DNA of 64,000 nt from Alicyclobacillus pomorum DSM 14955 (lineage in GTDB: Bacteria > Bacillota > Bacilli > Alicyclobacillales > Alicyclobacillaceae). Shown here one piece after another: positions 1 to 64,000 of the stretch (positions are counted from its first letter, which is position 1; each line of letters begins with the position of its first letter). The notes under the pieces were generated by a model. It saw nothing but the letters and a program-made list of their open reading frames with translations. It searched no databases and was not told the DNA's origin. The DNA is taken from NCBI RefSeq assembly GCF_000472905.1, contig NZ_AXAR01000003.1:168787-232786 (forward strand), given 5' to 3'. A program made the translations under genes and the position numbers.

Positions 1-582
1 CTGATTAGTAATGTGGTCTTCTTAGTGGTCTTTCCGCTCGTCTTCTTTGCTGCGCTGCTGGACATTGTGAGCGCATTGTCTCCGCGATACCAGTTGACGA
101 GGCTGGCAGGGTTGTTGCGTACCGGGGGTATCGCCGTGCTCGGGTTGTCGCTGACTGCGTTCATCGGCATTACCTCCGTCCAGGGGCTTGGTAAAGGAAT
201 TGCAGATGGCGTGGCGATGCGAGTCGCGAAGTTTTCCGCAAAAACACTGGTTCCGGTCATCGGTAGTGCGCTGTCGGACGCTGCAGAAACGGTTGTCAGT
301 GCGTCCTTGTTGGTCAAAAACGCAGTCGGGATTGCTGGTTTGGTGATTATCGCCTGCATCGCGCTGTTCCCGGCGTTAAAGATTCTCGCATTGTCGTTCA
401 TCTACAGTGGAAGCGCTGCGCTGATGCAACCATTGGGAGAGACGCCCATGGTGAACTGCCTCGGTGCCCTCAGTAAAAGCCTTGTCTTGGTATTTGCGAG
501 CGTGGCCGCTGTGGCCCTGATGTTCTTTATGGCCATCTGTATCTTGTTGGCTTCCGCCAACCTTGCGGTGGTGATGGCATGA
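1..582 (+). CDS. spoIIIAE: Stage III sporulation protein AE, C-terminal part (cut by window start)
   Basis: Membrane component of the SpoIIIA-SpoIIQ channel that links mother cell and forespore during engulfment. The frame is open from base 1, so only the C-terminal 193 residues are present; the full protein is about 400 residues. The visible part is strongly hydrophobic, with several membrane segments alternating with an amphipathic stretch rich in Gly, Ala and Val. Identification rests on this character and on the three genes that follow (spoIIIAF, AG, AH) in the standard operon order. The stop overlaps the spoIIIAF start (ATGA), which implies translational coupling. The operon is normally driven by sigma-E from a promoter outside this window. 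Confidence 0.9.
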   Translation: MISNVVFLVVFPLVFFAALLDIVSALSPRYQLTRLAGLLRTGGIAVLGLSLTAFIGITSVQGLGKGIADGVAMRVAKFSAKTLVPVIGSALSDAAETVVSASLLVKNAVGIAGLVIIACIALFPALKILALSFIYSGSAALMQPLGETPMVNCLGALSKSLVLVFASVAAVALMFFMAICILLASANLAVVMA

Positions 583-1097
583 CGGCCCTCGGCGAATGGT
601 TGAAACAAATCGTTCTCGTCGTGCTCCTGGCCGTGTTTGCGGATCTGCTGTTGCCGACCAAGGCCACGCAAAAGTACGTGCGAACCGTCATGGGGCTGGC
701 CATTATCGCAGCCATTTTGCAGCCCATCATCCCGTTGTTTCAACGAAACTGGGCCGACCGCGTAGCACAGTTCGCAACGGATGAGGTGTTCTCCAACCAG
801 AGTCTCGACATCGCTCCTGCTGTTCCGAATGTAGACTCACTCAAGCAGGTTCTGAAGTCACAACAAGACGCGGAGGCCGCCAACATTCTTGGCCAACAAC
901 TGAAACAACAGTTGGCCAGTCAGTTTCAGTGTGTACCGAACAGCGTGGAGATTTCTGGGGTACAGGGTGGAACAGATCAGTTGCAGGTGCGAGTGGTTGT
1001 CGCCGTCAGCGACATGCCGAAGGCCGGCCACATCCAGGCCTGGATTGCGAAGGAGCTTGACATTTCTTCAGAACAGGTGCATGTGGTGACATCCTAA
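579..1097 (+). CDS. spoIIIAF: Stage III sporulation protein AF
   Basis: 172 residues, usual for SpoIIIAF. Two N-terminal membrane segments (about residues 8-25 and 35-53) are followed by a soluble domain that ends with a ferredoxin-like ring-building fold (beta-alpha-beta; the segment from about residue 105 contains VEISGVQ and LQVRVVV). It is a membrane component of the mother cell-forespore channel. The ATG overlaps the spoIIIAE stop by four bases. Function is inferred from family and operon position. Confidence 0.9.
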   Translation: MTALGEWLKQIVLVVLLAVFADLLLPTKATQKYVRTVMGLAIIAAILQPIIPLFQRNWADRVAQFATDEVFSNQSLDIAPAVPNVDSLKQVLKSQQDAEAANILGQQLKQQLASQFQCVPNSVEISGVQGGTDQLQVRVVVAVSDMPKAGHIQAWIAKELDISSEQVHVVTS

Positions 1098-1112
1098 TGG
1101 AGGGGATTGGCT

Positions 1113-1694
1113 ATGGATTGGAAGCCGCTTTTGCAAAACAAGTGGCTGTTGGTGCTGGCGCTGCTTGGCATCGTTTGTCTCGTTCTGGGGTCGGTGTGGA
1201 AGCCGCACGGCGCCCTCTCGACGATGGCAACCACTGCGGGGAATACGGTTGGTAGCGCAACGAGCGGAACGTCGAATGAGACGCAAATCAGCACGACGGA
1301 TAACACCACCATCGCTGCCTACGAATCGATGTTCGACAAAAAGCTTGAAAACATGTTGAGCCAGATTTCCGGTATCAGCCAAGTGTCGGTGATGGTCACA
1401 TTTGATACGACGAGCAATGCAAAGCTTGCAACCAATACGAGAGAGACAAAACAGTCGCAAAGTTCGGGGTCTTCCACGACCACGGACAACGAGATTTTCA
1501 CGACGACGAATCCGGATGGTAGCCGCAGTCCTTACGTGCAAGAAACGTTGATGCCACAGGTTCGCGGCGTACTTGTGGTGGTGGATGCGGCAGATTTTTT
1601 TGTAGCAAAATCAGAAATCGTTGACGCGATTACGAATGTGTTGGACGTGCCTGCATATAAAATTAGCGTAGAGCCTAAAAAGAGCAACTCGTAG
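1113..1694 (+). CDS. spoIIIAG: Stage III sporulation protein AG
   Basis: 193 residues. One N-terminal membrane segment (about residues 10-27), a Ser/Thr-rich linker, then a C-terminal ring-building domain with the family pattern SQISGISQVSVMVTFDT and GVLVVVDAADF. SpoIIIAG forms a large ring in the mother-cell membrane of the SpoIIIA-Q channel. I chose the ATG at 1113, seven bases after a TGGAGGGG ribosome site, rather than the TTG at 1107. The central linker is rich in Ser, Thr and Asn, as is usual in this protein. Confidence 0.9.
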   Translation: MDWKPLLQNKWLLVLALLGIVCLVLGSVWKPHGALSTMATTAGNTVGSATSGTSNETQISTTDNTTIAAYESMFDKKLENMLSQISGISQVSVMVTFDTTSNAKLATNTRETKQSQSSGSSTTTDNEIFTTTNPDGSRSPYVQETLMPQVRGVLVVVDAADFFVAKSEIVDAITNVLDVPAYKISVEPKKSNS

Positions 1695-1715
1695 AAGATT
1701 GGGAGGAATGTACAA

Positions 1716-2327
1716 GTGGTTAAGAGACAAACCGTGTGGCTGTCGACGATGATGGTGCTGTCCCTGATGCTCATCGGTTACTACACGATGAACAATGAAT
1801 CGAGCACAACGGGCAGTGCGGGTGGGACGAGTGATACCTCGCCGACGAGCGTGACAACGACGACAACCCCAGACACAAGCGGCGATGGTAGCACCAAGTC
1901 CACGTCAAGTCAGACGAAGACCCCGGCGACAACATCGAGCGCGCAAAACAACAGCGGTTCACCAACAAATTCCACAGACTGGTACGTCAGCACACAGACG
2001 CAGTTGGAACAGCAAATTACGCAGAAAATGGATAACTACGAAAAGATCATTACCAACGACAACGCGACGCCGGATCAAATCAGTCAGGCTCAGCAACAAC
2101 TGAATCGCTTGACCAGCCTCGAGGGCGGCATCGAGAACGCGCATGACGCGATTGTCGGCAAGGGATACAAAGATTGCGTGATTATGCCGAACAGCGACTA
2201 CACTCAGTTTACCGTGTACGTCAAAACAGACAAACTTTCAGCCGACCAGGCCGTTCAGCTGATGCAGTTGGTCAGTCAACAGTTGAACGTCTCGGCCGTG
2301 AACATCAAGGTCGGCGCGAAAGCATAA
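1716..2327 (+). CDS. spoIIIAH: Stage III sporulation protein AH
   Basis: 203 residues, GTG start behind GGGAGG. A single N-terminal membrane segment (about residues 7-24) is followed by a long Thr/Ser/Gly-rich linker (about 25-85) and a YscJ/FliF-like ring-building domain. SpoIIIAH binds forespore SpoIIQ through this domain to form the intercellular channel. The unusually Thr- and Ser-rich linker is compositionally distinct from the rest of the protein. This is the last gene of the spoIIIA operon; a GC-rich hairpin follows at 2343-2376. Confidence 0.92.
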   Translation: MVKRQTVWLSTMMVLSLMLIGYYTMNNESSTTGSAGGTSDTSPTSVTTTTTPDTSGDGSTKSTSSQTKTPATTSSAQNNSGSPTNSTDWYVSTQTQLEQQITQKMDNYEKIITNDNATPDQISQAQQQLNRLTSLEGGIENAHDAIVGKGYKDCVIMPNSDYTQFTVYVKTDKLSADQAVQLMQLVSQQLNVSAVNIKVGAKA

Positions 2328-2342
2328 CGGCACACGGAAGAA

Positions 2343-2376
2343 GAAGCGCCCCGTCTAGGCTGTTTGGCGGGGCGCT
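2343..2376 (+). terminator. Hairpin after spoIIIAH
   Basis: Ten-base perfect inverted repeat AAGCGCCCCG / CGGGGCGCTT with a 14-base loop, 15 bases after the spoIIIAH stop. No strong T-run follows (GGCTTCTC), so termination efficiency is uncertain. It sits where the sporulation operon ends and the fatty-acid genes begin. Confidence 0.55.
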
Positions 2377-2487
2377 TGGCTTCTCGGCCGAGCCCAGAGG
2401 CGGGACCATGGCTTCACGTGCAACGTCAATTTTCACTGTGCTATACTAGGACAAGTGGATTTTGACGCATCTCATGAGGAGTGAACG

Positions 2488-3000
2488 TTGCACGTGCTAA
2501 AGATTGGTGAAATTCGCGAACTCATTCGTTTGCTAGACGAAACGTCGTTGTCTGAGTTGAAACTGGAAACGGATGATATGAAATTGCTCTTGAAGAAGGC
2601 TGACGCGGCACCGGTATCGGTTCCTGCAGCTCCAGTACCGGTTGCGACAGCGCCTGTGCCGCAACCCGTCGTGGTACAGACGCCGGCCGCTGCACCAACG
2701 CCTGCACCATCCGCGCCGGCAGCAGACGCTGCGAGTGCCGCCGATGTCGTCGAGGAGAACGTACATATCATCACGTCTCCGATGGTCGGAACCTTCTACC
2801 GGGCGCCCTCTCCCGACGCAGCACCGTTCGTGGAGCGCGGCGCGAAGGTGGAGCCGAAGACGGTCGTTTGTATTGTGGAAGCGATGAAGCTCATGAATGA
2901 AATCGAGGCAGAAGTCACTGGCGAAGTCGTAGATATCCTGGCTGAGAACGGCCAACTCGTCGAATATGGGCAGCCGCTCTTCAAAATTAAACTTTCGTAA
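2488..3000 (+). CDS. accB: Acetyl-CoA carboxylase biotin carboxyl carrier protein
   Basis: 170 residues; carries the biotin that shuttles CO2 from biotin carboxylase to the carboxyltransferase in the first step of fatty acid synthesis. The C-terminal biotinyl domain shows the attachment motif EAMKLMNE with the modified Lys at residue 134. An N-terminal helix pair (1-38) is followed by a Pro/Ala/Val-rich linker (about 40-85). Start is TTG with GAGGAG upstream. A possible -10 (TATACT, 2442-2447) lies upstream but I see no good -35. accC follows 11 bases downstream, so the two are co-transcribed. Confidence 0.95.
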
Positions 3001-3011
3001 GGAGACCGACC

Positions 3012-4355
3012 ATGTTTCAACGTGTATTAGTTGCAAATCGCGGTGAAATTGCAGTGCGGGTCATCCGTGCATGCCGCGAGCTGGGTATCGAAACCGTGGC
3101 GGTATATTCAGAAGCGGACAAGAATGCCCTGCATGTACAGCTCGCCGACGAAGCGTACTGCATCGGGCCAACACCGAGCAAACAGAGTTACCTCCATATT
3201 CCTAGTATTATGTCTGTCGCCACGTTGACGGGTGTCGATGCCATTCATCCAGGCTACGGGTTTTTGGCGGAAAACAGCGATTTCGCGGAAGTCTGTGAGG
3301 CGTGCGGAATCACCTTCATCGGGCCGAGCCCGGAAGCGATTGTGACTATGGGCGACAAAGCCGTGGCGAAAGATACCATGAAAAAGGCAGGGGTTCCAAC
3401 CGTTCCAGGTAGCGACGGATTGATTGCAGACGCCGACGAAGCAGTGGCCGTTGCGGAACAGATTGGGTTCCCCGTGATTATTAAGGCGACCGCTGGTGGC
3501 GGCGGTAAGGGGATTCGTGTCGTGCATGATCCAGACGCACTTCGGCAAGCGGTTACAACCGCGCAGCGCGAAGCGGAGACCGCTTTCGGCAACGCAGGCG
3601 TATACTTGGAAAAGTACATCGAGCGTATGCGTCACGTGGAAATCCAAGTATTGGCGGATCGGCACGGGAATGTCATCCATTTGGGTGAACGGGATTGTTC
3701 CGTTCAACGTCGCTTGCAGAAACTGGTCGAGGAATCGCCGTGTCCGGTGCTCCCGGAAGAAACCCGCCGAGCGATGGGAGAAGCTGCCGTTGCTGCCGCG
3801 AGAGCGGTCAATTACGTGGGTGCTGGCACCATCGAGTTCATCTACGCGCCGGATGGGCAGTTCTACTTCATGGAGATGAATACGCGGATTCAAGTAGAAC
3901 ACCCGGTCACGGAGTGGGTCACGAGCGTCGACTTGGTCCGCGAACAGATTCTGGCGGCCGCAGGTGAACCGCTGTCTGTTACGCAAGAGGATATCGAATT
4001 GCGCGGGCATGCCATCGAGTGTCGCATCAACGCCGAGGATCCAGAGCGCAATTTCATGCCGTCTCCCGGCACCATTACAGAATACTTGCCGCCAGGGGGC
4101 ATCGGTGTGCGCGTCGATAGCGCCGCGTATCCTGGATATACTGTTCCGCCGCACTACGATTCGATGATTGCGAAGCTGATTGTCTGGGCGCCGACCCGCG
4201 AGCAGGCAATTGACCGAATGCTGCGGGCGTTGACGGAGTTTCGGATTGAAGGTGTAAAAACCACAATTCCGTTCCACATCAAGTTGCTCAACCACGAAAA
4301 ATTCCGGGCTGGTGACGTCAGCACGCGGTTCCTGGAAGAATACAAGGTGATGTAA
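3012..4355 (+). CDS. accC: Acetyl-CoA carboxylase biotin carboxylase subunit
   Basis: 447 residues, typical of the family. It carboxylates biotin on AccB using ATP and bicarbonate. Visible motifs are the N-terminal [19 protein letters not shown], the ATP-grasp glycine loop [12 protein letters not shown], the substrate segment [18 protein letters not shown], and [16 protein letters not shown], which holds the metal-binding Glu and catalytic Arg. It may also serve the propionyl-CoA carboxylase beta subunit encoded at 47332-48876, because no separate alpha subunit lies in this window (inference). Confidence 0.96.
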
Positions 4356-4388
4356 TGGTCGGAATCCACGAGACAGGAGGGTCTTGTC

Positions 4389-4796
4389 ATGCAAGACATG
4401 GAGTACCAATCCAATGATTTAGGGAAGATTCAAATTGCCGACGAGGTAATTCAGGTGATTGCCGGGCTGGCCGCCAGCGAAGTGGAAGGCGTCGTCGAGA
4501 TGAGCGGTGGCGGGTTCACGGATAACTTGCTCGGGCGGAAGAATCTGTCGAAGGGCGTGAAAGTGTCGTTCGGCGATGAAGACAAGACGTGTATCATCGA
4601 CCTGTCTGTCGTGCTGGATTTCGGAATCAACATTCCTGACGTATCGATGCAGATTCAGGAACATGTCAAGCAGGCGGTGGAAAGCATGACAGGGCTCGAT
4701 GTGGTACAGGTGAATGTCCACGTGTCCGCGATTGCGTTGTACACTGACAAGCAGAAGGAGACAGTCGAAGTCGCCGTTGAGAAGCGCCCGCGCTAA
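4389..4796 (+). CDS. Asp23/Gls24 family protein (YqhY-like)
   Basis: 135 residues of the Asp23/Gls24 envelope-stress family, with the typical segments VIAGLAASEVEGVVEMSGG and VNVHVSAI. In B. subtilis the equivalent yqhY also follows accC and has been linked to control of acetyl-CoA carboxylase. Here two more members of the Asp23 cell-envelope module follow (4880-5428 and 5432-5665), so the gene combines the yqhY position with the staphylococcal asp23-amaP arrangement. Start ATG 4389 follows AGGAGG closely; ATG 4398 is an alternative. Confidence 0.88.
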   Translation: MQDMEYQSNDLGKIQIADEVIQVIAGLAASEVEGVVEMSGGGFTDNLLGRKNLSKGVKVSFGDEDKTCIIDLSVVLDFGINIPDVSMQIQEHVKQAVESMTGLDVVQVNVHVSAIALYTDKQKETVEVAVEKRPR

Positions 4797-4879
4797 CTGG
4801 CGCTGATGCGCCCGCAGAGGCGGCCCCGGTGTTGCGGGGCCGCCGGGCGCACACGGCAGGACGCCACAGGAGGGGTACC

Positions 4880-5428
4880 GTGAGTATTCTGGATCGAACA
4901 CTTCTTATTATTCTGGCACTTGGCAGTCTCGTTGCGTCCGTGTTTGCGTTTCTGCTGGGCATTGGTGTGTTTGACGACAATTCGGTGTCCGCGGTACTGC
5001 CATTCTCCACGTACCCTTACAACGTGTACACCATTGTGATTGCCATCGTCTTTGCACTGGTTGCGCTACGATTCGTGTTCTACAGGTGGAACAGTCCGGA
5101 CCCGGAATACGTGGTGCTGCAGGGCGACCACGGCCAGATCCGCATTTCCTTTGAGACCATTAAGCAGCTGGCAAACCGGACAGGGCGCTCCATCCGCGGA
5201 GTTCAGGAGTTTGACACGCGCGTTCGGAATGGACAAGCGGGCATTTGGCTCTCTGTCCGAGTCAAAGCGCTTCCAGACTTGGATTTGTCTCGGGTGAGTG
5301 CGGAAATTCAGACAGCCGTGAAGGAATATGTCGAGCATACCACAGGGATCAATGTCGAAAAAGTGATTGTGAACATTGCTGAACTGGCTGGCAGTCCAGC
5401 GAAAAGTGCGAAGACGTGGGTGGAATAG
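4880..5428 (+). CDS. amaP: Alkaline shock response membrane anchor protein (AmaP-like)
   Basis: 182 residues. Two N-terminal membrane segments (about residues 5-26 and 47-68) are followed by a cytoplasmic Asp23-like domain. In staphylococci AmaP anchors Asp23 to the membrane. I chose the GTG at 4880 because AGGAGGGG lies just upstream; the longer frame begins inside a GC-rich repeat. The intergenic stretch at 4800-4860 holds a GC-rich inverted repeat (GCGCCC/GGGCGC-like). It lies between the Asp23 protein and a DUF2273 protein. Confidence 0.82.
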   Translation: MSILDRTLLIILALGSLVASVFAFLLGIGVFDDNSVSAVLPFSTYPYNVYTIVIAIVFALVALRFVFYRWNSPDPEYVVLQGDHGQIRISFETIKQLANRTGRSIRGVQEFDTRVRNGQAGIWLSVRVKALPDLDLSRVSAEIQTAVKEYVEHTTGINVEKVIVNIAELAGSPAKSAKTWVE

Positions 5429-5431
5429 ACG

Positions 5432-5665
5432 ATGAATCGGATACGTCATTGGACGCTTGTGATCCTCAACCTGAAGCGGCGGTGGCTTGGGCTCATTATC
5501 GGGTGTTTGCTGTGGTTGGCCTGGATGTTATTCGGAGTCTGGGCAACTGTGGTGCTCGTCGTATTCGCTTCGGTCGGGTTTTTCGTCGGACGTATTCTCG
5601 AAGAGCATCAATCTTGGAAGGACGTCGTGGATAAACTACTGGCGGAACGTTTTACGGATTCGTGA
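5432..5665 (+). CDS. DUF2273 small membrane protein
   Basis: 77 residues with two hydrophobic segments (about 19-36 and 39-55) separated by a very short turn, then a charged tail EEHQSWKDVVDKLLAERF. It matches the small membrane protein that accompanies asp23 and amaP in Gram-positive bacteria. It starts three bases after the amaP stop, so the pair is probably coupled. Molecular function is unknown. Confidence 0.8.
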   Translation: MNRIRHWTLVILNLKRRWLGLIIGCLLWLAWMLFGVWATVVLVVFASVGFFVGRILEEHQSWKDVVDKLLAERFTDS

Positions 5666-5713
5666 CAGGTTTGGTTATACAGATAACGGAATGCAGCAGA
5701 ATGGAGTGAGAGC

Positions 5714-6130
5714 ATGCGGCGCAGGGAGTTACGACAAAAGGCACTCCAGTCGTTGTATCAGATTGACGTAGGCAAATCGGACGCGGACGCCGCCATCCGC
5801 CACGTGTTGGAGGAAGCAGAATCGATGTCCGACAAGGACGTTCAGTACGTTCAGAAGTTGGTACATGGAACTACTTCTCATCTGGCGGAATTGGACGAGT
5901 TGTTGGCCTCCTCCGTGCAGGGGTGGAAGCTCGACCGCATTGCGTCCGTGGATAGGAATGTGCTTCGGCTGGCTGTTTACGAATTGTTGTACGAGACGGA
6001 CGTGGATATCGCCACCATCGTCGACGAGGCGGTTGAACTGGCGAAGGCCTTCAGCACGGAGGAATCGGGTCGTTTCGTGAACGGCGTTTTGGCGAAGATC
6101 TTGCCGACTGTCAGACAAAACCGTCAGTGA
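5714..6130 (+). CDS. nusB: Transcription antitermination protein NusB
   Basis: 138 residues, typical for NusB. It binds boxA RNA with NusE/S10 and prevents premature termination of rRNA transcription. Motifs: N-terminal RRELRQKALQSLYQIDV, and the C-terminal block with DRNVLRLAVYELLYE, PTIVDEAVELAK-like and FVNGVLAKI. Its position between the accBC region and folD is the usual one in Bacilli. Confidence 0.95.
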   Translation: MRRRELRQKALQSLYQIDVGKSDADAAIRHVLEEAESMSDKDVQYVQKLVHGTTSHLAELDELLASSVQGWKLDRIASVDRNVLRLAVYELLYETDVDIATIVDEAVELAKAFSTEESGRFVNGVLAKILPTVRQNRQ

Positions 6131-6178
6131 AGGATGAATAGCTGGCTACGAATTCACGGTTGTAAAAGGGGAACAGGC

Positions 6179-7153
6179 ATGCGTTGTGTGCTAGGTATTG
6201 ATACGAGCAATTACACGACTTCCTTATGTGCCGTGGATTATGACAGCGGCACATTGGTGGCCGAAAGCCGCAAGTTGCTGCCTGTGCAATTGGGGGAAAG
6301 AGGGCTTCGTCAATCCGATGCGCTCTTTTTTCATGTGCAGCAGATTCCACTCGTGATGGATCAATTGATGGCACAGGTGGGAACGGGACGACAAGTGCAG
6401 TGGATGGGCGTGGGTGTCTCGGTGCGTCCCAGACCGAACGCATCGTCGTACATGCCTGTCTTCAGAGCCGGTCAAAGTTTTGCGGATGCGTTTGCGAGAG
6501 CCCTCTGCGTTCCGGTGGTACGGACGTCGCATCAAGAGGGACATGTGGCTGCGGCGCAGTATTTTCTCGAAGAGATGCCGAGTGACGTGACATTTCTTGC
6601 TGTACACCTGTCCGGCGGGACATCGGACGTCGTACTGGCCCGCCCCACTCGGTTCGGTTACTCCGTGCATCCGGTTGCCGAGGGGGCGGACCTACATGCG
6701 GGGCAGTTTGTCGACCGAGTGGGCGTCGCGTTAGGGTTGCCGTTTCCTGCTGGGCCGCACTTGGAAAAACTGGCCCGGGAATCGAAAAACAGTGAGTTCA
6801 GACTGGGCGTGCGGCTCGTGGAAAATCGCCTCAGTTTCTCCGGCCCGTGTTCGGCCGCTTTGCGCGCGCTTGAGCGCGGAGTCGCGCCGGCTGACGTGGC
6901 CTTGGCCGTACAGGCGTGTATCGCAAATGCCGTGGTGAAAGCCGTGACGAGCGCCCTCGACGCCTTTTCAGACGTGCGGCATTGCATGATTGCTGGCGGC
7001 GTCGCGTCGAATGCGTACATTCAGGAGCGCGTGACACATCGCCTGCGTGTACTTCGCCCGGACGTGTATGTCGGCTTTGCGCCGGCGCGTTTTTCTTCCG
7101 ATAACGCACTTGGCGTGGCTCGCATCGCACAGAAGTTTCTTCACCACGGATGA
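6179..7153 (+). CDS. TsaD/Kae1-like (ASKHA fold) protein, probable TsaD paralogue
   Basis: 324 residues of the Kae1/TsaD/YgjD family. N-terminal nucleotide loop VLGIDTSNYTTSLC, metal-binding motif SHQEGH (HxxxH) at about residues 118-123, and the C-terminal phosphate loop IAGGVASNAYI. It aligns over the whole family length. The position beside nusB/folD is not the usual tsaD locus, and its divergence from canonical TsaD (for example SHQEGH for HHLEGH) suggests a paralogue rather than the essential t6A synthase; the substrate is unknown. ATG 6179 has AAAAGGGG upstream; the frame could start earlier at 6134. Confidence 0.75.
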   Translation: MRCVLGIDTSNYTTSLCAVDYDSGTLVAESRKLLPVQLGERGLRQSDALFFHVQQIPLVMDQLMAQVGTGRQVQWMGVGVSVRPRPNASSYMPVFRAGQSFADAFARALCVPVVRTSHQEGHVAAAQYFLEEMPSDVTFLAVHLSGGTSDVVLARPTRFGYSVHPVAEGADLHAGQFVDRVGVALGLPFPAGPHLEKLARESKNSEFRLGVRLVENRLSFSGPCSAALRALERGVAPADVALAVQACIANAVVKAVTSALDAFSDVRHCMIAGGVASNAYIQERVTHRLRVLRPDVYVGFAPARFSSDNALGVARIAQKFLHHG

Positions 7154-7232
7154 TCCCGTGGCTGGTGTTGGATCTACTTCAATCGTCGGATGGCAGCACA
7201 AGCACACGACGTTCTGAACCTTCCGCACAGTA

Positions 7233-7261
7233 TTGGTAGGAATGGCATGATGGGTTATAAT
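7233..7261 (+). promoter_or_regulatory. Sigma-A-like promoter upstream of ferredoxin-NADP reductase
   Basis: TTGGTA at 7233-7238, a 17-base spacer, then a perfect TATAAT at 7256-7261. It lies about 70 bases before the GTG start of the reductase gene, leaving a short leader. Confidence 0.65.
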
Positions 7262-7331
7262 GAGCGGGTGAACAGGGGATGGACAGGAAGTGCACAGGTG
7301 CTCTTGAACCAGGACGAGGAGGGGACAACGG

Positions 7332-8342
7332 GTGACCGCCACGGAATTTTTGGACAACGGCCAACCAGTCTTTGACATTACCATCATTGGAGGCGGCCCG
7401 ACCGGGTTGTTTGCCGCATTTTACTGCGGCATGCGCGACGCAAGTTGCAAGATTATCGATAGTCTCCCGGAACTCGGTGGGCAACTTGCCGCACTGTATC
7501 CGGAAAAGTACATTTATGACGTGGGTGGATTTCCGAAAATCCGGGCAAAGCAGTTGGTAGAACAGCTGAAGGAACAAGCGTTTCAGTATCATCCAACGGT
7601 TCACTTGAACGAACGTGTGGAACAGCTGGTGCGCCGTGATGACGGCATCTTTGAATTGACCACGGACAAACAAACACACTATACGAAGGCAGTCATCATT
7701 TGTGGGGGCATCGGTGTTTTCACGCCGCGTCCATTGCCTGCGGAAGGTGTGGAGCCGTTCATCAACAACGGTATTTATTATTTCATAGACGACCTGGAGA
7801 AGTTTCGCGGTAAGCGGGCGTTGGTGATTGGTGGTGGAGACTCGGCCGTGGACTTCGCGCTAATGCTGGAAGAGGTGGCTGCTTCGGTGACGTTGATTCA
7901 CCGCCGAGACCAATTCCGCGCGCACGAAGAAAGTGTAAAGCAGTTACACGCCTCGACGGTTGACGTCAGAACGTTCATGGAACTTCTCTCAGTTCGCGGC
8001 GACGGCAAATTGGAGCAAGCGACACTGATCAACAGCAAGACAAAGGAGACCACCGACATTCCGGTCGACGTGATTATCAGTGGGCTCGGCTTTACGGCTT
8101 CCCTCGGACCAATTGCAAACTGGGGCTTGGAGATTGAGAACAATGAAATCGTGGTCAATACGCGGATGGAGACGAATATTCCGGGTGTCTACGCCGCAGG
8201 TGACATTGTCACGTATCCTGGCAAGGTCAAACTGATTGCCACGGGATTCGGCGAAGCACCGACAGCCGTGAACAACGCCAAGACGTTCATTGATCCCAAA
8301 GCGCGGTTGAGCCCTGGTCACAGCAGTAACCGGAAAGAGTAG
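7332..8342 (+). CDS. Ferredoxin--NADP(+) reductase (YumC-type, thioredoxin reductase-like)
   Basis: 336 residues, as in B. subtilis YumC. It transfers electrons between NADPH and ferredoxin or flavodoxin through FAD. Visible: FAD-binding [19 protein letters not shown](P)-binding [15 protein letters not shown] at about residue 160, and the C-terminal FAD motif [14 protein letters not shown]. It lacks the redox-active CxxC of true thioredoxin reductase, as expected for this subfamily. GTG start at 7332, preceded by GACGAGGAGGGG. It is transcribed from its own promoter and followed by a terminator. Confidence 0.92.
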
Positions 8343-8363
8343 ACACGAAGTCGGTGTTACGGA

Positions 8364-8393
8364 GTTCACACGGTGGTGTGGACTTCTTCTTTA
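8364..8393 (+). terminator. Rho-independent terminator after the reductase gene
   Basis: Nine-base stem AGTTCACAC / GTGTGGACT (one G-T pair) with the tetraloop GGTG, followed by TCTTCTTT. It ends the reductase transcript 20 bases after its stop. Confidence 0.7.
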
Positions 8394-8469
8394 TGGAAAT
8401 CATGGGCAGCCTGTCCCACCGCGTTTCAGTGCAGCCCTGGTGAGGCGAAGAATTGCGGAGGTGTACCTA

Positions 8470-9327
8470 GTGGCAAGGATTTTGGATGGAAAGAAAGTTG
8501 CGGAATCGATTCATCAAGAGTTACGGGAGCGTCTGATTCGCCTCAAGGAGCGAGGGGTCTCACTGAAACTGACGGTCGTACTGGTAGGGGATAACCCTGC
8601 ATCTGCGAGCTACGTTCGTGGCAAGCAGCGCACTGCGGAGAAAATAGGCCTGGAAGGGGAAATCTTGCGATTGCCGGCAGATGTGTCGCAGGAAGTCCTA
8701 CTGGCTGAAGTGGATAGACTGAACGCCGACGATTCGGTGGACGGCATTCTGGTTCAATTGCCACTTCCGACGCACATCGCTGAGCAAGAGGTGCTGGAAC
8801 GTATCTCGCCAGAGAAAGATGTGGATGGTTTCCACCCCATGAATGCTGGGCGGAACTTTGTCGGCCTGGATGCGGTGTGGCCCTGTACCCCTGCCGGAAT
8901 CGTCAACATGTTGCATCGTGAAGGCATTGAAATCGAAGGCAAGCACGCAGTGGTCGTAGGACGAAGCAACATTGTCGGAAAGCCGATGGCGCTGTTGCTA
9001 CTCAAGGAGAACGCGACGGTGACCGTCTGCCATTCAAGGACCAAGAACCTCTCCGACATCACTCGCTTGGCGGACATTCTCGTGGTTGCAGTCGGCCAAC
9101 CGAACGTCGTGACACAGGGCGATGTGAAACCAGGTGCTGTCGTCATTGACGTCGGAATGAACCGTGTTGACGGGAAACTGGTCGGAGATGTTGACTTCGC
9201 AGGTGTTTCCGAAGTTGCCAGTGCCATCACGCCCGTCCCTGGCGGGGTTGGACCGCTGACGGTCGCGACTTTGATGCAAAACACCGTAGCGTTGGGACTT
9301 GCTCGTCGCGGTATCAAGGAGGAATAG
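8470..9327 (+). CDS. folD: Bifunctional methylenetetrahydrofolate dehydrogenase/cyclohydrolase
   Basis: 285 residues. It interconverts 5,10-methylene-, methenyl- and 10-formyl-tetrahydrofolate. Family signatures are SYVRGKQRTAEKIGLEG with the catalytic Tyr and Lys, GRSNIVGKPMALLLL for NADP binding, and PVPGGVGPLTVATLMQNT at the C terminus. Start: GTG 8470 lies seven bases after GGAGGTG, which also gives the expected N terminus (VARILDGKKVAESI); the frame is open upstream. xseA starts three bases after its stop, the usual Bacilli order folD-xseA-xseB-ispA. Confidence 0.95.
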   Translation: MARILDGKKVAESIHQELRERLIRLKERGVSLKLTVVLVGDNPASASYVRGKQRTAEKIGLEGEILRLPADVSQEVLLAEVDRLNADDSVDGILVQLPLPTHIAEQEVLERISPEKDVDGFHPMNAGRNFVGLDAVWPCTPAGIVNMLHREGIEIEGKHAVVVGRSNIVGKPMALLLLKENATVTVCHSRTKNLSDITRLADILVVAVGQPNVVTQGDVKPGAVVIDVGMNRVDGKLVGDVDFAGVSEVASAITPVPGGVGPLTVATLMQNTVALGLARRGIKEE

Positions 9328-9330
9328 AGT

Positions 9331-10734
9331 ATGGCGGTTCCTGCGTCCGCGAAGGTCTATACCGTGAGCGAAGTGAACCAGCTCATCCGCGACGTCATCG
9401 AACGTGACGTTCGCTTGCAGACTTGTTATGTGACGGGGGAGATATCCAACTTTAAACACCACTCCAGCGGTCACATGTACTTCACGCTGAAGGACGAAAA
9501 GAGCCGCCTTCGGGCGGTGATGTTTGCCAGTCGCGTCAAACGCTTGTCGTTCTTGCCCGAGGACGGGATGCGCGTGATTGTACTGGGGTCCATCGGTGTG
9601 TTTGACCGGGACGGCCAGTATCAAGTCTACGTGGAAGACATGCAGCCGGATGGAGTCGGTGCGCTGTACGTCGCGTTCACGCAACTCAAGGAGCGCCTCG
9701 AACGCGAGGGATTGTTTCGCCCGGAAAGAAAAAAGTCACTGCCGCGTTACCCACGGCGCGTGGGCGTGGTGACGTCTCCCACAGGTGCCGTCATCCGCGA
9801 TATCTGTACGACGCTGTCGCGTCGCTACCCATTGGCGAAAGTGGTGTTGTCCCCTGCGCTTGTTCAAGGGCCGACGGCAGCGGCGTCGATTGTGGCGGCA
9901 CTCGACCGCTTGCTCACGTGGTCTTCCACTCGAGAGCGGATTGACGTGATTATCGTGGCCAGAGGCGGCGGGTCGTTGGAAGAACTGTGGCCATTCAACG
10001 AGGAGGCGGTGGCCAGGGCCATCTCCGCTTGCCCGATTCCGGTTGTCTCTGCGGTCGGACATGAGACGGACTACACCATCTGTGACTTCGTGGCGGACGT
10101 CCGCGCGGCCACACCGACAGCGGCCGCGGAAGTGGTCGCTCCTTATGTCATGGACCTGCGAGAGCAGTTAGCGCAGTGGTCCAGCCGCAGCTTCACATCC
10201 ATTCGATATCGACTGGCAGAGCAGAGGCAGCGACTGTCAGCTATCCGTGAGTCGGCTGTATTAAAACACCCACTCAACATCGTCAATATCTACAGACAAC
10301 ACGTGGATTACCTCGACAGCTTATTACAACAGCACGCCACCAAACCCATCCGCGCTGGGGAGCGCGTGGTCGCACAGCTGTCCGAGCGGTTGCACCGCCT
10401 GGACATCAAAGCACGTGTTGGAAACGCGCGCAACAAGGTGGACGTGGCGCAAGCAAAAGTGATACAGTCAGTGAAATTGTACCTGTCCGAGCGGAACCGA
10501 GCGCTCGACAAATCCATCGTGTCGCTTGAGGCCCTCAATCCCTTGGGTGTCTTGCGCCGAGGATACAGCGTTGTGTACAAAGCGGACGGAACGACGGTGG
10601 TCACTCGAAAGCAGCAGGTAGACCCTGGGGAGAGGGTGACCATACGGTTGGCGGACGGAACGTTGATGGCCAGGATTGAGGACGGGGAGGAACGGGACTA
10701 TGAACGAGGCGTTCAGTCAAGACTTGACATTTGA
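9331..10734 (+). CDS. xseA: Exodeoxyribonuclease VII large subunit
   Basis: 467 residues. Nuclease subunit that degrades single-stranded DNA from both ends. An N-terminal OB-fold (about residues 10-105: VTGEISNFKHHSSGHMYFTL) is followed by the catalytic domain with RVGVVTSPTGAVIRDI, ARGGGSLEELWPFN and VSAVGHETDYTICDFVAD, then a long helical C-terminal region with a glycine-containing strand segment GVLRRGYSVV. The end overlaps xseB by 35 bases, so the two subunits are translationally linked. Confidence 0.95.
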   Translation: MAVPASAKVYTVSEVNQLIRDVIERDVRLQTCYVTGEISNFKHHSSGHMYFTLKDEKSRLRAVMFASRVKRLSFLPEDGMRVIVLGSIGVFDRDGQYQVYVEDMQPDGVGALYVAFTQLKERLEREGLFRPERKKSLPRYPRRVGVVTSPTGAVIRDICTTLSRRYPLAKVVLSPALVQGPTAAASIVAALDRLLTWSSTRERIDVIIVARGGGSLEELWPFNEEAVARAISACPIPVVSAVGHETDYTICDFVADVRAATPTAAAEVVAPYVMDLREQLAQWSSRSFTSIRYRLAEQRQRLSAIRESAVLKHPLNIVNIYRQHVDYLDSLLQQHATKPIRAGERVVAQLSERLHRLDIKARVGNARNKVDVAQAKVIQSVKLYLSERNRALDKSIVSLEALNPLGVLRRGYSVVYKADGTTVVTRKQQVDPGERVTIRLADGTLMARIEDGEERDYERGVQSRLDI

Positions 10735-10939
10735 GACTGCGATGAAGCGTTTGGAGGAAACCGTGCGGAAGTTGGAGTCCGGAGAGCTATCGTTGTCCGA
10801 AGCCATCGAGCGTTATAAGGAAGCGATGCAACTCGTTCAATTCTGTCGCGGTCAGCTGGACCGTGCCGAATTGGAAATTGAGCAGTTGGTGGAAACGCAA
10901 GGCACGTTGGACAAGCAGTCCCTGAAGGAGGGCGTTTAA
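10700..10939 (+). CDS. xseB: Exodeoxyribonuclease VII small subunit
   Basis: 79 residues, normal for XseB. It is a helical-hairpin protein with the family segment FETAMKRLEETVRKLESGELSLSEAIERY (paraphrased by its key residues FE..M..LE..V..LE.G.L.L). It binds the long helix of XseA. ATG 10700 follows GGACGGGGAGG. The start lies inside xseA and the stop overlaps the ispA start, TAATG. Confidence 0.95.
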   Translation: MNEAFSQDLTFETAMKRLEETVRKLESGELSLSEAIERYKEAMQLVQFCRGQLDRAELEIEQLVETQGTLDKQSLKEGV

Positions 10940-11829
10940 TGGCGGTGAAACCCGACGTCGATGCGTATATCGCGGAGATGGGGCGAACGGTGACGGACTA
11001 TTTGTCCACGTTGTTTGCGAACCCAGGCCGCCCCGCCCGTTTGTTTGAATCGATGAACTACAGCTTGTTGGGGGCCGGGAAACGGCTGCGTCCCATCTTG
11101 TGCATCGCTGCAGCCGAGACGTTCGGCGTAGGTGTGGACAAAGTCCTGCCTGCCGCCGCCGCGCTCGAGCTGGTTCACTGCTATTCGCTGATCCACGACG
11201 ACCTGCCTATCATCGACAACGATGATTTGCGCCGTGGTCGCCCAACGAATCACAAGGTATATGGCGACGCGACCGCATTGCTGGCGGGAGATGCACTTCT
11301 CACGTACGCTTTCGAACAGTTGTCCCAGCCACTGGGCATCTCTGCGGACAAACAGTTGCAGATGATTCACACGCTCGCCCATGCGGCCGGGGCGTATGGC
11401 ATGGTCGGTGGCCAACAGGCGGACATTCTTGCCGAGCACACGGACGGAGACCTCGAGCTGCTGCAGTTTATTCACGTGCACAAAACCGCCAAATTGATAC
11501 AAGCGTCGGTTGTCATCGGCAGTTTGTTTGCCAATGCATCGAGTCAGGAGCTGGACGCCGTCGCGAAGTACGGGCTGTCGGTAGGTCTGGCGTTCCAAAT
11601 CGTGGACGACTGGTTGGACGTGGCAGGCAGCGAGGCGGAGATAGGTAAGCCCGTGGGCTCTGACGAACGTTTGCAAAAACTCACCTACCCGCGATTGGTC
11701 GGGCTGGAGAAGACGCGGGAATTGGCTGAATCGACCATGCAGGAAGGCGTTGAAGCGCTGACTTCAGCCGGCATCCAAGCGCCGTTGCTCGAGGCGATTG
11801 GTGAGTACGTTGTGCGGCGCACAAGGTGA
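10939..11829 (+). CDS. ispA: Polyprenyl (farnesyl/geranylgeranyl) diphosphate synthase
   Basis: 296 residues. It condenses isopentenyl diphosphate with allylic diphosphates to make farnesyl diphosphate for quinones, undecaprenol and hopanoids. First Asp-rich motif HDDLPIIDNDDLRRGRPTNH, second Asp-rich motif IVDDWLDVAG. Gln-rich and basic residues for diphosphate binding (GGKRLRP-like: GAGKRLRPIL) are present. Chain length specificity cannot be told from sequence alone. The gene is directly upstream of the OLE RNA, which is the arrangement seen in other OLE-bearing Firmicutes. Confidence 0.93.
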   Translation: MAVKPDVDAYIAEMGRTVTDYLSTLFANPGRPARLFESMNYSLLGAGKRLRPILCIAAAETFGVGVDKVLPAAAALELVHCYSLIHDDLPIIDNDDLRRGRPTNHKVYGDATALLAGDALLTYAFEQLSQPLGISADKQLQMIHTLAHAAGAYGMVGGQQADILAEHTDGDLELLQFIHVHKTAKLIQASVVIGSLFANASSQELDAVAKYGLSVGLAFQIVDDWLDVAGSEAEIGKPVGSDERLQKLTYPRLVGLEKTRELAESTMQEGVEALTSAGIQAPLLEAIGEYVVRRTR

Positions 11830-11903
11830 CCGTTCATAGGACATTTACGTGTGTGAGCTGGGAACGTTGCCAGCAAGCCTCATGTTCTGGATTTCGGATC
11901 GTA

Positions 11904-11912
11904 TGCTATAAT
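11904..11912 (+). promoter_or_regulatory. Extended -10 promoter of the OLE RNA
   Basis: TGCTATAAT: a perfect TATAAT (11907-11912) with the extended TGn just upstream. No good -35 is visible at the right distance (GTTCTG at 11884-11889 is weak), as is common with extended -10 promoters. The predicted transcription start is near 11919, seven bases before the first strand of the RNA's end-to-end helix. Confidence 0.7.
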
Positions 11913-11918
11913 TGTATC

Positions 11919-12515
11919 GACGTTTGGGTGGCGCAGTATTCTAGTCAACCGTCCGACTCTGAAGGCGGGGCTAAAAATCCGCCAAAGGGCACATCGATGA
12001 AGTTCCTGGTGTTGGCTTGAGGCGCCCAGCCTTGGGTTGATGCTGGGAGTTAAGAAAGTTGGGCAACTCGCAATGGCATGCGAGATCTGACCCAGCTTTC
12101 GCGGAGGCCCATGTCCGTGGCCTGCTTTTAAAGGAGGTTATGGCTTGGGGTATGAACCTGCATGCGGAGTCCATCTGTGTGCAGCGTAGCCTGCCTTGAG
12201 TGGTACTGAAGGATCACGGGAAACAGGCGTTTAGCTCCCCGGCCAGGGAGCGGCGCTGGTGCCGTGTGAAATCCGTGCTGCAAAAGAGGCTAGGAGTCGG
12301 CAACGGTTGTCGCGGAAAACGCCTAGACTGTACTTCAAGTGGCTCTTTGGGGATTATAGTGTGGACTAAGTGGTAATCCAGTCTGACTGATGGTGACACA
12401 GTCAAGGGATGCATAAAGGGAAACCGCCGGTGCGGCGACGCGCCGGTGCGTCCTTGGGAAAACCTACTGGACCTAAGCCACAGCGTTTACTCAAAGAGCT
12501 GCCACCCAGGATTTT
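11919..12515 (+). ncRNA. ole: OLE RNA (ornate, large, extremophilic RNA)
   Basis: A stretch of about 700 bases between ispA and oapA has no plausible coding frame but has its own promoter and heavy secondary structure. GGGTGGC (11926-11932) can pair with GCCACCC (12501-12507), joining the two ends of a ~600-nt RNA. Internal stems include GGCGG/CCGCC (11964-11968 with 11979-11983), a CTAGG/CCTAG helix around 12288-12326, and a GC-rich hairpin region around 12424-12450. Length, position between ispA and dxs, and the following membrane gene all match OLE RNA, known from extremophilic Firmicutes, which forms a membrane ribonucleoprotein with OapA and is linked to tolerance of cold, short alcohols and Mg2+. 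Exact ends are inferred; a covariance-model search would be decisive. Confidence 0.9.
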
Positions 12516-12536
12516 TCCTCTATTCGGGGGTACATA

Positions 12537-13130
12537 ATGAAAAGAACGACGTTGCGGGGTTCACTGCCGTTCATCTTCACGGTGTCGGTCATCTCCCTGC
12601 CTTTAAGTGGTGTGTTTGACACAGCCACTATTTTTTTAGACGAAGTTCGGTGGTATGTCGGGGCCCTGATTGTGGTTGGGATTGTACTCGTAGGGGCGTT
12701 GTTCGATATGCTGGGTGTGGCCGCGGCCGCTGCGAGAGAGACGCCGTTTCACGCGATGGCTGCAAAGAAAGTGTTCGGCGCGAAGCGGGCAATCACCATT
12801 GTTCGGAACGCCGAAAAAGTGTCCAGCGTGTGCAGCGACGTCGTCGGAGACATCGCGGGCGTGTTGAGCGGTGCCGGTGCCCTCGCTGTGTCGGTCCAAC
12901 TGAGTGATACTTTTCACGTGACAGGGTGGGCAAAGGAACTGACCACCATTGTGTTGACTGCACTTGTAACTTCGATTACTGTGGGAGCGAAGGCGATGGG
13001 AAAGACGTTGGCGATTCAGTCGCCGACGCCCATCATCTTGACGGCGGCGAAAATTGTCGAGACACTGTTCATCATTCCAGGCCGTCATCACAAACGTACC
13101 CGACAAACGGCACGTCGTTCCCGTTCATGA
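12537..13130 (+). CDS. oapA: OLE-associated membrane protein OapA
   Basis: 197 residues with about four to five membrane segments (roughly 10-27, 40-66, 101-121, 134-152, 163-182). It fits OapA, the integral membrane partner that binds OLE RNA. It carries the family's DxxxD motif as DVVGD at residues 101-105 and the segment DMLGVAAAAARETPFHAM, and ends with a basic tail (RHHKRTRQTARRSR) suited to contact RNA. The gene begins about 30 bases after the RNA's closing helix, so RNA and mRNA are probably made as one transcript. The biochemical role is unresolved; mutants of the Bacillus halodurans homologue have Mg2+-related phenotypes. Confidence 0.9.
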   Translation: MKRTTLRGSLPFIFTVSVISLPLSGVFDTATIFLDEVRWYVGALIVVGIVLVGALFDMLGVAAAAARETPFHAMAAKKVFGAKRAITIVRNAEKVSSVCSDVVGDIAGVLSGAGALAVSVQLSDTFHVTGWAKELTTIVLTALVTSITVGAKAMGKTLAIQSPTPIILTAAKIVETLFIIPGRHHKRTRQTARRSRS

Positions 13131-13157
13131 TTCCGACGGTTAATCTAATGCTGTGAG

Positions 13158-15044
13158 GTGTTCACGACGTATCTCGAACACGTAAACGCACCAGCGGACA
13201 TCAAGTCGCTGAACGTACAACAATTAACCACGCTGGCTCAAGAGATTCGCGGGTTCCTCGTCGACGCTGTGTCGCAGACGGGTGGCCACTTTGGCGCCAA
13301 TCTCGGAGTCGTCGAGTTAACCTTGGCATTACATAAAGTGTTCGACAGTCCCACGGACAAAATCATTTGGGACGTCGGACATCAAGCGTATGTCCACAAA
13401 ATCCTGACCGGACGCAAAGATCGATTTCCGACGTTGCGACAGTTTCAAGGTCTGGCCGGATTTCCAAAGCGCGGCGAAAGTGTGCACGACCAGTTTGGCA
13501 CTGGCCACGCCAGTACCTCTATCTCAGCCGGGCTAGGCATGGCCGTGGCACGCGATTTGGCGGGCGAAAAGTACAGTGTCGTCGCCGTCATCGGCGACGG
13601 TGCGTTGACCGGCGGCATGGCCATGGAAGCGTTGAACCACGCGGGTCATTTAGGCACCAATCTTCTGGTCATTTTGAACGACAACGAAATGTCCATCTCG
13701 GAAAACGTGGGTGCGTTGTCTCACTATCTCACGCGTCTACGCACGGACCCGACGTACTCCAGAGCAAAGTCAGAAGTGGAGGGCCTGTTGCGCAAAGTTC
13801 CGGCGATTGGACCAAAGCTGACCAAGACATTAGAAAAAGTGAAGGATTCCATGCGGCACCTGGTGGTACCCGGTCTCTTGTTTGAAGGGTTTGGGTTTAA
13901 GTACTTGGGCCCAGTCGACGGGCACGACTTGGAGGGCCTGCTGAAAGTGCTGGAAGACGCCAAGCGGCTGAAAGGCCCCGTCCTCATCCACATGGTGACC
14001 AGTAAGGGCAAGGGGTACGCCTCGGCGGAAAAGGCGCCCGACAAATGGCATGCGTGGCCGAGCGCGCCCAAACCAGGTGGGCCACCGTCTTATACCAGTG
14101 TGTTTGCGGATACGCTGAGACAACTGGCGCGAGAGATGCCGGATCTGGTTGCAGTCACGCCAGCCATGATCTCTGGGTCGGGGTTAACGAAGTTCGGCGA
14201 AGAATTTCCAGACAGGTTGTATGATGTGGGCATCGCTGAGCAGCACGCAGCGACGTTCTGTGGTGGACTGGCGGCAGCTGGCAAGCGCCCGGTATTAGCC
14301 ATTTATTCGACCTTCTTACAGCGTGCCTATGACCAGGTCATTCACGATATTTGCATCCAGAAGTTGCCCGTTCTGATTGCCGTGGACCGCGCTGGACTGG
14401 TGGGTCCAGACGGGGAAACCCATCAAGGCGCGTACGACGTGTCGTACCTCCGAGCCATACCGAACATTGTCGTGATGATGCCGAAGGACGAAAATGAACT
14501 GCGACACATGTTGTACACCGGACTGCACGTGGACGGGCCGGTCGCCGTGCGCTATCCACGAGCAGATGGCGTCGGTGTGGATCTGAGCGAGCCCTTGCGG
14601 AAGCTGAACATTGGGGAAGCGGAAGTGCTGCGCACAGGGGATGCTGCGGCGATTCTTGCCCTGGGTCCGATGGTGCAACTTGCCGAAGAAGCCGCTCGCC
14701 GGCTGGAAGAAGAGTACGGCGTGTCGACGACGGTGGTCAACATGCGGTTTGTCAAACCGCTGGACGAGGCACTCATCCTTCGGCTTGCCAAGTCCATGCC
14801 ACTCGTTACTGTCGAAGAAGCGGCTTTGGCGGGTGGTATGGGATCCGCCGTTCTGGAACTGCTCGCAGACCACGGTGTCGAGACGCGCGTACGTCGGCGG
14901 GGCATCCCGGATGTTTTTGTGGAACATGGAACACGGAAGGAACTGCTCCAACACATAGGATTAACTGCAAACGACATCGTTCAGGACGTGCTACATGTCA
15001 TCAAACGCGGCGAAGCATCCCGCATCGGGAGTCGACAAGCATGA
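13158..15044 (+). CDS. dxs: 1-deoxy-D-xylulose-5-phosphate synthase
   Basis: 628 residues, full length. It is the first enzyme of the non-mevalonate isoprenoid pathway and makes DXP from pyruvate and glyceraldehyde 3-phosphate using thiamine diphosphate. Motifs: [29 protein letters not shown], the ThDP/Mg site [18 protein letters not shown], and [18 protein letters not shown]. Start is GTG at 13158. It supplies the same pathway as ispA, with the OLE/oapA unit between them. The stop overlaps the tlyA start. Confidence 0.96.
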
Positions 15045-15880
15045 AACCCGGTAAAATACGACTGGATGTGTTATTGGTTCAACGCGGGCTGTTTCCCAGT
15101 CGGGAGGCAGCCCGGCGTGCCATTATGGCTGGACAAGTCATGCGGGGCGGTGAAGTTGTCGACAAGCCGGGCACGCAGGTGTATACCGATGAATCGTTTG
15201 AAGTCCTACAACCGAGCCACCAATTCGTGAGTCGCGGCGGCCTGAAGTTGGAGCGGGCGCTTGATGTGTTCTCGGTATCGCTGAAAGACCAGGTGGTCAT
15301 CGACGTGGGTGCGTCTACAGGAGGGTTTACAGACTGCGCACTGCAGCACGGGGCGAGCCGAGTGTATGCGGTCGACGTGGGCTATGGGCAACTCGCGTGG
15401 AAGTTGCGCATCGATGACCGGGTGGTCGTGATGGAGAGAACCAACTTCCGACACGTCGACGCCTCGCGCTTTGACCCGAAGCCGAGTGTGGCCGTCATGG
15501 ATGTGTCGTTCATCTCAACAAGGCTCCTGTTGCCCAAGCTGATGGAAGTTCTGACCAGCCCGGGTGTCATTCTCAGCCTTGTCAAACCGCAGTTTGAGGC
15601 TGGCCGAGAGCACGTGGGCAAGGGGGGGATTGTGCGCGATCCCAAGGTCCATCTGAATGTCCTCCGCCGCCTGATTACATTTGTCTACGACGCAGGCATG
15701 GCGTGTGACGGGTTGACGTATTCGCCTATCCAAGGTGGAGACGGAAACATCGAGTACCTCGCCAAATGGGTAATGGGGGGGGCTGATGTGACACCGGCCG
15801 AGGTGTGGCTCGAAGCTGCCCGGCATACGGTGGAGTCGGCCTGGGACAAGTTGACAGGCGAGCGTCCGGTTTTGACATAA
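15041..15880 (+). CDS. tlyA: TlyA family rRNA methyltransferase/hemolysin-like protein
   Basis: 279 residues (B. subtilis YqxC). An N-terminal S4 RNA-binding domain (about 5-65, [22 protein letters not shown]) is followed by an FtsJ/RrmJ-like methyltransferase domain with the SAM motif [18 protein letters not shown] and the segment [14 protein letters not shown]. Members methylate 2'-O positions of rRNA. Starts four bases inside dxs (ATGA overlap). Confidence 0.92.
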
Positions 15881-15974
15881 GCCTGGCAGGACGGAAATCA
15901 GCGCTACTGAACAGGAAATCATCAGGCCACTGTGGAATATTGTCTGAAAACCGTGGTAAGGGGACCGTCTGACC

Positions 15975-16487
15975 ATGCAGTGGCGCGATCTGTTCACAAT
16001 GCTGTTGTGCATCGGTATCGTCTACTGGCTCGGCAAGTCGCTGTTCATGGGGCGGCGCCGAGGCGGCGAGACACCGCTTCGGGGCAAACTGTCCACCGCG
16101 CGCGATTGGCTGGAGGAGAACGGTTACCAAATTATCCGTGTCCGGGAGCGCGGAGAGTGGATTGGATATTACGGAGACAAATCGTTCAAAAAATCTCTGA
16201 TTGCTGATTTTGTCGTCCGCAAGGGCCCGAAGTACTACGCCGTGAAGCTGCGCCAGCCCCGAGATCAGGGAGTCAACGGTGTGAAGCTGCGCGACCAGTG
16301 GTTCCCTTTGTATGTCGCGTTCGGCGTTCAAGGCATTTTACATATGGACGTCGACGAGGAACGCGTGCAGGTTGTCGACTTTGACTGGAAAAGCCCGCCG
16401 TATGTGCGGTGGAAGACTGTGTTCAATCGGAGCCTGTGGTTTCTCGTGGGCGTCCTTGTGGCGATGGCCTGGTTGCATGGGCGGTAA
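15975..16487 (+). CDS. Hypothetical membrane-tethered protein with possible nuclease-like fold
   Basis: 170 residues, not recognised. It has a short N-terminal membrane segment (about 8-24), a central soluble domain (45-140) and a C-terminal membrane segment (about 150-167). The central pattern ADFVVRKGPKYYAVKL resembles the core beta-hairpin of PD-(D/E)xK nucleases, where one expects DFVV...YVVEVK; the acidic residue of ExK is replaced here, so nuclease activity is doubtful. It occupies the slot between tlyA and nadK, where B. subtilis has the arginine repressor ahrC. ATG 15975 follows AAGGGGACC. Confidence 0.6.
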   Translation: MQWRDLFTMLLCIGIVYWLGKSLFMGRRRGGETPLRGKLSTARDWLEENGYQIIRVRERGEWIGYYGDKSFKKSLIADFVVRKGPKYYAVKLRQPRDQGVNGVKLRDQWFPLYVAFGVQGILHMDVDEERVQVVDFDWKSPPYVRWKTVFNRSLWFLVGVLVAMAWLHGR

Positions 16488-16504
16488 GGGCGAGGAGGAA
16501 GAAC

Positions 16505-17416
16505 GTGAGGACCATTGGAATCATTGCGAACCTGGACAAACCGAAGGCGTGCGCTGTGCAGGAACGGCTTCAGTTCCTGCTCAACAGTCAGGGCATTCAC
16601 ACTGTGTGCGTGGAGATTCGCAAAGATCTCGCCTCTCATGGCAACACACTGCAACCGCTGGCCGCCGCGGAAATGGTATTTGTGCTCGGTGGCGATGGAA
16701 CGTTGCTCGGTGTCGCACGGCACTTGGCGCGATGGAACGTTCCTTTGCTCGGCATCAACGTAGGACACCTGGGTTTTCTCAGTGAAGCGGAGCCAACGGA
16801 CATTGATGAGACGGTCCGTCGTGTTTCCGAGCGAGAGTACGACCTGGAGCGGCGCATGATGCTCGAGGTAGACGTATACCGCCATGGCCGCAGAATCGAA
16901 CAACTGATTGGGTTGAACGATGCAGGCATCGGGAAAGGATCGTTTGCTCGGATGGTATCCGTGGACGTGCGAGTGGATGGGGTCTTGCTCGATGCGTACA
17001 GCGGCGACGGCGTGATTGTGTCTACCCCAACCGGATCCACCGCCTATTCTCTGTCCTGCGGTGGTCCCATTGTCGCTCCACAACTGCAGGCCATGCTGAT
17101 TACGCCGATTTGTCCACACACGTTATCGGCTCGACCGTGTGTCATCAGTGATACTCAAGAGGTGAGCCTGGTGGTGCATGCAACGCACGAAGACCTCGGT
17201 TTGACGGTCGACGGGCAGATTGGAGTTCGACTTCAGCCGGAGGATGAAGTGAAAGTGCGCAAAGCCCAGGTCGTGACCACATTGGTCAAGTGGAGAGACC
17301 GGGAGTTCTTTTCTGTTCTCCGGCAAAAACTGCACGGACAGGACGCATCTGCACATCATGACGGGGGACGCGAATCCACAGGAGGGACGGAACTTGCTGC
17401 TCGAACTGACGGTTGA
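16505..17416 (+). CDS. nadK: NAD(+) kinase
   Basis: 303 residues. It phosphorylates NAD to NADP with ATP or polyphosphate. The motif GGDGTLLGVARHLA carries the catalytic GGDGT, followed by GINVGHLGFLSE and TPTGSTAYSLSCGGPIVAP. The usual NE of the next motif appears as NDAGIGKG. GTG 16505 lies behind CGAGGAGGAAGAAC and gives the standard N terminus VRTIGIIAN. The 3' end overlaps the recN start by 23 bases. Confidence 0.93.
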   Translation: MRTIGIIANLDKPKACAVQERLQFLLNSQGIHTVCVEIRKDLASHGNTLQPLAAAEMVFVLGGDGTLLGVARHLARWNVPLLGINVGHLGFLSEAEPTDIDETVRRVSEREYDLERRMMLEVDVYRHGRRIEQLIGLNDAGIGKGSFARMVSVDVRVDGVLLDAYSGDGVIVSTPTGSTAYSLSCGGPIVAPQLQAMLITPICPHTLSARPCVISDTQEVSLVVHATHEDLGLTVDGQIGVRLQPEDEVKVRKAQVVTTLVKWRDREFFSVLRQKLHGQDASAHHDGGRESTGGTELAARTDG

Positions 17417-19094
17417 GCGACTGGCCTTGATTGATGCGCTTCGGCTGCCCCTACAACCAGGGTTTAACGTACTGACGGGTGAAACCGGCGCCGGGAAATC
17501 GATTCTCTTGGATGCGATTGGACTCTTGTTGGGGAATCGCGGATCTGCCGAACTCATTCGAAACGGGGAAGACAGTGCGCTCGTGGAAGCCGTGATTGCG
17601 CTGTCGCCGTCAACTCAGGCGCGGGTGAAACCGCTGCTCGAAGAGTGGGGGTTGCCGTGGGACGAGTCCCTGATCATCTCACGCGAACTGTTCAAATCTG
17701 GACGCACCGTCTGCCGTGTCAATGGACGCCTGGCCACGGTACAGATGCTTCGGGAGCTTGGATGGAGGATTGTTCAGCAACACGGACAACACGACCATCA
17801 CGGATTGCTTCGCACGGAAGAACAAATGCGCGCCTTGGATCTGTATGGTCACCACGAGGAGTTGTTGGCAGACGTTCGCACGCAGTTTCGCCACTACCTG
17901 AACTGCAAGCGTGCGTATGAGGAAACGCTGTTGGATGAGCAAGGGCGCGCACAACGCTTGGACATGTTGACGTTCCAAATCCAAGAAATTGAACAAGCGG
18001 ACCTTCAACCGGGTGAGGAAGACCGGTTGCGGGAACGCCGGAAAAAACTACAGCACGTCGAAAAAATCTCTACCGCGCTGCAACAAGCAAAGTCTTTTCT
18101 GGACGGGGAAGGAACCATCGGGGCACTCACGTTACTTGGGAACGCGCACGACCACATCGCGGCCGCAGCGGCGTACGACGACTCGTTGCATGAAGCGGCA
18201 GAGTTGTTGCAGACTGCTCAGGTGCACGCGGACGAAGCTGCGCGCTTGATTTATCGCCACTTGGATGAATTGGACGAAGATCCATCCGAATTGGACGCCA
18301 TCGAGGAACGTCTTGCACAGATTCGCGCCTTGCAGCGAAAGTACGGCGCCAGTGTGGAAGAGGTACTTGCGTATTACGAAACCGCTGTACAGGAACGTGA
18401 CGACCTCCTCCATCACGAAGAAAAGGCCAGCCGGTTGTTCGCTGACATGCAGGCTGCTGAAACGGCGCTGCATGAATCCTGCGAACGGCTCCATCAGGCA
18501 CGTGTCGAAGCCGCCGAGCGCCTTTCCTCTGAAGTGGTGCAGACGCTTCGTGCACTCTCCATGCCGAGCGCACGCCTTGAGGTCAGGGTTTGGCGACGTA
18601 CGCAGTCGGATGGAACGGTTCAGTATTCGGAAGACGGGTTTGATCAAATCCAGTTCTTGTTTTCCGCCAACGTCGGCGAAGAGCTGAAACCGCTGCAAAA
18701 AGTCGCCTCTGGCGGTGAATTGTCGCGTACGCTCTTGGCACTCAAATCGGTTCTCGCGGATGTGGATGACTTGGAGACGCTGATTTTCGACGAAATTGAC
18801 ACCGGTGTCAGTGGGGTCGCTGCCCAGAGCGTCGCCCAACAAATGAGAAAGATTGCAACCAGTCGCCAGGTACTTTGCGTCACCCACTCTGCAGCCATTG
18901 CGGCAGCTGCAGGTACGCACTATTACATTGAAAAAACGGAACGCGACGGTTCAACTCAAACGTCGGTGAGGAAGCTCGATACATCCGGTCGGATTCGTGA
19001 GCTTGCACGGCTGCTTGGCGCGGGGATTGCAGACGAAACCGCGGTTTCACACGCAAAAGCTTTGTTGGAGCGCATGGGTGCAAAGGGCGCTTGA
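17394..19094 (+). CDS. recN: DNA repair protein RecN
   Basis: 566 residues. It is an SMC-like ATPase that acts early in double-strand break repair. Walker A is GETGAGKSILLDAIG near the N terminus; a long coiled-coil region occupies about residues 150-400; the ABC signature KVASGGELSRTLLALK and Walker B LIFDEIDTGVSG lie near the C terminus. TTG 17394 has AGGAGGG eight bases upstream and gives the family N terminus LLELTVERLALID. Confidence 0.95.
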   Translation: MLLELTVERLALIDALRLPLQPGFNVLTGETGAGKSILLDAIGLLLGNRGSAELIRNGEDSALVEAVIALSPSTQARVKPLLEEWGLPWDESLIISRELFKSGRTVCRVNGRLATVQMLRELGWRIVQQHGQHDHHGLLRTEEQMRALDLYGHHEELLADVRTQFRHYLNCKRAYEETLLDEQGRAQRLDMLTFQIQEIEQADLQPGEEDRLRERRKKLQHVEKISTALQQAKSFLDGEGTIGALTLLGNAHDHIAAAAAYDDSLHEAAELLQTAQVHADEAARLIYRHLDELDEDPSELDAIEERLAQIRALQRKYGASVEEVLAYYETAVQERDDLLHHEEKASRLFADMQAAETALHESCERLHQARVEAAERLSSEVVQTLRALSMPSARLEVRVWRRTQSDGTVQYSEDGFDQIQFLFSANVGEELKPLQKVASGGELSRTLLALKSVLADVDDLETLIFDEIDTGVSGVAAQSVAQQMRKIATSRQVLCVTHSAAIAAAAGTHYYIEKTERDGSTQTSVRKLDTSGRIRELARLLGAGIADETAVSHAKALLERMGAKGA

Positions 19095-19135
19095 GAGACA
19101 TCCATTGTCCAGAAGTAGCAATCTATCCATGTGAC

Positions 19136-19164
19136 GGATAGAAGTCGCTCTGCGTGGCATGTTT
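19136..19164 (+). promoter_or_regulatory. Candidate sigma-F/sigma-G promoter of spoIVB
   Basis: GGATA (19136-19140), 17-base spacer, CATGTTT (19158-19164). This resembles the -35 GHATR and -10 CATnnTA used by forespore sigma factors, with one mismatch in each element. It lies 84 bases before the spoIVB start, and spoIVB is known as a forespore gene. Confidence 0.4.
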
Positions 19165-19247
19165 TACGCATCATAAAGCCTTTCTTGCGGGGCACCTTAG
19201 TACCACGAGCAATTGCTTGGGAGGTGCAACGTAAAGGAGGGCGCAAG

Positions 19248-20555
19248 ATGCCGAAACGCTTTCGTTACAAGCACTTTCGCTGGCTGTGCGCGGCGGTTTT
19301 GTGCACGGCCTGCCTGTCTCCGCCGGTGCATCAACTTACGTCAGTGCCCACGTCCATTCAGGTTCCACTCGGGGACCAAGCGATTGTTCCACTGCATTTG
19401 CCGAAAGGGTCCAAGGTTGCTACGTCAAACGGGAACGTGTTCAGCGTGAGCGCAGTTCACTCGCAGGGCATCAGCGCTAGCGATGTGGAAGTGTATCCCA
19501 AGACACTTGGCAGCGCGTATGTTTCCACACGGCTGTTTGGGTTCTTACCGTGGAAAACAGTGCAAGTACACGTGATTCCACAGCACAAAGTGTACGTCGC
19601 CGGCCAGTCGGTCGGGATTCGACTGAAATCGCGCGGTGTCATGGTCGTCGGGTATCAACGGGTTGGAAGAGAGAGGGCATCGCCAGCCGTCGGGGCCGAT
19701 ATACGACTCGGTGATGTCATTGAGGAAGTGAATCGACATCCAGTGAGCTCAGCTGAGGACGTTCGACGCTTTGTGGAACATGCCGATGGCGAACTCAAAC
19801 TTCTGGTTCGGCGCGGCGACGCGCACAGGAACGTCGTGGTGACACCCGCTTCGGATGAACGCGGAGCACGGCATCTCGGGTTGTTCGTGCGAGAGAAGAC
19901 TTCCGGTGTCGGGACGCTCACGTACTACGATCCGCAAACTCACCGATTTGGTGCCCTTGGCCACGTGATTTCGGACGCCGACACTGGACAGCCCATCGTC
20001 GGTCAGGGAACGCTATATGATGCGGAAGTCACGGGAATGGTGAAAGGACTTACCGGCAGGCCTGGGGAAAAGCGCGGACGCTTTGTAGAATCGCGCGGCG
20101 TCATCGGTCACATTGAGTGCAATACGCCCTACGGCGTGTTTGGAAGGATGTCCAACCAACTGGAGGATGTAGCGGGGTTGCATCCGCTTCCAGTCGCTTT
20201 GCCAGGAGATGTCCATGAAGGGCCAGCCAAAATGTGGACGGTCGTTCACGGTCGCAAGGTCGAGTCGTTTGACGTCGAAGTCGAGAACCTTGTGCGACAA
20301 CAAAAGCCGGCCACAAAGAGCATGATTGTCCACGTGGTCGACAAACGGTTGTTGGGTTTGTCTGGCGGGATTATTCAAGGGATGAGTGGCAGTCCCTTGG
20401 TGCAAGACGGAAAGTTGATTGGCGCTGTGACGCACGTTTTCGTCTCTGACCCCACGCGAGGCTACGGAGTGTACGCGGCTTGGATGCTGGAGCAAGGCGA
20501 CGGCGCTGTGAGCGCAACGGACCGTGCGGCGCGGGCGGCCTGGATACGCAACTGA
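19248..20555 (+). CDS. spoIVB: Stage IV sporulation protein B, S55 serine peptidase
   Basis: 435 residues. Secreted from the forespore, it cleaves SpoIVFA to trigger pro-sigma-K processing. An N-terminal membrane anchor (about 12-30) precedes a PDZ domain (about 125-220, GVGADIRLGDVIEEVN-like) and the S55 peptidase domain. The catalytic His lies in ALGHVISDADTG and the nucleophilic Ser in GMSGSPLVQDGKLIGAVTH. ATG 19248 follows AAAGGAGGG; the frame is open further upstream but that part is not conserved-looking. Confidence 0.93.
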   Translation: MPKRFRYKHFRWLCAAVLCTACLSPPVHQLTSVPTSIQVPLGDQAIVPLHLPKGSKVATSNGNVFSVSAVHSQGISASDVEVYPKTLGSAYVSTRLFGFLPWKTVQVHVIPQHKVYVAGQSVGIRLKSRGVMVVGYQRVGRERASPAVGADIRLGDVIEEVNRHPVSSAEDVRRFVEHADGELKLLVRRGDAHRNVVVTPASDERGARHLGLFVREKTSGVGTLTYYDPQTHRFGALGHVISDADTGQPIVGQGTLYDAEVTGMVKGLTGRPGEKRGRFVESRGVIGHIECNTPYGVFGRMSNQLEDVAGLHPLPVALPGDVHEGPAKMWTVVHGRKVESFDVEVENLVRQQKPATKSMIVHVVDKRLLGLSGGIIQGMSGSPLVQDGKLIGAVTHVFVSDPTRGYGVYAAWMLEQGDGAVSATDRAARAAWIRN

Positions 20556-20602
20556 ATGCGGCGTATAGGTATGGTGATGTCCTCGGACATCGCCATCCAC
20601 GC

Positions 20603-20688
20603 TTGTGTCGAAATATGTCGACGGTAGTCCAATTTCCGCGAAAACTATTACATAAGATTTGGGAGGACATGCCCCCCACATGTCGAAA
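20603..20688 (+). promoter_or_regulatory. spo0A control region: Spo0A boxes and candidate sigma-H promoter
   Basis: Three sites contain the Spo0A-box core TGTCGA: TGTGTCGAA (20604-20612), ATATGTCGA (20613-20621) and ACATGTCGAA (20678-20687). A sigma-H-like promoter, GGAGGACAT (20662-20670), 11 bases, GTCGAAA (20682-20688), overlaps the last box. This fits autoregulation of spo0A by Spo0A and sigma-H as known in B. subtilis. Confidence 0.55.
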
Positions 20689-20726
20689 TATTCTACTCGG
20701 GACACCATACGAGGGGGAATCACCAA

Positions 20727-21524
20727 GTGGGTTTGAAGGTTCTCATTGCGGACGATAATCGGGAATTTGTAGAGCTACTGCGAGACTACATCGCGTCTCA
20801 GGACGATATGGAAGTATGTGGGGTCGCACACAATGGTAACGAAGTCGTGGACATGGTTCGGAACAAGCGACCTGACATTTTGGTGCTGGACATCATCATG
20901 CCGGTATTGGACGGGATTGGAGCACTGGAACGTCTCAATGATTTGTCCGGTGGAACTCCAAAAGTGATTTTGCTGACAGCGTTCGGTCAAGAAACAGTCA
21001 CTCGTCGCGCAATGGAACTTGGCGTCTCCTACTTTATTCTGAAGCCGTTCGACATGCCGGTATTGCTGGAGCGGATACGTCAAGTGTCTGTGGAAACGCC
21101 TTCGATTTCGCCCGTGGCCGCAACTTCAACTATGTTTCAGTCGGCAGCTTTTCAACAAGGACCGAGTAAAAAGTCTGTGGATGCAGCCATTACACAAATT
21201 ATTCACGAAATTGGAGTGCCTGCGCACATCAAGGGATATCACTACCTCCGCGAAGCCATCGGCATTGTCTTTAGCGACGTGGAGATTCTGGGTTCCATTA
21301 CAAAAACGTTGTACCCGCGCATTGCTGAACGATTTAAAACAACACCGTCCCGTGTTGAGCGAGCGATTCGCCATTCCATCGAAGTGGCGTGGGGACGTGG
21401 CAATGTGGATGCCATTCGAGCGGTCTTTGGTTACACCGTGAGTGCTTCTAAGACAAAGCCGACGAATTCGGAATTTATCGCAATGATTGCGGACAAGCTT
21501 CGCATGGAGCACAAAGTTTCTTAA
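20727..21524 (+). CDS. spo0A: Sporulation master response regulator Spo0A
   Basis: 265 residues. Receiver domain 1-120 with the phosphorylated Asp in [14 protein letters not shown], acidic pocket in IADDN, and the conserved Lys in ILKPFDMP. The C-terminal DNA-binding domain (about 145-262) has the recognition segment [17 protein letters not shown]. Phospho-Spo0A starts sporulation. GTG start behind GAGGGGGAA. Conserved position after spoIVB. Confidence 0.97.
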
Positions 21525-21689
21525 TGACCTGTGACAAATACATAGACCACTGGGTAGGGGTGCCGAGACATTTGTGTTTGCGTTTCCAACGCAGTCATGA
21601 ATGTCTTTTTTTCTGGGCAACGACGCACGGTTGTCTACGACAGTTGCCAGGGTACTGCACGTGCCGTAACTCATCCAAACATCGAAGTG

Positions 21690-21720
21690 TGAATAACGAC
21701 CCTTCCACGAAGGCAAACTA
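21690..21720 (+). promoter_or_regulatory. Sigma-G-like promoter of the ssp gene
   Basis: TGAATA (21690-21695), 18-base spacer, CAAACTA (21714-21720); this matches the sigma-G consensus TGAATA/CATACTA with one mismatch. It lies 43 bases before the SASP start codon, as expected for a late forespore gene. The rest of the 240-base gap after spo0A holds no other clear feature. Confidence 0.65.
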
Positions 21721-21762
21721 GGCTTGTCTCACATTACACAGAACAACAAGGAGGAGTTACAG

Positions 21763-21963
21763 ATGGCAGACAATCGAAACCAGAAACTAATTTCCCAAGC
21801 ATCACAAGCTCTGGACCAAATGAAGTACGAAATTGCCTCCGAATTTGGTGTTCAACTGGGCGCTGACACGTCTTCTCGGCAGAACGGTTCTGTGGGTGGA
21901 GAAATTACGAAACGCCTAGTCGCATTCGCGGAACAACAACTTTCTGGCGGCGCCCTTCGGTAA
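21763..21963 (+). CDS. Alpha/beta-type small acid-soluble spore protein
   Basis: 66 residues. It coats and protects spore DNA and is degraded on germination. It shows the two family helices: [18 protein letters not shown], which contains the GPR protease site around EIASEFG, and [19 protein letters not shown] 21763 is preceded by AAGGAGG. Single-gene unit between a sigma-G-like promoter and a terminator. Confidence 0.95.
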
Positions 21964-22005
21964 TGATGGTGAACGAATAACGACAGGTTTTGATACGTGT
22001 TCTCG

Positions 22006-22034
22006 AACGCAGGGACCCCAATCCCTGCGTTTTT
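22006..22034 (+). terminator. Terminator after ssp
   Basis: Ten-base stem AACGCAGGGA / TCCCTGCGTT around CCCCAA, followed by TTTTT. Classical intrinsic terminator 43 bases after the ssp stop. Confidence 0.85.
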
Positions 22035-22243
22035 CATGGCCTTCCGTACCACGAGAAGCGCGTACGAAGCGCATACGGCTCCTCCCTGCGCCTCCCCTCT
22101 GTGGTAGAGTGGAGAGGGGGGAGTGCATCCGGCGTGTGAACAACTGAACAGTGGAGGCCCGCGGGCCCCTATAGTATACTTGTTCACATCGGTAGCTTGC
22201 GAATTTCAGCGTTGATGTTCCTGTCAAAGGAAGGATTGAGGCC

Positions 22244-22750
22244 GTGCGCAGCAAGCGACTCAAACGAATGGGTTTTTGTATTGTTGGACTGCTTATCGTC
22301 TTTTGCGCGCTTGCGGGATGGCACCGGTACGCGAGTGACTCGGCTGAGGCTGACGTCCAGCAACGAATTCTGAAAATTGCCAATCAGCTCCGGGCTCCTG
22401 GAGATCAAAATACCATGACGGTTGCCACTTCCCAGTCTGACATGGCACAGCACATGCGATACGAAATCCAACAGGAGCTGATTGCCCACATGACCGACGG
22501 TGAAGTGATGGAGGATATGGTCCGGGAATATGGCGCGGGAGCGTATGCAGCTCCTCCTCTGCGTGGCTTCGGCATGGTGGTTTGGCTGCTGCCGGTCTCA
22601 TTTCTAGCAGCTCTCGTTATTCTCTTCGTTGTGGTATTGAGGCGCAACAACAGGCACATGCGCAAGTCCATTCTCGTAGATGGCGTTCTCTCGGCGAAAA
22701 ACAGGTTCGACGGGGTGGCTGACCGAGACGCTTTGCGAGAGTATTTGTAA
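22244..22750 (+). CDS. ccmH: CcmH/CycL-like cytochrome c maturation protein lacking the CxxC thiols
   Basis: 168 residues. Canonical CcmH keeps apocytochrome c cysteines reduced through a LRCxxC motif. Here the equivalent segment reads IANQLRAPGDQNT, so both cysteines (positions 51 and 54) are replaced by Ala and Asp. The rest of the family pattern is intact: QSDMAQHMRYEIQQELIAHMTDGEVMEDMVREYG, then PPLRGFGMVVWLLP before the C-terminal membrane segment (about 109-131). An N-terminal signal anchor is at 10-26. GTG start behind AAGGATTGAGG. It heads the ccm run; TATACT at 22175-22180 may be the -10. It may keep a structural role only. Confidence 0.8.
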   Translation: MRSKRLKRMGFCIVGLLIVFCALAGWHRYASDSAEADVQQRILKIANQLRAPGDQNTMTVATSQSDMAQHMRYEIQQELIAHMTDGEVMEDMVREYGAGAYAAPPLRGFGMVVWLLPVSFLAALVILFVVVLRRNNRHMRKSILVDGVLSAKNRFDGVADRDALREYL

Positions 22751-22793
22751 GTTGATTTTCCGGATTTTTCTGTGGAGTTCGTTGATTCGGGAG

Positions 22794-23228
22794 ATGAACA
22801 ACTTGACCATTTCCACGCGCGCGAAATTGGTTGTGGCGCTGATTATCGTCGTTTCCATCATCGGTGTCCTGATTGAAACCGCCATCACCAAAGCGTCCAC
22901 GTACTACATCACGGTGCACGAGCTGTATTCAGAAGGGGCTGCGGGGATGCATCATGACACTGCAGTCAGTGGCGACATTGTGGGGGCTTCGGTGAGATGG
23001 GACCCAAAGACCAGGCTGTTGTCGTTCTCCATCAAGGACGACACGAGCAGCCAAACGCTGCTGGTTCGCTTCCGCGGCGACAAGCCGGACAGCTTAACCA
23101 ATAACTGGCCCGTGATTGCGTTTGGACAGCTGAATTCAGGTGGTCAGTTTGAGGCCACGAAGCTGCTCGTCAAGTGCCCTTCCAAGTACAGTGCGAAAGA
23201 TGAGCAGCGCACGTATACCGCCAAGTAA
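22794..23228 (+). CDS. ccmE: Cytochrome c maturation haem chaperone CcmE, CxxxY type
   Basis: 144 residues. An N-terminal membrane anchor (about 11-29) is followed by an OB-fold domain outside the membrane. Classical CcmE binds haem covalently through His in an HxxxY motif; here the motif is CPSKY, with Cys128 in place of His and Tyr132 kept, and no His follows. This CxxxY form is known from archaeal and some bacterial System I variants. The start is uncertain: ATG 22794 has GGGAG touching it; TTG 22782 with GGAG is an alternative. It lies between ccmH and ccmF. Confidence 0.85.
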   Translation: MNNLTISTRAKLVVALIIVVSIIGVLIETAITKASTYYITVHELYSEGAAGMHHDTAVSGDIVGASVRWDPKTRLLSFSIKDDTSSQTLLVRFRGDKPDSLTNNWPVIAFGQLNSGGQFEATKLLVKCPSKYSAKDEQRTYTAK

Positions 23229-23279
23229 CGAGGACATGGGAATGGTCTAGGTGGTGTCGCGCCTTGGGGAGGTTTCGTT

Positions 23280-25487
23280 GTGATTGTCGGAACACTGGGG
23301 CAAGCAGCCATCCGAATACTGCTTGTCGTTGTTTGTATCAGTATCGCCGTTCACGTTGCTGCCATCCGCAGGAAGTCGGCGACCGTTCGGCAGTGGAGCC
23401 GATGGTGCATGGTCGCACAGTTTGCGGCCGCCTGTTTGGCATCGCTGTGCCTGATTTGGTTGCTCGTCACGGAGAACAACTGGTTTTCCTACGTGGCTGA
23501 GTATACAGGACAAGGGCTGCCTATCATCTATCGAATCGCTGCGTTTTGGGGTGGAAACGCGGGGTCACTGCTCTTCTGGTGCCTCATCCTGACGCTGTAC
23601 GGGGCTGTGGTTGTGTTTACACGCCACGACGACAGCGAACGTATGTTGCCGTGGGTCGCGCTGATCCTGACGTGTATCACGCTGTTTTACACGCTAGTGA
23701 TTAACTTTCTCACGTCTCCGTTTCAAAAGCTGGCGAGTCCGGTGCCTCTCAACGGACTCAACCCACTCTTGCAAAACCCAGGTATGACGGTGCATCCCGT
23801 CAACGTGTACTTGGGCTTCATTGGATTTTCGGTACCCTTCGCGTACGCGCTGACAACCTTGATACTCGGCAAGCAGGACGCCACATGGTTGGTGGTCACG
23901 CGGCGCTGGACACTTGTCTCATGGTTGTTTCTCAGTATCGGCATTGTGTATGGCGCGCACTGGTCCTACGAAGAATTAGGCTGGGGTGGTTACTGGGCCT
24001 GGGATCCCATTGAGAATGCGTCATTGTTGCCATGGTTGACGGCGACGACGTTCCTCCACTCTGCCATTGTTCAGGAGAAAAAAGGCTTACTGAAAATGTG
24101 GAACGTCGTCCTTGTCACGCTGACATTTTTGCTCACGCTGGTGGGAACCTTTTTGACCCGCAGTGGCGTGCTGTGGAGTATTCACGCGTTTGCAAACGGA
24201 CCTTTGGGTACATATTTTCTCGTGTTTTTGAGTGTGGCCTTTGTGGTGTCCGCGGCAATCATCGTCTGGCGTCGGCGCGTGTTGCGTTCCGATGCACGGA
24301 TTGACTCTGTCGTTTCCAAAGAAAGCGCGTTTCTCCTGAACAATGTTCTGTTTTTGGGGAGTGCCTTTGCAGTGCTATGGGGCACGGTGTTTCCTATTGT
24401 CTCGCAGGCGGTCACCGGACACAAAATGATGGTGGACAGTCCGTTCTACAACGCGGTCAACCTTCCACTCGCGGTCTGTATCATCCTGCTGATGGGTATC
24501 GGGCCGCTGATGGCATGGCGCAGGTCGTCTCTCCGAAGTGTGATGCAGGCCGTATTATATCCCCTTATCGCAGCTGCAGTGCTTGGATGCGGTGTCGCTG
24601 TTGTGCTGTACGTAGGATTCCACCACACGTCGCTGCTGGGGACACTCGGCATCATCGCAGCTCTGTTCGTGGTGTTGACCGTTTTTATGGAGTATTGGCA
24701 GAGTGTGAATACCCGGGTACTGCTGACGAAAGAATCCGCCTGGATGTCGTTTGTCAAGCTCATTTCCCGCAACCGCCGCAGGTACGGAGGGTACATCGTG
24801 CATCTCGCTGTGGCTGTCATTGCCATGGGGATTGCAGCGTCTGGAGCGTTTCACGTGGACGTTCAAAAGCAGCTTTCTCCGGGTGATCCACCGGTTAAAC
24901 TGGGCGACTTTGAGCTTACGTTTACGGGCATGGGCGTCGAGAAGGTAGGTACCGATACGCGGATGTACGCCAATATTGTGGTGCATCGTGGCGGGAATAC
25001 CCTCGGATTGCTCAGACCATCCGCCACGTTTTACCAAGATGGTCAATCTCCAAGCACCGACGTGGCGTTGTACTCGAGGCCGTTGCAAGACCTGTACGTG
25101 GTGATGTTGGGAACAGTTGGGGGAAAGTCCGCCGTGTTCGATATCCACGTGAATCCCCTGGTCGAATTCATTTGGTTCGGAGGCTACTTATTCGTGGTCG
25201 GAACCCTCATCAGTTTGTGGCCAGAATCGAGGAAACATCGTGCGCTGGGCAGTGCCTACCACCCCGTGGACCGAGTACTGCGCCAGTGGAGTGAACTGGA
25301 GTACGACTACCACATGGGAAAGTTGGACCAACCGGAATACGAACGCAACCGCGCCGAACTCGCCGCGGAGTTGGAGGCGGCGCAGTCGGTGGCAGCGTCC
25401 GTTCATGCGCGTGTTCAGCAAGACGTGCAAAGCTACATCGCCGGCTCCCTCGACACTTCGCTACAGACAGGAGGGGATTCGCGATGA
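23280..25487 (+). CDS. ccmF: Cytochrome c maturation haem lyase CcmF
   Basis: 735 residues, about 80 longer than usual. It ligates haem to apocytochrome c outside the membrane. About 14-15 membrane segments; the haem-handling WWD domain reads LGWGGYWAWDPIENASLLPW (about residues 230-250), and further conserved features are GNAGSLLFW and GTFLTRSGVLWSIHAFA. The C-terminal cytoplasmic tail (about 668-698) carries an amphipathic stretch SELEYDYHMGKLDQPEYER that recurs in the next gene's product. GTG start behind GGGGAGG. The stop overlaps the next gene (ATGA). Confidence 0.93.
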   Translation: MIVGTLGQAAIRILLVVVCISIAVHVAAIRRKSATVRQWSRWCMVAQFAAACLASLCLIWLLVTENNWFSYVAEYTGQGLPIIYRIAAFWGGNAGSLLFWCLILTLYGAVVVFTRHDDSERMLPWVALILTCITLFYTLVINFLTSPFQKLASPVPLNGLNPLLQNPGMTVHPVNVYLGFIGFSVPFAYALTTLILGKQDATWLVVTRRWTLVSWLFLSIGIVYGAHWSYEELGWGGYWAWDPIENASLLPWLTATTFLHSAIVQEKKGLLKMWNVVLVTLTFLLTLVGTFLTRSGVLWSIHAFANGPLGTYFLVFLSVAFVVSAAIIVWRRRVLRSDARIDSVVSKESAFLLNNVLFLGSAFAVLWGTVFPIVSQAVTGHKMMVDSPFYNAVNLPLAVCIILLMGIGPLMAWRRSSLRSVMQAVLYPLIAAAVLGCGVAVVLYVGFHHTSLLGTLGIIAALFVVLTVFMEYWQSVNTRVLLTKESAWMSFVKLISRNRRRYGGYIVHLAVAVIAMGIAASGAFHVDVQKQLSPGDPPVKLGDFELTFTGMGVEKVGTDTRMYANIVVHRGGNTLGLLRPSATFYQDGQSPSTDVALYSRPLQDLYVVMLGTVGGKSAVFDIHVNPLVEFIWFGGYLFVVGTLISLWPESRKHRALGSAYHPVDRVLRQWSELEYDYHMGKLDQPEYERNRAELAAELEAAQSVAASVHARVQQDVQSYIAGSLDTSLQTGGDSR

Positions 25488-26392
25488 CCCTGGCCCGCCG
25501 AACGCTTCTCTGGGGAGTTTGCACGGCGATTACTTTGTTTGGGGTCTTGTGGTTCCCGCACGGCAAGGCGTATGCAGACTCGTCGCTGCGAATCACGCGC
25601 GAACGAGTGATGCTCGTCCCAGTTCCTGTGCATCGCGTATTCCAAGTGATTGAAGTGCTCGATGTCGCCAATCCAAAGGCTGTGGATAGCGCCGTCTCCG
25701 TGTATTTGCCCGTCGGCTATACGGATTTGGCGGTCAACGGGAAGCCAATTTCCCCGGGCAAAAACGGCGTTGTAACCATGGCGAGGGCGGCCAAGGCAGG
25801 GCGAACGTCCTCGGTTTCGGTATCGTATACGCTGCCCTTCAACGCTGACAATACGGCACAGTTCACCTTGCATACGCCCTATGACATCGACACCGCCCAA
25901 CTCTATCTGCCGACTGCAGGGTACGCGTTGACGGCGGAAAATCTGTTAACCACCACCCAAACTACCGCATTGCAGGGAACGCAGGTTCGGGTGTTCACCA
26001 GGCTCGGTATCCCGGCCGGGGACGATTGGACCATCAGCTTACAGCAGTTACCGTCGGTCACAGGCGACGTTGCGTCCACAAGCGGTCTGCCCATCATCGG
26101 ACAACCGTTGACGGAGCGGCAAAACTTGTTGCAGGCGGGCGCCAACTTGCTGATGGCCTGCGTAGTGCTGGCTGTGGGCATCGCCGGCGTTCGGTCCACA
26201 CAAGGGCTGTCGTTCTGGCGTTCGGCCTCTCGACAGGAAGCTCTGGTAAAGGCACTCGAGAACCTGGAGTTTCAACGTGCGGCCGGTGGGATTGACGAAG
26301 CGTCGTACGCTCGAAGGAAGACAGAGGTACTTCGGCGACTGGCCATGCTGTCGGCCCAGGCCACTTCCGGAAAGGGGACGGATTCTGCGTGA
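25484..26392 (+). CDS. Unknown secreted/membrane protein inside the ccm cluster
   Basis: 302 residues, not recognised. A signal-type segment (about 5-30, ending KAYA) leads into a beta-rich extracytoplasmic domain (31-215), a single membrane segment (about 220-242) and a cytoplasmic tail. The tail NLEFQRAAGGIDEASYARRK (about 258-277) resembles the tail of CcmF upstream. Its gene overlaps ccmF and ccmA by four bases at each end, so it is surely part of the operon. It sits where other systems have ccmG or ccmI and could replace one of them, but no thioredoxin motif is visible. Confidence 0.75.
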   Translation: MTLARRTLLWGVCTAITLFGVLWFPHGKAYADSSLRITRERVMLVPVPVHRVFQVIEVLDVANPKAVDSAVSVYLPVGYTDLAVNGKPISPGKNGVVTMARAAKAGRTSSVSVSYTLPFNADNTAQFTLHTPYDIDTAQLYLPTAGYALTAENLLTTTQTTALQGTQVRVFTRLGIPAGDDWTISLQQLPSVTGDVASTSGLPIIGQPLTERQNLLQAGANLLMACVVLAVGIAGVRSTQGLSFWRSASRQEALVKALENLEFQRAAGGIDEASYARRKTEVLRRLAMLSAQATSGKGTDSA

Positions 26393-27039
26393 CTTCGCAT
26401 GTGACCAGTGGTCTCTTGGCCTTGCATGAAGTGGAAAAGGAGTTCGACATGCGGTTGGTTTTGGACGGCGTGACCGTCTGCCTGGAGACTGGCCGCAGCT
26501 ATCTGCTCACCGCCGAAAACGGCAGCGGGAAGACGACCTTGCTGCAGGTGATGGCTGGACTCATCAGGCCAACGAAAGGCAGGGTTCTGTGGCGCGGGAA
26601 GCCTGTGACTCGAGCTTCGAAAGCGGAAGTCGGTGTTGTACTGCAACCACCGATGATTTACGGAGATTTAACGGGGCTTGAGAATCTCACACTCTACGCG
26701 GGCCTATATGGGGTGAAATCACCCAAGGCCGTGGCCGAACGCTGGCTACACCGATTTCAGTTGTCTGACGCCATGCATCGGCCGGCTCGCGAATATTCGA
26801 AGGGCATGCGACAGCGTCTGGCGTTGGCGCGGGCACTGGTACACGCGCCCTCGCTGTTGCTGCTCGATGAACCGTTTGATGGGCTGGACGTTCAGGGCAT
26901 TGCGTTGGTCCAGACTATACTTCGGGATACCGTGGCGTCCGGCGGCACGGTGTTCATGGTCGCTCACCAACTGGAGCCTGTGGAACACGTGGATGGCCGC
27001 TTTACTCTGCGTAACGGTAAGCTGGTGGAAGTGTCATGA
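26389..27039 (+). CDS. ccmA: Haem exporter ATP-binding protein CcmA
   Basis: 216 residues. ATPase of the CcmABCD complex that releases holo-CcmE. Walker A ENGSGKTTLLQ, signature YSKGMRQRLALARAL, Walker B LLLLDEPFDGLD. GTG start overlaps the preceding stop (GTGA); its own stop overlaps ccmB (ATGA). Confidence 0.9.
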   Translation: MTSHVTSGLLALHEVEKEFDMRLVLDGVTVCLETGRSYLLTAENGSGKTTLLQVMAGLIRPTKGRVLWRGKPVTRASKAEVGVVLQPPMIYGDLTGLENLTLYAGLYGVKSPKAVAERWLHRFQLSDAMHRPAREYSKGMRQRLALARALVHAPSLLLLDEPFDGLDVQGIALVQTILRDTVASGGTVFMVAHQLEPVEHVDGRFTLRNGKLVEVS

Positions 27040-27710
27040 ATGCCTGGAGAGTGTTCGGATACCTGGTTTGGAAAGACATCAAGATTGAATTCCGCGGCAA
27101 GCAGTTTCTCGCGGCGAGTGCCACCTTCGGCGTCCTGATGCTGTTCATCACGGGCGTGGCGATGGATGCTGCGCCGTCGTTACCGGTCACGTGGAGCGCC
27201 GGGCTGCTCTGGTTGAACGTATTTTTCACGACGGCCATCGGATTGACACGGCACGACCGAAAGGACAAGGAGTACGGGGCCAGCCTGGGCTTGCGATTAA
27301 TCCCAGCAGACCCGAGTGTTGTGTACTACGCAAAGTGGGTCAGTACCTGTGCGTTGATTTTGTTGGCTCAGGCCGCATTGGTTCTTGCGTTCTTCGTCAT
27401 GTTCAATCAACACACTCCATCGCTTCTCGGGATGTTTGTGATGACTTTGGTTGGCGGTATTGTAGGGTTGTCTGGCATTGGCAGTTTCTTGTCTGCTGTC
27501 ACTGCGGAAAGTGCTATGCGCGACTTGTTGTTACCGTTGTTGTTGTTTCCGCTCTCAGTGCCGTTGTTTCTGGCGGTGTTGAAAATTACCGTGGGGGCAT
27601 TTTCTGCACCCGCGTTTATCCCCTGGGTTTGGGTGGACGTGCTGGCAGGATACGTCGTCATGGTGGCCGTACTTCCCTGGTTGCTCTATGAGGTGTTGAT
27701 GGAGGTTTGA
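27036..27710 (+). CDS. ccmB: Haem exporter membrane protein CcmB
   Basis: 224 residues with six predicted membrane segments. N-terminal VWKDIKIEFRGKQF is the usual CcmB opening (KDL..ELR-like). It is the permease partner of CcmA. Four-base overlap with ccmA indicates coupling; ccmC starts five bases after its stop. Confidence 0.9.
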   Translation: MNAWRVFGYLVWKDIKIEFRGKQFLAASATFGVLMLFITGVAMDAAPSLPVTWSAGLLWLNVFFTTAIGLTRHDRKDKEYGASLGLRLIPADPSVVYYAKWVSTCALILLAQAALVLAFFVMFNQHTPSLLGMFVMTLVGGIVGLSGIGSFLSAVTAESAMRDLLLPLLLFPLSVPLFLAVLKITVGAFSAPAFIPWVWVDVLAGYVVMVAVLPWLLYEVLMEV

Positions 27711-27714
27711 CGAC

Positions 27715-28413
27715 ATGAACTGGCAGGTAAAGCTACTGGTTGTGCTGTTGGCGGCTTTCGGCGCTCTGGACTTGTACCTTGCGCTATTGTGGTCGCCGCC
27801 GGAAGCGCAGATGGGCGATTTGGTGCGCATCATGTACTTTCACGTGGCAAGCGCCTGGACGGCCATGTTGGCATTCTCCGTGGCGTTTGTGACGGCCGTC
27901 TTGTATGTGATATTTCGGCAGATAAAATGGGATGTCATTTCCGTATCGTCGGTGGAGATTGGACTGGTGTACACGTCTATCACGTTGGTCACCGGGATGC
28001 TTTGGGCCAAGCCGATTTGGAACACCTGGTGGACCTGGGATCCACGGTTGACGACCACCCTCATCCTCTGGTTTTTGTTCATTGGCTATACATTGCTGCG
28101 CGGAACCGTCTCAGGTTTGGAGCGGAGAGCCTTGGTTTCTTCAATTTACGCCATCGTCGCCTTTGCCGACGTGCCAGTGATCCATCTGTCGGTGAAACTT
28201 TGGCGTTCGATTCACCCAGACTTGATCACCGACTCCGGTTTTCAAATGCCAGGCTCCATGGCGTTTACATTGATGTTTGGTTTTGTGGTGTTCCTGTTGG
28301 TCTACGTGTTGCTGCTGTATATGCGGGCAAAATCGGAGTTCCTGCGGCTGCGTCTCTTTCAACTCCGCCAGGCCAGCAGGGCATTGTCCAGAGACGAAAG
28401 AGGGGGAATGTAG
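27715..28413 (+). CDS. ccmC: Haem-handling protein CcmC
   Basis: 232 residues, six membrane segments. It loads haem onto CcmE. WWD-type motif TWWTWDPRLTTTLILW (about residues 103-118), with the two expected haem-ligand His in MYFHVASAW and VPVIHLSVKLWRSIHP. Directly precedes ccmD. Confidence 0.93.
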   Translation: MNWQVKLLVVLLAAFGALDLYLALLWSPPEAQMGDLVRIMYFHVASAWTAMLAFSVAFVTAVLYVIFRQIKWDVISVSSVEIGLVYTSITLVTGMLWAKPIWNTWWTWDPRLTTTLILWFLFIGYTLLRGTVSGLERRALVSSIYAIVAFADVPVIHLSVKLWRSIHPDLITDSGFQMPGSMAFTLMFGFVVFLLVYVLLLYMRAKSEFLRLRLFQLRQASRALSRDERGGM

Positions 28414-28414
28414 A

Positions 28415-28567
28415 GTGGTTCAACACCTGGGATATTTGTGGGCGGTGACCCTCATTGTTTGGGTGGGTACACTCGCTTATGTGATGTCCATCTTGCGCCG
28501 GCAGGCGCGCATTCAACGCGAACTCGAAGCGATGCAATCCCGCCTGGACGACTTGAGCCATCGTTGA
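28415..28567 (+). CDS. ccmD: Small haem exporter protein CcmD
   Basis: 50 residues. One membrane segment (about 7-25) then a basic coiled tail RRQARIQRELEAMQSRLDDL, the CcmD pattern. GTG 28415 follows AGAGGGGGAATG. One base separates it from ccmC. Last gene of the ccm run; the next gene is convergent. Confidence 0.85.
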   Translation: MVQHLGYLWAVTLIVWVGTLAYVMSILRRQARIQRELEAMQSRLDDLSHR

Positions 28568-28653
28568 CATCGTACGACGATGCCGAGTTTCACCATCGAT
28601 GTGTGCATGCGTTCGCGATGGACGTGGACGGTTTGTCTTGACCCGGGCACCTG

Positions 28654-29139
28654 CTACTGCATGATTCGATTGACGAGGATGCCGCCGAAGACCGCGATGA
28701 ATATGGACACCATCATGCGCACGACGGCAAACTCCGGACCATAGAATGGAACCTCTGCAGGGAGGCGCGGTAAGGAGACGAGCTGCCACGACGTGACGAA
28801 TGCAAAAACTGCTCCTGGACTCGCGTTGGCTGCCAATAGTCCCGATGCCAACGGGTACATGGCCCAGCGCGATCCGGTGCCGAGCATACCGAACATTGCC
28901 CCCAGCAAAATGCCGCCAATCCCCGCCTCGCGTCCGAGCCAGCGCGCCACGATATGGACGTGGAAGAACTGTGATAACAAGCCAGCCGCTAACATTGACA
29001 CGACAATCCAAGGAAGCGCTTGAACAAACATGTCGGCAGTGGTTTCCAGCCCTTCGGAAGCGATACCTGGGCGAAATATCCACAGCGCAACGTACGCGGC
29101 CACCGTGAATGCTGCGAAGGAAAGCAGGGTCTTGTCCAC
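28654..29139 (-). CDS. Predicted permease-like integral membrane protein
   Basis: 161 residues with four to five membrane segments, resembling half of a DUF318/UPF0718-type permease (segments LPWIVVSMLAAGLLSQFFHV and GTGSRWAMYPLASGLLAA). Full-length members have about 300 residues, so this is a short version, perhaps working as a dimer. I chose GTG 29139, eight bases after AGGAGG, over the GTG at 29148, which touches the ribosome site. It follows the family-18 gene by 19 bases on the same strand, so the two are likely co-transcribed. Confidence 0.6.
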   Translation of the reverse strand: MDKTLLSFAAFTVAAYVALWIFRPGIASEGLETTADMFVQALPWIVVSMLAAGLLSQFFHVHIVARWLGREAGIGGILLGAMFGMLGTGSRWAMYPLASGLLAANASPGAVFAFVTSWQLVSLPRLPAEVPFYGPEFAVVRMMVSIFIAVFGGILVNRIMQ

Positions 29140-29158
29140 GCCAGACACCTCCTAGTCG

Positions 29159-30490
29159 CTACGACACGCTTTGGCGGAGGGATTGAATCATAGAATTCCA
29201 CGTTTCGGTGCTGGACAAGCTCAGCGACCAAATCGCCACTCCCGGCAATCCGAGGTTGTTGACAAGGTCGAGTTTACGCTGCATCGTTCTGTCCGTCTCG
29301 TACCACCCGACCTCGTACCCGTCTGGCTTGGGATACTTCACGTACATCAGCCCCAAATTGTCGTCCCACTGCCCTTTGACGTTGTGGTCTGTCAATACTT
29401 TGTTTACGTCGGGCGCGGCAATCGATTCACTATTGACGCTGCCGTCCTTGTGTACGTACCAGAACCTAGCGTAGAACGGAATGCCGAGAATCAGCTTGTC
29501 CGCGGGCACGCCTGTAGACAACAGGTCATCCACGGATTCGGTGACCCACGGGACATCGGCGACCGGACCCGGAGTCGGATCGTTTTCCCAGTGTTCGTCG
29601 TACGCCATCAAAATCACGTAGTCGCAGTATTGTGCGAGCCCAGCGTGAAAGTACGCAGCCTCATCCTTGAGGTAGACAATGTCTGGCGTGATGTCTACCG
29701 AAAGTTGCACGCCCATCGGATGAAGCGCTTGGCTCAGTGCTTTGATAAACGCCGTGAAGTTTTGCTGGTCGCCCGAGCGAATGTTTTCAAAGTCAACGTT
29801 GACTCCATCCAAATGACCTTGATTCGCAGCGTTTGCCACGGACTGTACCAAGCGTTCACGTTGTCCCGGTTGACTGAGTACGGCGTGCGTGAGCCCAGCG
29901 CTGAACTGGTTGTCGAACATCGCCCACACTTTAATCTTGTGCGCATGCGCGTAGTCGACGACGCTGGCCTGCGTATGGTCGGTCAGAGTACCGTCTTGTG
30001 ACGCGACAGACAACCACTTCGGACTGACGACGCTGATCCCCGGATTGTCATGAATCATATGGATGGTTCGTGAAGGTGTGTCGTAGGGCATCCAGCCGAG
30101 GGCCAGCTTTTTTGACGATTGTTCCCAGGTTGAGAGGGATTGGAAAAGACTCCCTTGCATACCCGAGTTTGTACCGACGGCTGGGTCTGTAATCGGCAAC
30201 TGCGCTGCCAACATGCCTTGTGGATTGGCCAACGGCAACTTCAGCGCCGTGGAGACGGCTTCCAGCAGTGAGTGACGTTCACCATCGTCAGACTTTTGAT
30301 AGTTTGGGGTTCCAACGAGCTCGCTGATCTCCAATGACGCAAGACTCGTCGCCTCCATTTGTGCCGCGGACTGCCAGGACCCGCCTCCATACAATAATAG
30401 AAGGCTACCCAGGCAACCTGCGGCGATGACAATCATTCCAACGACGGCAGCAAACCAGCGTAGTAGAGCAGACGGAGTGTGGGGGTGCAT
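29159..30490 (-). CDS. Membrane-anchored glycoside hydrolase family 18 protein
   Basis: 443 residues. An N-terminal membrane anchor (about 8-35) precedes a GH18 TIM barrel. The catalytic motif is LDGVNVDFENI, with the general-acid Glu present; the end has GVAIWSLSL, typical of this fold. Bacillus relatives (YaaH, YvbX, YdhD type) act on cell wall or spore cortex glycans or on chitin-like polymers. No LysM domain is present. ATG 30490 follows AAAGGAG; the open frame extends 47 codons upstream but lacks a ribosome site there. Confidence 0.8.
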   Translation of the reverse strand: MHPHTPSALLRWFAAVVGMIVIAAGCLGSLLLLYGGGSWQSAAQMEATSLASLEISELVGTPNYQKSDDGERHSLLEAVSTALKLPLANPQGMLAAQLPITDPAVGTNSGMQGSLFQSLSTWEQSSKKLALGWMPYDTPSRTIHMIHDNPGISVVSPKWLSVASQDGTLTDHTQASVVDYAHAHKIKVWAMFDNQFSAGLTHAVLSQPGQRERLVQSVANAANQGHLDGVNVDFENIRSGDQQNFTAFIKALSQALHPMGVQLSVDITPDIVYLKDEAAYFHAGLAQYCDYVILMAYDEHWENDPTPGPVADVPWVTESVDDLLSTGVPADKLILGIPFYARFWYVHKDGSVNSESIAAPDVNKVLTDHNVKGQWDDNLGLMYVKYPKPDGYEVGWYETDRTMQRKLDLVNNLGLPGVAIWSLSLSSTETWNSMIQSLRQSVS

Positions 30491-30683
30491 GTTGCGACTC
30501 CTTTCGAAGACGGGTTCAACCTTCTTTGATGGTCGGTTCACAACTAGACTATGAATTGGATTTGTAGAATAGAAGAATCTGATGCGCAGATTTACCGGAG
30601 GGATTTCAACATGCCTCCGCTGAGTCGGCAATATCTGACGCTTAAGACGCCAGCGCTTCGTCGTAGTAAAATGGCGTTATGGG

Positions 30684-31481
30684 GTGAGCGTCTTGGGACA
30701 AACAAAGAAAACCATTCATGAGTGGGAAAAGGAATTAAACATCAAACTGTTGGACTTGGACGGGTTTGATGTGCGCGATGACCAACTGTTTACGCGGTTG
30801 TTTACCCGTAAAGAGTTCGAAAAATCAGCGGCCGAATGCACCATCATGAAGGTGCAAGAGGTGCCAAGCGTACAAGAGGAACCGAAGGTACAACAGGTGC
30901 CAAGAGTACAAGCAGTACCCAAGGTACAACAAGTGCCAAGAGTACAAGAGGTATCCAAAGTGCAAGAGGCGCCCAAAGTACAAGAGGTACAAGACCGCAT
31001 TTCCAAGCCTACACAGAGAAGGCGTTATAAGCTTTACATTGTTCCGTTGGTGTTGTTTACGATGCCTGTTGTTGCAACGGTTATCGTCAGCTTCATATTT
31101 CGAGCGATAACTCGTCTTATCAACATCAGGTGGTACGTACCTGTATCCATACTGCTTGTGGATGTCGCGATGCTGCTCATCCAACCCAATGCAGCGGTGC
31201 TGTCCGGACCGTTTTTTCTCTGGTATCACTTGTTCAACATGTTGTACCATCAGTGGTTGCCGTTCTGGACACATGTTCGGTATTCCATTTTCCATCAACC
31301 ACTCAACTTAATAGACACGGACAAGCCGCTTTTTTACGACGTCGAAATTCACGGAACTCCACTGTACTTGTACTTTGGGTTGCCGCAGGCCATTACAAGT
31401 AGCCTGTTTTGGGCGACAAGCATCGCAAGTGTGAAGCACTTGCTGATAAACAGAAGGCGCCGCGATGGGGTGCGTCGTTAA
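30684..31481 (+). CDS. Unknown membrane protein with hexapeptide VQ repeats
   Basis: 265 residues, not recognised as a whole. Residues 1-55 form a charged cytoplasmic domain (TIHEWEKELNIKLLDLDGFD). Residues 57-104 are eight tandem copies of VQ-x-x-P-x. Then come three to four membrane segments (about 115-140, 147-163, 170-187) and a hydrophobic C-terminal region 210-255. GTG start, with GGGGT rather than a strong ribosome site. The upstream gap (30491-30683) shows no clear promoter. Neighbours give no functional clue. Confidence 0.65.
   Translation: MSVLGQTKKTIHEWEKELNIKLLDLDGFDVRDDQLFTRLFTRKEFEKSAAECTIMKVQEVPSVQEEPKVQQVPRVQAVPKVQQVPRVQEVSKVQEAPKVQEVQDRISKPTQRRRYKLYIVPLVLFTMPVVATVIVSFIFRAITRLINIRWYVPVSILLVDVAMLLIQPNAAVLSGPFFLWYHLFNMLYHQWLPFWTHVRYSIFHQPLNLIDTDKPLFYDVEIHGTPLYLYFGLPQAITSSLFWATSIASVKHLLINRRRRDGVRR
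30852..30995 (+). repeat. Eight-copy 18-bp in-frame tandem repeat
   Basis: Eight units of 18 bases encode VQEVPS, VQEEPK, VQQVPR, VQAVPK, VQQVPR, VQEVSK, VQEAPK, VQEVQD. Units differ mostly by single substitutions, and the pattern VQ-x-x-P-[KRS] holds throughout. Copy number is prone to change by slippage. The encoded stretch is likely an extended, positively charged linker before the membrane part. Confidence 0.9.
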
Positions 31482-31619
31482 GGCGCCATGTTTCGTCTTT
31501 GCCATTTGCGGTTGTGGGGATAGGGCGAGAGTAGTGCCTGAAGACGCAACGTCCGTTGTTTGGACAGGAAAACGAGGTGAGATCATTGGCGGAAAGAGTT
31601 TCGTTCGGTATCATGAGAG

Positions 31620-32579
31620 GTGAGAAGTGAGGGATCAGAATTCGTGTTAATGAACGCACATGGTTCGGTTTCAGAAGTCTCGCCGCGGATGCCCGAGGAT
31701 GGCGAAGTCGCTTGGCTGCACCTTTGCCAACCGAGCCAAGCCGAACTGCAGGACATCGTCCACGACACCTTTGGGTGTCATCCGCTGGCCATCGAAGATA
31801 TCGAGCATCTCGGGCAACGTCCGAAGTTGGATTACTACAGAAACCAGCGTCATCCCCACGCCTTTATCACCTTTTACTCGATTGACCGACAGTTATCGGC
31901 GACGGAGTATTCCATTGTGGTTGGTAGGAACTACGTCATTACAGTGACACAACATCCGTTGTCGTGGTTGGACGATTTGTACAAGAGGACGCAGGAAAAT
32001 CCGGACGTCATGTCGGATGCAGGGACCTTATTGCACCGGATTCTCGACCATTGTGTCGACGGGTACTTTTCTGTGATGGACGAGTTGGAGGAGCGACTGG
32101 ACTCTCTTGAGCGCCAAGTGTTTCACAACACGCGAAAGGATCTCGCTCCGACCATCTTTCGCCTGAAGCGAAAGCTTCACAAAATCCGGAGAGTTTCGTC
32201 GGATGGTAGAAACGTCATCGGCATGCTCGCTCACGATGCGTTCCCCTACACGGAGGAGTCTCACCAGATTTACTTTCTGGACGTCTATGACCACATATCG
32301 AGGGTAGTGGACGGATTTGACGCCATTCGCGACAGCCTCAGCGGGCTCCTGGACCTGCAGACCGCACAGCGCGGAAACCGCATGAACGAAGTGATGAAAA
32401 CCCTGACAATTTTCAGCAGTATTTTTCTTCCGTTGTCATTCATCGTCGGGGTATACGGGACGAACTTTCACGACATACCGGAACTTAACTGGAAATACGG
32501 CTACCTGTATTTGTGGTGCCTGATGATTACTGTCGCTGTGGGATTGGCCCTGTACTTCAAGAAAAGAGGATGGTGGTAG
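31620..32579 (+). CDS. corA: CorA-family divalent metal transporter with GTN motif
   Basis: 319 residues. A large cytoplasmic funnel domain is followed by two C-terminal membrane segments (about 262-283 and 294-313). The hallmark YGMNF after the first membrane helix reads YGTNF here (residue about 284), so Met of GMN is Thr. The family pattern MNEVMKTLTIFSSIFLPLSFI is otherwise intact. Ion specificity may differ from Mg2+. The start is uncertain: GTG 31620 lacks a good ribosome site; GTG 31644 or ATG 31650 lie behind GTGAGGG. Confidence 0.85.
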   Translation: MRSEGSEFVLMNAHGSVSEVSPRMPEDGEVAWLHLCQPSQAELQDIVHDTFGCHPLAIEDIEHLGQRPKLDYYRNQRHPHAFITFYSIDRQLSATEYSIVVGRNYVITVTQHPLSWLDDLYKRTQENPDVMSDAGTLLHRILDHCVDGYFSVMDELEERLDSLERQVFHNTRKDLAPTIFRLKRKLHKIRRVSSDGRNVIGMLAHDAFPYTEESHQIYFLDVYDHISRVVDGFDAIRDSLSGLLDLQTAQRGNRMNEVMKTLTIFSSIFLPLSFIVGVYGTNFHDIPELNWKYGYLYLWCLMITVAVGLALYFKKRGWW

Positions 32580-33571
32580 TCGTGACGTTCACCCATCCGG
32601 ACATCGTCCGGATTGAACTGCAGACACCGTTTCCAGTCGGTTCTGTCAACGCATATCTGATGCTCAGTGACGACGCGCGAGTACTCGTCGACTGCGGGCC
32701 GAACTACGATCCCGCGCGCGAAGCCTTGCAGACCTCCTTGGCAAGCCATGGGCTTCAGCCTGAAGATATCACCGCGCTTGTATTAACGCATGGGCACGTG
32801 GATCACGTAGGACTGGCGTCACTTTTTCAATCGCGGGGTGTGCCTGTCTACGCCTTACAGGGCGTACAAACGTGGTTAACGCCGGGCGGAGAGTGGGATC
32901 ACTACCGCGCTGCGTTCTTTGAATCCTTGTACACTTCTATGGGTGTTCCTCGTGACTTGATAGCTCGTGCGAAACGGGATCTGTTTTTGTTACAAAAATG
33001 GAACGACCGGTCGGTCGTCGATGTGGAACTGGTGCCTGGCCAAACGCTGCCGTGGTTTCCCATGTACGAAGTACTACATGTGCCAGGACACGCGCAGGCG
33101 GCGCTCGCGTTGTGGAATCGAGAGACGGGTGACATCTTGACAGGAGATCAGTTGTTGCCACACGTGTCTTCCAACGCGTTGATTGAGCCAACGCTTGATG
33201 CAACGGAAGGGCGGGCAGCTACCCGAACCCAGAGTCTGATTCAGTACCGAGCCAATTTGCAAGCGTTGGCGCGCATGGAGCTCGCTACAGCCTACCCAGG
33301 TCATGGGGACCCGTTTCAGGAGCCGAGAGATTTGATTCGGAGGAGACTCGCAGATCAAGAACGTCGCCAGTCACAGTTCTATGAACTGGTGGCAAAGGCG
33401 CCGAACTCCACCGCATTTGACATTGCGGTTAAGTTCTTTCCGCGGCACTTGAACCAACTTTCGCTAATTATGTCGGAGACGCTAGGATTCCTCGATTGGC
33501 TCGAAGCAGACGGAAAAATCGCAGCGTTTGAGACACATGAGGGCGTCATTCGCTGGCGCTCCACACAGTAG
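32570..33571 (+). CDS. Metallo-beta-lactamase fold hydrolase
   Basis: 333 residues. The motif LTHGHVDHVG (HxHxDH) marks a binuclear metal site, with further ligands in VPGHAQAAL, LTGDQLLP and AYPGHGDPF. A C-terminal winged-helix-like region follows (about 245-330), typical of the LACTB2-like/MBL hydrolase subfamily. The substrate is unknown. The start is uncertain: ATG 32570 overlaps the corA stop; GTG 32582 is possible with AAAAGAGG upstream. Confidence 0.82.
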   Translation: MVVVVTFTHPDIVRIELQTPFPVGSVNAYLMLSDDARVLVDCGPNYDPAREALQTSLASHGLQPEDITALVLTHGHVDHVGLASLFQSRGVPVYALQGVQTWLTPGGEWDHYRAAFFESLYTSMGVPRDLIARAKRDLFLLQKWNDRSVVDVELVPGQTLPWFPMYEVLHVPGHAQAALALWNRETGDILTGDQLLPHVSSNALIEPTLDATEGRAATRTQSLIQYRANLQALARMELATAYPGHGDPFQEPRDLIRRRLADQERRQSQFYELVAKAPNSTAFDIAVKFFPRHLNQLSLIMSETLGFLDWLEADGKIAAFETHEGVIRWRSTQ

Positions 33572-33631
33572 AGGTAGGGACGCTGCATCTCGTGGTATGC
33601 TGAGTGAAGACGCGATGAAGGAGGCGGATGG

Positions 33632-34162
33632 ATGACATCCCGAAGTGGACTCACACATTTCGATGAAACGGGTAGACCTCAGATGGTGGACGTCTCCCAC
33701 AAGCCCGCAACGGTGCGCGAGGCCGTGGCCGAAGCGTTTGTGTGGATGCAGTCTGAAACGCGGCGCGCGATTGAAGACCGACACGTCGCCAAGGGTGATG
33801 TCATACAAGTTGCAGAACTCGCAGGCATCATGGCAGCCAAAAGGACGTCAGAATTGATCCCGTTGTGTCATCCAGTCCCACTGTCCAACGTCCGAGTCGT
33901 GACGGAGTGGGTCGATGGAATCGACGGCGACGAAGCGTGCCTGCGCGTTGTCGCTACCGCGAAGACGACGCACCAAACCGGCGTTGAACTGGAGGCCCTG
34001 ACGGCTTGTACGGTGGCTGGGTTGACGATTTACGACATGTGTAAGGCCATCGATAGACGCATGTCCATTCGGGACGTGCGTTTGCTCCGCAAGTCAGGGG
34101 GAACCAGTGGCGTATTCGACCTCAGTGCGACCGACACGCCCAGCGTTCTGAATGAGCCGTGA
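33632..34162 (+). CDS. moaC: Cyclic pyranopterin monophosphate synthase
   Basis: 176 residues. It converts the MoaA product to cyclic pyranopterin monophosphate in molybdenum cofactor synthesis. Signatures: [34 protein letters not shown], and [26 protein letters not shown] 33632 follows AAGGAGGCGG. No other moa/moe gene lies nearby. Confidence 0.95.
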
Positions 34163-34172
34163 ATACGAGAGC

Positions 34173-34445
34173 CTAGTCACGGGACGGTCTGTGTCTTTTG
34201 GGGACAGGCCGTCCGCGCCAGCCTTCGCGCTTCAGCTTCCCGCGTTTCTTATCTCGATGGTAAATATAACCGCCTAAAAAAGCGGTTGCAGCCAAACCCA
34301 GCAGAAGTCCGAACGCGGCCCACACGACGTCGCTCACGCTTCCTGATGCAAGATACCACTCAATGTGCGTGCGAAACAGGTTGAGCCCTTCTCCTGCGAC
34401 GAAAAACACCCCAATCAGAATTCCCCAGGCTACCAAATTTCTCAT
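34173..34445 (-). CDS. Small hypothetical membrane protein
   Basis: 90 residues. Two membrane segments (about 5-22 and 38-60) and a very basic C-terminal tail (DKKRGKLKREGWRGRPVPKRHR). Not recognised. It is convergent with moaC, with only 10 bases between stops. Confidence 0.55.
   Translation of the reverse strand: MRNLVAWGILIGVFFVAGEGLNLFRTHIEWYLASGSVSDVVWAAFGLLLGLAATAFLGGYIYHRDKKRGKLKREGWRGRPVPKRHRPSRD
34182..34214. terminator. Possible bidirectional terminator between moaC and the small membrane gene
   Basis: Eleven-base stem GGACGGTCTGT / ACAGGCCGTCC (one G-T pair) with an 11-base loop containing TCTTTT. It overlaps the 3' end of the minus-strand gene. No long T-run, so its role is uncertain. 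Confidence 0.4.
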
Positions 34446-34577
34446 CTTCGCAGTCCTTCCGCATCCATGCTAGTCTAGCTTGTTTATCATCATAGCACAG
34501 CCAGTCCGTTTGCGTGGCTCTGTGCCTTACGTAACAGGGATGGTACAATGGCGAGTGGGGAAAGGGTGAACCACTGA

Positions 34578-36629
34578 ATGAACGTGGTGATTGTGGGCGC
34601 TGGACAAGGTGGCACCAAGCTGTTTCAAGCGCTGATTGGACATCCGAAGCTGAATGTTCTGTGCGTGGTTGACCATCTCGATGCGGCGCGTGGTATGCAG
34701 TTGGCGAGGCAGTACGGCATACCTACGGAATCGGATTACCATGCTGCCGTGCCCACGTACTGCGGCAAGCCTGTAGACGTCGTCCTCGAGGTCACCGGTG
34801 ACCCGCACGTCTATCAGACCTTGCGAGAATTGGCGCCCGATGTCAGAGTGGTCTCCGGCGTGGACTTAAAGTTTTTCATGATCCTCATCGAAGACAAAGT
34901 CCACCTCATTCATGAGCTAGAGGCCCGGCAGCGAAACCTGCAATTGGTACTGAATGCCACGCATGACGCGATGATTGGGATTGGGAAGGATGGCTGCATT
35001 ACGCTGTACAACGCAGCGGCAGAACACATCCTCGGTGTCCCCGTGGAGGCAGCGTACGGGATGCACGTAGAGGATGTGATACCAAACTCTCGCTTGTTGC
35101 ACGTATTGGAAACGGGCGCGGAGGAATTGCATCAAGTACAGCGCGTGGGTGACGTGGAAGTCATCACGAGTTGTGTGCCTGTGTACAATGAGTCCCACGA
35201 GAGGATGGGAGCCATCGCCATACTTCGGGACGTCACGGAGTTGCGGAAACTGGCGGCGGAAGTGACCAACTTGCGAGAAGTGCAGACGATGCTGGAGGCA
35301 GTGATTCAGTCCACGCAGGACGCCATTTCGGTGGTCGACCAGCACGGCCGCGGACTGCTTATCAATGCGGCGTACACCCGTCTGACGGGACTCACGCCAG
35401 ACCAGGTCCTGAACAAGCCTGCGGACGTCGATATCGCAGAAGGCGAGAGCATGCACATGCAAGTTTTACAAACGAGAAAGCCCGTGAAGGGCGTGCCGAT
35501 GAAAGTCGGCCCCGGTCGCCGCGAAGTACTGGTGGACGTGGCGCCCATCCTTGTCGATGGGGAGCTACGCGGCAGTGTCGGCGTGATTCATGACGTGTCC
35601 GAAATCAAGCGGCTCACGGAAGAACTGGACAAGGCCAACAAGCTCATCCGCACGATGCAGGCGAAGTATACATTCGCTGAAATTGTCGGACGAAGTTCAG
35701 CCATGCTATTGGCGGTGGACCAAGCGCGGAAGGCCGCACAGACACCGGCGACGGTCTTGTTGCGGGGAGAGTCGGGTACCGGCAAGGAGCTGTTCGCGCA
35801 TGCCATTCACAACGAGAGCGACCGGAAGTACAATCCGTTCGTGCGAGTGAACTGTGCCGCGTTGTCGGAGACGTTACTGGAGAGCGAACTGTTCGGGTAT
35901 GAAGACGGTGCGTTCACAGGTGCGAAACGCGGCGGCAAGCGAGGCCTCTTTGAAGAAGCCTCCGGCGGAACGTTGTTTCTCGACGAAATTGGAGAAATGA
36001 GCGTAGCGACTCAGGCGAAGTTGCTTCGTGCGTTGCAAGAGCGGGAAATCATGCGCGTCGGTGGAACACAGCCCATCCCGGTCGACGTGCGCGTGATTGC
36101 AGCTACACACGTAAACTTGGAACAGGCGGTCGCGGCGGGAAAGTTTCGCGAGGACCTGTACTACCGACTCAATGTAGTGCCCATAGTGATTCCACCACTT
36201 CGGTACCGCTTGGAGGATTTGGAATCTCTGGCCATGCACATCATCTTTCGGCAGAATCAGGCCTTCGGACGTAACGTCACATGCATATCGAAGGGTGCGG
36301 TGGATGCACTGAGCAGCTACGACTGGCCTGGCAATGTTCGCGAACTTGAAAACACCATCGGTCGCGCCATGATTCGCATGGGATATCAAGAAACCTGTCT
36401 GGAAGCACATCACTTGCCGGTGTTGAAGCCGCAACTGAGCAGGGGGGTATCGACGCCAGGAGATGGATATTTCGTGCCTGAGCACGGCACGTTGCAAGAG
36501 ATTGTGCAGCAGGTCGAGAAGTCGGTGATTGAGCGCGTTCTTGGCGAAGTCGGCGGGAACAAAGCGGAAGCCGCGAGACGTCTCGGGATCTCTGTGCGTA
36601 CACTGTACTACAAGTTGAGAACCCCATAG
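34578..36629 (+). CDS. bkdR: Sigma-54-dependent activator of branched-chain metabolism (BkdR-like)
   Basis: 683 residues. It begins with an NAD(P)-type Rossmann segment [17 protein letters not shown] (1-110), then two PAS domains (about 115-230 and 240-345), the AAA+ domain with Walker A GESGTGKE, sigma-54 contact loop GAFTGA and Walker [12 protein letters not shown], and a Fis-type helix-turn-helix at the end ([19 protein letters not shown]). This is the architecture of B. subtilis BkdR. It lies directly upstream of the genes it probably controls, with a -24/-12 promoter in between. Confidence 0.92.
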
Positions 36630-36657
36630 CGAAAGCACGCGCAAAAATGAAAACGCT

Positions 36658-36720
36658 TGCTTGCAATGATTTGCGCAGTGTGCAAATTATTGCGCGGTCT
36701 GCGTGCGATATTTTGCGCAA
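36658..36720 (+). promoter_or_regulatory. Candidate upstream activator sites for the sigma-54 activator
   Basis: Several related elements lie 40-100 bases before the -24/-12 promoter: the inverted repeat TTTGC-N7-GCAAA (36670-36686), TTGCGC (36690-36695) and the palindrome TTGCGCAA (36713-36720). The clustering of TTGCGC and its complement is what one expects for a multimeric enhancer-binding protein. Confidence 0.6.
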
Positions 36721-36758
36721 TACGATGGGCGAGTGGCTTGCGTGGGCGTTCGGTGAGT

Positions 36759-36776
36759 TTGGCACGCCTCTTGCAT
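36759..36776 (+). promoter_or_regulatory. Sigma-54 (-24/-12) promoter of the bkd operon
   Basis: TTGGCACGCCTCTTGCAT is a near-perfect match to the sigma-54 consensus TTGGCACG-N4-TTGCA. It lies about 95 bases before the leucine dehydrogenase start and directly follows the activator gene. Confidence 0.9.
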
Positions 36777-36872
36777 GAGACAGGAGTGCGGTGTTCGTTT
36801 TACGGTCAAGTTTGGATTTGGCGTTCTTTTTGCTATTCTTAGGTGTGGAATAACAAGGAGGCAAGGTTTGCC

Positions 36873-37964
36873 ATGCAACTGTTTCAGTATCTCGAAAAGT
36901 ATGATTACGAACAAGTGGTATTTTGTCAGGATGAGGCATCTGGGTTGAAAGCAATCATCGTCATCCACGATACAACGTTGGGGCCCGCGTTGGGCGGGTG
37001 CCGCATGTGGACGTATGCGAATGAAGAAGATGCCATCATGGACGCGCTGCGCTTGGCACGCGGAATGACTTATAAAGCAGCCGCAGCTGGACTGAATCTC
37101 GGTGGCGGCAAAACGGTCGTCATCGGCAATCCGAAGACGGACAAGTCGGAAGCGTTGTTCCGCGCTCTGGGACGGTTTATCCAGAGCTTAAACGGACGGT
37201 ACATCACGGCGGAAGACGTGGGTACGAACGTTCACGACATGGATACGATTCACATGGAGACCAACTACGTGACGGGGATTTCTCAGGCGTATGGATCCAG
37301 CGGCAATCCGAGTCCAGTCACAGCGTTCGGCGTCTTCCGAGGGATTCAGGCGACGGCCAAGGAAGCCCTAGGTACAGACGACCTGGCGGGCAAGACCGTG
37401 GCCATTCAGGGGCTTGGCAGTGTAGGTTATTCTCTAGCTGAACATCTACACGCTGCGGGAGCCCGTTTGATTGTCACCGATATCAACCAGGACGCACTGA
37501 AGCGGGCACAGATGGAGTTGGGTGCGCGCGTCGTATCTCCCGCAGAGATTTTTGAAGTGGAATGCGATATATTTTCACCGTGTGCGCTCGGCGCGGTCAT
37601 TAACGATGACACCGTTGAACGGCTGCGCTGCGCTGCTGTAGCGGGTTCGGCGAACAACCAGTTGGCGGAAGAACGCCACGGAGACCGCCTGCACGAGCGG
37701 GGGATTCTGTACGCACCGGACTACGTCATTAACGCTGGCGGCCTCATCAACGTGGCGGATGAGCTGGAAGGATATAACGCCGAACGCGCGAAAAAGAAAG
37801 TGGAACAAATTTACAATATCATGACAGAAATCTACAATATCGCGAAGCGGGAAAACCTGCCGACGTATCGCGCGGCGGATCGGATGGCTGAGACACGCAT
37901 TGAGCAAATGCGCAAGGTGCGGAGCACGTTTGTCCAAGGGGCAAAGTCCGCGCTCAACCGCTGA
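36873..37964 (+). CDS. bcd: Leucine (branched-chain amino acid) dehydrogenase
   Basis: 363 residues. It deaminates leucine, valine and isoleucine oxidatively to 2-oxoacids with NAD. Motifs: [13 protein letters not shown] with the catalytic Lys, [12 protein letters not shown], and the NAD fold [16 protein letters not shown] 36873 follows AAGGAGG. It provides substrates for the dehydrogenase complex encoded next, feeding branched or omega-cyclic fatty acid primers. Confidence 0.94.
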
Positions 37965-37988
37965 CTTATCCGGGAGGACAACAATTCG

Positions 37989-39410
37989 ATGTCAGAGACG
38001 AATTACGATGTGGTGATTGTAGGTGGCGGCACCGGAGGCTACGTTGCCGCCATTCGGGCAGCGCAACTCGGCCTAAAGGTCGCTGTTGTGGAAAAAGACA
38101 AGCTGGGCGGCACCTGTCTGCACCGCGGATGCATTCCGAGCAAAGCGCTGCTGCGAACTGCTGAAGTGTATGCAACCGCCAAGGAGGCGGACCGATACGG
38201 GGTGGAGCTGGCTTCCCCGGCCCTGAATCTCCCGAAAGCGATGGCGAGAAAGGCGAACATCGTAGACCAACTACACAAAGGCGTTCAATTTTTGATGAAA
38301 AAGAACCAAGTGGACGTGATTCATGGCATCGGCCGCGTGATGGGGCCATCCATCTTCTCCCCACAGGCCGGCGCGGTCTCCGTAGAGCACGAAAACGGCG
38401 AAACGCAGATTTTGTCGCCGCGCTTTACGTTGATTGCCACCGGGTCTCAACCCAGGTCACTGCCTGGACTGGAGTTTGACGGGCAGAAGGTCATTTCCAG
38501 CGATGATGCCCTGCAACTGGAGCGGCTTCCAGCATCCGCCATCATTGTTGGCGCAGGAGCTATCGGTGTGGAGTGGGCTTCGATGCTCAGTGACTTCGGT
38601 GTGGAAGTGACGTTGGTGGAGTATCTGCCGCGCATCCTGCCGCTGGAAGACGAAGACATTTCAGCAGAAACGGCGCGCATTTTGAAGAAGCGCGGGGTTC
38701 GCATCAAGACTGGTGCCAAGGTTCTGCCGGAGACACTTGACAAGTCTGCTGATGTGAGCATCGAGGTAGAGGTAGGTGCTCAGCGGGAGAGACTCTCCGC
38801 GGAGCTGATGCTCGTGGCTGTCGGTCGCACGCCAGTGGTCGAGAACATCGGGCTAGAGGCGACGGAAGTCAAGCTGGAGCGCGGTGCCATTGTAGTCGAT
38901 GAACACTACCGAACGGCAGAAGAAAATATTTTTGCCATCGGCGACGTCATCGGCGGTGTGCAACTCGCGCACGTTGCGGCGCACGAAGGGATCCATGCTG
39001 TTGAGGTCATGGCAGGTCGGTCGCCGCGACCCATCGACTACAGCATGATTCCTAAGTGCACGTACAGTCGGCCGGAAGTGGCGAGCGTCGGATTGACGGA
39101 GGCCGAGGCAAAGGAACGTGGCTACGATGTAAAAGTAGGGAAGTTCCAGTTCCGAGCCATCGGGAAGGCGCTCGTGTTCGGCGAAGCGGATGGTTTTGTG
39201 AAGATAGTCGCAGATGCAGATACGGATGACGTGCTGGGTGTGCACATGGTCGGTCCGCATGTCACTGATCTGATCTCTGAAGCAGCGTTGGCCAGAGTGC
39301 TTAACGCCACTCCGTGGGAAGTCGGGCACACCATTCACCCGCATCCGACGCTGTCGGAAGTACTGGGTGAAGCGGCGCTCGCCGTGGACGGAGTGGCTAT
39401 ACATTCGTAA
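37989..39410 (+). CDS. lpdV: Dihydrolipoyl dehydrogenase (E3) of the branched-chain complex
   Basis: 473 residues. FAD motif VVIVGGGTGGYVAAIRAAQLG, redox disulfide GGTCLHRGCIPSK, NAD motif VGAGAIGVEWASML, and the C-terminal active-site His in HTIHPHPTLSE. It reoxidises the lipoyl groups of E2. Start ATG 37989 after CGGGAGGACAAC. Precedes E1 genes in the same operon. Confidence 0.94.
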   Translation: MSETNYDVVIVGGGTGGYVAAIRAAQLGLKVAVVEKDKLGGTCLHRGCIPSKALLRTAEVYATAKEADRYGVELASPALNLPKAMARKANIVDQLHKGVQFLMKKNQVDVIHGIGRVMGPSIFSPQAGAVSVEHENGETQILSPRFTLIATGSQPRSLPGLEFDGQKVISSDDALQLERLPASAIIVGAGAIGVEWASMLSDFGVEVTLVEYLPRILPLEDEDISAETARILKKRGVRIKTGAKVLPETLDKSADVSIEVEVGAQRERLSAELMLVAVGRTPVVENIGLEATEVKLERGAIVVDEHYRTAEENIFAIGDVIGGVQLAHVAAHEGIHAVEVMAGRSPRPIDYSMIPKCTYSRPEVASVGLTEAEAKERGYDVKVGKFQFRAIGKALVFGEADGFVKIVADADTDDVLGVHMVGPHVTDLISEAALARVLNATPWEVGHTIHPHPTLSEVLGEAALAVDGVAIHS

Positions 39411-39443
39411 ACGTTCGGTACAAGCGGAGGAGGCGTAACGCCG

Positions 39444-40460
39444 ATGGCAGACAAGGTTCGCCATATCGAATTGGGATTGACCGACCAGCAAGTGCTGGAC
39501 ATGTACTGGTACATGGTATTGGCGCGCACCGTGGACGAGCGCATGTGGCTGTTGAATCGCGCTGGCAAGATCCCGTTCGTCATTTCTTGTCAAGGTCAGG
39601 AAGGAGCGCAAGCTGGTGCCGGGTTTGCGCTGGACCCTTCGAAGGACTATATCGCGCCGTACTATCGAGATTTGTGCTTGGTGCTCATCTACGGGCATAC
39701 GGCGAAGTCGGAGTTGTTATCCGCCTTTGGCAAGCCCGAAGATCCGAACAGTGGCGGTCGTCAGATGCCTGGGCACTTTGGGGATAGGAAGCGCCGGATC
39801 ATCACGGGATCCAGCCCGGTGGGAACGCAGATTCCACACGCGGTCGGGGCAGCGCTGGCAGCAAAGATGCGCGGCGAGGATTTTGTGGCATACGTGTCCT
39901 TCGGTGAAGGAACGAGCAATCAGGGGGATTTTCACGAAGCGGCAAACTTCGCTGGAATCCACAAATTGCCGGTCATCTTTTTTTGTGAAAACAACCGATA
40001 CGCGATTTCGGTACCGGAAAGTAAACAGTTGGCTTGTAAAAACGTCGCCGACCGGGCGGCAGGCTACGGATTTGAAGGCGTGGTCGTGGACGGTATGGAC
40101 CCGCTTGAAGTATACCGCGTGATGAAGGCGGCTGTAGAGAAAGCGCGGAATGGTGGAGGTCCAACGCTCGTCGAAGCCAAGACATACCGTCTGGTACCAC
40201 ATTCGAGCGATGATGACGACCGCTCCTACCGGACTCGCGAAGAGGTGGAGGAGGCCAAGAGAGGCGACTCCATCGTCCGCTTAAAGCAGTATTTGCTGGA
40301 TGTCGGCCTGCTCACGGAAGAAAAGGACGCGGCACTTCGCAAGAAGGCATTGGACGAAGTGAACGAGGCGACGGCATACGCAGAAAAGGCACCGCACGCG
40401 GACCCAGCCACCTTGACGCACTACGTTTATGCGGAGGAGGCAGTGCACCATGGCCGTTAA
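39444..40460 (+). CDS. bkdAA: Branched-chain 2-oxoacid dehydrogenase E1 alpha
   Basis: 338 residues. The thiamine diphosphate motif is YVSFGEGTSNQGDFHEAANFA, shown here as GEG where GDG is more usual; the regulatory-type loop YRTREE and SDDD is present. It forms the alpha2beta2 E1 with the next gene. ATG 39444 follows GGAGGAGG. Overlaps bkdAB by 11 bases. Confidence 0.94.
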   Translation: MADKVRHIELGLTDQQVLDMYWYMVLARTVDERMWLLNRAGKIPFVISCQGQEGAQAGAGFALDPSKDYIAPYYRDLCLVLIYGHTAKSELLSAFGKPEDPNSGGRQMPGHFGDRKRRIITGSSPVGTQIPHAVGAALAAKMRGEDFVAYVSFGEGTSNQGDFHEAANFAGIHKLPVIFFCENNRYAISVPESKQLACKNVADRAAGYGFEGVVVDGMDPLEVYRVMKAAVEKARNGGGPTLVEAKTYRLVPHSSDDDDRSYRTREEVEEAKRGDSIVRLKQYLLDVGLLTEEKDAALRKKALDEVNEATAYAEKAPHADPATLTHYVYAEEAVHHGR

Positions 40461-41433
40461 GCAATACATTGAAGCCATTCACGATGCGCTCCAGGAGGAG
40501 ATGGCGCGCGACGAGCGCGTATTTGTGCTCGGCGAAGACGTTGGCGTGCGCGGCGGTGTCTTTCGCGTGACGGCCGGCCTCATTGAACAGTTTGGGGAGT
40601 ACCGCGTATTGGATTTCCCGTTGACGGAATCCGCAATTGTCGGTGTTGCCATTGGGGCGGCGGCAGCTGGGATGATTCCGGTCGCGGAAATTCAGTTCGC
40701 GGACTTTATTCTACCTGCCGTGAACCAAATTATTTCGGAAGCAGCGAAGTTCCGCTATCGGTCGAATAACGATTGGAATTGTCCGATTGTCATACGCGCT
40801 CCATACGGAGGCGGCATTCACGGTGCGCTGTACCACTCCCAGAGCATGGAGGCGCTGTTCACACACGTTCCCGGGCTCAAAATTGTCACGCCGTCCACAC
40901 CGGAAGACGCGAAGGGGCTGTTGGTGTCTGCCATTCGCGATCCAGATCCGGTTCTGTTTTTTGAACACAAGAAACTCTACCGCTCGATTCGAGGAGAAGT
41001 GCCGGAAGGAGAGTACTCCACTCCGATTGGCAAGGCCGCGGTGCGTCGCGAAGGCGACGACATCACCGTCATCACCTACGGATTGGGGGTTCACCTGGCG
41101 CTCGATGCCGCTTCGCATTTGGAAAAAGAGGGCATCTCGACGCACATTCTCGATTTGCGTACGCTACGACCACTGGATGAACAAGCCATCCTGGAGGCAG
41201 CGCGGAAAACGGGGAAAGTCCTGATTGTTCATGAAGACAATAAGGTCTGTGGCGTCGGAGCGGAAGTATCCGCCATCATTGCGGAGCACGCGTTATTCGA
41301 CTTGGACGCGCCGGTTCGGCGACTGGCAGGTCCAGAAGTGCCCGCCATGCCGTTCAGTCCGACGTTGGAAAAGGCGTACATGCTGAATACCGACAAAGTC
41401 GCGCAGGAGATGCGCGCGCTGGCGAAGTTTTAA
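40450..41433 (+). CDS. bkdAB: Branched-chain 2-oxoacid dehydrogenase E1 beta
   Basis: 327 residues. N-terminal VLGEDVGVRGGVFRVTAGL and middle PYGGGIHGALYHSQSMEA identify the beta subunit; the C terminus has HEDNKVCGVGAEVSAI. ATG 40450 follows GGAGGAGGC within the end of bkdAA. Confidence 0.95.
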   Translation: MAVKQYIEAIHDALQEEMARDERVFVLGEDVGVRGGVFRVTAGLIEQFGEYRVLDFPLTESAIVGVAIGAAAAGMIPVAEIQFADFILPAVNQIISEAAKFRYRSNNDWNCPIVIRAPYGGGIHGALYHSQSMEALFTHVPGLKIVTPSTPEDAKGLLVSAIRDPDPVLFFEHKKLYRSIRGEVPEGEYSTPIGKAAVRREGDDITVITYGLGVHLALDAASHLEKEGISTHILDLRTLRPLDEQAILEAARKTGKVLIVHEDNKVCGVGAEVSAIIAEHALFDLDAPVRRLAGPEVPAMPFSPTLEKAYMLNTDKVAQEMRALAKF

Positions 41434-41466
41434 GGCGAGTCAAAGGATGGGAAGGAGTGGTCGTGC

Positions 41467-42771
41467 ATGCCGGATGTAAAAATGCCTCAGCTGGGCGAGA
41501 GTGTCACAGAAGGGACCATCGGCAAGTGGCTGAAAAACGTCGGCGACAAAGTATCTAAGTACGAGCCTCTCGTTGAGGTGATGACGGACAAGGTGAACGC
41601 GGAGGTACCGTCCGACTTTGAGGGAACGTTGACAGAAATCCTTGTGCAGGAGGGAGAAACGGTCAAGGTCGGGACTGTGCTTTGTCGTATTGCGGAGGCT
41701 GGAGAACAAAGTGATGCCCAATCAGCCAACGCTGCTGCGCCAAGCGCGCATCCGACCGAACCACAGACACCGTCGGCACCTCGCCCCGCCAGTGCCCGTA
41801 GCCGTTTCTCACCCGCGGTCTTGCGGCTGGCCGAGGAGCACAATATCGATTTATCTACCATTTCCGGAACAGGAGAGGGTGGTCGAATTACCCGCAAAGA
41901 CGTGTTAGCGGCGATTGAAGCAGGAAAACACGGTACCTCTGAGCCTGCCGAAGGGACTCCTGCTTCGGTATCCGCGTCCGCATCTGCGCAAAACGACAGG
42001 GCGGCTGCGCCAGCAGCGTCTCGTGGCGAAGCCGCTCCTCCCAGTGTACATACGGAAGCCGGGCAATCGAGTGAAGACGTCGAAGTGCTGGAGCCTAGCC
42101 CCATCCGTAAGACCATCGCACGTCGAATGGTCGAGAGCAAGCATAACGCGCCCCATGCATGGACCATGGTGGAGGCGGATGTTTCGGAACTGGTTGCCTT
42201 CCGCCAGCGAGTCAAGGCCGATTTCAAACGCAAGGAAGGCGTCGATTTGACGTACCTGCCGTTTTTCATTAAGGCCGTGGTCGAAGCGCTCAAGCAGTAC
42301 CCGATGCTGAACGCGTCCTGGGTGGACGACAAAATTCACGTACACAAGCGGATCAACATTTCCATCGCCGTCGCTACGGATGATGCGCTCGTGGTGCCAG
42401 TGATTCACAATGCAGACCGATTGAGTATCGCTGGCCTTGCGCACGCGGTGAACGAATTGGCAGCCAAGGCGAGGTCGGGGCGACTGTCTCTACAGGATGT
42501 GCAAGGTGGCACATTTACCGTCAACAACACAGGGGCGTTCGGCTCGATTTTGTCGCAACCGATTATCAACGCGCCGCAGGCAGCCATTCTTTCGGTCGAG
42601 TCCATTGTCAAACGGGCTGTTGTAGTGAACGACGCGATTGCCGTGAGAAGCATGGTCAACCTCTGCCTGTCGCTGGATCACCGACTCTTGGACGGCTGGG
42701 TTGCTGGACAGTTCCTGAAAGCTGTGAAAGAACGCCTGCAGTCTTTTGGAAATGACACCGTATTGTTCTAA
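41467..42771 (+). CDS. bkdB: Branched-chain 2-oxoacid dehydrogenase E2 (dihydrolipoamide acyltransferase)
   Basis: 434 residues. Lipoyl domain 1-77 with the modified Lys in EVMTDKVNAE, an Ala/Pro/Ser linker, a peripheral subunit-binding domain (about 117-153: SPAVLRLAEEHNIDLS), a second linker, and the catalytic core with DHRLLDGWVAGQFL (HxxxDG) at the end. Core of the complex. ATG 41467 after AAGGAGTGG. A terminator-like hairpin follows. Confidence 0.95.
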   Translation: MPDVKMPQLGESVTEGTIGKWLKNVGDKVSKYEPLVEVMTDKVNAEVPSDFEGTLTEILVQEGETVKVGTVLCRIAEAGEQSDAQSANAAAPSAHPTEPQTPSAPRPASARSRFSPAVLRLAEEHNIDLSTISGTGEGGRITRKDVLAAIEAGKHGTSEPAEGTPASVSASASAQNDRAAAPAASRGEAAPPSVHTEAGQSSEDVEVLEPSPIRKTIARRMVESKHNAPHAWTMVEADVSELVAFRQRVKADFKRKEGVDLTYLPFFIKAVVEALKQYPMLNASWVDDKIHVHKRINISIAVATDDALVVPVIHNADRLSIAGLAHAVNELAAKARSGRLSLQDVQGGTFTVNNTGAFGSILSQPIINAPQAAILSVESIVKRAVVVNDAIAVRSMVNLCLSLDHRLLDGWVAGQFLKAVKERLQSFGNDTVLF

Positions 42772-42795
42772 ATCCCGTGCGGTGAATCAGTTTCG

Positions 42796-42821
42796 GGATG
42801 GTGCATCCAGCACCATCCTTT
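42796..42821 (+). terminator. Hairpin after bkdB
   Basis: Perfect nine-base stem GGATGGTGC / GCACCATCC with a five-base loop, followed by TTT. A short T-run suggests partial termination, allowing some read-through into lipA. Confidence 0.55.
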
Positions 42822-42847
42822 GACATGTTTCCCGGATGATTTACACT
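42820..42847 (+). promoter_or_regulatory. Sigma-A-like promoter of lipA-lipB
   Basis: A perfect -35 TTGACA (42820-42825), a 16-base spacer and TACACT (42842-42847). It starts where the bkdB hairpin ends, so lipoate genes can be made independently of sigma-54. Confidence 0.6.
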
Positions 42848-42899
42848 AGGAGTGGAGAATAGGGACCTCCGTCGTTCTCATACGGAAGGGTGTGAAGGC

Positions 42900-43925
42900 A
42901 TGACAGAATCCAAGTTCCTGGAAAAACAGCGAATCAAAGAGCAACTTATGAAAGAACAGAGGGCCTCACGACCGGATTGGTTGAAAATCAAGGTCAAGAC
43001 GGGGCCCAACTACCGTGATCTGAAAGAGATCATGCGCGGCAAATCCTTGCATACCGTGTGCGAAGAAGCGCGCTGTCCGAATATCTTCGAGTGCTGGGAG
43101 CATAGGACGGCGACGTTTATGATTCTCGGAGACATCTGTACACGCGCGTGTCGGTTTTGCGCGGTCCACAGTGGGAAACCCACGGAACTCGACTGGCAGG
43201 AGCCAAAGCGTGTTGCGGACGCCGTGGTGGACATGGGTCTACAACACGTGGTGGTGACCAGCGTGGCGCGCGACGACTTGGAGGATGGCGGTGCCTCCAT
43301 TTTCGCAGCCACCATTCGCGCCATCCGCGAACGTGTCCCAGGCTGCGGCGTGGAAGTCTTAATCCCGGACTTCATGGGCAATTGGGACGCGCTGAAAACG
43401 GTGATGGATGCCTCTCCGGACATCCTCAATCACAATGTGGAAACCGTACGACGGTTGTCCGACAAGGTTCGTTCCAAGGCAAAATATGACCGGACGCTGG
43501 AACTTCTCCGCAGGGCCAAGGAAATGCGCCCGGATATCCGCACGAAGTCGAGCATTATGGTCGGTCTCGGTGAGACGTTTGAAGAAATTCTGGAGACCAT
43601 GGACGACTTGCGGGCGGTCGGTGTCGACATCCTCACGATTGGGCAGTATTTGCAACCTACGAAGAAACACCTGTTGGTCGAGAAGTTCTACACGCCGACG
43701 GAGTTTCTGAGATTACGCGGTGAAGGTCTGAAGCGAGGATTCGCGCACGTCGAATCCGGCCCAATGGTGCGCAGCTCGTACCATGCACATGAACAAGTGC
43801 AACGCGCGAACGGTTTACCTTTGCAGTCGCTCAGTGCTGAAGAGCGAGCATTGCACTTGGCCAAGCATGGTAGCGAATCGGACGTGAACGTAGCTTCCGT
43901 GGCGGACGGGGGGACAACGCGTTGA
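42900..43925 (+). CDS. lipA: Lipoyl synthase
   Basis: 341 residues. Radical SAM enzyme that inserts two sulfurs into octanoyl groups on E2. Auxiliary cluster motif [12 protein letters not shown] (CxxxxxCxxxxxC-like order) and radical SAM cluster CTRACRFC are both present; C-terminal [10 protein letters not shown] is typical. ATG 42900 after GGAAGGGTGTGAAGGC; a longer frame starts at 42852. Coupled to lipB by a four-base overlap. It lipoylates the complex encoded just upstream. Confidence 0.95.
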
Positions 43926-44617
43926 GCAAGGTACAAGCGGAGTGGATTTCCCTCGGAACCATGAAGTACGACGAGGCACTGGCTGTACAGGAGCGGCAGC
44001 GAGACGACGTCCTGAACGGCGCCACGGACCGCCAGGTGGTATTCACGGTCGAGCACCCGCCCACCATCACGATTGGGCGCAACGGCACCTCGAGTCATAT
44101 TGTGGCGCCGCGCGCGTATCTGGAATCGCTGGGCATGGAAGTGTACGAGGTGGATCGTGGCGGGGACGTGACGTACCACGGCCCTGGACAGCTGGTGGTC
44201 TATCCGATTTTTCACCTGCAGCCCTGGGACAATGACGTAGGGCGATACGTACGCATGCTTGAGGAATCCGTCATCGTGGCACTGCGGGACGTCGGCTTGA
44301 TTGCGTCGCGTCTCGAAGGCTACCCTGGCGTTTGGATGGGCACGAACAAGATTTGTGCGGTCGGCGTACGGATGCGTCGTCGGCCGTCCGGGGAGCTCGT
44401 CACGTCGCACGGAATCGCGCTCAACGTAAACACCGACTTGAGCCACTTTCAAACCATCATCCCGTGCGGATTGGCAGATAAAGGCGTGACGTCCATTGAA
44501 CGGGAGACCGGAAGGAAAGCGTCCATGGTAGACTGGGAGAGACGGTTGATGGAGGCGTTTTCCGCGGTGTTTCAAGCGGAGTTCTCAAAGGGGGCGCTGC
44601 GCGCGTCCGGGCAGTAA
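43922..44617 (+). CDS. lipB: Octanoyl-[ACP]:protein octanoyltransferase
   Basis: 231 residues. [18 protein letters not shown] and the catalytic Lys ([12 protein letters not shown]) and Cys ([14 protein letters not shown]) are all visible. It moves octanoate from ACP to lipoyl domains. TTG start overlaps the lipA stop. LipB rather than LipM/LipL is uncommon in Bacilli and worth noting. Confidence 0.93.
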
Positions 44618-44651
44618 CAGGACACGGAGTGGATGGAGGAGAGGTGGGAGC

Positions 44652-44759
44652 ATGAGCTTGGCTTGGACAGCTGGGATCATGGTCGCGATGGCGGTTGTCG
44701 CGATAGGGGTGGGTTTTTTTCGGTGTAGTTGGCGGACAACCGAAGTGAGTCAACCGTGA
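44652..44759 (+). CDS. Small membrane protein, 35 residues
   Basis: An ATG behind a strong GGAGGAGAGGTGGG ribosome site opens a 35-residue frame with one membrane segment ([17 protein letters not shown]) and a basic end (RCSWR). Not recognised. It lies between lipB and the mutase gene; its stop overlaps a possible GTG start of the mutase (GTGA), which suggests translational coupling. No homologue is known to me. Confidence 0.5.
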
Positions 44760-44800
44760 CGTCTGCACGACCACAGGACAGGGGAGAGGTTGAGGCTGCC

Positions 44801-46459
44801 ATGTCTATAGAGCGCGAGTATCAACAATGGCGAGACAAGACGGAAAAAGTGGTCGCCAAGCGACCGGAGCGTAAGTCTGAGTTTGTCAACGCGTCGGATA
44901 TTCCAATTCAGCGATTGTATCTGCCACAAGACGGCATCCAGTCTGAACAGGAATACCTCGATAAACTCGGCTTCCCAGGCGAGTACCCGTATACGCGTGG
45001 GATTCAGCCGACGATGTATCGGGGACGGTACTGGACGATGCGGCAATACGCGGGGTTTGGCTCCGCAGAAGAGACCAACCGCCGTTTCCGCTACCTGTTG
45101 GAACAGGGGCAGACCGGCCTCAGCACTGCATTTGATCTGCCCACACAAATTGGATACGACGCGGACCATCCGTTTTCACGAGGAGAAGTCGGCAAAGTGG
45201 GGGTCTCCATTTCTTCGCTGCTGGACATGGAGACGCTACTGGCAGGCATTCCGCTGGACAAGGTCAGCACGTCGATGACCATCAACGCGCCCGCGTCTGT
45301 ACTGCTGGCGATGTACCTGGTGGTGGCAGAGAAGCAGGGAGTAACGTGGGACAAGGTCTCCGGGACCATCCAAAACGATATTTTGAAAGAGTACGTGGCG
45401 CGTGGAACATACATATTCCCGCCGAAGCCCTCGATGCGGCTCATCACGGACATTTTTGAGTTCTGTTCACAGGAAGTTCCGAATTGGAACACCATTTCCA
45501 TCAGCGGGTATCACATTCGGGAAGCGGGCTCTACGGCGGTACAGGAAGTGGCCTTTACGCTGGCAAACGCCATTGCGTACGTCGAAGCAGCGCTGGCGAA
45601 AGGGCTTGCAGTGGACGATTTTGCTCCGCGTCTCTCCTTCTTCTTTAATGCGCACAACGATTTCTTCGAAGAGATTGCGAAGTTTCGCGCAGCGCGTCGC
45701 ATGTGGGCGAAGATTATGAAGGAACGATTCCACGCGACGTCGCCGAAATCGATGCAACTGCGCTTTCACACGCAGACCGCGGGTAGTACACTCACGGCGC
45801 AGCAACCGGACAACAATATTGTCCGAGTCACCGTGCAAGCGATGGCCGCCGTTTTGGGTGGTACACAGAGTCTTCATACGAATTCGCGGGACGAGGCACT
45901 GGCGCTCCCTACGGAAGATTCAGCTCGAGTTGCTTTGCGGACACAACAAATTCTTGCGTACGAAAGCGGTATCACCGATACGGTAGATCCGCTGGCGGGC
46001 AGCTACTACGTCGAGTCGCTCACCGACGCGATTGAGGAACGCGCATGGGCGTACATCGACTACATCGATGAACTCGGCGGTGCCGTGGCTGCAATTGAAC
46101 AGGGATACCTGCAAAAGGAGATTCACAAGGCTGCGTACGACACGCAAATGGCCATCGAACGCGGAGACCAAATCGTAGTTGGCGTGAATAAATTCAAGCT
46201 GGACAACGAAGCGCAGCCGGAACTGCTCAGGGTGGATCCAACGCTCGGCCGGAAGCAGGCGGAAGCACTCGCGAAATTGCGAAGCGAACGGGCTGAGGAG
46301 CCGTGGCGCCGGGCACTCGATGCACTGAAGGAAGGTGCAAAGACGGATCAAAATTTGATGCCACTGATTATTGACGCTGTTCGGGCTTATGCCACCGTTG
46401 GCGAAATCTGCAACGTACTGCGCGACGTCTTCGGGGAATATCGCCCTTCGATTTTCTAA
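44801..46459 (+). CDS. mcmA: Methylmalonyl-CoA mutase large (catalytic) subunit
   Basis: 552 residues; catalytic TIM-barrel half of the B12-dependent mutase that interconverts methylmalonyl-CoA and succinyl-CoA. It keeps the Tyr of RQYAGFG and the Arg of [10 protein letters not shown], the two residues that hold the substrate carboxylate in methylmalonyl-CoA mutase and differ in isobutyryl-CoA mutases; [15 protein letters not shown] is also typical. The B12 domain is in the next gene. ATG 44801 gives the common MSIEREYQ start; GTG 44756, overlapping the small upstream frame, is possible. Confidence 0.92.
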
Positions 46460-46489
46460 ACGCACGGGAAGCAGCGGGGAGGTACGTCT

Positions 46490-47335
46490 ATGTCTCAACC
46501 GATTCGGGTACTGATTGCGAAAGCGGGGCTGGACGGTCACGACCGCGGAGCGCTGGTGATTGCGCAAGGCCTTCGCGACCAAGGAATGGAAGTCATCTAT
46601 ACGGGACTTCGCCAGACCCCAGAGCAAATCGTTACAACCGCCATTCAGGAAGATGTGGCATGCATCGGGTTGTCGAGCCTATCAGGGGCTCATCTGGAAT
46701 TGTTTCCGGAGGTCATTCGCTTGCTCAAGGAGCAGCAGGCGGACGATATTCTGGTGATTGGTGGCGGCGTCATCCCGGAATCGGACGTTGCGATTCTGGA
46801 GGCCGAGGGCGTTGCCAAGGTATTTACGCCGGGGACTACGATTGAGGAAGTTGCGGAATTTATCCGGGCCAACGTCCATTTGCGTGCGTTGGACGAGTCT
46901 GCACTGGCGGCTTCTCCGGCACGTACGATTGACCACGTCGGAGTCGCTGTCAAGAGCATCGCTGAAGTTCTTCCATTCTACACGCGACAGCTGGGGCTTT
47001 CCGTGACACACGAGGAAGTGGTGGCAGACCAAGGCGTCCGGGTGGTGTTTGTATCTGCGGCCAACGCAAATATCGAACTCCTGGAACCGGTGGATGAAAC
47101 GGGGACAATGGCGAAATTCATCGCAAAGCACGGACCCGGCGTCCACCATGTGGCGTATGCTGTGGACGACATCCACCAAGCGATTGCACAAGCGAAGGCA
47201 GCTGGCATGCGCGTGCTCGATGAGTCGCCGAGGCGTGGCGCGCACGGCAAGTGGGTGGCGTTTTTGCATCCAAAAGACACGTTCGGCGTACTCACGGAAT
47301 TCTGTCAACAGCCACAGGCAGGTGACCGGGAATGA
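46490..47335 (+). CDS. Fusion: mutase B12-binding subunit + methylmalonyl-CoA epimerase
   Basis: 281 residues with two domains. Residues 1-135 are a cobalamin-binding domain with the His-on motif GLDGHDRG (DxHxxG), GLSSLSGAH and the GGGVIP loop. Residues about 143-275 are a vicinal-oxygen-chelate methylmalonyl-CoA epimerase, starting IDHVGVAVKSI and with metal ligands in GVHHVAYAV and a Glu in FGVLTEFC. The two activities normally sit on separate proteins. The single frame has no internal start with a ribosome site at the junction. It lies between the mutase and carboxylase genes; the stop overlaps pccB. Confidence 0.9.
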   Translation: MSQPIRVLIAKAGLDGHDRGALVIAQGLRDQGMEVIYTGLRQTPEQIVTTAIQEDVACIGLSSLSGAHLELFPEVIRLLKEQQADDILVIGGGVIPESDVAILEAEGVAKVFTPGTTIEEVAEFIRANVHLRALDESALAASPARTIDHVGVAVKSIAEVLPFYTRQLGLSVTHEEVVADQGVRVVFVSAANANIELLEPVDETGTMAKFIAKHGPGVHHVAYAVDDIHQAIAQAKAAGMRVLDESPRRGAHGKWVAFLHPKDTFGVLTEFCQQPQAGDRE

Positions 47336-48876
47336 TGGAAGAGAAAATCTATGAACTCCAAGATCGGCGCAGGAAGGTGGAGCTTGGAGGCGGAGATAAG
47401 CGGATTCTCCAACAGCACGAAAAAGGCAAGTTGACGGCGCGGGAACGAATCGACTTGCTGTTGGACAGCGGTACGTTCCGGGAAATCAATCCGTTTGCCG
47501 CAACCCGATCTCAGTACTTGGGGATGGATAGCGTCGATGCTCCGGGCGAGGGCGTCGTCACAGGATATGGCAAGATTGACGGCCGCACAGTCTACGTGTT
47601 TGCCCAGGACTTTACGGTGTTTGGGGGCGCGTTGGGTGAAGTGCACGCGCAGAAGATTGCCAGGATTATGGATCTGGCCGCCAAAAACGGCGCGCCCATC
47701 ATTGGTCTCAATGACTCAGGCGGGGCCCGCATCCAAGAGGGTGTCGTTTCACTGGACGGGTACGGCCACATTTTCTACCGTAACTCCATCTATTCAGGCG
47801 TGATTCCGCAGATCTCGGTCATCATGGGCCCATGTGCGGGTGGAGCGGTCTACTCACCGGCCATCACGGATTTCATCTTCATGGTGGAAGGCACCAGCCA
47901 GATGTTTATTACGGGGCCGAAGGTGATTGAAACGGTGACCGGTGAGAAAATCACCAGCGAAAACCTTGGTGGGGCGCGCGTTCAGGAAGGCGTCAGCGGC
48001 GTGGCACACTTTACGGCAAAGTCTGAAGAAGACGTGCTGCGAGACGTGCGCCGCCTGCTGAGCTTTTTGCCTTCCTCCTATACGGAGGAGGTGCCGCGAA
48101 AGGAAGGGGCGTACTCTTTCAAAGCGGATGACCAACTGCTGCAATTGGTTCCGGTGGACGGGACCAAAGTGTACGACGTGAAGGACGTGATTGCACGCCT
48201 CGTCGATGACGGAGACTTCATGGAGGTGCAGCCGTCGTTCGCTCGCAACGCCGTCGTTGGATTCGGGCGGATTGGTGGGTATACTGCGGGGTTTGTAGCC
48301 AACCAGCCCAAGTATTTGGCAGGTGGACTGGACATCAACTCATCGGATAAGATTGCCCGGTTCATTCGCTTCTGCGATTCTTTCAATATCCCGCTGATTA
48401 CCCTCGAAGACGTGACGGGCTTTATTCCGGGCGTGAAACAGGAACATGGTGGCATCATTCGTCACGGCGCCAAGATCCTCTACGCCTACTCGGAAGCGAC
48501 CGTTCCGAAGATTACAGTCATTCTTCGGAAAGCGTACGGCGGCGCGTACGTCGCGATGAACAGTAAGGCAATTGGAGCGGATCTGGTCTACGCGTGGCCA
48601 GCCTCGGAAATCGCTGTGATGGGACCGGAAGGTGCGGCCAACATCATTTACGCGAAAGAAATTGCAAATAGCCCGGATCCTGCTGCCACCCGAGCGGCGA
48701 GGATAGAGGAGTACCGCAGTCAGTTCGCCAATCCGTACGTGGCAGCAGGCGCAGGGATGGTCGACGACGTGATTGATCCGCGGGAGACTCGGCAAAAGCT
48801 CTACGAGGCGCTGGAACTCCTTCGGCACAAGCACGAAGCGAGGCCAACGAAGAAGCACGGAAACATTCCTTTATAA
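47332..48876 (+). CDS. pccB: Propionyl/methylmalonyl-CoA carboxylase beta subunit
   Basis: 514 residues. Carboxyltransferase of the crotonase-like fold; N-terminal GGGDKRILQQHEKGKLTARERI, glycine pairs for CoA and biotin (GGARIQEGVVSLDGYG, MGPCAGGAVYSPA, KAYGGAYVAM). It carboxylates propionyl-CoA to methylmalonyl-CoA using a biotinyl carrier. Similar to B. subtilis YqjD. No alpha subunit lies in the window. It overlaps the fusion gene by four bases (ATGA). Confidence 0.92.
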   Translation: MMEEKIYELQDRRRKVELGGGDKRILQQHEKGKLTARERIDLLLDSGTFREINPFAATRSQYLGMDSVDAPGEGVVTGYGKIDGRTVYVFAQDFTVFGGALGEVHAQKIARIMDLAAKNGAPIIGLNDSGGARIQEGVVSLDGYGHIFYRNSIYSGVIPQISVIMGPCAGGAVYSPAITDFIFMVEGTSQMFITGPKVIETVTGEKITSENLGGARVQEGVSGVAHFTAKSEEDVLRDVRRLLSFLPSSYTEEVPRKEGAYSFKADDQLLQLVPVDGTKVYDVKDVIARLVDDGDFMEVQPSFARNAVVGFGRIGGYTAGFVANQPKYLAGGLDINSSDKIARFIRFCDSFNIPLITLEDVTGFIPGVKQEHGGIIRHGAKILYAYSEATVPKITVILRKAYGGAYVAMNSKAIGADLVYAWPASEIAVMGPEGAANIIYAKEIANSPDPAATRAARIEEYRSQFANPYVAAGAGMVDDVIDPRETRQKLYEALELLRHKHEARPTKKHGNIPL

Positions 48877-48975
48877 TTATAATCATCGTTTCGCCCCGGT
48901 GCCGTGGACAGGCAGTGCGTTCACAGCCAGGGGCCTTTCTTTCTCAGCCAGTCTGATGTATGGAAGGTGGACCAA

Positions 48976-50085
48976 ATGGATAGCGCGTATATTCGGAATT
49001 TGTTTTTGGAACTGGTGCAAATCGACAGCCATTCGCTGGAAGAAGCGTCTATGGCGAAACGGTGTGCGCAAGAGCTGGAAAGCTTGGGGTTCGAAGTCAC
49101 GTTCGACGACGCGGGACAGGCGCTTGGAGGAAACACCGGCAATCTGATTGCCTATCTACCTGGCGACGAGACCAAGCAGACCGTGCTCTTAGCAGCCCAC
49201 ATGGACACAGTTCGGCCGGGTGTCGGGGTCAAGCCGCGCGTGGATGAGAATGGCGTGGTGTGGAGTGATGGCACCACAGTGCTTGGCGCGGACGACAAGG
49301 CTGGCGTGACCGCCATTTTGTCTGCCCTGCGGCATATTGTCCAAACCAACATGTCGCACGGACCCATACAAGTCGTCTTCACCATCGCCGAAGAGATGGG
49401 ACTGCAAGGCGCAAAACAACTCGACGCGAAGCGCTTGCGCGCGGATCTGGGATTGTCTCTTGACTCCGGCGGCCCCCTCGGCACGGTCGTCGTCGCCGGA
49501 CCGACACAGGTGAAGTGGCAGGCTGTATTCAGAGGGCGGGCCGCGCATGCCGGTGTCTCCCCGGAACGGGGCATTAGCGCCATCAAAGTGGCCGCTCATG
49601 CCGTGTCGAACATGCCGCACGGGCGCATCGACGCAGCGACGACCGTCAACATCGGCAGCTTTGTCGGGCAAGGGCCGACCAATGTGGTTCGAGACAAGGT
49701 GCAACTGGACGGAGAAGCGCGCAGTCTGAATCCACAGCGGTTGGACGAAGTCCTGCAGCAGATTGAAGAGGTGTTTCGCAAGACGGCAGCACAACATGGG
49801 GCAGAAGTTTCTTTCATGCACCAAAAAATGTACGACGGGTTCCGGTTTGACGAAGGAGACGATGTTCGCGCGAAGGCTGTAGCCGCGTTGGAAGCGGCAG
49901 GTTTTACGCCGAATCCGGTGGAGAGCGGCGGCGGTAGTGACGCCAACATTTACACCAGCAAAGGTGTGCCGACCATCAACATTGGCATTGGCTATGAAGA
50001 CATTCATTCGACTTCAGAGCACATTGCATTGCAAGATATTGAAGGTGCGTCTCGCGTCATTGTAGAGTTCTGCGCGCGAGCGTAG
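48976..50085 (+). CDS. M20/M42-type tripeptidase-like metallopeptidase (YqjE-like)
   Basis: 369 residues. Zinc peptidase motifs are LLAAHMDTVRPG, GADDKAGVTAIL and IAEEMGLQGAKQL, with a late His in STSEHIALQD. A dimerisation domain with GRAAHAGVSPERG lies in the middle. In B. subtilis the equivalent yqjE also follows the carboxylase and epimerase genes. ATG 48976 follows GGAAGGTGG; the frame is open upstream to 48904. Confidence 0.9.
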   Translation: MDSAYIRNLFLELVQIDSHSLEEASMAKRCAQELESLGFEVTFDDAGQALGGNTGNLIAYLPGDETKQTVLLAAHMDTVRPGVGVKPRVDENGVVWSDGTTVLGADDKAGVTAILSALRHIVQTNMSHGPIQVVFTIAEEMGLQGAKQLDAKRLRADLGLSLDSGGPLGTVVVAGPTQVKWQAVFRGRAAHAGVSPERGISAIKVAAHAVSNMPHGRIDAATTVNIGSFVGQGPTNVVRDKVQLDGEARSLNPQRLDEVLQQIEEVFRKTAAQHGAEVSFMHQKMYDGFRFDEGDDVRAKAVAALEAAGFTPNPVESGGGSDANIYTSKGVPTINIGIGYEDIHSTSEHIALQDIEGASRVIVEFCARA

Positions 50086-50158
50086 TGATATCTGATGTCG
50101 CGCCTTGACGTGTGATGGCAGGCATACTAGACGCCAGCAGTGAAAAGGAGGTCAAGTC

Positions 50159-50707
50159 ATGAGCGAAAAAGTCTTCGAGGAGCGCACAGTCGCCAGCGAG
50201 ACGCTGTTTCAGGGGAAAATCATTGATCTAGAGCGGTTGCGCGTCCAGCTTCCCGACGGTCGGGAGGCAACAAGAGAAGTCGTGCGTCATCCTGGGGCAG
50301 TGGCCGTCCTCGCGGAGCCGACGCCGGGTTCGGTTGTTCTCGTCAAACAATATCGCAAGGCCCTTGACGAAAGTCTCGTTGAAATCCCAGCGGGTAAGCT
50401 GGAACCGGGTGAGTCCCCGGAAGTTTGCGCTGTTCGCGAGTTGCGGGAGGAGACCGGACTCGCAGCGCGCTCCGTGAACTCTGTGTTTGACTTTTTCACC
50501 AGTCCTGGTTTCGCTGATGAACGCATTTACCTGTACTACACCAACGATGTGGAACAGGAGGAGCAAGCCCTCGACGAGGACGAGTTTGTGGAAGTGACCA
50601 GCGCTACACGCGACGAAGTGACAGCCATGCTTCGGGATGGCTCCATTCGCGATGCAAAAACCCTGATTGCGCTCTTGTGGTGGATTCAGCAGAGCAACGG
50701 GCGATGA
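50159..50707 (+). CDS. nudF: ADP-ribose pyrophosphatase (Nudix)
   Basis: 182 residues. Perfect Nudix box GKLEPGESPEVCAVRELREETGL in outline (G, then E, RE, EE, G at the right spacing). It hydrolyses ADP-ribose to AMP and ribose 5-phosphate. ATG after AAGGAGG. The stop overlaps the next gene. Confidence 0.93.
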   Translation: MSEKVFEERTVASETLFQGKIIDLERLRVQLPDGREATREVVRHPGAVAVLAEPTPGSVVLVKQYRKALDESLVEIPAGKLEPGESPEVCAVRELREETGLAARSVNSVFDFFTSPGFADERIYLYYTNDVEQEEQALDEDEFVEVTSATRDEVTAMLRDGSIRDAKTLIALLWWIQQSNGR

Positions 50708-51879
50708 AACCACTCTACTGTGACTTCCATATTCACGTGGGCAGGTCGCTTGGACGTCCCGTGAAAATGGCGGCGGCTCCCGGAATGACGCTCGAGTCCG
50801 TGCTACACGCTGCGCGCTGCCAGAAGGGCTTGGACATCGTCACGGTGATTGACGCGGTGACTTCCAACGTGATGGTGGAACTGGAGGCTTTGGTTCAGCA
50901 GGGGAGACTGGTGCCCCTGGCGGGCGGAGGGCTGCAGTTTGAGAATGGACTCGTGGTTCTCCTAGGTGCGGAAATCGAAGTGGGTGGCCCGGACGGCGGC
51001 GCTGCCCACTTCGGGGCCTGGTTTGGCCACATGGATGCGGCCAAGGACTTCTTGCAGTGGCTTTCCACCGTACAGAAGAACACGGGCTTGTCGTCGCAGC
51101 GCGCTGCGACAGATGCAGTGACGTTACAAAATGAAGTCGCGTCGCGAGGCGGGATGTTTGTTGTGCACCACGCCTTCACTCCACACAAAGGCTTGTATGG
51201 AAACTGCGTTCGACGGCTAGCTGACATGGTTGACCCAGCACGAGTAGACGCGCTGGAGTTGGGGCTTTCTGCCGACACCGATATGGCTGATTGCCTCAGC
51301 GAGCTGCAGGACGTTACATTTCTATCGAATTCTGACGCCCATTCCCTGCCGAAAATTGCCCGCGAGTACAACGTCTTACAACTGTCCACCAGCGGATTTG
51401 ACGGTGTGCGCCACGCGTTTCATCGAGTCAATGGGTGCGCAGTCATCGCGAACTACGGGTTGCACACGGCGCTTGGAAAATACCATCGCACGTTTTGCTT
51501 AACATGTGAGCGCATCTGGGAGCGCGGCGCACAACAGTGCGTCTGTGGGAGCACGAAGCGCGTAATGGGGGTCTATGACCGTCTGTGTGAGATTCGGGAC
51601 AGGGCAGTTCCTGTCCACCCGGCCCATCGACCACCTTATATCCACCAGGTACCACTGGAGTTCATCCCGGGACTCGGGCCAAAGACCTACGCGCGGCTAC
51701 TCACCGTGTTCGGCACCGAGATGGCGGTGTTGCATGAGGCGTCTTACGAGGATCTCGTAGACGTAGTTGGTGTAGAAGTAGCAAACAAGGTCGTCCAAGC
51801 TCGCTCAGGACAGGTCCAATTCATTGAAGGTGGCGGCGGAAGATACGGGCGCGTACAATTTAACGGCGAGTTGTCCTAA
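50704..51879 (+). CDS. Endonuclease Q-like PHP-domain protein (YqxK)
   Basis: 391 residues. PHP metal-binding domain (CDFHIHVG, LGAEIEV, FVVHHAF, SNSDAHSLPKIARE), then a zinc ribbon (CLTCERIWERGAQQCVCG), then a helix-hairpin-helix DNA-binding region (IPGLGPKTYARLLTVFG). This is the architecture of endonuclease Q, which nicks DNA at deaminated bases. ATG 50704 overlaps nudF (ATGA). In B. subtilis yqxK lies near nudF and spoIIM. Confidence 0.88.
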   Translation: MKPLYCDFHIHVGRSLGRPVKMAAAPGMTLESVLHAARCQKGLDIVTVIDAVTSNVMVELEALVQQGRLVPLAGGGLQFENGLVVLLGAEIEVGGPDGGAAHFGAWFGHMDAAKDFLQWLSTVQKNTGLSSQRAATDAVTLQNEVASRGGMFVVHHAFTPHKGLYGNCVRRLADMVDPARVDALELGLSADTDMADCLSELQDVTFLSNSDAHSLPKIAREYNVLQLSTSGFDGVRHAFHRVNGCAVIANYGLHTALGKYHRTFCLTCERIWERGAQQCVCGSTKRVMGVYDRLCEIRDRAVPVHPAHRPPYIHQVPLEFIPGLGPKTYARLLTVFGTEMAVLHEASYEDLVDVVGVEVANKVVQARSGQVQFIEGGGGRYGRVQFNGELS

Positions 51880-51974
51880 CCCAAACGCTAGATACATAGA
51901 TATAAACCAGTCAGCGATTTGCAATATAGCGACTGTATGTCATCCACGTGTATCACGTTTGGGGAGGGACCATC

Positions 51975-52631
51975 ATGCCTGTGGCGATACAGCGCATTCG
52001 GGAGTTTTCGCCTTCGAACCTCTGGCAAAAGGTTCGCACGAGTGCTGAACCGCACCTGCACATCTGGATGTTCCTGTTCGCGGTGACCATCTGTGGCATT
52101 CTCTTCGGCAGTATTGTGGCCGGCCAACTCAATCGTGCAGATACGGCTGTGCTCGGACAAACGGTTCAACGACTACTGACAGCGGTGGCTGGTCATCAAC
52201 TTGCACCCGCGTCTGATCTGTGGTGGCACCGAATGGTGGGCGATGTGCAACTGTTGGCTTTGATTTGGTTGTTCGGCGTGTCAGTCATCGGATTACCATT
52301 TGTCGTCATCGCCATCTTCTTGCGCGCGTTCAGCGTCGGATTCGCCGTAGGATTCACGGTGTTGCACTTTGGGTGGAAAGGATTTATCGTCGCTGCAGTG
52401 GCCATCTTTCTGCACCAGCTGTTGTCGTTGACTGCCATTCTCTGTGCCGGTGTCTTTGCTATTCGGTTCTCTGCAGGCATTCTGCGGCGGGTTTATCCGC
52501 TGCCTGCATTGAGTACAGCGTTTCTTAAGTACACCGCGTTGTTCGCCATCTGCGGCGTGGTTCTGATGGCTGGTGCCTTGTTACAGGCATACATCGCTCC
52601 GCCTCTCTTGCATGGCACCTTAGCGGGGTAA
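51975..52631 (+). CDS. spoIIM: Stage II sporulation protein M
   Basis: 218 residues, five to six membrane segments. With SpoIID and SpoIIP it drives septal peptidoglycan thinning and engulfment. Identification rests on length, membrane layout (GILFGSIVAGQLN, AVTLLHFGWKGF-like) and position between yqxK and xerD. ATG 51975 follows GGGGAGGG; the frame is open upstream from 51948. Confidence 0.88.
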   Translation: MPVAIQRIREFSPSNLWQKVRTSAEPHLHIWMFLFAVTICGILFGSIVAGQLNRADTAVLGQTVQRLLTAVAGHQLAPASDLWWHRMVGDVQLLALIWLFGVSVIGLPFVVIAIFLRAFSVGFAVGFTVLHFGWKGFIVAAVAIFLHQLLSLTAILCAGVFAIRFSAGILRRVYPLPALSTAFLKYTALFAICGVVLMAGALLQAYIAPPLLHGTLAG

Positions 52632-52653
52632 AAGTGAGGAAGGAAGGGTGGGC

Positions 52654-52977
52654 GTGGCTAGAAAATTCACCGATGTGAACGAAGCGTTTGAGTGTATCCA
52701 CTGCGGGGCGAGCGTTCGTCCGTCCGTGAGATCATGTCGGAATCACTGCCCAGAGTGTCTGCACTCTGTGCACCTGGACGTGTTTCCTGGAGACAGGGCA
52801 GCCGAATGTGGCGGGTTGATGATTCCGGTTCGGGTGACATACAACTCCAGGAAAGGGTATCAAATTGTGCACAAGTGCGCCCAGTGCGGCCATGAGTCCA
52901 GAAATGTGGCTGCGCTGGAACACGAAGAACAGCCTGATTCACTGGAAGCCTTGCTGAAGCTGATGCAGAGAGGTTGA
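52654..52977 (+). CDS. RNHCP domain protein
   Basis: 107 residues with two zinc-finger-like pairs: CIHCGASVRP and RNHCPECLHSVHLDV, then HKCAQCGHESRN. The RNHCP motif is literal. Function unknown; similar small proteins occur in many Gram-positives. GTG 52654 is six bases after AAGGAAGGG; GTG 52648 is the alternative. Confidence 0.85.
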   Translation: MARKFTDVNEAFECIHCGASVRPSVRSCRNHCPECLHSVHLDVFPGDRAAECGGLMIPVRVTYNSRKGYQIVHKCAQCGHESRNVAALEHEEQPDSLEALLKLMQRG

Positions 52978-52991
52978 GAGGAGATGGGCTC

Positions 52992-53222
52992 GTGCGACAA
53001 TGGTCGAGAGGGTTGCGAATTGTCGCGACCGTCGTGGTCATCATCTGGGGGCTGCTTGTGTTGCAATCGGAGGTCGTGAACCGGGCGTTTTATAATCCAT
53101 ACAACACCCCCACACCACCCTATGTGTCGGTGTTTACTCAGTTTCCCTCTTCCGCACATTGGTCGAAATGGGTGTGGGACATCGGACGCGACGTCGTTAC
53201 TTTCATCCGGTTTCCGAATTGA
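52992..53222 (+). CDS. DUF4227/YqzK-like small membrane protein
   Basis: 76 residues with one N-terminal membrane segment (about 9-26). The position just before xerD and the Pro-rich short outer part match B. subtilis YqzK. GTG 52992 after GAGAGGAG; the frame could begin at 52974. Function unknown. The fur gene that precedes yqzK in B. subtilis is absent. Confidence 0.65.
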   Translation: MRQWSRGLRIVATVVVIIWGLLVLQSEVVNRAFYNPYNTPTPPYVSVFTQFPSSAHWSKWVWDIGRDVVTFIRFPN

Positions 53223-53295
53223 TGAACTGGCAGGACTTTCACAAGGCGCGTGGAATACAAGATAGGCATTGGAGACAAGCTAAGGGAGTCTGGTC

Positions 53296-54183
53296 ATGAA
53301 CGAGTGGATTACGCGGTTTATCGATTATCTGGCTGTGGAACGCGGCTTGTCCATGAATACACTACAATCGTATCGACGAGACTTGTGCGCCTTCGCGGAG
53401 TACTTGAAGCGCACAGCCCAGCAGGATGTGATTCACGCAAAGCAGGCGCAGATTGTAGGGTATCTCGGCCATTTGAAAGCCTTAGGGCGCGCCAATACCA
53501 CCGTATCCCGGAACCTTGCGAGTATCCGCTCGTTTTATCATTATCTGTTACGAGAAGAAGCGCTCTTTGTCGATCCGACAGTACACGTGGAGACACCCAA
53601 AGTGGAAAAACGCTTGCCCAAAGTGCTGACCATCGATGAAGTGGAGCGACTGTTGCGCGCACCGGATGCGTCGACGCCGGCCGGTGCACGGGATAAGGCG
53701 ATGCTCGAGCTGTTGTACGCAACAGGGATTCGGGTCAGCGAATTGGTGTCCCTCCAGGTTTCAGATGTCAATCTATCCGCAGGCTTCTTGAGGTGCATGG
53801 GAAAAGGGGCGAAGGAGCGGATCATCCCGGTGGGAGAGTACGCGCAGCAGACCTTGGCTCACTACCTGGAATTTGGCCGAAGCAAACTGCTCCGGGAACA
53901 CGAGGTTCACGCGCTGTTTTTAAACCATCACGGAGGCCAGATGTCTCGTCAGGGCTTCTGGAAAATCCTAAAAAAATACGCCCTCGCTGCGTCGATACAT
54001 AAGCATATTACCCCACATACGCTGCGTCACTCGTTTGCGACGCATTTATTGGAACGCGGCGCGGACCTACGCGCTGTCCAGGAAATGCTGGGCCACGCCG
54101 ACATCTCGACGACTCAAATTTATACCCACGTCACGCGTACTCGATTGAAAGAAGTGTACGCGACGGCGCATCCAAGGGCGTAG
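53296..54183 (+). CDS. xerD: Tyrosine recombinase XerD
   Basis: 295 residues. N-terminal SAM-like DNA-binding domain (about 1-85), catalytic domain with Arg in [12 protein letters not shown], HxxR in [12 protein letters not shown], His in [14 protein letters not shown] and the nucleophilic Tyr in that last segment. With XerC (CodV) it resolves chromosome dimers at dif. ATG follows GGGAG. In other Bacilli deoB follows; here only a relic does. Confidence 0.95.
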
Positions 54184-54249
54184 CGAATCCTGCGCACTTG
54201 GCTAGATCTACCTTGGCAAGAGGTTCAAGGGCGCACTTGGGCCATCTTT

Positions 54250-54654
54250 TTGTGTCCATCGCTATACACGCGGTGGGCCGTGTGATTGCGCGCCCATTTG
54301 AAGGACATCCAGGAGCCTACAAACGGGCGCATCGGCGGAAGGATTTTTCACTGCAATTTGGCGAAACGGTGTTAAACCACGTCGCGGACGCTGGTTATCC
54401 CGTGTGCGACATCGGCAAGATCTATGACATCTACGGCGGATCACGGTTGCGACCCAACCACGCCAGGTACGGACCACACGCGCGAGTGGGTCCCCCTCCT
54501 GGTATGGCAGCGCAACATGAAAGAGGCCATACCGCTTGGGGATCGCGAGACGTTTGCGGACCTTGGCGCGACTGTGGCGGCGTTTTTTGGCGTTGAAGGA
54601 TCTGGCATCGGAAGGAGTTTCCTGACTGAGCTTGGTCCCATTGGCGGCGCCTGA
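54250..54654 (+). pseudogene. deoB: Decayed phosphopentomutase gene (deoB relic)
   Basis: Two fragments of phosphopentomutase lie in different frames. Fragment 1 (54270-54438) reads AVGRVIARPFEGHPGAYKR through DIGKIYDIY, matching the middle of DeoB. Fragment 2 (about 54433-54654) reads [19 protein letters not shown] through FLTELG, matching the C terminus. The N-terminal half and roughly 60 codons between fragments are missing, and the internal deletion near 54433-54445 shifts the frame. The location between xerD and dacF is where B. subtilis has drm (deoB) and pupG. pupG is gone entirely. Confidence 0.88.
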
Positions 54655-54716
54655 TGGAATTGGGTACATAGCATCCTTCTCACAGTGGCCATCCTATACG
54701 CTGGGAGGGATGCGAC

Positions 54717-54911
54717 ATGCCAAAAGGCGTGAGGTGCGTGGTCGAAGAGTGTGTGTTCAACGAACGGCACGACTGTGTCGCCGACAACATCGAAGTCAGC
54801 TCGAATGGCAATGACATCGTAGGTACCTCCAAGGGCACCATGTGTGCCACTTTCCGTTATCGGGACTTCGATGACGGGTACACTCATTCGGAACATGGGG
54901 TTCATGCGTAA
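54717..54911 (+). CDS. DUF1540 small cysteine protein
   Basis: 64 residues with the DUF1540 Cys pattern: MPKGVRCVVEECVF, CVADNI, MCATF (four Cys). Probably binds a metal. Function unknown; such genes are often found in spore formers. ATG follows GGGAGGGATG. A terminator follows at 54953. Confidence 0.85.
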   Translation: MPKGVRCVVEECVFNERHDCVADNIEVSSNGNDIVGTSKGTMCATFRYRDFDDGYTHSEHGVHA

Positions 54912-54952
54912 CCCTGCCTCCGGGAGCGGCTTTCACAGAGAACACTCCATCG

Positions 54953-54988
54953 AAAGAGGAATGCTGCTGTTGTGCGCATTCCTCTTTT
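54953..54988 (+). terminator. Terminator before dacF
   Basis: Twelve-base perfect stem AAAGAGGAATGC / GCATTCCTCTTT with an 11-base loop, followed by T. It separates the DUF1540 gene from dacF. Confidence 0.8.
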
Positions 54989-55000
54989 GTCGTTTCTGGC

Positions 55001-55030
55001 TGATAGAAGTTGTGTAACCTGCGCACACTA
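55001..55030 (+). promoter_or_regulatory. Candidate forespore (sigma-F/sigma-G) promoter of dacF
   Basis: TGATA (55001-55005), 18-base spacer, CACACTA (55024-55030). The -10 is one mismatch from CATACTA and is identical to that of the spoVA promoter at 59750-59756; the -35 is imperfect. dacF is forespore-expressed in B. subtilis. Confidence 0.4.
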
Positions 55031-55075
55031 GCGCCGAGGACTTTATCTAGACAGAACGGAACGGAGGGAATTGGG

Positions 55076-56350
55076 ATGAGGCAACACTTGAAATGGTGGT
55101 TGACTTGTCTATCCGTGTTGTCTTGCACCACGGTCGTACCGGCAGCTGCGTCAGCAGCTGTGCAGCCGGAGGTCACAGGCGAGCAAAAGGCGCACCTCAC
55201 ATCAGACGTACCGGGTAGCAACGTTGAAATGAAGGTGCAATCTGAACCGAATGACGATGCAAATCCCTCAGACGGCCTTGCACGAGAGGCCCGCTCCGCT
55301 GTGGTGATGGACGCTGCAACGGGGAAGGTTCTATTTGAGAAAGATGCGCACCGCCGCTTGCCGATGGCGAGTATTACAAAAATTATGACGATGCTGTTGA
55401 TCATGGAGGCCGTGGACAGCGGCAATCTAAAACTGACGGACCAGGTGAAGACCAGTGAGTACGCGGCGAGCATGGGCGGCTCGCAAATTTTCCTGCAGCC
55501 TGGAGAGGTGATGTCCGTCGGGGACATGCTCAAAGGGATTGCCATGGCATCTGCCAACGACGCGTGCATTGCGATGGCGGAGCACATGAGGGGATCGGCA
55601 GAAGGATTTGTACGACAAATGAATCAGCGCGCTGCCCAGTTAGGGATGAAGGATACCCACTTTGTCAACTGCAATGGGCTGCCGGCGCCGGATCACTACA
55701 GTTCTGCACACGATATTGCCGTGATGTCGCGTGAACTGTTGAAGCACTCGAAGGTCCTGAAGTATACGTCGGCGTACAGCGACTACTTGCGGAAAGACAC
55801 CGATCATCCGTTTTGGCTGGTCAATACCAATAAACTGGTACGTTTCTACGACGGCGTGGATGGACTGAAGACGGGTTACACCCAGGAAGCGAAATACTGC
55901 CTCTCGGCGACAGCCAAGCGAGACGGATTTCGGGTTATCACAGTGGTGATGGGAGAGCCAAAGACCAGCATTCGCAACAAAGAGGTCTCGGAGCTGTTCA
56001 ACTGGAGCTTTGCGCACTACACGTCCAAAGTCCTGTACCAAGCCGGGCAAAGTGTAGATGAATTGGAGTTGCGTCACGGTCATCCTGAGATGCTGAAAGT
56101 CGTGACCGCGGACACGGTGGGAATGGTTGAAGAAAAGGGTCAGAAACATGATTACGACGTGGATGTGACGTACAAAGAGAACCTTGCCCCGCCCATCAAA
56201 TCGGGCCATCAGGTCGGGACTATGGTTGTGAAAGACAATGGGCGAGTTGTCGCGTCAGTTCCTCTGCTTGCCGGCCACGACGTCAGACGAACCGGCTTCT
56301 TTACGGGTGTGGGAAGAGCGTTACGGGACATCGTGACGTTTGGATCTTAG
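55076..56350 (+). CDS. dacF: Sporulation D-alanyl-D-alanine carboxypeptidase DacF
   Basis: 424 residues. Signal peptide about 1-26 (AASAA-like end). Serine peptidase of the S11 family: SxxK in MASITKIMT, SxN in SANDACIA, and KTG in GLKTGYTQEAKY. It trims spore cortex peptidoglycan crosslinks. A C-terminal beta-domain follows, then an end segment near a membrane. ATG 55076 after GGAGGGAATTGGG. In B. subtilis spoIIAA follows directly; here a reversed regulator gene intervenes. Confidence 0.93.
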   Translation: MRQHLKWWLTCLSVLSCTTVVPAAASAAVQPEVTGEQKAHLTSDVPGSNVEMKVQSEPNDDANPSDGLAREARSAVVMDAATGKVLFEKDAHRRLPMASITKIMTMLLIMEAVDSGNLKLTDQVKTSEYAASMGGSQIFLQPGEVMSVGDMLKGIAMASANDACIAMAEHMRGSAEGFVRQMNQRAAQLGMKDTHFVNCNGLPAPDHYSSAHDIAVMSRELLKHSKVLKYTSAYSDYLRKDTDHPFWLVNTNKLVRFYDGVDGLKTGYTQEAKYCLSATAKRDGFRVITVVMGEPKTSIRNKEVSELFNWSFAHYTSKVLYQAGQSVDELELRHGHPEMLKVVTADTVGMVEEKGQKHDYDVDVTYKENLAPPIKSGHQVGTMVVKDNGRVVASVPLLAGHDVRRTGFFTGVGRALRDIVTFGS

Positions 56351-56385
56351 TGCGTACTTTGGGGCATGCCGATATAAGATTCGCC

Positions 56386-56460
56386 GTTCTTGGTGCTGAC
56401 CACTTCCCGTATCGGACGCGGTGCGTGCGGGAAGTGGCTGACAAGAACTGTGTTTTGTTT
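56386..56460. terminator. Long bipartite hairpin between convergent dacF and the HTH-TPR gene
   Basis: Outer stem GTTCTTG (56386-56392) / CAAGAAC (56442-56448) and inner stem CCACTTCCCG (56400-56409) / CGGGAAGTGG (56428-56437), with a GCTGA/CTGA internal loop. TGTTTTGTTT follows. Its place between convergent genes suggests a bidirectional terminator. Confidence 0.65.
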
Positions 56461-56520
56461 GTCGAATTTTCTGCCATTTTGTGAAAACTACCGGAAAATT
56501 TTTATTTTGCAGGAAATATG

Positions 56521-57789
56521 TCAGTATGCGCTGAGCGCCATGTTGGCCACTCGAATGGCGTCTGCGGACGCGCTGGCCGCATCTCCTAAAGCCCACAAGG
56601 CTTGTGCGCGTACACTGTACAGTCCAGATACCAACGTCATGTCGTGGGTTTCTGCGCTACATTGTAAACCGAGGTTGGCATTCTCCAGCGCCAATTGAGG
56701 TTCGTTTTTGTGCATGTACGCGACAGCCAGTGTGTGGCGGGCAAGCAACTGTAGTTCAGGGGTATCTTTATCCAGCAGAACAGCCTCTTTTGCGTCCGCA
56801 ATGGCCTCGTCCCACTGCTCCAGTTCCAGACAGCACGCGGCCCGTTCGGACAGTGCGTTCGCGAGTCTCAGGACATCGAGTCGAATTTCACGATGTTCAA
56901 TACACCACGACAATTTCTCCTTGGCTTCGACGAATTTTCCTGCACGGCGGAGACCGATGCCGATGTTCACATGGCATTGATTGATGCCGCGCTGGTGACG
57001 GATGACGTCGTAGATGCGAATGGCCTCCTGCAGTTTGTCTTCACCAAGCTCGTATCGCCCCAGTTCAATATAGGCGGCTCCCATTCCGTGAAGAATCATG
57101 GCGTGATCCAACTGCGCTTGATACCGTTCCGCGAGAACGACTGCACGTCGGTAACTTTCCAAAGCGACTTCAAACTGCCTGAGTTGCATGTGGATACGTC
57201 CCAAATTCGCGTAGATTTTCATAGCGATAGGCATGTTGAGATCAGGGTGGCGACGAAGTAGTTCTGCAGCACGCTGCCAGTGCATCCGGGCGACGCCCCA
57301 ACGACTTTGTCGTCGTTCGAGCTGACCCAAGTGGAAGTAGGCGTGAACAGCACGCGGAACATCGTCCCGTTCCAAGGAGGCGCGGACCACTTCTTCGTAC
57401 ATGTTCGCTGCATCCCCGTACTGTTGTAGACGTTCATAGCACTGGGCCAGGTCTAAGAACAATACCTCTTCGCGGAACTGGGGTGGAACTGGGGCAGTCA
57501 GCGTTTGCAGCAATGGAAGTGCAGCTGCATAATTCTCGGCTTCCATCAACTGTTTTGCACGCCGATAAGCCTGCACGAGATCTGTTTTATGGTGGATATC
57601 ATCGGCGAAGAAACTCGGCTTCACTCCAAGTCGTGCGGCCAGTTGTTCCAGTAGTTCCTGAGAAGGTGTCGCCTTGTCTGATTCAATTTGGCTAATCATG
57701 CTCGGGGTCACAAGGCCACGCGCGAGCGCTAATTGCGTCATCTTTCGTTCCTTGCGAAGATTGCGGATTTTCTGTCCAAGTGAGTCCAT
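56521..57789 (-). CDS. XRE-type HTH regulator with TPR repeats
   Basis: 422 residues. N-terminal helix-turn-helix (about 1-60: LGQKIRNLRKERKMTQLALARGLVTPSMISQIE) followed by at least six tetratricopeptide-like helical repeats. This layout is shared by peptide-sensing regulators of the Rgg/PlcR/Rap class and by simple cytoplasmic regulators. ATG 57789 follows GAGGAGG. It is inserted on the opposite strand between dacF and spoIIAA and is divergent from the spoIIA operon, sharing its upstream region. No adjacent peptide gene was seen. Confidence 0.8.
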   Translation of the reverse strand: MDSLGQKIRNLRKERKMTQLALARGLVTPSMISQIESDKATPSQELLEQLAARLGVKPSFFADDIHHKTDLVQAYRRAKQLMEAENYAAALPLLQTLTAPVPPQFREEVLFLDLAQCYERLQQYGDAANMYEEVVRASLERDDVPRAVHAYFHLGQLERRQSRWGVARMHWQRAAELLRRHPDLNMPIAMKIYANLGRIHMQLRQFEVALESYRRAVVLAERYQAQLDHAMILHGMGAAYIELGRYELGEDKLQEAIRIYDVIRHQRGINQCHVNIGIGLRRAGKFVEAKEKLSWCIEHREIRLDVLRLANALSERAACCLELEQWDEAIADAKEAVLLDKDTPELQLLARHTLAVAYMHKNEPQLALENANLGLQCSAETHDMTLVSGLYSVRAQALWALGDAASASADAIRVANMALSAY

Positions 57790-57850
57790 CGTATTCCTCC
57801 TCACTGCCTCTTATATTTTACTACGTTTATGAGAATCATAGGTATCAAAG

Positions 57851-57919
57851 ATTGTCGAATTCCGTTGGATTGGTTCTAGTTTTGTCGACGTGCAGGAGTT
57901 TGCCGGGCGCGAGGGGAAT
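57851..57919 (+). promoter_or_regulatory. spoIIA control region: two Spo0A boxes and a sigma-H promoter
   Basis: Spo0A boxes ATTGTCGAA (57851-57859) and TTTGTCGAC (57881-57889) precede a sigma-H promoter GCAGGAGTT (57892-57900), 12-base spacer, GGGGAAT (57913-57919). All match published consensus sequences closely (0A box TTTGTCGAA; sigma-H RnAGGAwWW/RnnGAAT). It drives spoIIAA-spoIIAB-sigF. Confidence 0.75.
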
Positions 57920-57960
57920 CAAGCTCTTCGAAGGCAGGGATTCTTGGAGGGAGAGTGCGA

Positions 57961-58305
57961 GTGGCCATGGAGACACACATCGTGAACGGCGTATTGGTGG
58001 TCCGCTTGCGGGGTGAACTTGATCATCATGCAGTCGAAAACATCCGCAACGATATTGAAGACGAGCTGGCGAAAACGCATTACCGGGGTCTGGTTCTGTC
58101 CTTTCGTGGGATTGACTTCATGGATAGTTCCGGACTCGGCTTGATTCTGGGGCGCTACCGCAGCGTCACTGGGCGAAACGGGAAGATGGCGTTGTGTGAA
58201 GTCACCCCGGCACTGCGACGCATTTTTGAGTTGTCTGGCATCCTTAAGGTAGTGCCGATGCACGATACTGAAGACAGCGCCGTACGTGCGGTGAAGGAGG
58301 CCTAG
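57961..58305 (+). CDS. spoIIAA: Anti-sigma-F factor antagonist
   Basis: 114 residues. STAS domain; the phosphorylated Ser is in FMDSSGLGLILGRY. Unphosphorylated SpoIIAA frees sigma-F by binding SpoIIAB. GTG 57961 lies nine bases after GGAGGG; GTG 57955 and ATG 57967 are alternatives. First gene of a three-gene operon. Confidence 0.94.
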   Translation: MAMETHIVNGVLVVRLRGELDHHAVENIRNDIEDELAKTHYRGLVLSFRGIDFMDSSGLGLILGRYRSVTGRNGKMALCEVTPALRRIFELSGILKVVPMHDTEDSAVRAVKEA

Positions 58306-58311
58306 TCGGAG

Positions 58312-58776
58312 ATGGCTCAGGACTGGACAAACGCTGTGTTGCAAGAGAACTATATGCGGCTTCAGTTTCCGAGCCGGTCGGAAAACGAATCGCTGGCACG
58401 CGTGGCCGTGTCTGCGTTTGCGATGCAGTTGGATCCGACGGTGGAGCAGTTGACGGAACTGAAGACGGCCGTTTCAGAGGCGGTGACGAACGCCATCATT
58501 CACGGCTACGAAAACATGGAAGGCGAAGTCAGATTGTACTGTGCCATCCACGAGGGTGCGATTGAAGTGGTGGTTGAGGACGACGGAAGTGGCATTGCAG
58601 ATGTTGAGGAGGCGCGCCAGCCGCTCTATACGTCACGCCCTGAGTTGGAACGTTCAGGCATGGGCATTACCATCATGGAGAACTTCATGGACGAGGTCGT
58701 CATCGATTCGATTCCGGGCAAGGGGACCAAAGTCCGCATGAGGAAAGTGATTTGCAGGACTTCGGAATGTCAGTGA
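58312..58776 (+). CDS. spoIIAB: Anti-sigma-F factor and serine kinase
   Basis: 154 residues. GHKL ATPase fold with [11 protein letters not shown] (N box), [10 protein letters not shown] (G1 box) and [14 protein letters not shown] (G2 box). It binds sigma-F and phosphorylates SpoIIAA. ATG 58312 overlaps no upstream gene; its first 15 residues extend the usual start. Confidence 0.95.
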
Positions 58777-58790
58777 CGGGAGTCTAGCAC

Positions 58791-59546
58791 ATGGATTACG
58801 CAAAAGGTACAGAGGACAAGGCGCGGAAGTACACGGACGACGAAATCCGAGATATGATTGCGGCCAGTCAACGGGGCGATGCCGGAGCGCGCGAACAACT
58901 TGTGCTGACCAACCAGCGTTTGGTGTGGGCGGTTGTGCAGCGATTCCTTGGGCGCGGATACGATGCAGACGACCTCTTCCAGATTGGTTGCATCGGCTTG
59001 ATGAAAGCTATCGACAAGTTTGACCTCTCCTACGACGTGAAGTTTTCAACCTATGCTGTGCCCATGATTATTGGCGAAATTCAACGCTTTCTGCGTGACG
59101 ACAGTACGGTGAAAGTCAGTCGGAGTCTCAAAGAGACTGCCCGTCACATTCGCCACGTACGCGACGACTTAGCGAAGTCGTTAGGCCGACAGCCGCACAT
59201 TACAGAGATTGCGGAAGCCATGGGCATTGACCCAGCGGATGTCGTCTTCGCTCAAGAGGCGATGCGTGCTCCTGCCTCCATTCACGAAACCGTTTTTGAA
59301 AACGATGGGGATCCCATTTACCTGCAAGATCAGATTGCGGATCAAGACAGTGCCAGTTGGTTTGACAAGATTGCCTTGCACGAGGTGTTGAATCGACTCC
59401 CCGAACGGGAGCGGTTGATTGTCTACTTGCGCTTCTTCAAGGACAAGACTCAGTCGGACGTCGCACGGGTATTGGGCATTTCGCAGGTTCAGGTGTCCCG
59501 ACTGGAAAAGCGCATATTAAATGCCATTCGGGAAGAACTATCGTAA
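58791..59546 (+). CDS. sigF: RNA polymerase forespore sigma factor F
   Basis: 251 residues. Sigma-70 family regions 2 (YDADDLFQIGCIGLMKAIDKFD), 3 and 4 (ERERLIVYLRFFKDKTQSDVARVLGISQVQVSRLEK) are present. It starts forespore-specific transcription. Stop followed by a strong terminator. Confidence 0.97.
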   Translation: MDYAKGTEDKARKYTDDEIRDMIAASQRGDAGAREQLVLTNQRLVWAVVQRFLGRGYDADDLFQIGCIGLMKAIDKFDLSYDVKFSTYAVPMIIGEIQRFLRDDSTVKVSRSLKETARHIRHVRDDLAKSLGRQPHITEIAEAMGIDPADVVFAQEAMRAPASIHETVFENDGDPIYLQDQIADQDSASWFDKIALHEVLNRLPERERLIVYLRFFKDKTQSDVARVLGISQVQVSRLEKRILNAIREELS

Positions 59547-59621
59547 ATGTCCTACTTTTGAGCTAGTCGGTCAAGCGAATACCGCATCGAGGGCAACCAA
59601 AGCAATATCAAATGGAACCGG

Positions 59622-59668
59622 AAAAAGCTTCCTGTGACACCCTTCTGGGTATCATAGGGAGCTTTTTT
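59622..59668 (+). terminator. Terminator of the spoIIA-sigF operon
   Basis: Sixteen-base stem AAAAAGCTTCCTGTGA / TCATAGGGAGCTTTTT with two wobble pairs and an inner ACCC/GGGT, followed by TTTC. Very stable. Confidence 0.88.
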
Positions 59669-59726
59669 CATTTGTTGTGTACTCTGTAAGATTTATCATC
59701 ATGTCAAGCTGCCAGAAGGCCCCCTC

Positions 59727-59756
59727 GTGTACAACCAAGAGATCCAGGGCACACTA
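59727..59756 (+). promoter_or_regulatory. Sigma-G-like promoter of the spoVA operon
   Basis: GTGTA (59727-59731), 18-base spacer, CACACTA (59750-59756): -10 one mismatch from CATACTA. It sits 33 bases before spoVAC, which is sigma-G controlled in B. subtilis. Confidence 0.5.
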
Positions 59757-59788
59757 CATCCCGGTTGATTGCTCAAGGAGGGACCTCT

Positions 59789-60259
59789 ATGGCGACGAAA
59801 GCCAAAGCCAAGCCGCTAGACCCAAATGCCACCTATAAGCAGCTGGTAGACAAGCACCGCCCAGCGCGCCCGATGTTCAAAAACACGGTTCGAGCGTTCA
59901 TCGTGGGTGGGTGTATTTGTGTCATTGGTCAGTTGGTTCAGATGTTCTTCATACGCGTGGCCGGATTCAGTCAGACAGATGCTGCGAATCCCACCGTGGC
60001 TGTGATGATTTTGCTTTCCGTGATTCTGACCGCGTTTGGGGTTTACGACAAATTCGCACAATGGGCTGGCGCTGGGTCAGCGGTGCCGGTGACCGGTTTC
60101 GCAAACACGATGGCGGCGGCGGCCATGGAACATCGCAGCGAGGGGTGGGTTACTGGTGTAGGCGGAAATATGTTCAAACTCGCTGGACCGGTGATTGTCT
60201 ATGGCGTAGTAAGCGCCTTTTTTGTGGCTCTCGTGCGGTACATCATCTTTCATGTGTGA
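59789..60259 (+). CDS. spoVAC: Stage V sporulation protein AC
   Basis: 156 residues, three to four membrane segments. SpoVAC is a mechanosensitive-like channel for Ca-dipicolinate in the spore inner membrane. Signatures GAGSAVPVTGFANTMAAAAMEHRSEG and the N-terminal YKQLVDKHRPARP. ATG 59789 after AAGGAGGGAC. First gene of a shortened spoVA operon. Confidence 0.95.
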   Translation: MATKAKAKPLDPNATYKQLVDKHRPARPMFKNTVRAFIVGGCICVIGQLVQMFFIRVAGFSQTDAANPTVAVMILLSVILTAFGVYDKFAQWAGAGSAVPVTGFANTMAAAAMEHRSEGWVTGVGGNMFKLAGPVIVYGVVSAFFVALVRYIIFHV

Positions 60260-60272
60260 GGGGGGACCCGGT

Positions 60273-61283
60273 GTGCCCAGGGTTGGGAAGCAAACATGGG
60301 TGTTTTCAAGTGAGCCCCGCATTGTCGCGACAGGGACAGTTGCAGGTTTGGTGGAATCCGAAGGACCGTTTGGAGCGGATTTCGATGTGCGCTGCCGCGA
60401 TGAGGCGTGTAAGACAACATGGGAAAAAATGGAGCAAGATCAATTCACTCAAGCCGTTCAAGTCGTCTTGCAAAAGGGAAGTGTCACTGCGAATGACATC
60501 GACCTCGTCTTGGGTGGCGATCTCAACGCCCAATTGACGGGCTTCTACTTCTCGCACCGAGATTTCGCGATACCAGCACTTGGGCTGTTCAGTGCCTGTG
60601 CGACCTTCACTGAGGCGTTGGCTGTAGCGGGCTTGGCCATCGACAGCGGCGTAGCCCACCGCGTATTAGCCGGTACATCCAGTCACTTTTCGACGGCGGA
60701 GCGGCACTTTCGCTTTCCTACGGAGTACGGAGCACAAAAACCACCGACCGCGCAGCGCACCGTGACCGGTGCAGGTGTCGCCTTAGTGGGGGAAACCGGC
60801 GGGAACGTGGCTATCACGCATGCTACCATTGGTGAAATCAAGGACTACGGCATTACGAGCCCGTGGGAAATGGGTGCGGCGATGGCACCAGCGGCCGAAT
60901 CAACCATTGTTGCACATTTGAGTGACACGGGGCGCACGCTACGAGACTACGACTGTGTGGCGACCGGCGACCTGGGACGGATTGGTCATGCTATCCTGAA
61001 GGATTTGTTCGAACAGCGCGGTCTACCAATGGACACGGATCTGACCGACTGCGGGATGATGATCTTTCGCCCGGACCAGACTGAGGTGTTTAGCGGAGGT
61101 AGCGGTGCAGCGTGCAGTTCGCTCGTCACGTTGGCCCATTTCGTCAAAAAGTTAGAACAGGGTGAGTGGCGGCGGGTGCTCGTCGCTGCGACAGGTGCGC
61201 TGTTGTCGGCCGTCACTGCGCAACAAAAGGAGACCATCCCGGCAATTTGCCATGCCATTGTGCTTGAGCGAAAGGACGGATAA
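60273..61283 (+). CDS. spoVAD: Stage V sporulation protein AD
   Basis: 336 residues with a thiolase-like fold; binds dipicolinic acid. Signatures FSACATFTEALAVAGLAIDSG, SSHFSTAERHFRFPTEYG and ATGDLGRIGHAILKDL. GTG 60273 after GAGGGGGG gives the usual KQTWVF opening. spoVAE begins three bases after its stop. Confidence 0.95.
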   Translation: MPRVGKQTWVFSSEPRIVATGTVAGLVESEGPFGADFDVRCRDEACKTTWEKMEQDQFTQAVQVVLQKGSVTANDIDLVLGGDLNAQLTGFYFSHRDFAIPALGLFSACATFTEALAVAGLAIDSGVAHRVLAGTSSHFSTAERHFRFPTEYGAQKPPTAQRTVTGAGVALVGETGGNVAITHATIGEIKDYGITSPWEMGAAMAPAAESTIVAHLSDTGRTLRDYDCVATGDLGRIGHAILKDLFEQRGLPMDTDLTDCGMMIFRPDQTEVFSGGSGAACSSLVTLAHFVKKLEQGEWRRVLVAATGALLSAVTAQQKETIPAICHAIVLERKDG

Positions 61284-61286
61284 GAT

Positions 61287-61652
61287 ATGGCTGGGAACTG
61301 GATGATCTTTATTTGGGCTTTTTTGGTCGGCGGTGGCATTTGTGCCATCGGTCAAATCTTGCTCGACACCACGAAGTTGTCGCCAGGCCACATCATGGTC
61401 ATCCTCGTTGTGGCTGGCTCGGTACTGGATGGTTTGGGCCTATATGATCCACTTGTGAAGTTCGCGGGCGCTGGCGCGACGGTCCCTATCACCAGTTTTG
61501 GAAACTCCCTGGTGCACGGGGCGCTGGCGGAGGCAGACAAGCATGGGCTCATCGGAATCATTACGGGTATCTTCGAGGTGACGAGCGCTGGCGTTTCAGC
61601 TGCCATCTTGTTTGCGTTTCTGGCAGCAGTGATTGCGCGCCCGAAAGGGTGA
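61287..61652 (+). CDS. spoVAEB: Stage V sporulation protein AE (AEB type)
   Basis: 121 residues, three membrane segments; shares the SpoVAC-type segment [24 protein letters not shown], so it is a paralogue of SpoVAC lacking its N-terminal extension. Part of the dipicolinate channel. Ends 19 bases before the next start. Confidence 0.93.
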
Positions 61653-61671
61653 GTCAAGGCAGGGAGAGGGC

Positions 61672-62274
61672 ATGGAACGGCGGGAAGTCATCATAGTGAC
61701 GGATGGAGACCACTTTGCGAAACGCGCCTTGGAAATCGCTGCAAAGCAAATTCCTGCAAAGGTGATCTCGCAAACGGCGGGCAATCCCACCCGGCTGTCC
61801 GGGGTGGAGATTGTTCAATACATCCGCGAAGCAGATTTTGACCCAGTCATCGTGATGTTGGACGACAATGGAAACGGAAACGAGGCCAAGGGGGAACAAG
61901 CGCTTCAGGTGTTGCTCGCACACCCAGACATTACGGTCATTGGCGCGTTGGCTGTCGCGTCCAACACCTCTTGTGTCCGAGGGGTTCCGGTAGATTTCTC
62001 TATAGATTGTCATGGACAACGCGTGGAGACCGGCGTGAACAAAGACGGTGTACCCATTCGGCGTCACCTCGTCTACGGTGACACCGTCGACGCGCTCCGA
62101 AACTTAAAGGCTCCGGTCATTGTCGGCATTGGAGACATCGGAAAAATGGGCGGACGGGATGCGCCCGAGCATGCGGCACCCGTGACGACCAAAGCGCTGA
62201 AGGCGCTGATTGAAGCCTATCAGGAGTGGAAGCGGACGCGTGCGGCCCACTCCCAAGACGCGGACAGTGAATAG
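61672..62274 (+). CDS. spoVAEA: Stage V sporulation protein AE (AEA type)
   Basis: 200 residues, soluble. Family features: IIVTDGDHFAKRALEIAAKQ at the start, SQTAGNPT, MLDDNGNGNEAKGE, and GIGDIGKMGGRD. Its exact role in DPA uptake is unknown. ATG 61672 after GGGAGAGG. It is the last recognisable spoVA gene; spoVAF is not present. Confidence 0.92.
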   Translation: MERREVIIVTDGDHFAKRALEIAAKQIPAKVISQTAGNPTRLSGVEIVQYIREADFDPVIVMLDDNGNGNEAKGEQALQVLLAHPDITVIGALAVASNTSCVRGVPVDFSIDCHGQRVETGVNKDGVPIRRHLVYGDTVDALRNLKAPVIVGIGDIGKMGGRDAPEHAAPVTTKALKALIEAYQEWKRTRAAHSQDADSE

Positions 62275-62313
62275 ACTGGACTGAGAAATATTGTCCAGCG
62301 AGGTGATGAAGCG

Positions 62314-62451
62314 ATGTTGAGCGCCTTGTTATTCCTGCCGCGCCTCTTCCGTTATTTTGGGTTGTTTCAAACGTTCATCGGCGTCGTCCGACCGCTGTGG
62401 CCTCATGTAACGCGCCTGTGGCAAAGAACACCGGTCCGCGGCGCCGTCTGA
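62314..62451 (+). CDS. Small hypothetical protein, 45 residues
   Basis: ATG behind GAGGTGATGAAGCG opens a 45-residue frame: hydrophobic start (LSALLFLPRLFRYFGLFQTF) and an Arg/Trp-rich basic tail. It may be a membrane-associated peptide. It is 40 bases after spoVAEA on the same strand, so it could be the last gene of the spoVA operon. Not recognised. Confidence 0.45.
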   Translation: MLSALLFLPRLFRYFGLFQTFIGVVRPLWPHVTRLWQRTPVRGAV

Positions 62452-62514
62452 CCGTCTTTTGCGCCTTTGCCGCTGTGCAGCGACACTGAGCAAATGATGT
62501 GTCGGTCTATGAGT

Positions 62515-62543
62515 TTGAGCGTTTCATAGGCAGAAGGTATACT
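62515..62543 (+). promoter_or_regulatory. Sigma-A-like promoter of the spermidine synthase-like gene
   Basis: TTGAGC (62515-62520), 17-base spacer, TATACT (62538-62543), 32 bases before the ATG. Confidence 0.6.
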
Positions 62544-62574
62544 GACTGCATCACTGCTTAAAGGCGGTACGCCC

Positions 62575-63357
62575 ATGCCTGAGAAAATCGTTCAAAAGCT
62601 GTCTGGTACCATCCATGACGTCGTTGAAGTTGTGCAGAGAGGTCGTATTCGATACTTGCGTTTTGGCAGGGGAGGCGGCTGGCAAGGGGCCATGTATACG
62701 GATGGGCGCCCTCAACCGGTGTTTCCCTACCAACGCGCATTTACTTCTTTGGTGGAGACCGCCGATGAGGTCAGTTCCTTTCTCGCTTTCGGTGTCGGCA
62801 GCGGTACAGCCTTGCGAACGGTGCAGCAAGTGCATCCCAAGAGCCGACTGTACGGTCTGGAATTGGATGAGCGGGTCGTGGATGTCGCCATTCAGTACTT
62901 CGGTGCACCGAATCATCGTGCAGCAGACTACTGGATTGGGGACGGTGTCGCATTTCTTTGCAACACCGATGTCACGGTGGACTTGCTGTTCGTTGACGCG
63001 TACATGGCCAACCAAGTGTACGGACCATGTCTCCATCCAGATTTCACAGCGGTGCTTCATGCTGCAACCACTCCGTCGGGGGTAGCCGTTTGCAATGTCA
63101 TCACGAGTTTTCCGCTGCGGGGCCGTGTGCGCGCGTTCCTGGAAGCCGCCAGTGGTCGGTTTGCGACAACGACGCTATTGCCTGTGGGCCCACCGCTACC
63201 CTACGCAGAGCAAAACGTACTCTGCGTGTTTTCGAAGTCCCCAGGGTATCTCGAACGGTGGAGGGCCGCGATGCGAAAAAGCCCTGCTTTGTACTTGCAC
63301 GAACGGTGGTTGTGGCCCTTGCGTGCAAGGACTTTTCGAGGCTCTTCTATGGTATAA
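62575..63357 (+). CDS. Spermidine synthase-like/SAM-dependent methyltransferase-fold protein
   Basis: 260 residues. Rossmann core with LAFGVGSGTALRTV (SAM loop), LYGLELDERVVDVA (acidic end of beta-2) and VDLLFVDAYM. This resembles the catalytic domain of polyamine synthases, but the canonical DGGDG-type motif is not obvious, so its substrate is unclear. ATG after AAAGGCGG. Precedes a site-2 protease gene. Confidence 0.75.
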   Translation: MPEKIVQKLSGTIHDVVEVVQRGRIRYLRFGRGGGWQGAMYTDGRPQPVFPYQRAFTSLVETADEVSSFLAFGVGSGTALRTVQQVHPKSRLYGLELDERVVDVAIQYFGAPNHRAADYWIGDGVAFLCNTDVTVDLLFVDAYMANQVYGPCLHPDFTAVLHAATTPSGVAVCNVITSFPLRGRVRAFLEAASGRFATTTLLPVGPPLPYAEQNVLCVFSKSPGYLERWRAAMRKSPALYLHERWLWPLRARTFRGSSMV

Positions 63358-63419
63358 TAGGGGCGCATTGCTGGGTCCGGCCGACGTGCCGTAAGCCGAA
63401 CTTCGAAGGGGTATGATGG

Positions 63420-64000
63420 GTGTACAGTTTGTTTGGTCCAGATTTTATTTTTCGATTGATTGCCATTGTCGTTGGACTTGTCATACACGAATTTGCGCAT
63501 GCGTGGACGGCAATGGTCCTGGGCGATAAGACCGCCAAGCACCAGGGGCGAGTCACCCTGAACCCGGTTGCTCATTTGGAGCCGATAGGCCTCCTGATGG
63601 TTTTGTTTGGACCGTTTGGCTGGGCCAGGCCGGTTCAGGTGAATTCATCCAATTTCAAGCATCCACGGACGGCGACACTGCTCGTTGCGCTGGCAGGACC
63701 TGTGTCAAACCTCATTTTGGCCATCATATGTCTGCTGGCATATCGCCCGTATTTCTTCAGCGGCACGCTCAGCACCGACGGATTTATCCCACAATTGTTG
63801 TCGTGGGCGGCTACGGTCAACGTGGCGCTCTTTGTCTTTAATCTGATTCCCATCCCACCGCTCGACGGGTCTCGAATCGCCTACAGTCTCTTGCCTTATC
63901 GTTGGGAGATGCAGTACCGCAAGCTGGAGCTGTACGGTCCCTTCATCATGTTGTTACTCATCATGATTCCACAAACGCGCAACGCCATTTTTGGCACGTT
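63420..64000 (+). CDS. M50 site-2 metalloprotease (truncated by window end)
   Basis: The first 193 residues are in the window. Zinc motif VIHEFAHAW (HExxH) in an N-terminal membrane segment, and the second motif LIPIPPLDGSRI (NPDG-type) downstream. About four membrane segments are visible. This is the short YwhC/YdiL-like site-2 protease family without a PDZ domain. GTG 63420 with AAGGGG upstream. A perfect TATAAT (63353-63358) overlaps the end of the previous gene but has only a weak -35. Confidence 0.85.
   Translation, partial: MYSLFGPDFIFRLIAIVVGLVIHEFAHAWTAMVLGDKTAKHQGRVTLNPVAHLEPIGLLMVLFGPFGWARPVQVNSSNFKHPRTATLLVALAGPVSNLILAIICLLAYRPYFFSGTLSTDGFIPQLLSWAATVNVALFVFNLIPIPPLDGSRIAYSLLPYRWEMQYRKLELYGPFIMLLLIMIPQTRNAIFGT

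Follow-up and report, generated by a model that had tools for sequence, protein, structure and literature searches.

The locus described here lies in a 64,000-nucleotide stretch of the Alicyclobacillus pomorum DSM 14955 genome, hereafter the window, and carries in order ispA, ole, oapA, and dxs on the forward strand. Among structured bacterial RNAs that have no assigned biochemical function, OLE RNA, the product of ole, is one of the largest; it is membrane-associated and known from many Gram-positive bacteria. Coordinates of the genes and of the parts of the RNA are collected in Table 1. The identities of xseA, xseB, ispA, and dxs were confirmed with NCBIfam and Pfam, and tlyA is the next gene after dxs. 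We take the wider order to be spoIIIA-like genes, accC, folD, xseA, xseB, ispA, ole, oapA, dxs, tlyA, recN, and spoIVB-like and spo0A-like genes, in which the names accC, folD, recN, and those of the sporulation genes were read by eye from the translations only. A sequence-only reading of the window had placed an OLE RNA and its protein partner between ispA and dxs, and these two genes indeed flank the ole-oapA pair.

An extended -10 box precedes ole, matching the consensus TGnTATAAT and accompanied by a weak -35 element. In 30 of 30 relatives from the host family, this box stands 13-55 nt 5' of the conserved GGUGG core of OLE, compared with 0.3% in shuffled sequence. From the spacing, transcription of ole would be expected to start near 11918-11920. 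A plain two-hexamer promoter scan did not list the ole promoter because its -35 element is weak. The claim of a strong promoter at this position is upheld in part, through the conserved extended -10 box.

Table 1. Features of the ispA-ole-oapA-dxs locus, in positions of the window
Feature	Coordinates	Strand	Basis or remark
ispA, farnesyl diphosphate synthase	10939..11829	+	NF045485, 346 bits vs cut-off 275
Extended -10 box of ole, TGCTATAAT	11904..11912	+	comparative search
OLE RNA, full length	11912..12521	+	RF01071, 541.8 bits
P1, 5' strand	11926..11932	+	pairs with 12501-12507; outside Rfam structure
P3/P3.1, 5' strand, 9 bp + AUU bulge	11933..11944	+	pairs with 12323-12331
L4 A-rich loop GGCUAAAAAU, putative dimer contact	11969..11978	+	role from PMC12286853, PMC12265935
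P4a palindrome CACAUCGAUGA, putative counterpart of the mapped OapA-binding region	11990..12000	+	exact in 51/68; role from PMC12265935
J4a/5 kink-turn strand GAUGAAGUUCC	11996..12006	+	identical in 61/68 OLE sequences
L5.1 kissing loop CGCCCAG	12023..12029	+	identical in 65/68
L6.1 kissing loop AAUGGCAU	12072..12079	+	identical in 55/68
J6/7, putative OapC site partner of J4a/5	12100-12108		role from PMC9723947, PMC12286853
L9.3 self-complementary loop CCGGCCAG	12239..12246	+	palindromic
P3/P3.1, 3' strand	12323..12331	+	pairs with 11933-11944
P12/P13 region, putative OapB-binding loops GGUGAC + GGCGAC	12384..12455	+	role from PMC9723947 and its references
P1, 3' strand, closes RNA	12501..12507	+	pairs with 11926-11932
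oapA, OLE-associated protein A, 197 aa	12537..13130	+	DxxxD (D101/D105), basic, CNNM-like fold as modelled
dxs, 1-deoxy-D-xylulose-5-phosphate synthase	13158..15044	+	TIGR00204, 853.7 bits

Identity and structure of the OLE RNA

The noncoding stretch of about 700 bases that the sequence-only reading had assigned to OLE was searched with all Rfam models using cmscan. RF01071 (OLE) aligned over its entire length (model positions 1-616 of 616) with 541.8 bits and an E-value of 4.3e-156, where the gathering score is 50 bits, so that the covariance-model search named as a check in that reading gave a highly significant score, and the bounds given there proved correct to a few bases. No Rfam match other than OLE was found in the 64 kb window, and the 3.4 Mb genome holds a single OLE copy.

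The dense pairing noted for this stretch was also found: 150 of the 158 standard pairs of the Rfam structure are formed when it is mapped on the window copy. Over 30 members of the host family the same structure reaches 91.2% pairing, and 61 pairs carry changes on both sides; in a control in which the partners were slid by 1-3 positions, the figures are 38-43% pairing and two-sided changes at 14-25 pairs. Conservation of individual loops and helices was counted in 68 diverse OLE sequences. The closing helix P1, which is absent from the Rfam structure, is paired in 99.1% with GC/AU/CG changes, and P3/P3.1, for which a membrane-spanning role has been proposed (PMC12265935), shows 99.7-100% pairing; being mostly invariant, this helix carries little covariation.

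Alignment, helices, and loops all place P7/P8/P9 and the OapB site at P13 in the window RNA, features that are absent or shortened in OLE variants 1 and 2. We also weighed whether this might be an unusual or variant OLE, and rejected that reading on the full-model match and the covariation within the host family. There is nothing unusual in this copy, and its divergence from other OLE RNAs is ordinary sequence divergence. The 390-bit threshold for full-length OLE in PMC11332333 rests on a model different from the RF01071 model used here.

The loops to which functions have been ascribed in other species are likewise retained. Roles for the P13 loop, the kink-turn, L4, L5.1, L6.1, and L9.3 come from PMC12286853 and PMC12265935. 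The P13 loop GGCGAC occurs in 57 of the 68 OLE sequences and the CUAAAAAU portion of L4 in all 68, while L9.3 takes the form of several different palindromes across relatives. The kink-turn strand of J4a/5 forms the OapC site together with J6/7 (PMC9723947, PMC12286853). Assignment of the palindrome CACAUCGAUGA to P4a is our own reading rather than that of PMC12265935, and is accordingly put forward as a candidate. As judged from sequence, the window RNA keeps the dimer-contact loops, namely the A-rich L4, the L5.1/L6.1 kissing pair, and the self-complementary L9.3, and by analogy with the Halalkalibacterium halodurans literature it may dimerize through them.

OapA and the other protein partners

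The gene that begins 15 bases beyond the end of OLE had been read as oapA, and the protein has what is expected of OapA. It adjoins ole and contains the DxxxD motif, of which D101 and D105 are invariant in 18 aligned OapA proteins (identity of the relatives to the window protein is 58-74%). Hydropathy indicates four transmembrane-like stretches and a borderline C-terminal one, K and R residues cluster at 77-94, and the net charge is +11; the predicted topology, four transmembrane segments with a basic cytoplasmic patch, would fit OapA. In the order sampled, OapA tracks OLE and occurs only with it, and no difference from known OapA was found.

The window protein has no PDB match by sequence and no Pfam or NCBIfam match above cut-off. 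Its best Pfam match is CNNM (PF01595), which all 18 of the aligned OapA proteins match; the window copy scores 19.2 bits, below the curated cut-off of 28.4. A structure predicted with AlphaFold2 (pLDDT 70.8, medium confidence) contains the helices. In the structural comparison its top four hits are all CNNM/CorC Mg2+ transporters, with Z 11.3-12.2 and an rmsd of 2.7-3.0 across 120-125 residues; an unrelated structure comes next at Z 8.6. These values are to be read with the caveat that helical membrane folds can reach Z near 12-13 through a common arrangement, and the comparison took in only chains ranked by Foldseek, which leaves room for folds other than CNNM. The model thus suggests that OapA is a small membrane protein of the CNNM/CorC fold, in agreement with the published OapA-CorB comparison (PMC11332333). 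Likeness to MpfA, CorB, and CorC extends to this modelled fold, a weak sequence similarity, and an inverse occurrence of MpfA with OLE, but the 197-residue OapA lacks CBS and CorC domains, carries DxxxD, and falls below the PF01595 cut-off.

The proximity of ole to oapA, which share a strand in an operon-like cluster, and an ole-oapA order that is kept in 30 of 30 loci (with a DxxxD-containing open reading frame in every one) would also suit a long structured 5' leader of oapA-dxs that acts in cis, for example on oapA translation, and releases no free RNA. We consider such a leader very improbable: the structure and conserved loops match an RNA detected as a species of about 630 nt in H. halodurans (PMC9723947), oapA lies away from ole in some species, and the distance between the two varies from 11 to 200 bases.

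OapA, OapB, and OapC are named as essential in H. halodurans (PMC9723947, PMC11332333), and all three are encoded by the host. OapB is a 111-residue protein encoded next to infA, for which PDB 7k9b ('OLE-associated protein B') is a match at E 1.5e-21, and OapC is the YbxF protein between rpoC and rpsL, which matches the YbxF structures 3v7e (B. subtilis-type, E 1.7e-22) and 4lck (about 2e-22). A bS21 gene is also present; these three genes lie elsewhere in the genome, away from the ole locus. The complete set of essential partners, the intact oapA, the full model coverage, and an OLE score that is the highest among the 40 OLE-bearing genomes of the order together refute at the sequence level a decayed or non-functional OLE copy, to which we give practically no weight.

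The OLE-OapA unit in the window is therefore intact, full-length, and of a known kind; we put the probability of its identity as such a unit at about 95%. It shares with the H. halodurans OLE RNP (RF01071) the full-length structure, the adjacent oapA, the OapB and OapC genes, the OapB loop, the kink-turn, the dimer loops, the isoprenoid gene neighbourhood, and a promoter of its own. It differs in its host, which belongs to the genus of Alicyclobacillus contaminans and is not an alkaliphile.

Distribution of OLE, OapA, and MpfA

OLE was found in 40 of 41 genomes of the host family and OapA in all 41. The one apparent loss, in genome G025, is an assembly break: the contig boundary cuts through ole and leaves the final 89 nt of the RNA. 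Neither OLE nor OapA occurs in the sister family within this order (OLE 0/18, OapA 0/18). Full-length MpfA-type CNNM transporters above cut-off show the reverse pattern, being present in 5 of 41 genomes of the OLE-bearing family and in 16 of 18 of the sister family (Fisher p 2e-8, a figure that ignores shared ancestry). The host genome has no MpfA-type CNNM transporter, and two genomes have neither the OLE nor the MpfA system. Since the contrast is between two families, it may reflect a single evolutionary event, and it restates in compact form the OLE/MpfA exclusion already published. OLE and a full MpfA-type CNNM occur together in G004, G007, G008, G014, and G029, exceptions to exclusion of which four fall in one genus.

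In five of six sister-family genomes examined, dxs follows ispA after a gap of about 280-450 bp that contains neither ole nor oapA. No Rfam family matched in the ispA-dxs gaps of OLE-less relatives, and hence there is no decayed OLE there. A small conserved open reading frame of about 70 codons (...TVGIKMQQTIASAE...QYRQQ) lies ahead of dxs in five of the six sister-family loci (L131-L136), at the place taken by ole-oapA in the host family.

Across a sample of the phylum, OLE is present in 284 of 398 genomes; among the 15 listed genomes that belong to the class but not to the order, none has it. A GTDB-wide survey counts 2,822 OLE-bearing Bacillota genomes and probably already covers the host family (PMC11332333). 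Seven genomes had OapA-like loci with no nearby OLE. An OLE-free OapA was rejected for five of these genomes (L072, L073, L077, L080, and L081), which carry OLE elsewhere, and the other two (L078, L092) come from MAGs that may be incomplete.

Two OapA genes are found in each of Caenibacillus and Pullulanibacillus (L073:2995-3570 with L097:868-1545 on the minus strand; L072:2956-3576 with L098:737-1396). In both genera a divergent OapA directly follows ole and precedes a dxs-like frame, and a second, unlinked OapA is nearer the Alicyclobacillus form (264-280 vs 166-169 bits), a state that may have arisen by duplication or transfer. Some Clostridia MAGs (L077/L100, L080/L101, L081/L099) carry oapA without an adjoining ole and have OLE elsewhere in the genome; oapA was not found in their OLE flanks, several of these contigs being short.

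The extended -10 promoter of ole most likely drives transcription of OLE RNA in this organism, which is probably also made as part of a larger ispA-dxs transcript. The RNA would then fold as in other species and, by analogy with the H. halodurans literature, dimerize through its conserved loops, be held at the membrane by OapA, and bind OapB at P12/P13 and OapC at the kink-turn. By the same analogy, this membrane RNP may have a part in stress that involves Mg2+, cold, alcohol, or carbon source; a Mg2+-linked stress-response device is a less certain extension of this view. That OLE and its partners could replace CBS/CorC function is an idea raised in PMC11332333. Applied to the order sampled, it would make the ole-oapA RNP and full-length MpfA alternative solutions to one task, with OLE and its partners acting as an RNA-made regulatory module for the putative CNNM-fold Mg2+ transporter OapA in place of CBS/CorC domains, a proposal that we regard as possible but rather doubtful.

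The interest of the locus lies in the contrast with the sister family rather than in the window copy of OLE. One family of the order has OLE and OapA and hardly any MpfA; its sister family has MpfA, lacks OLE and OapA, and usually carries the small ispA-dxs open reading frame. This clean division offers a close comparison for asking if the RNP and MpfA can stand in for one another.
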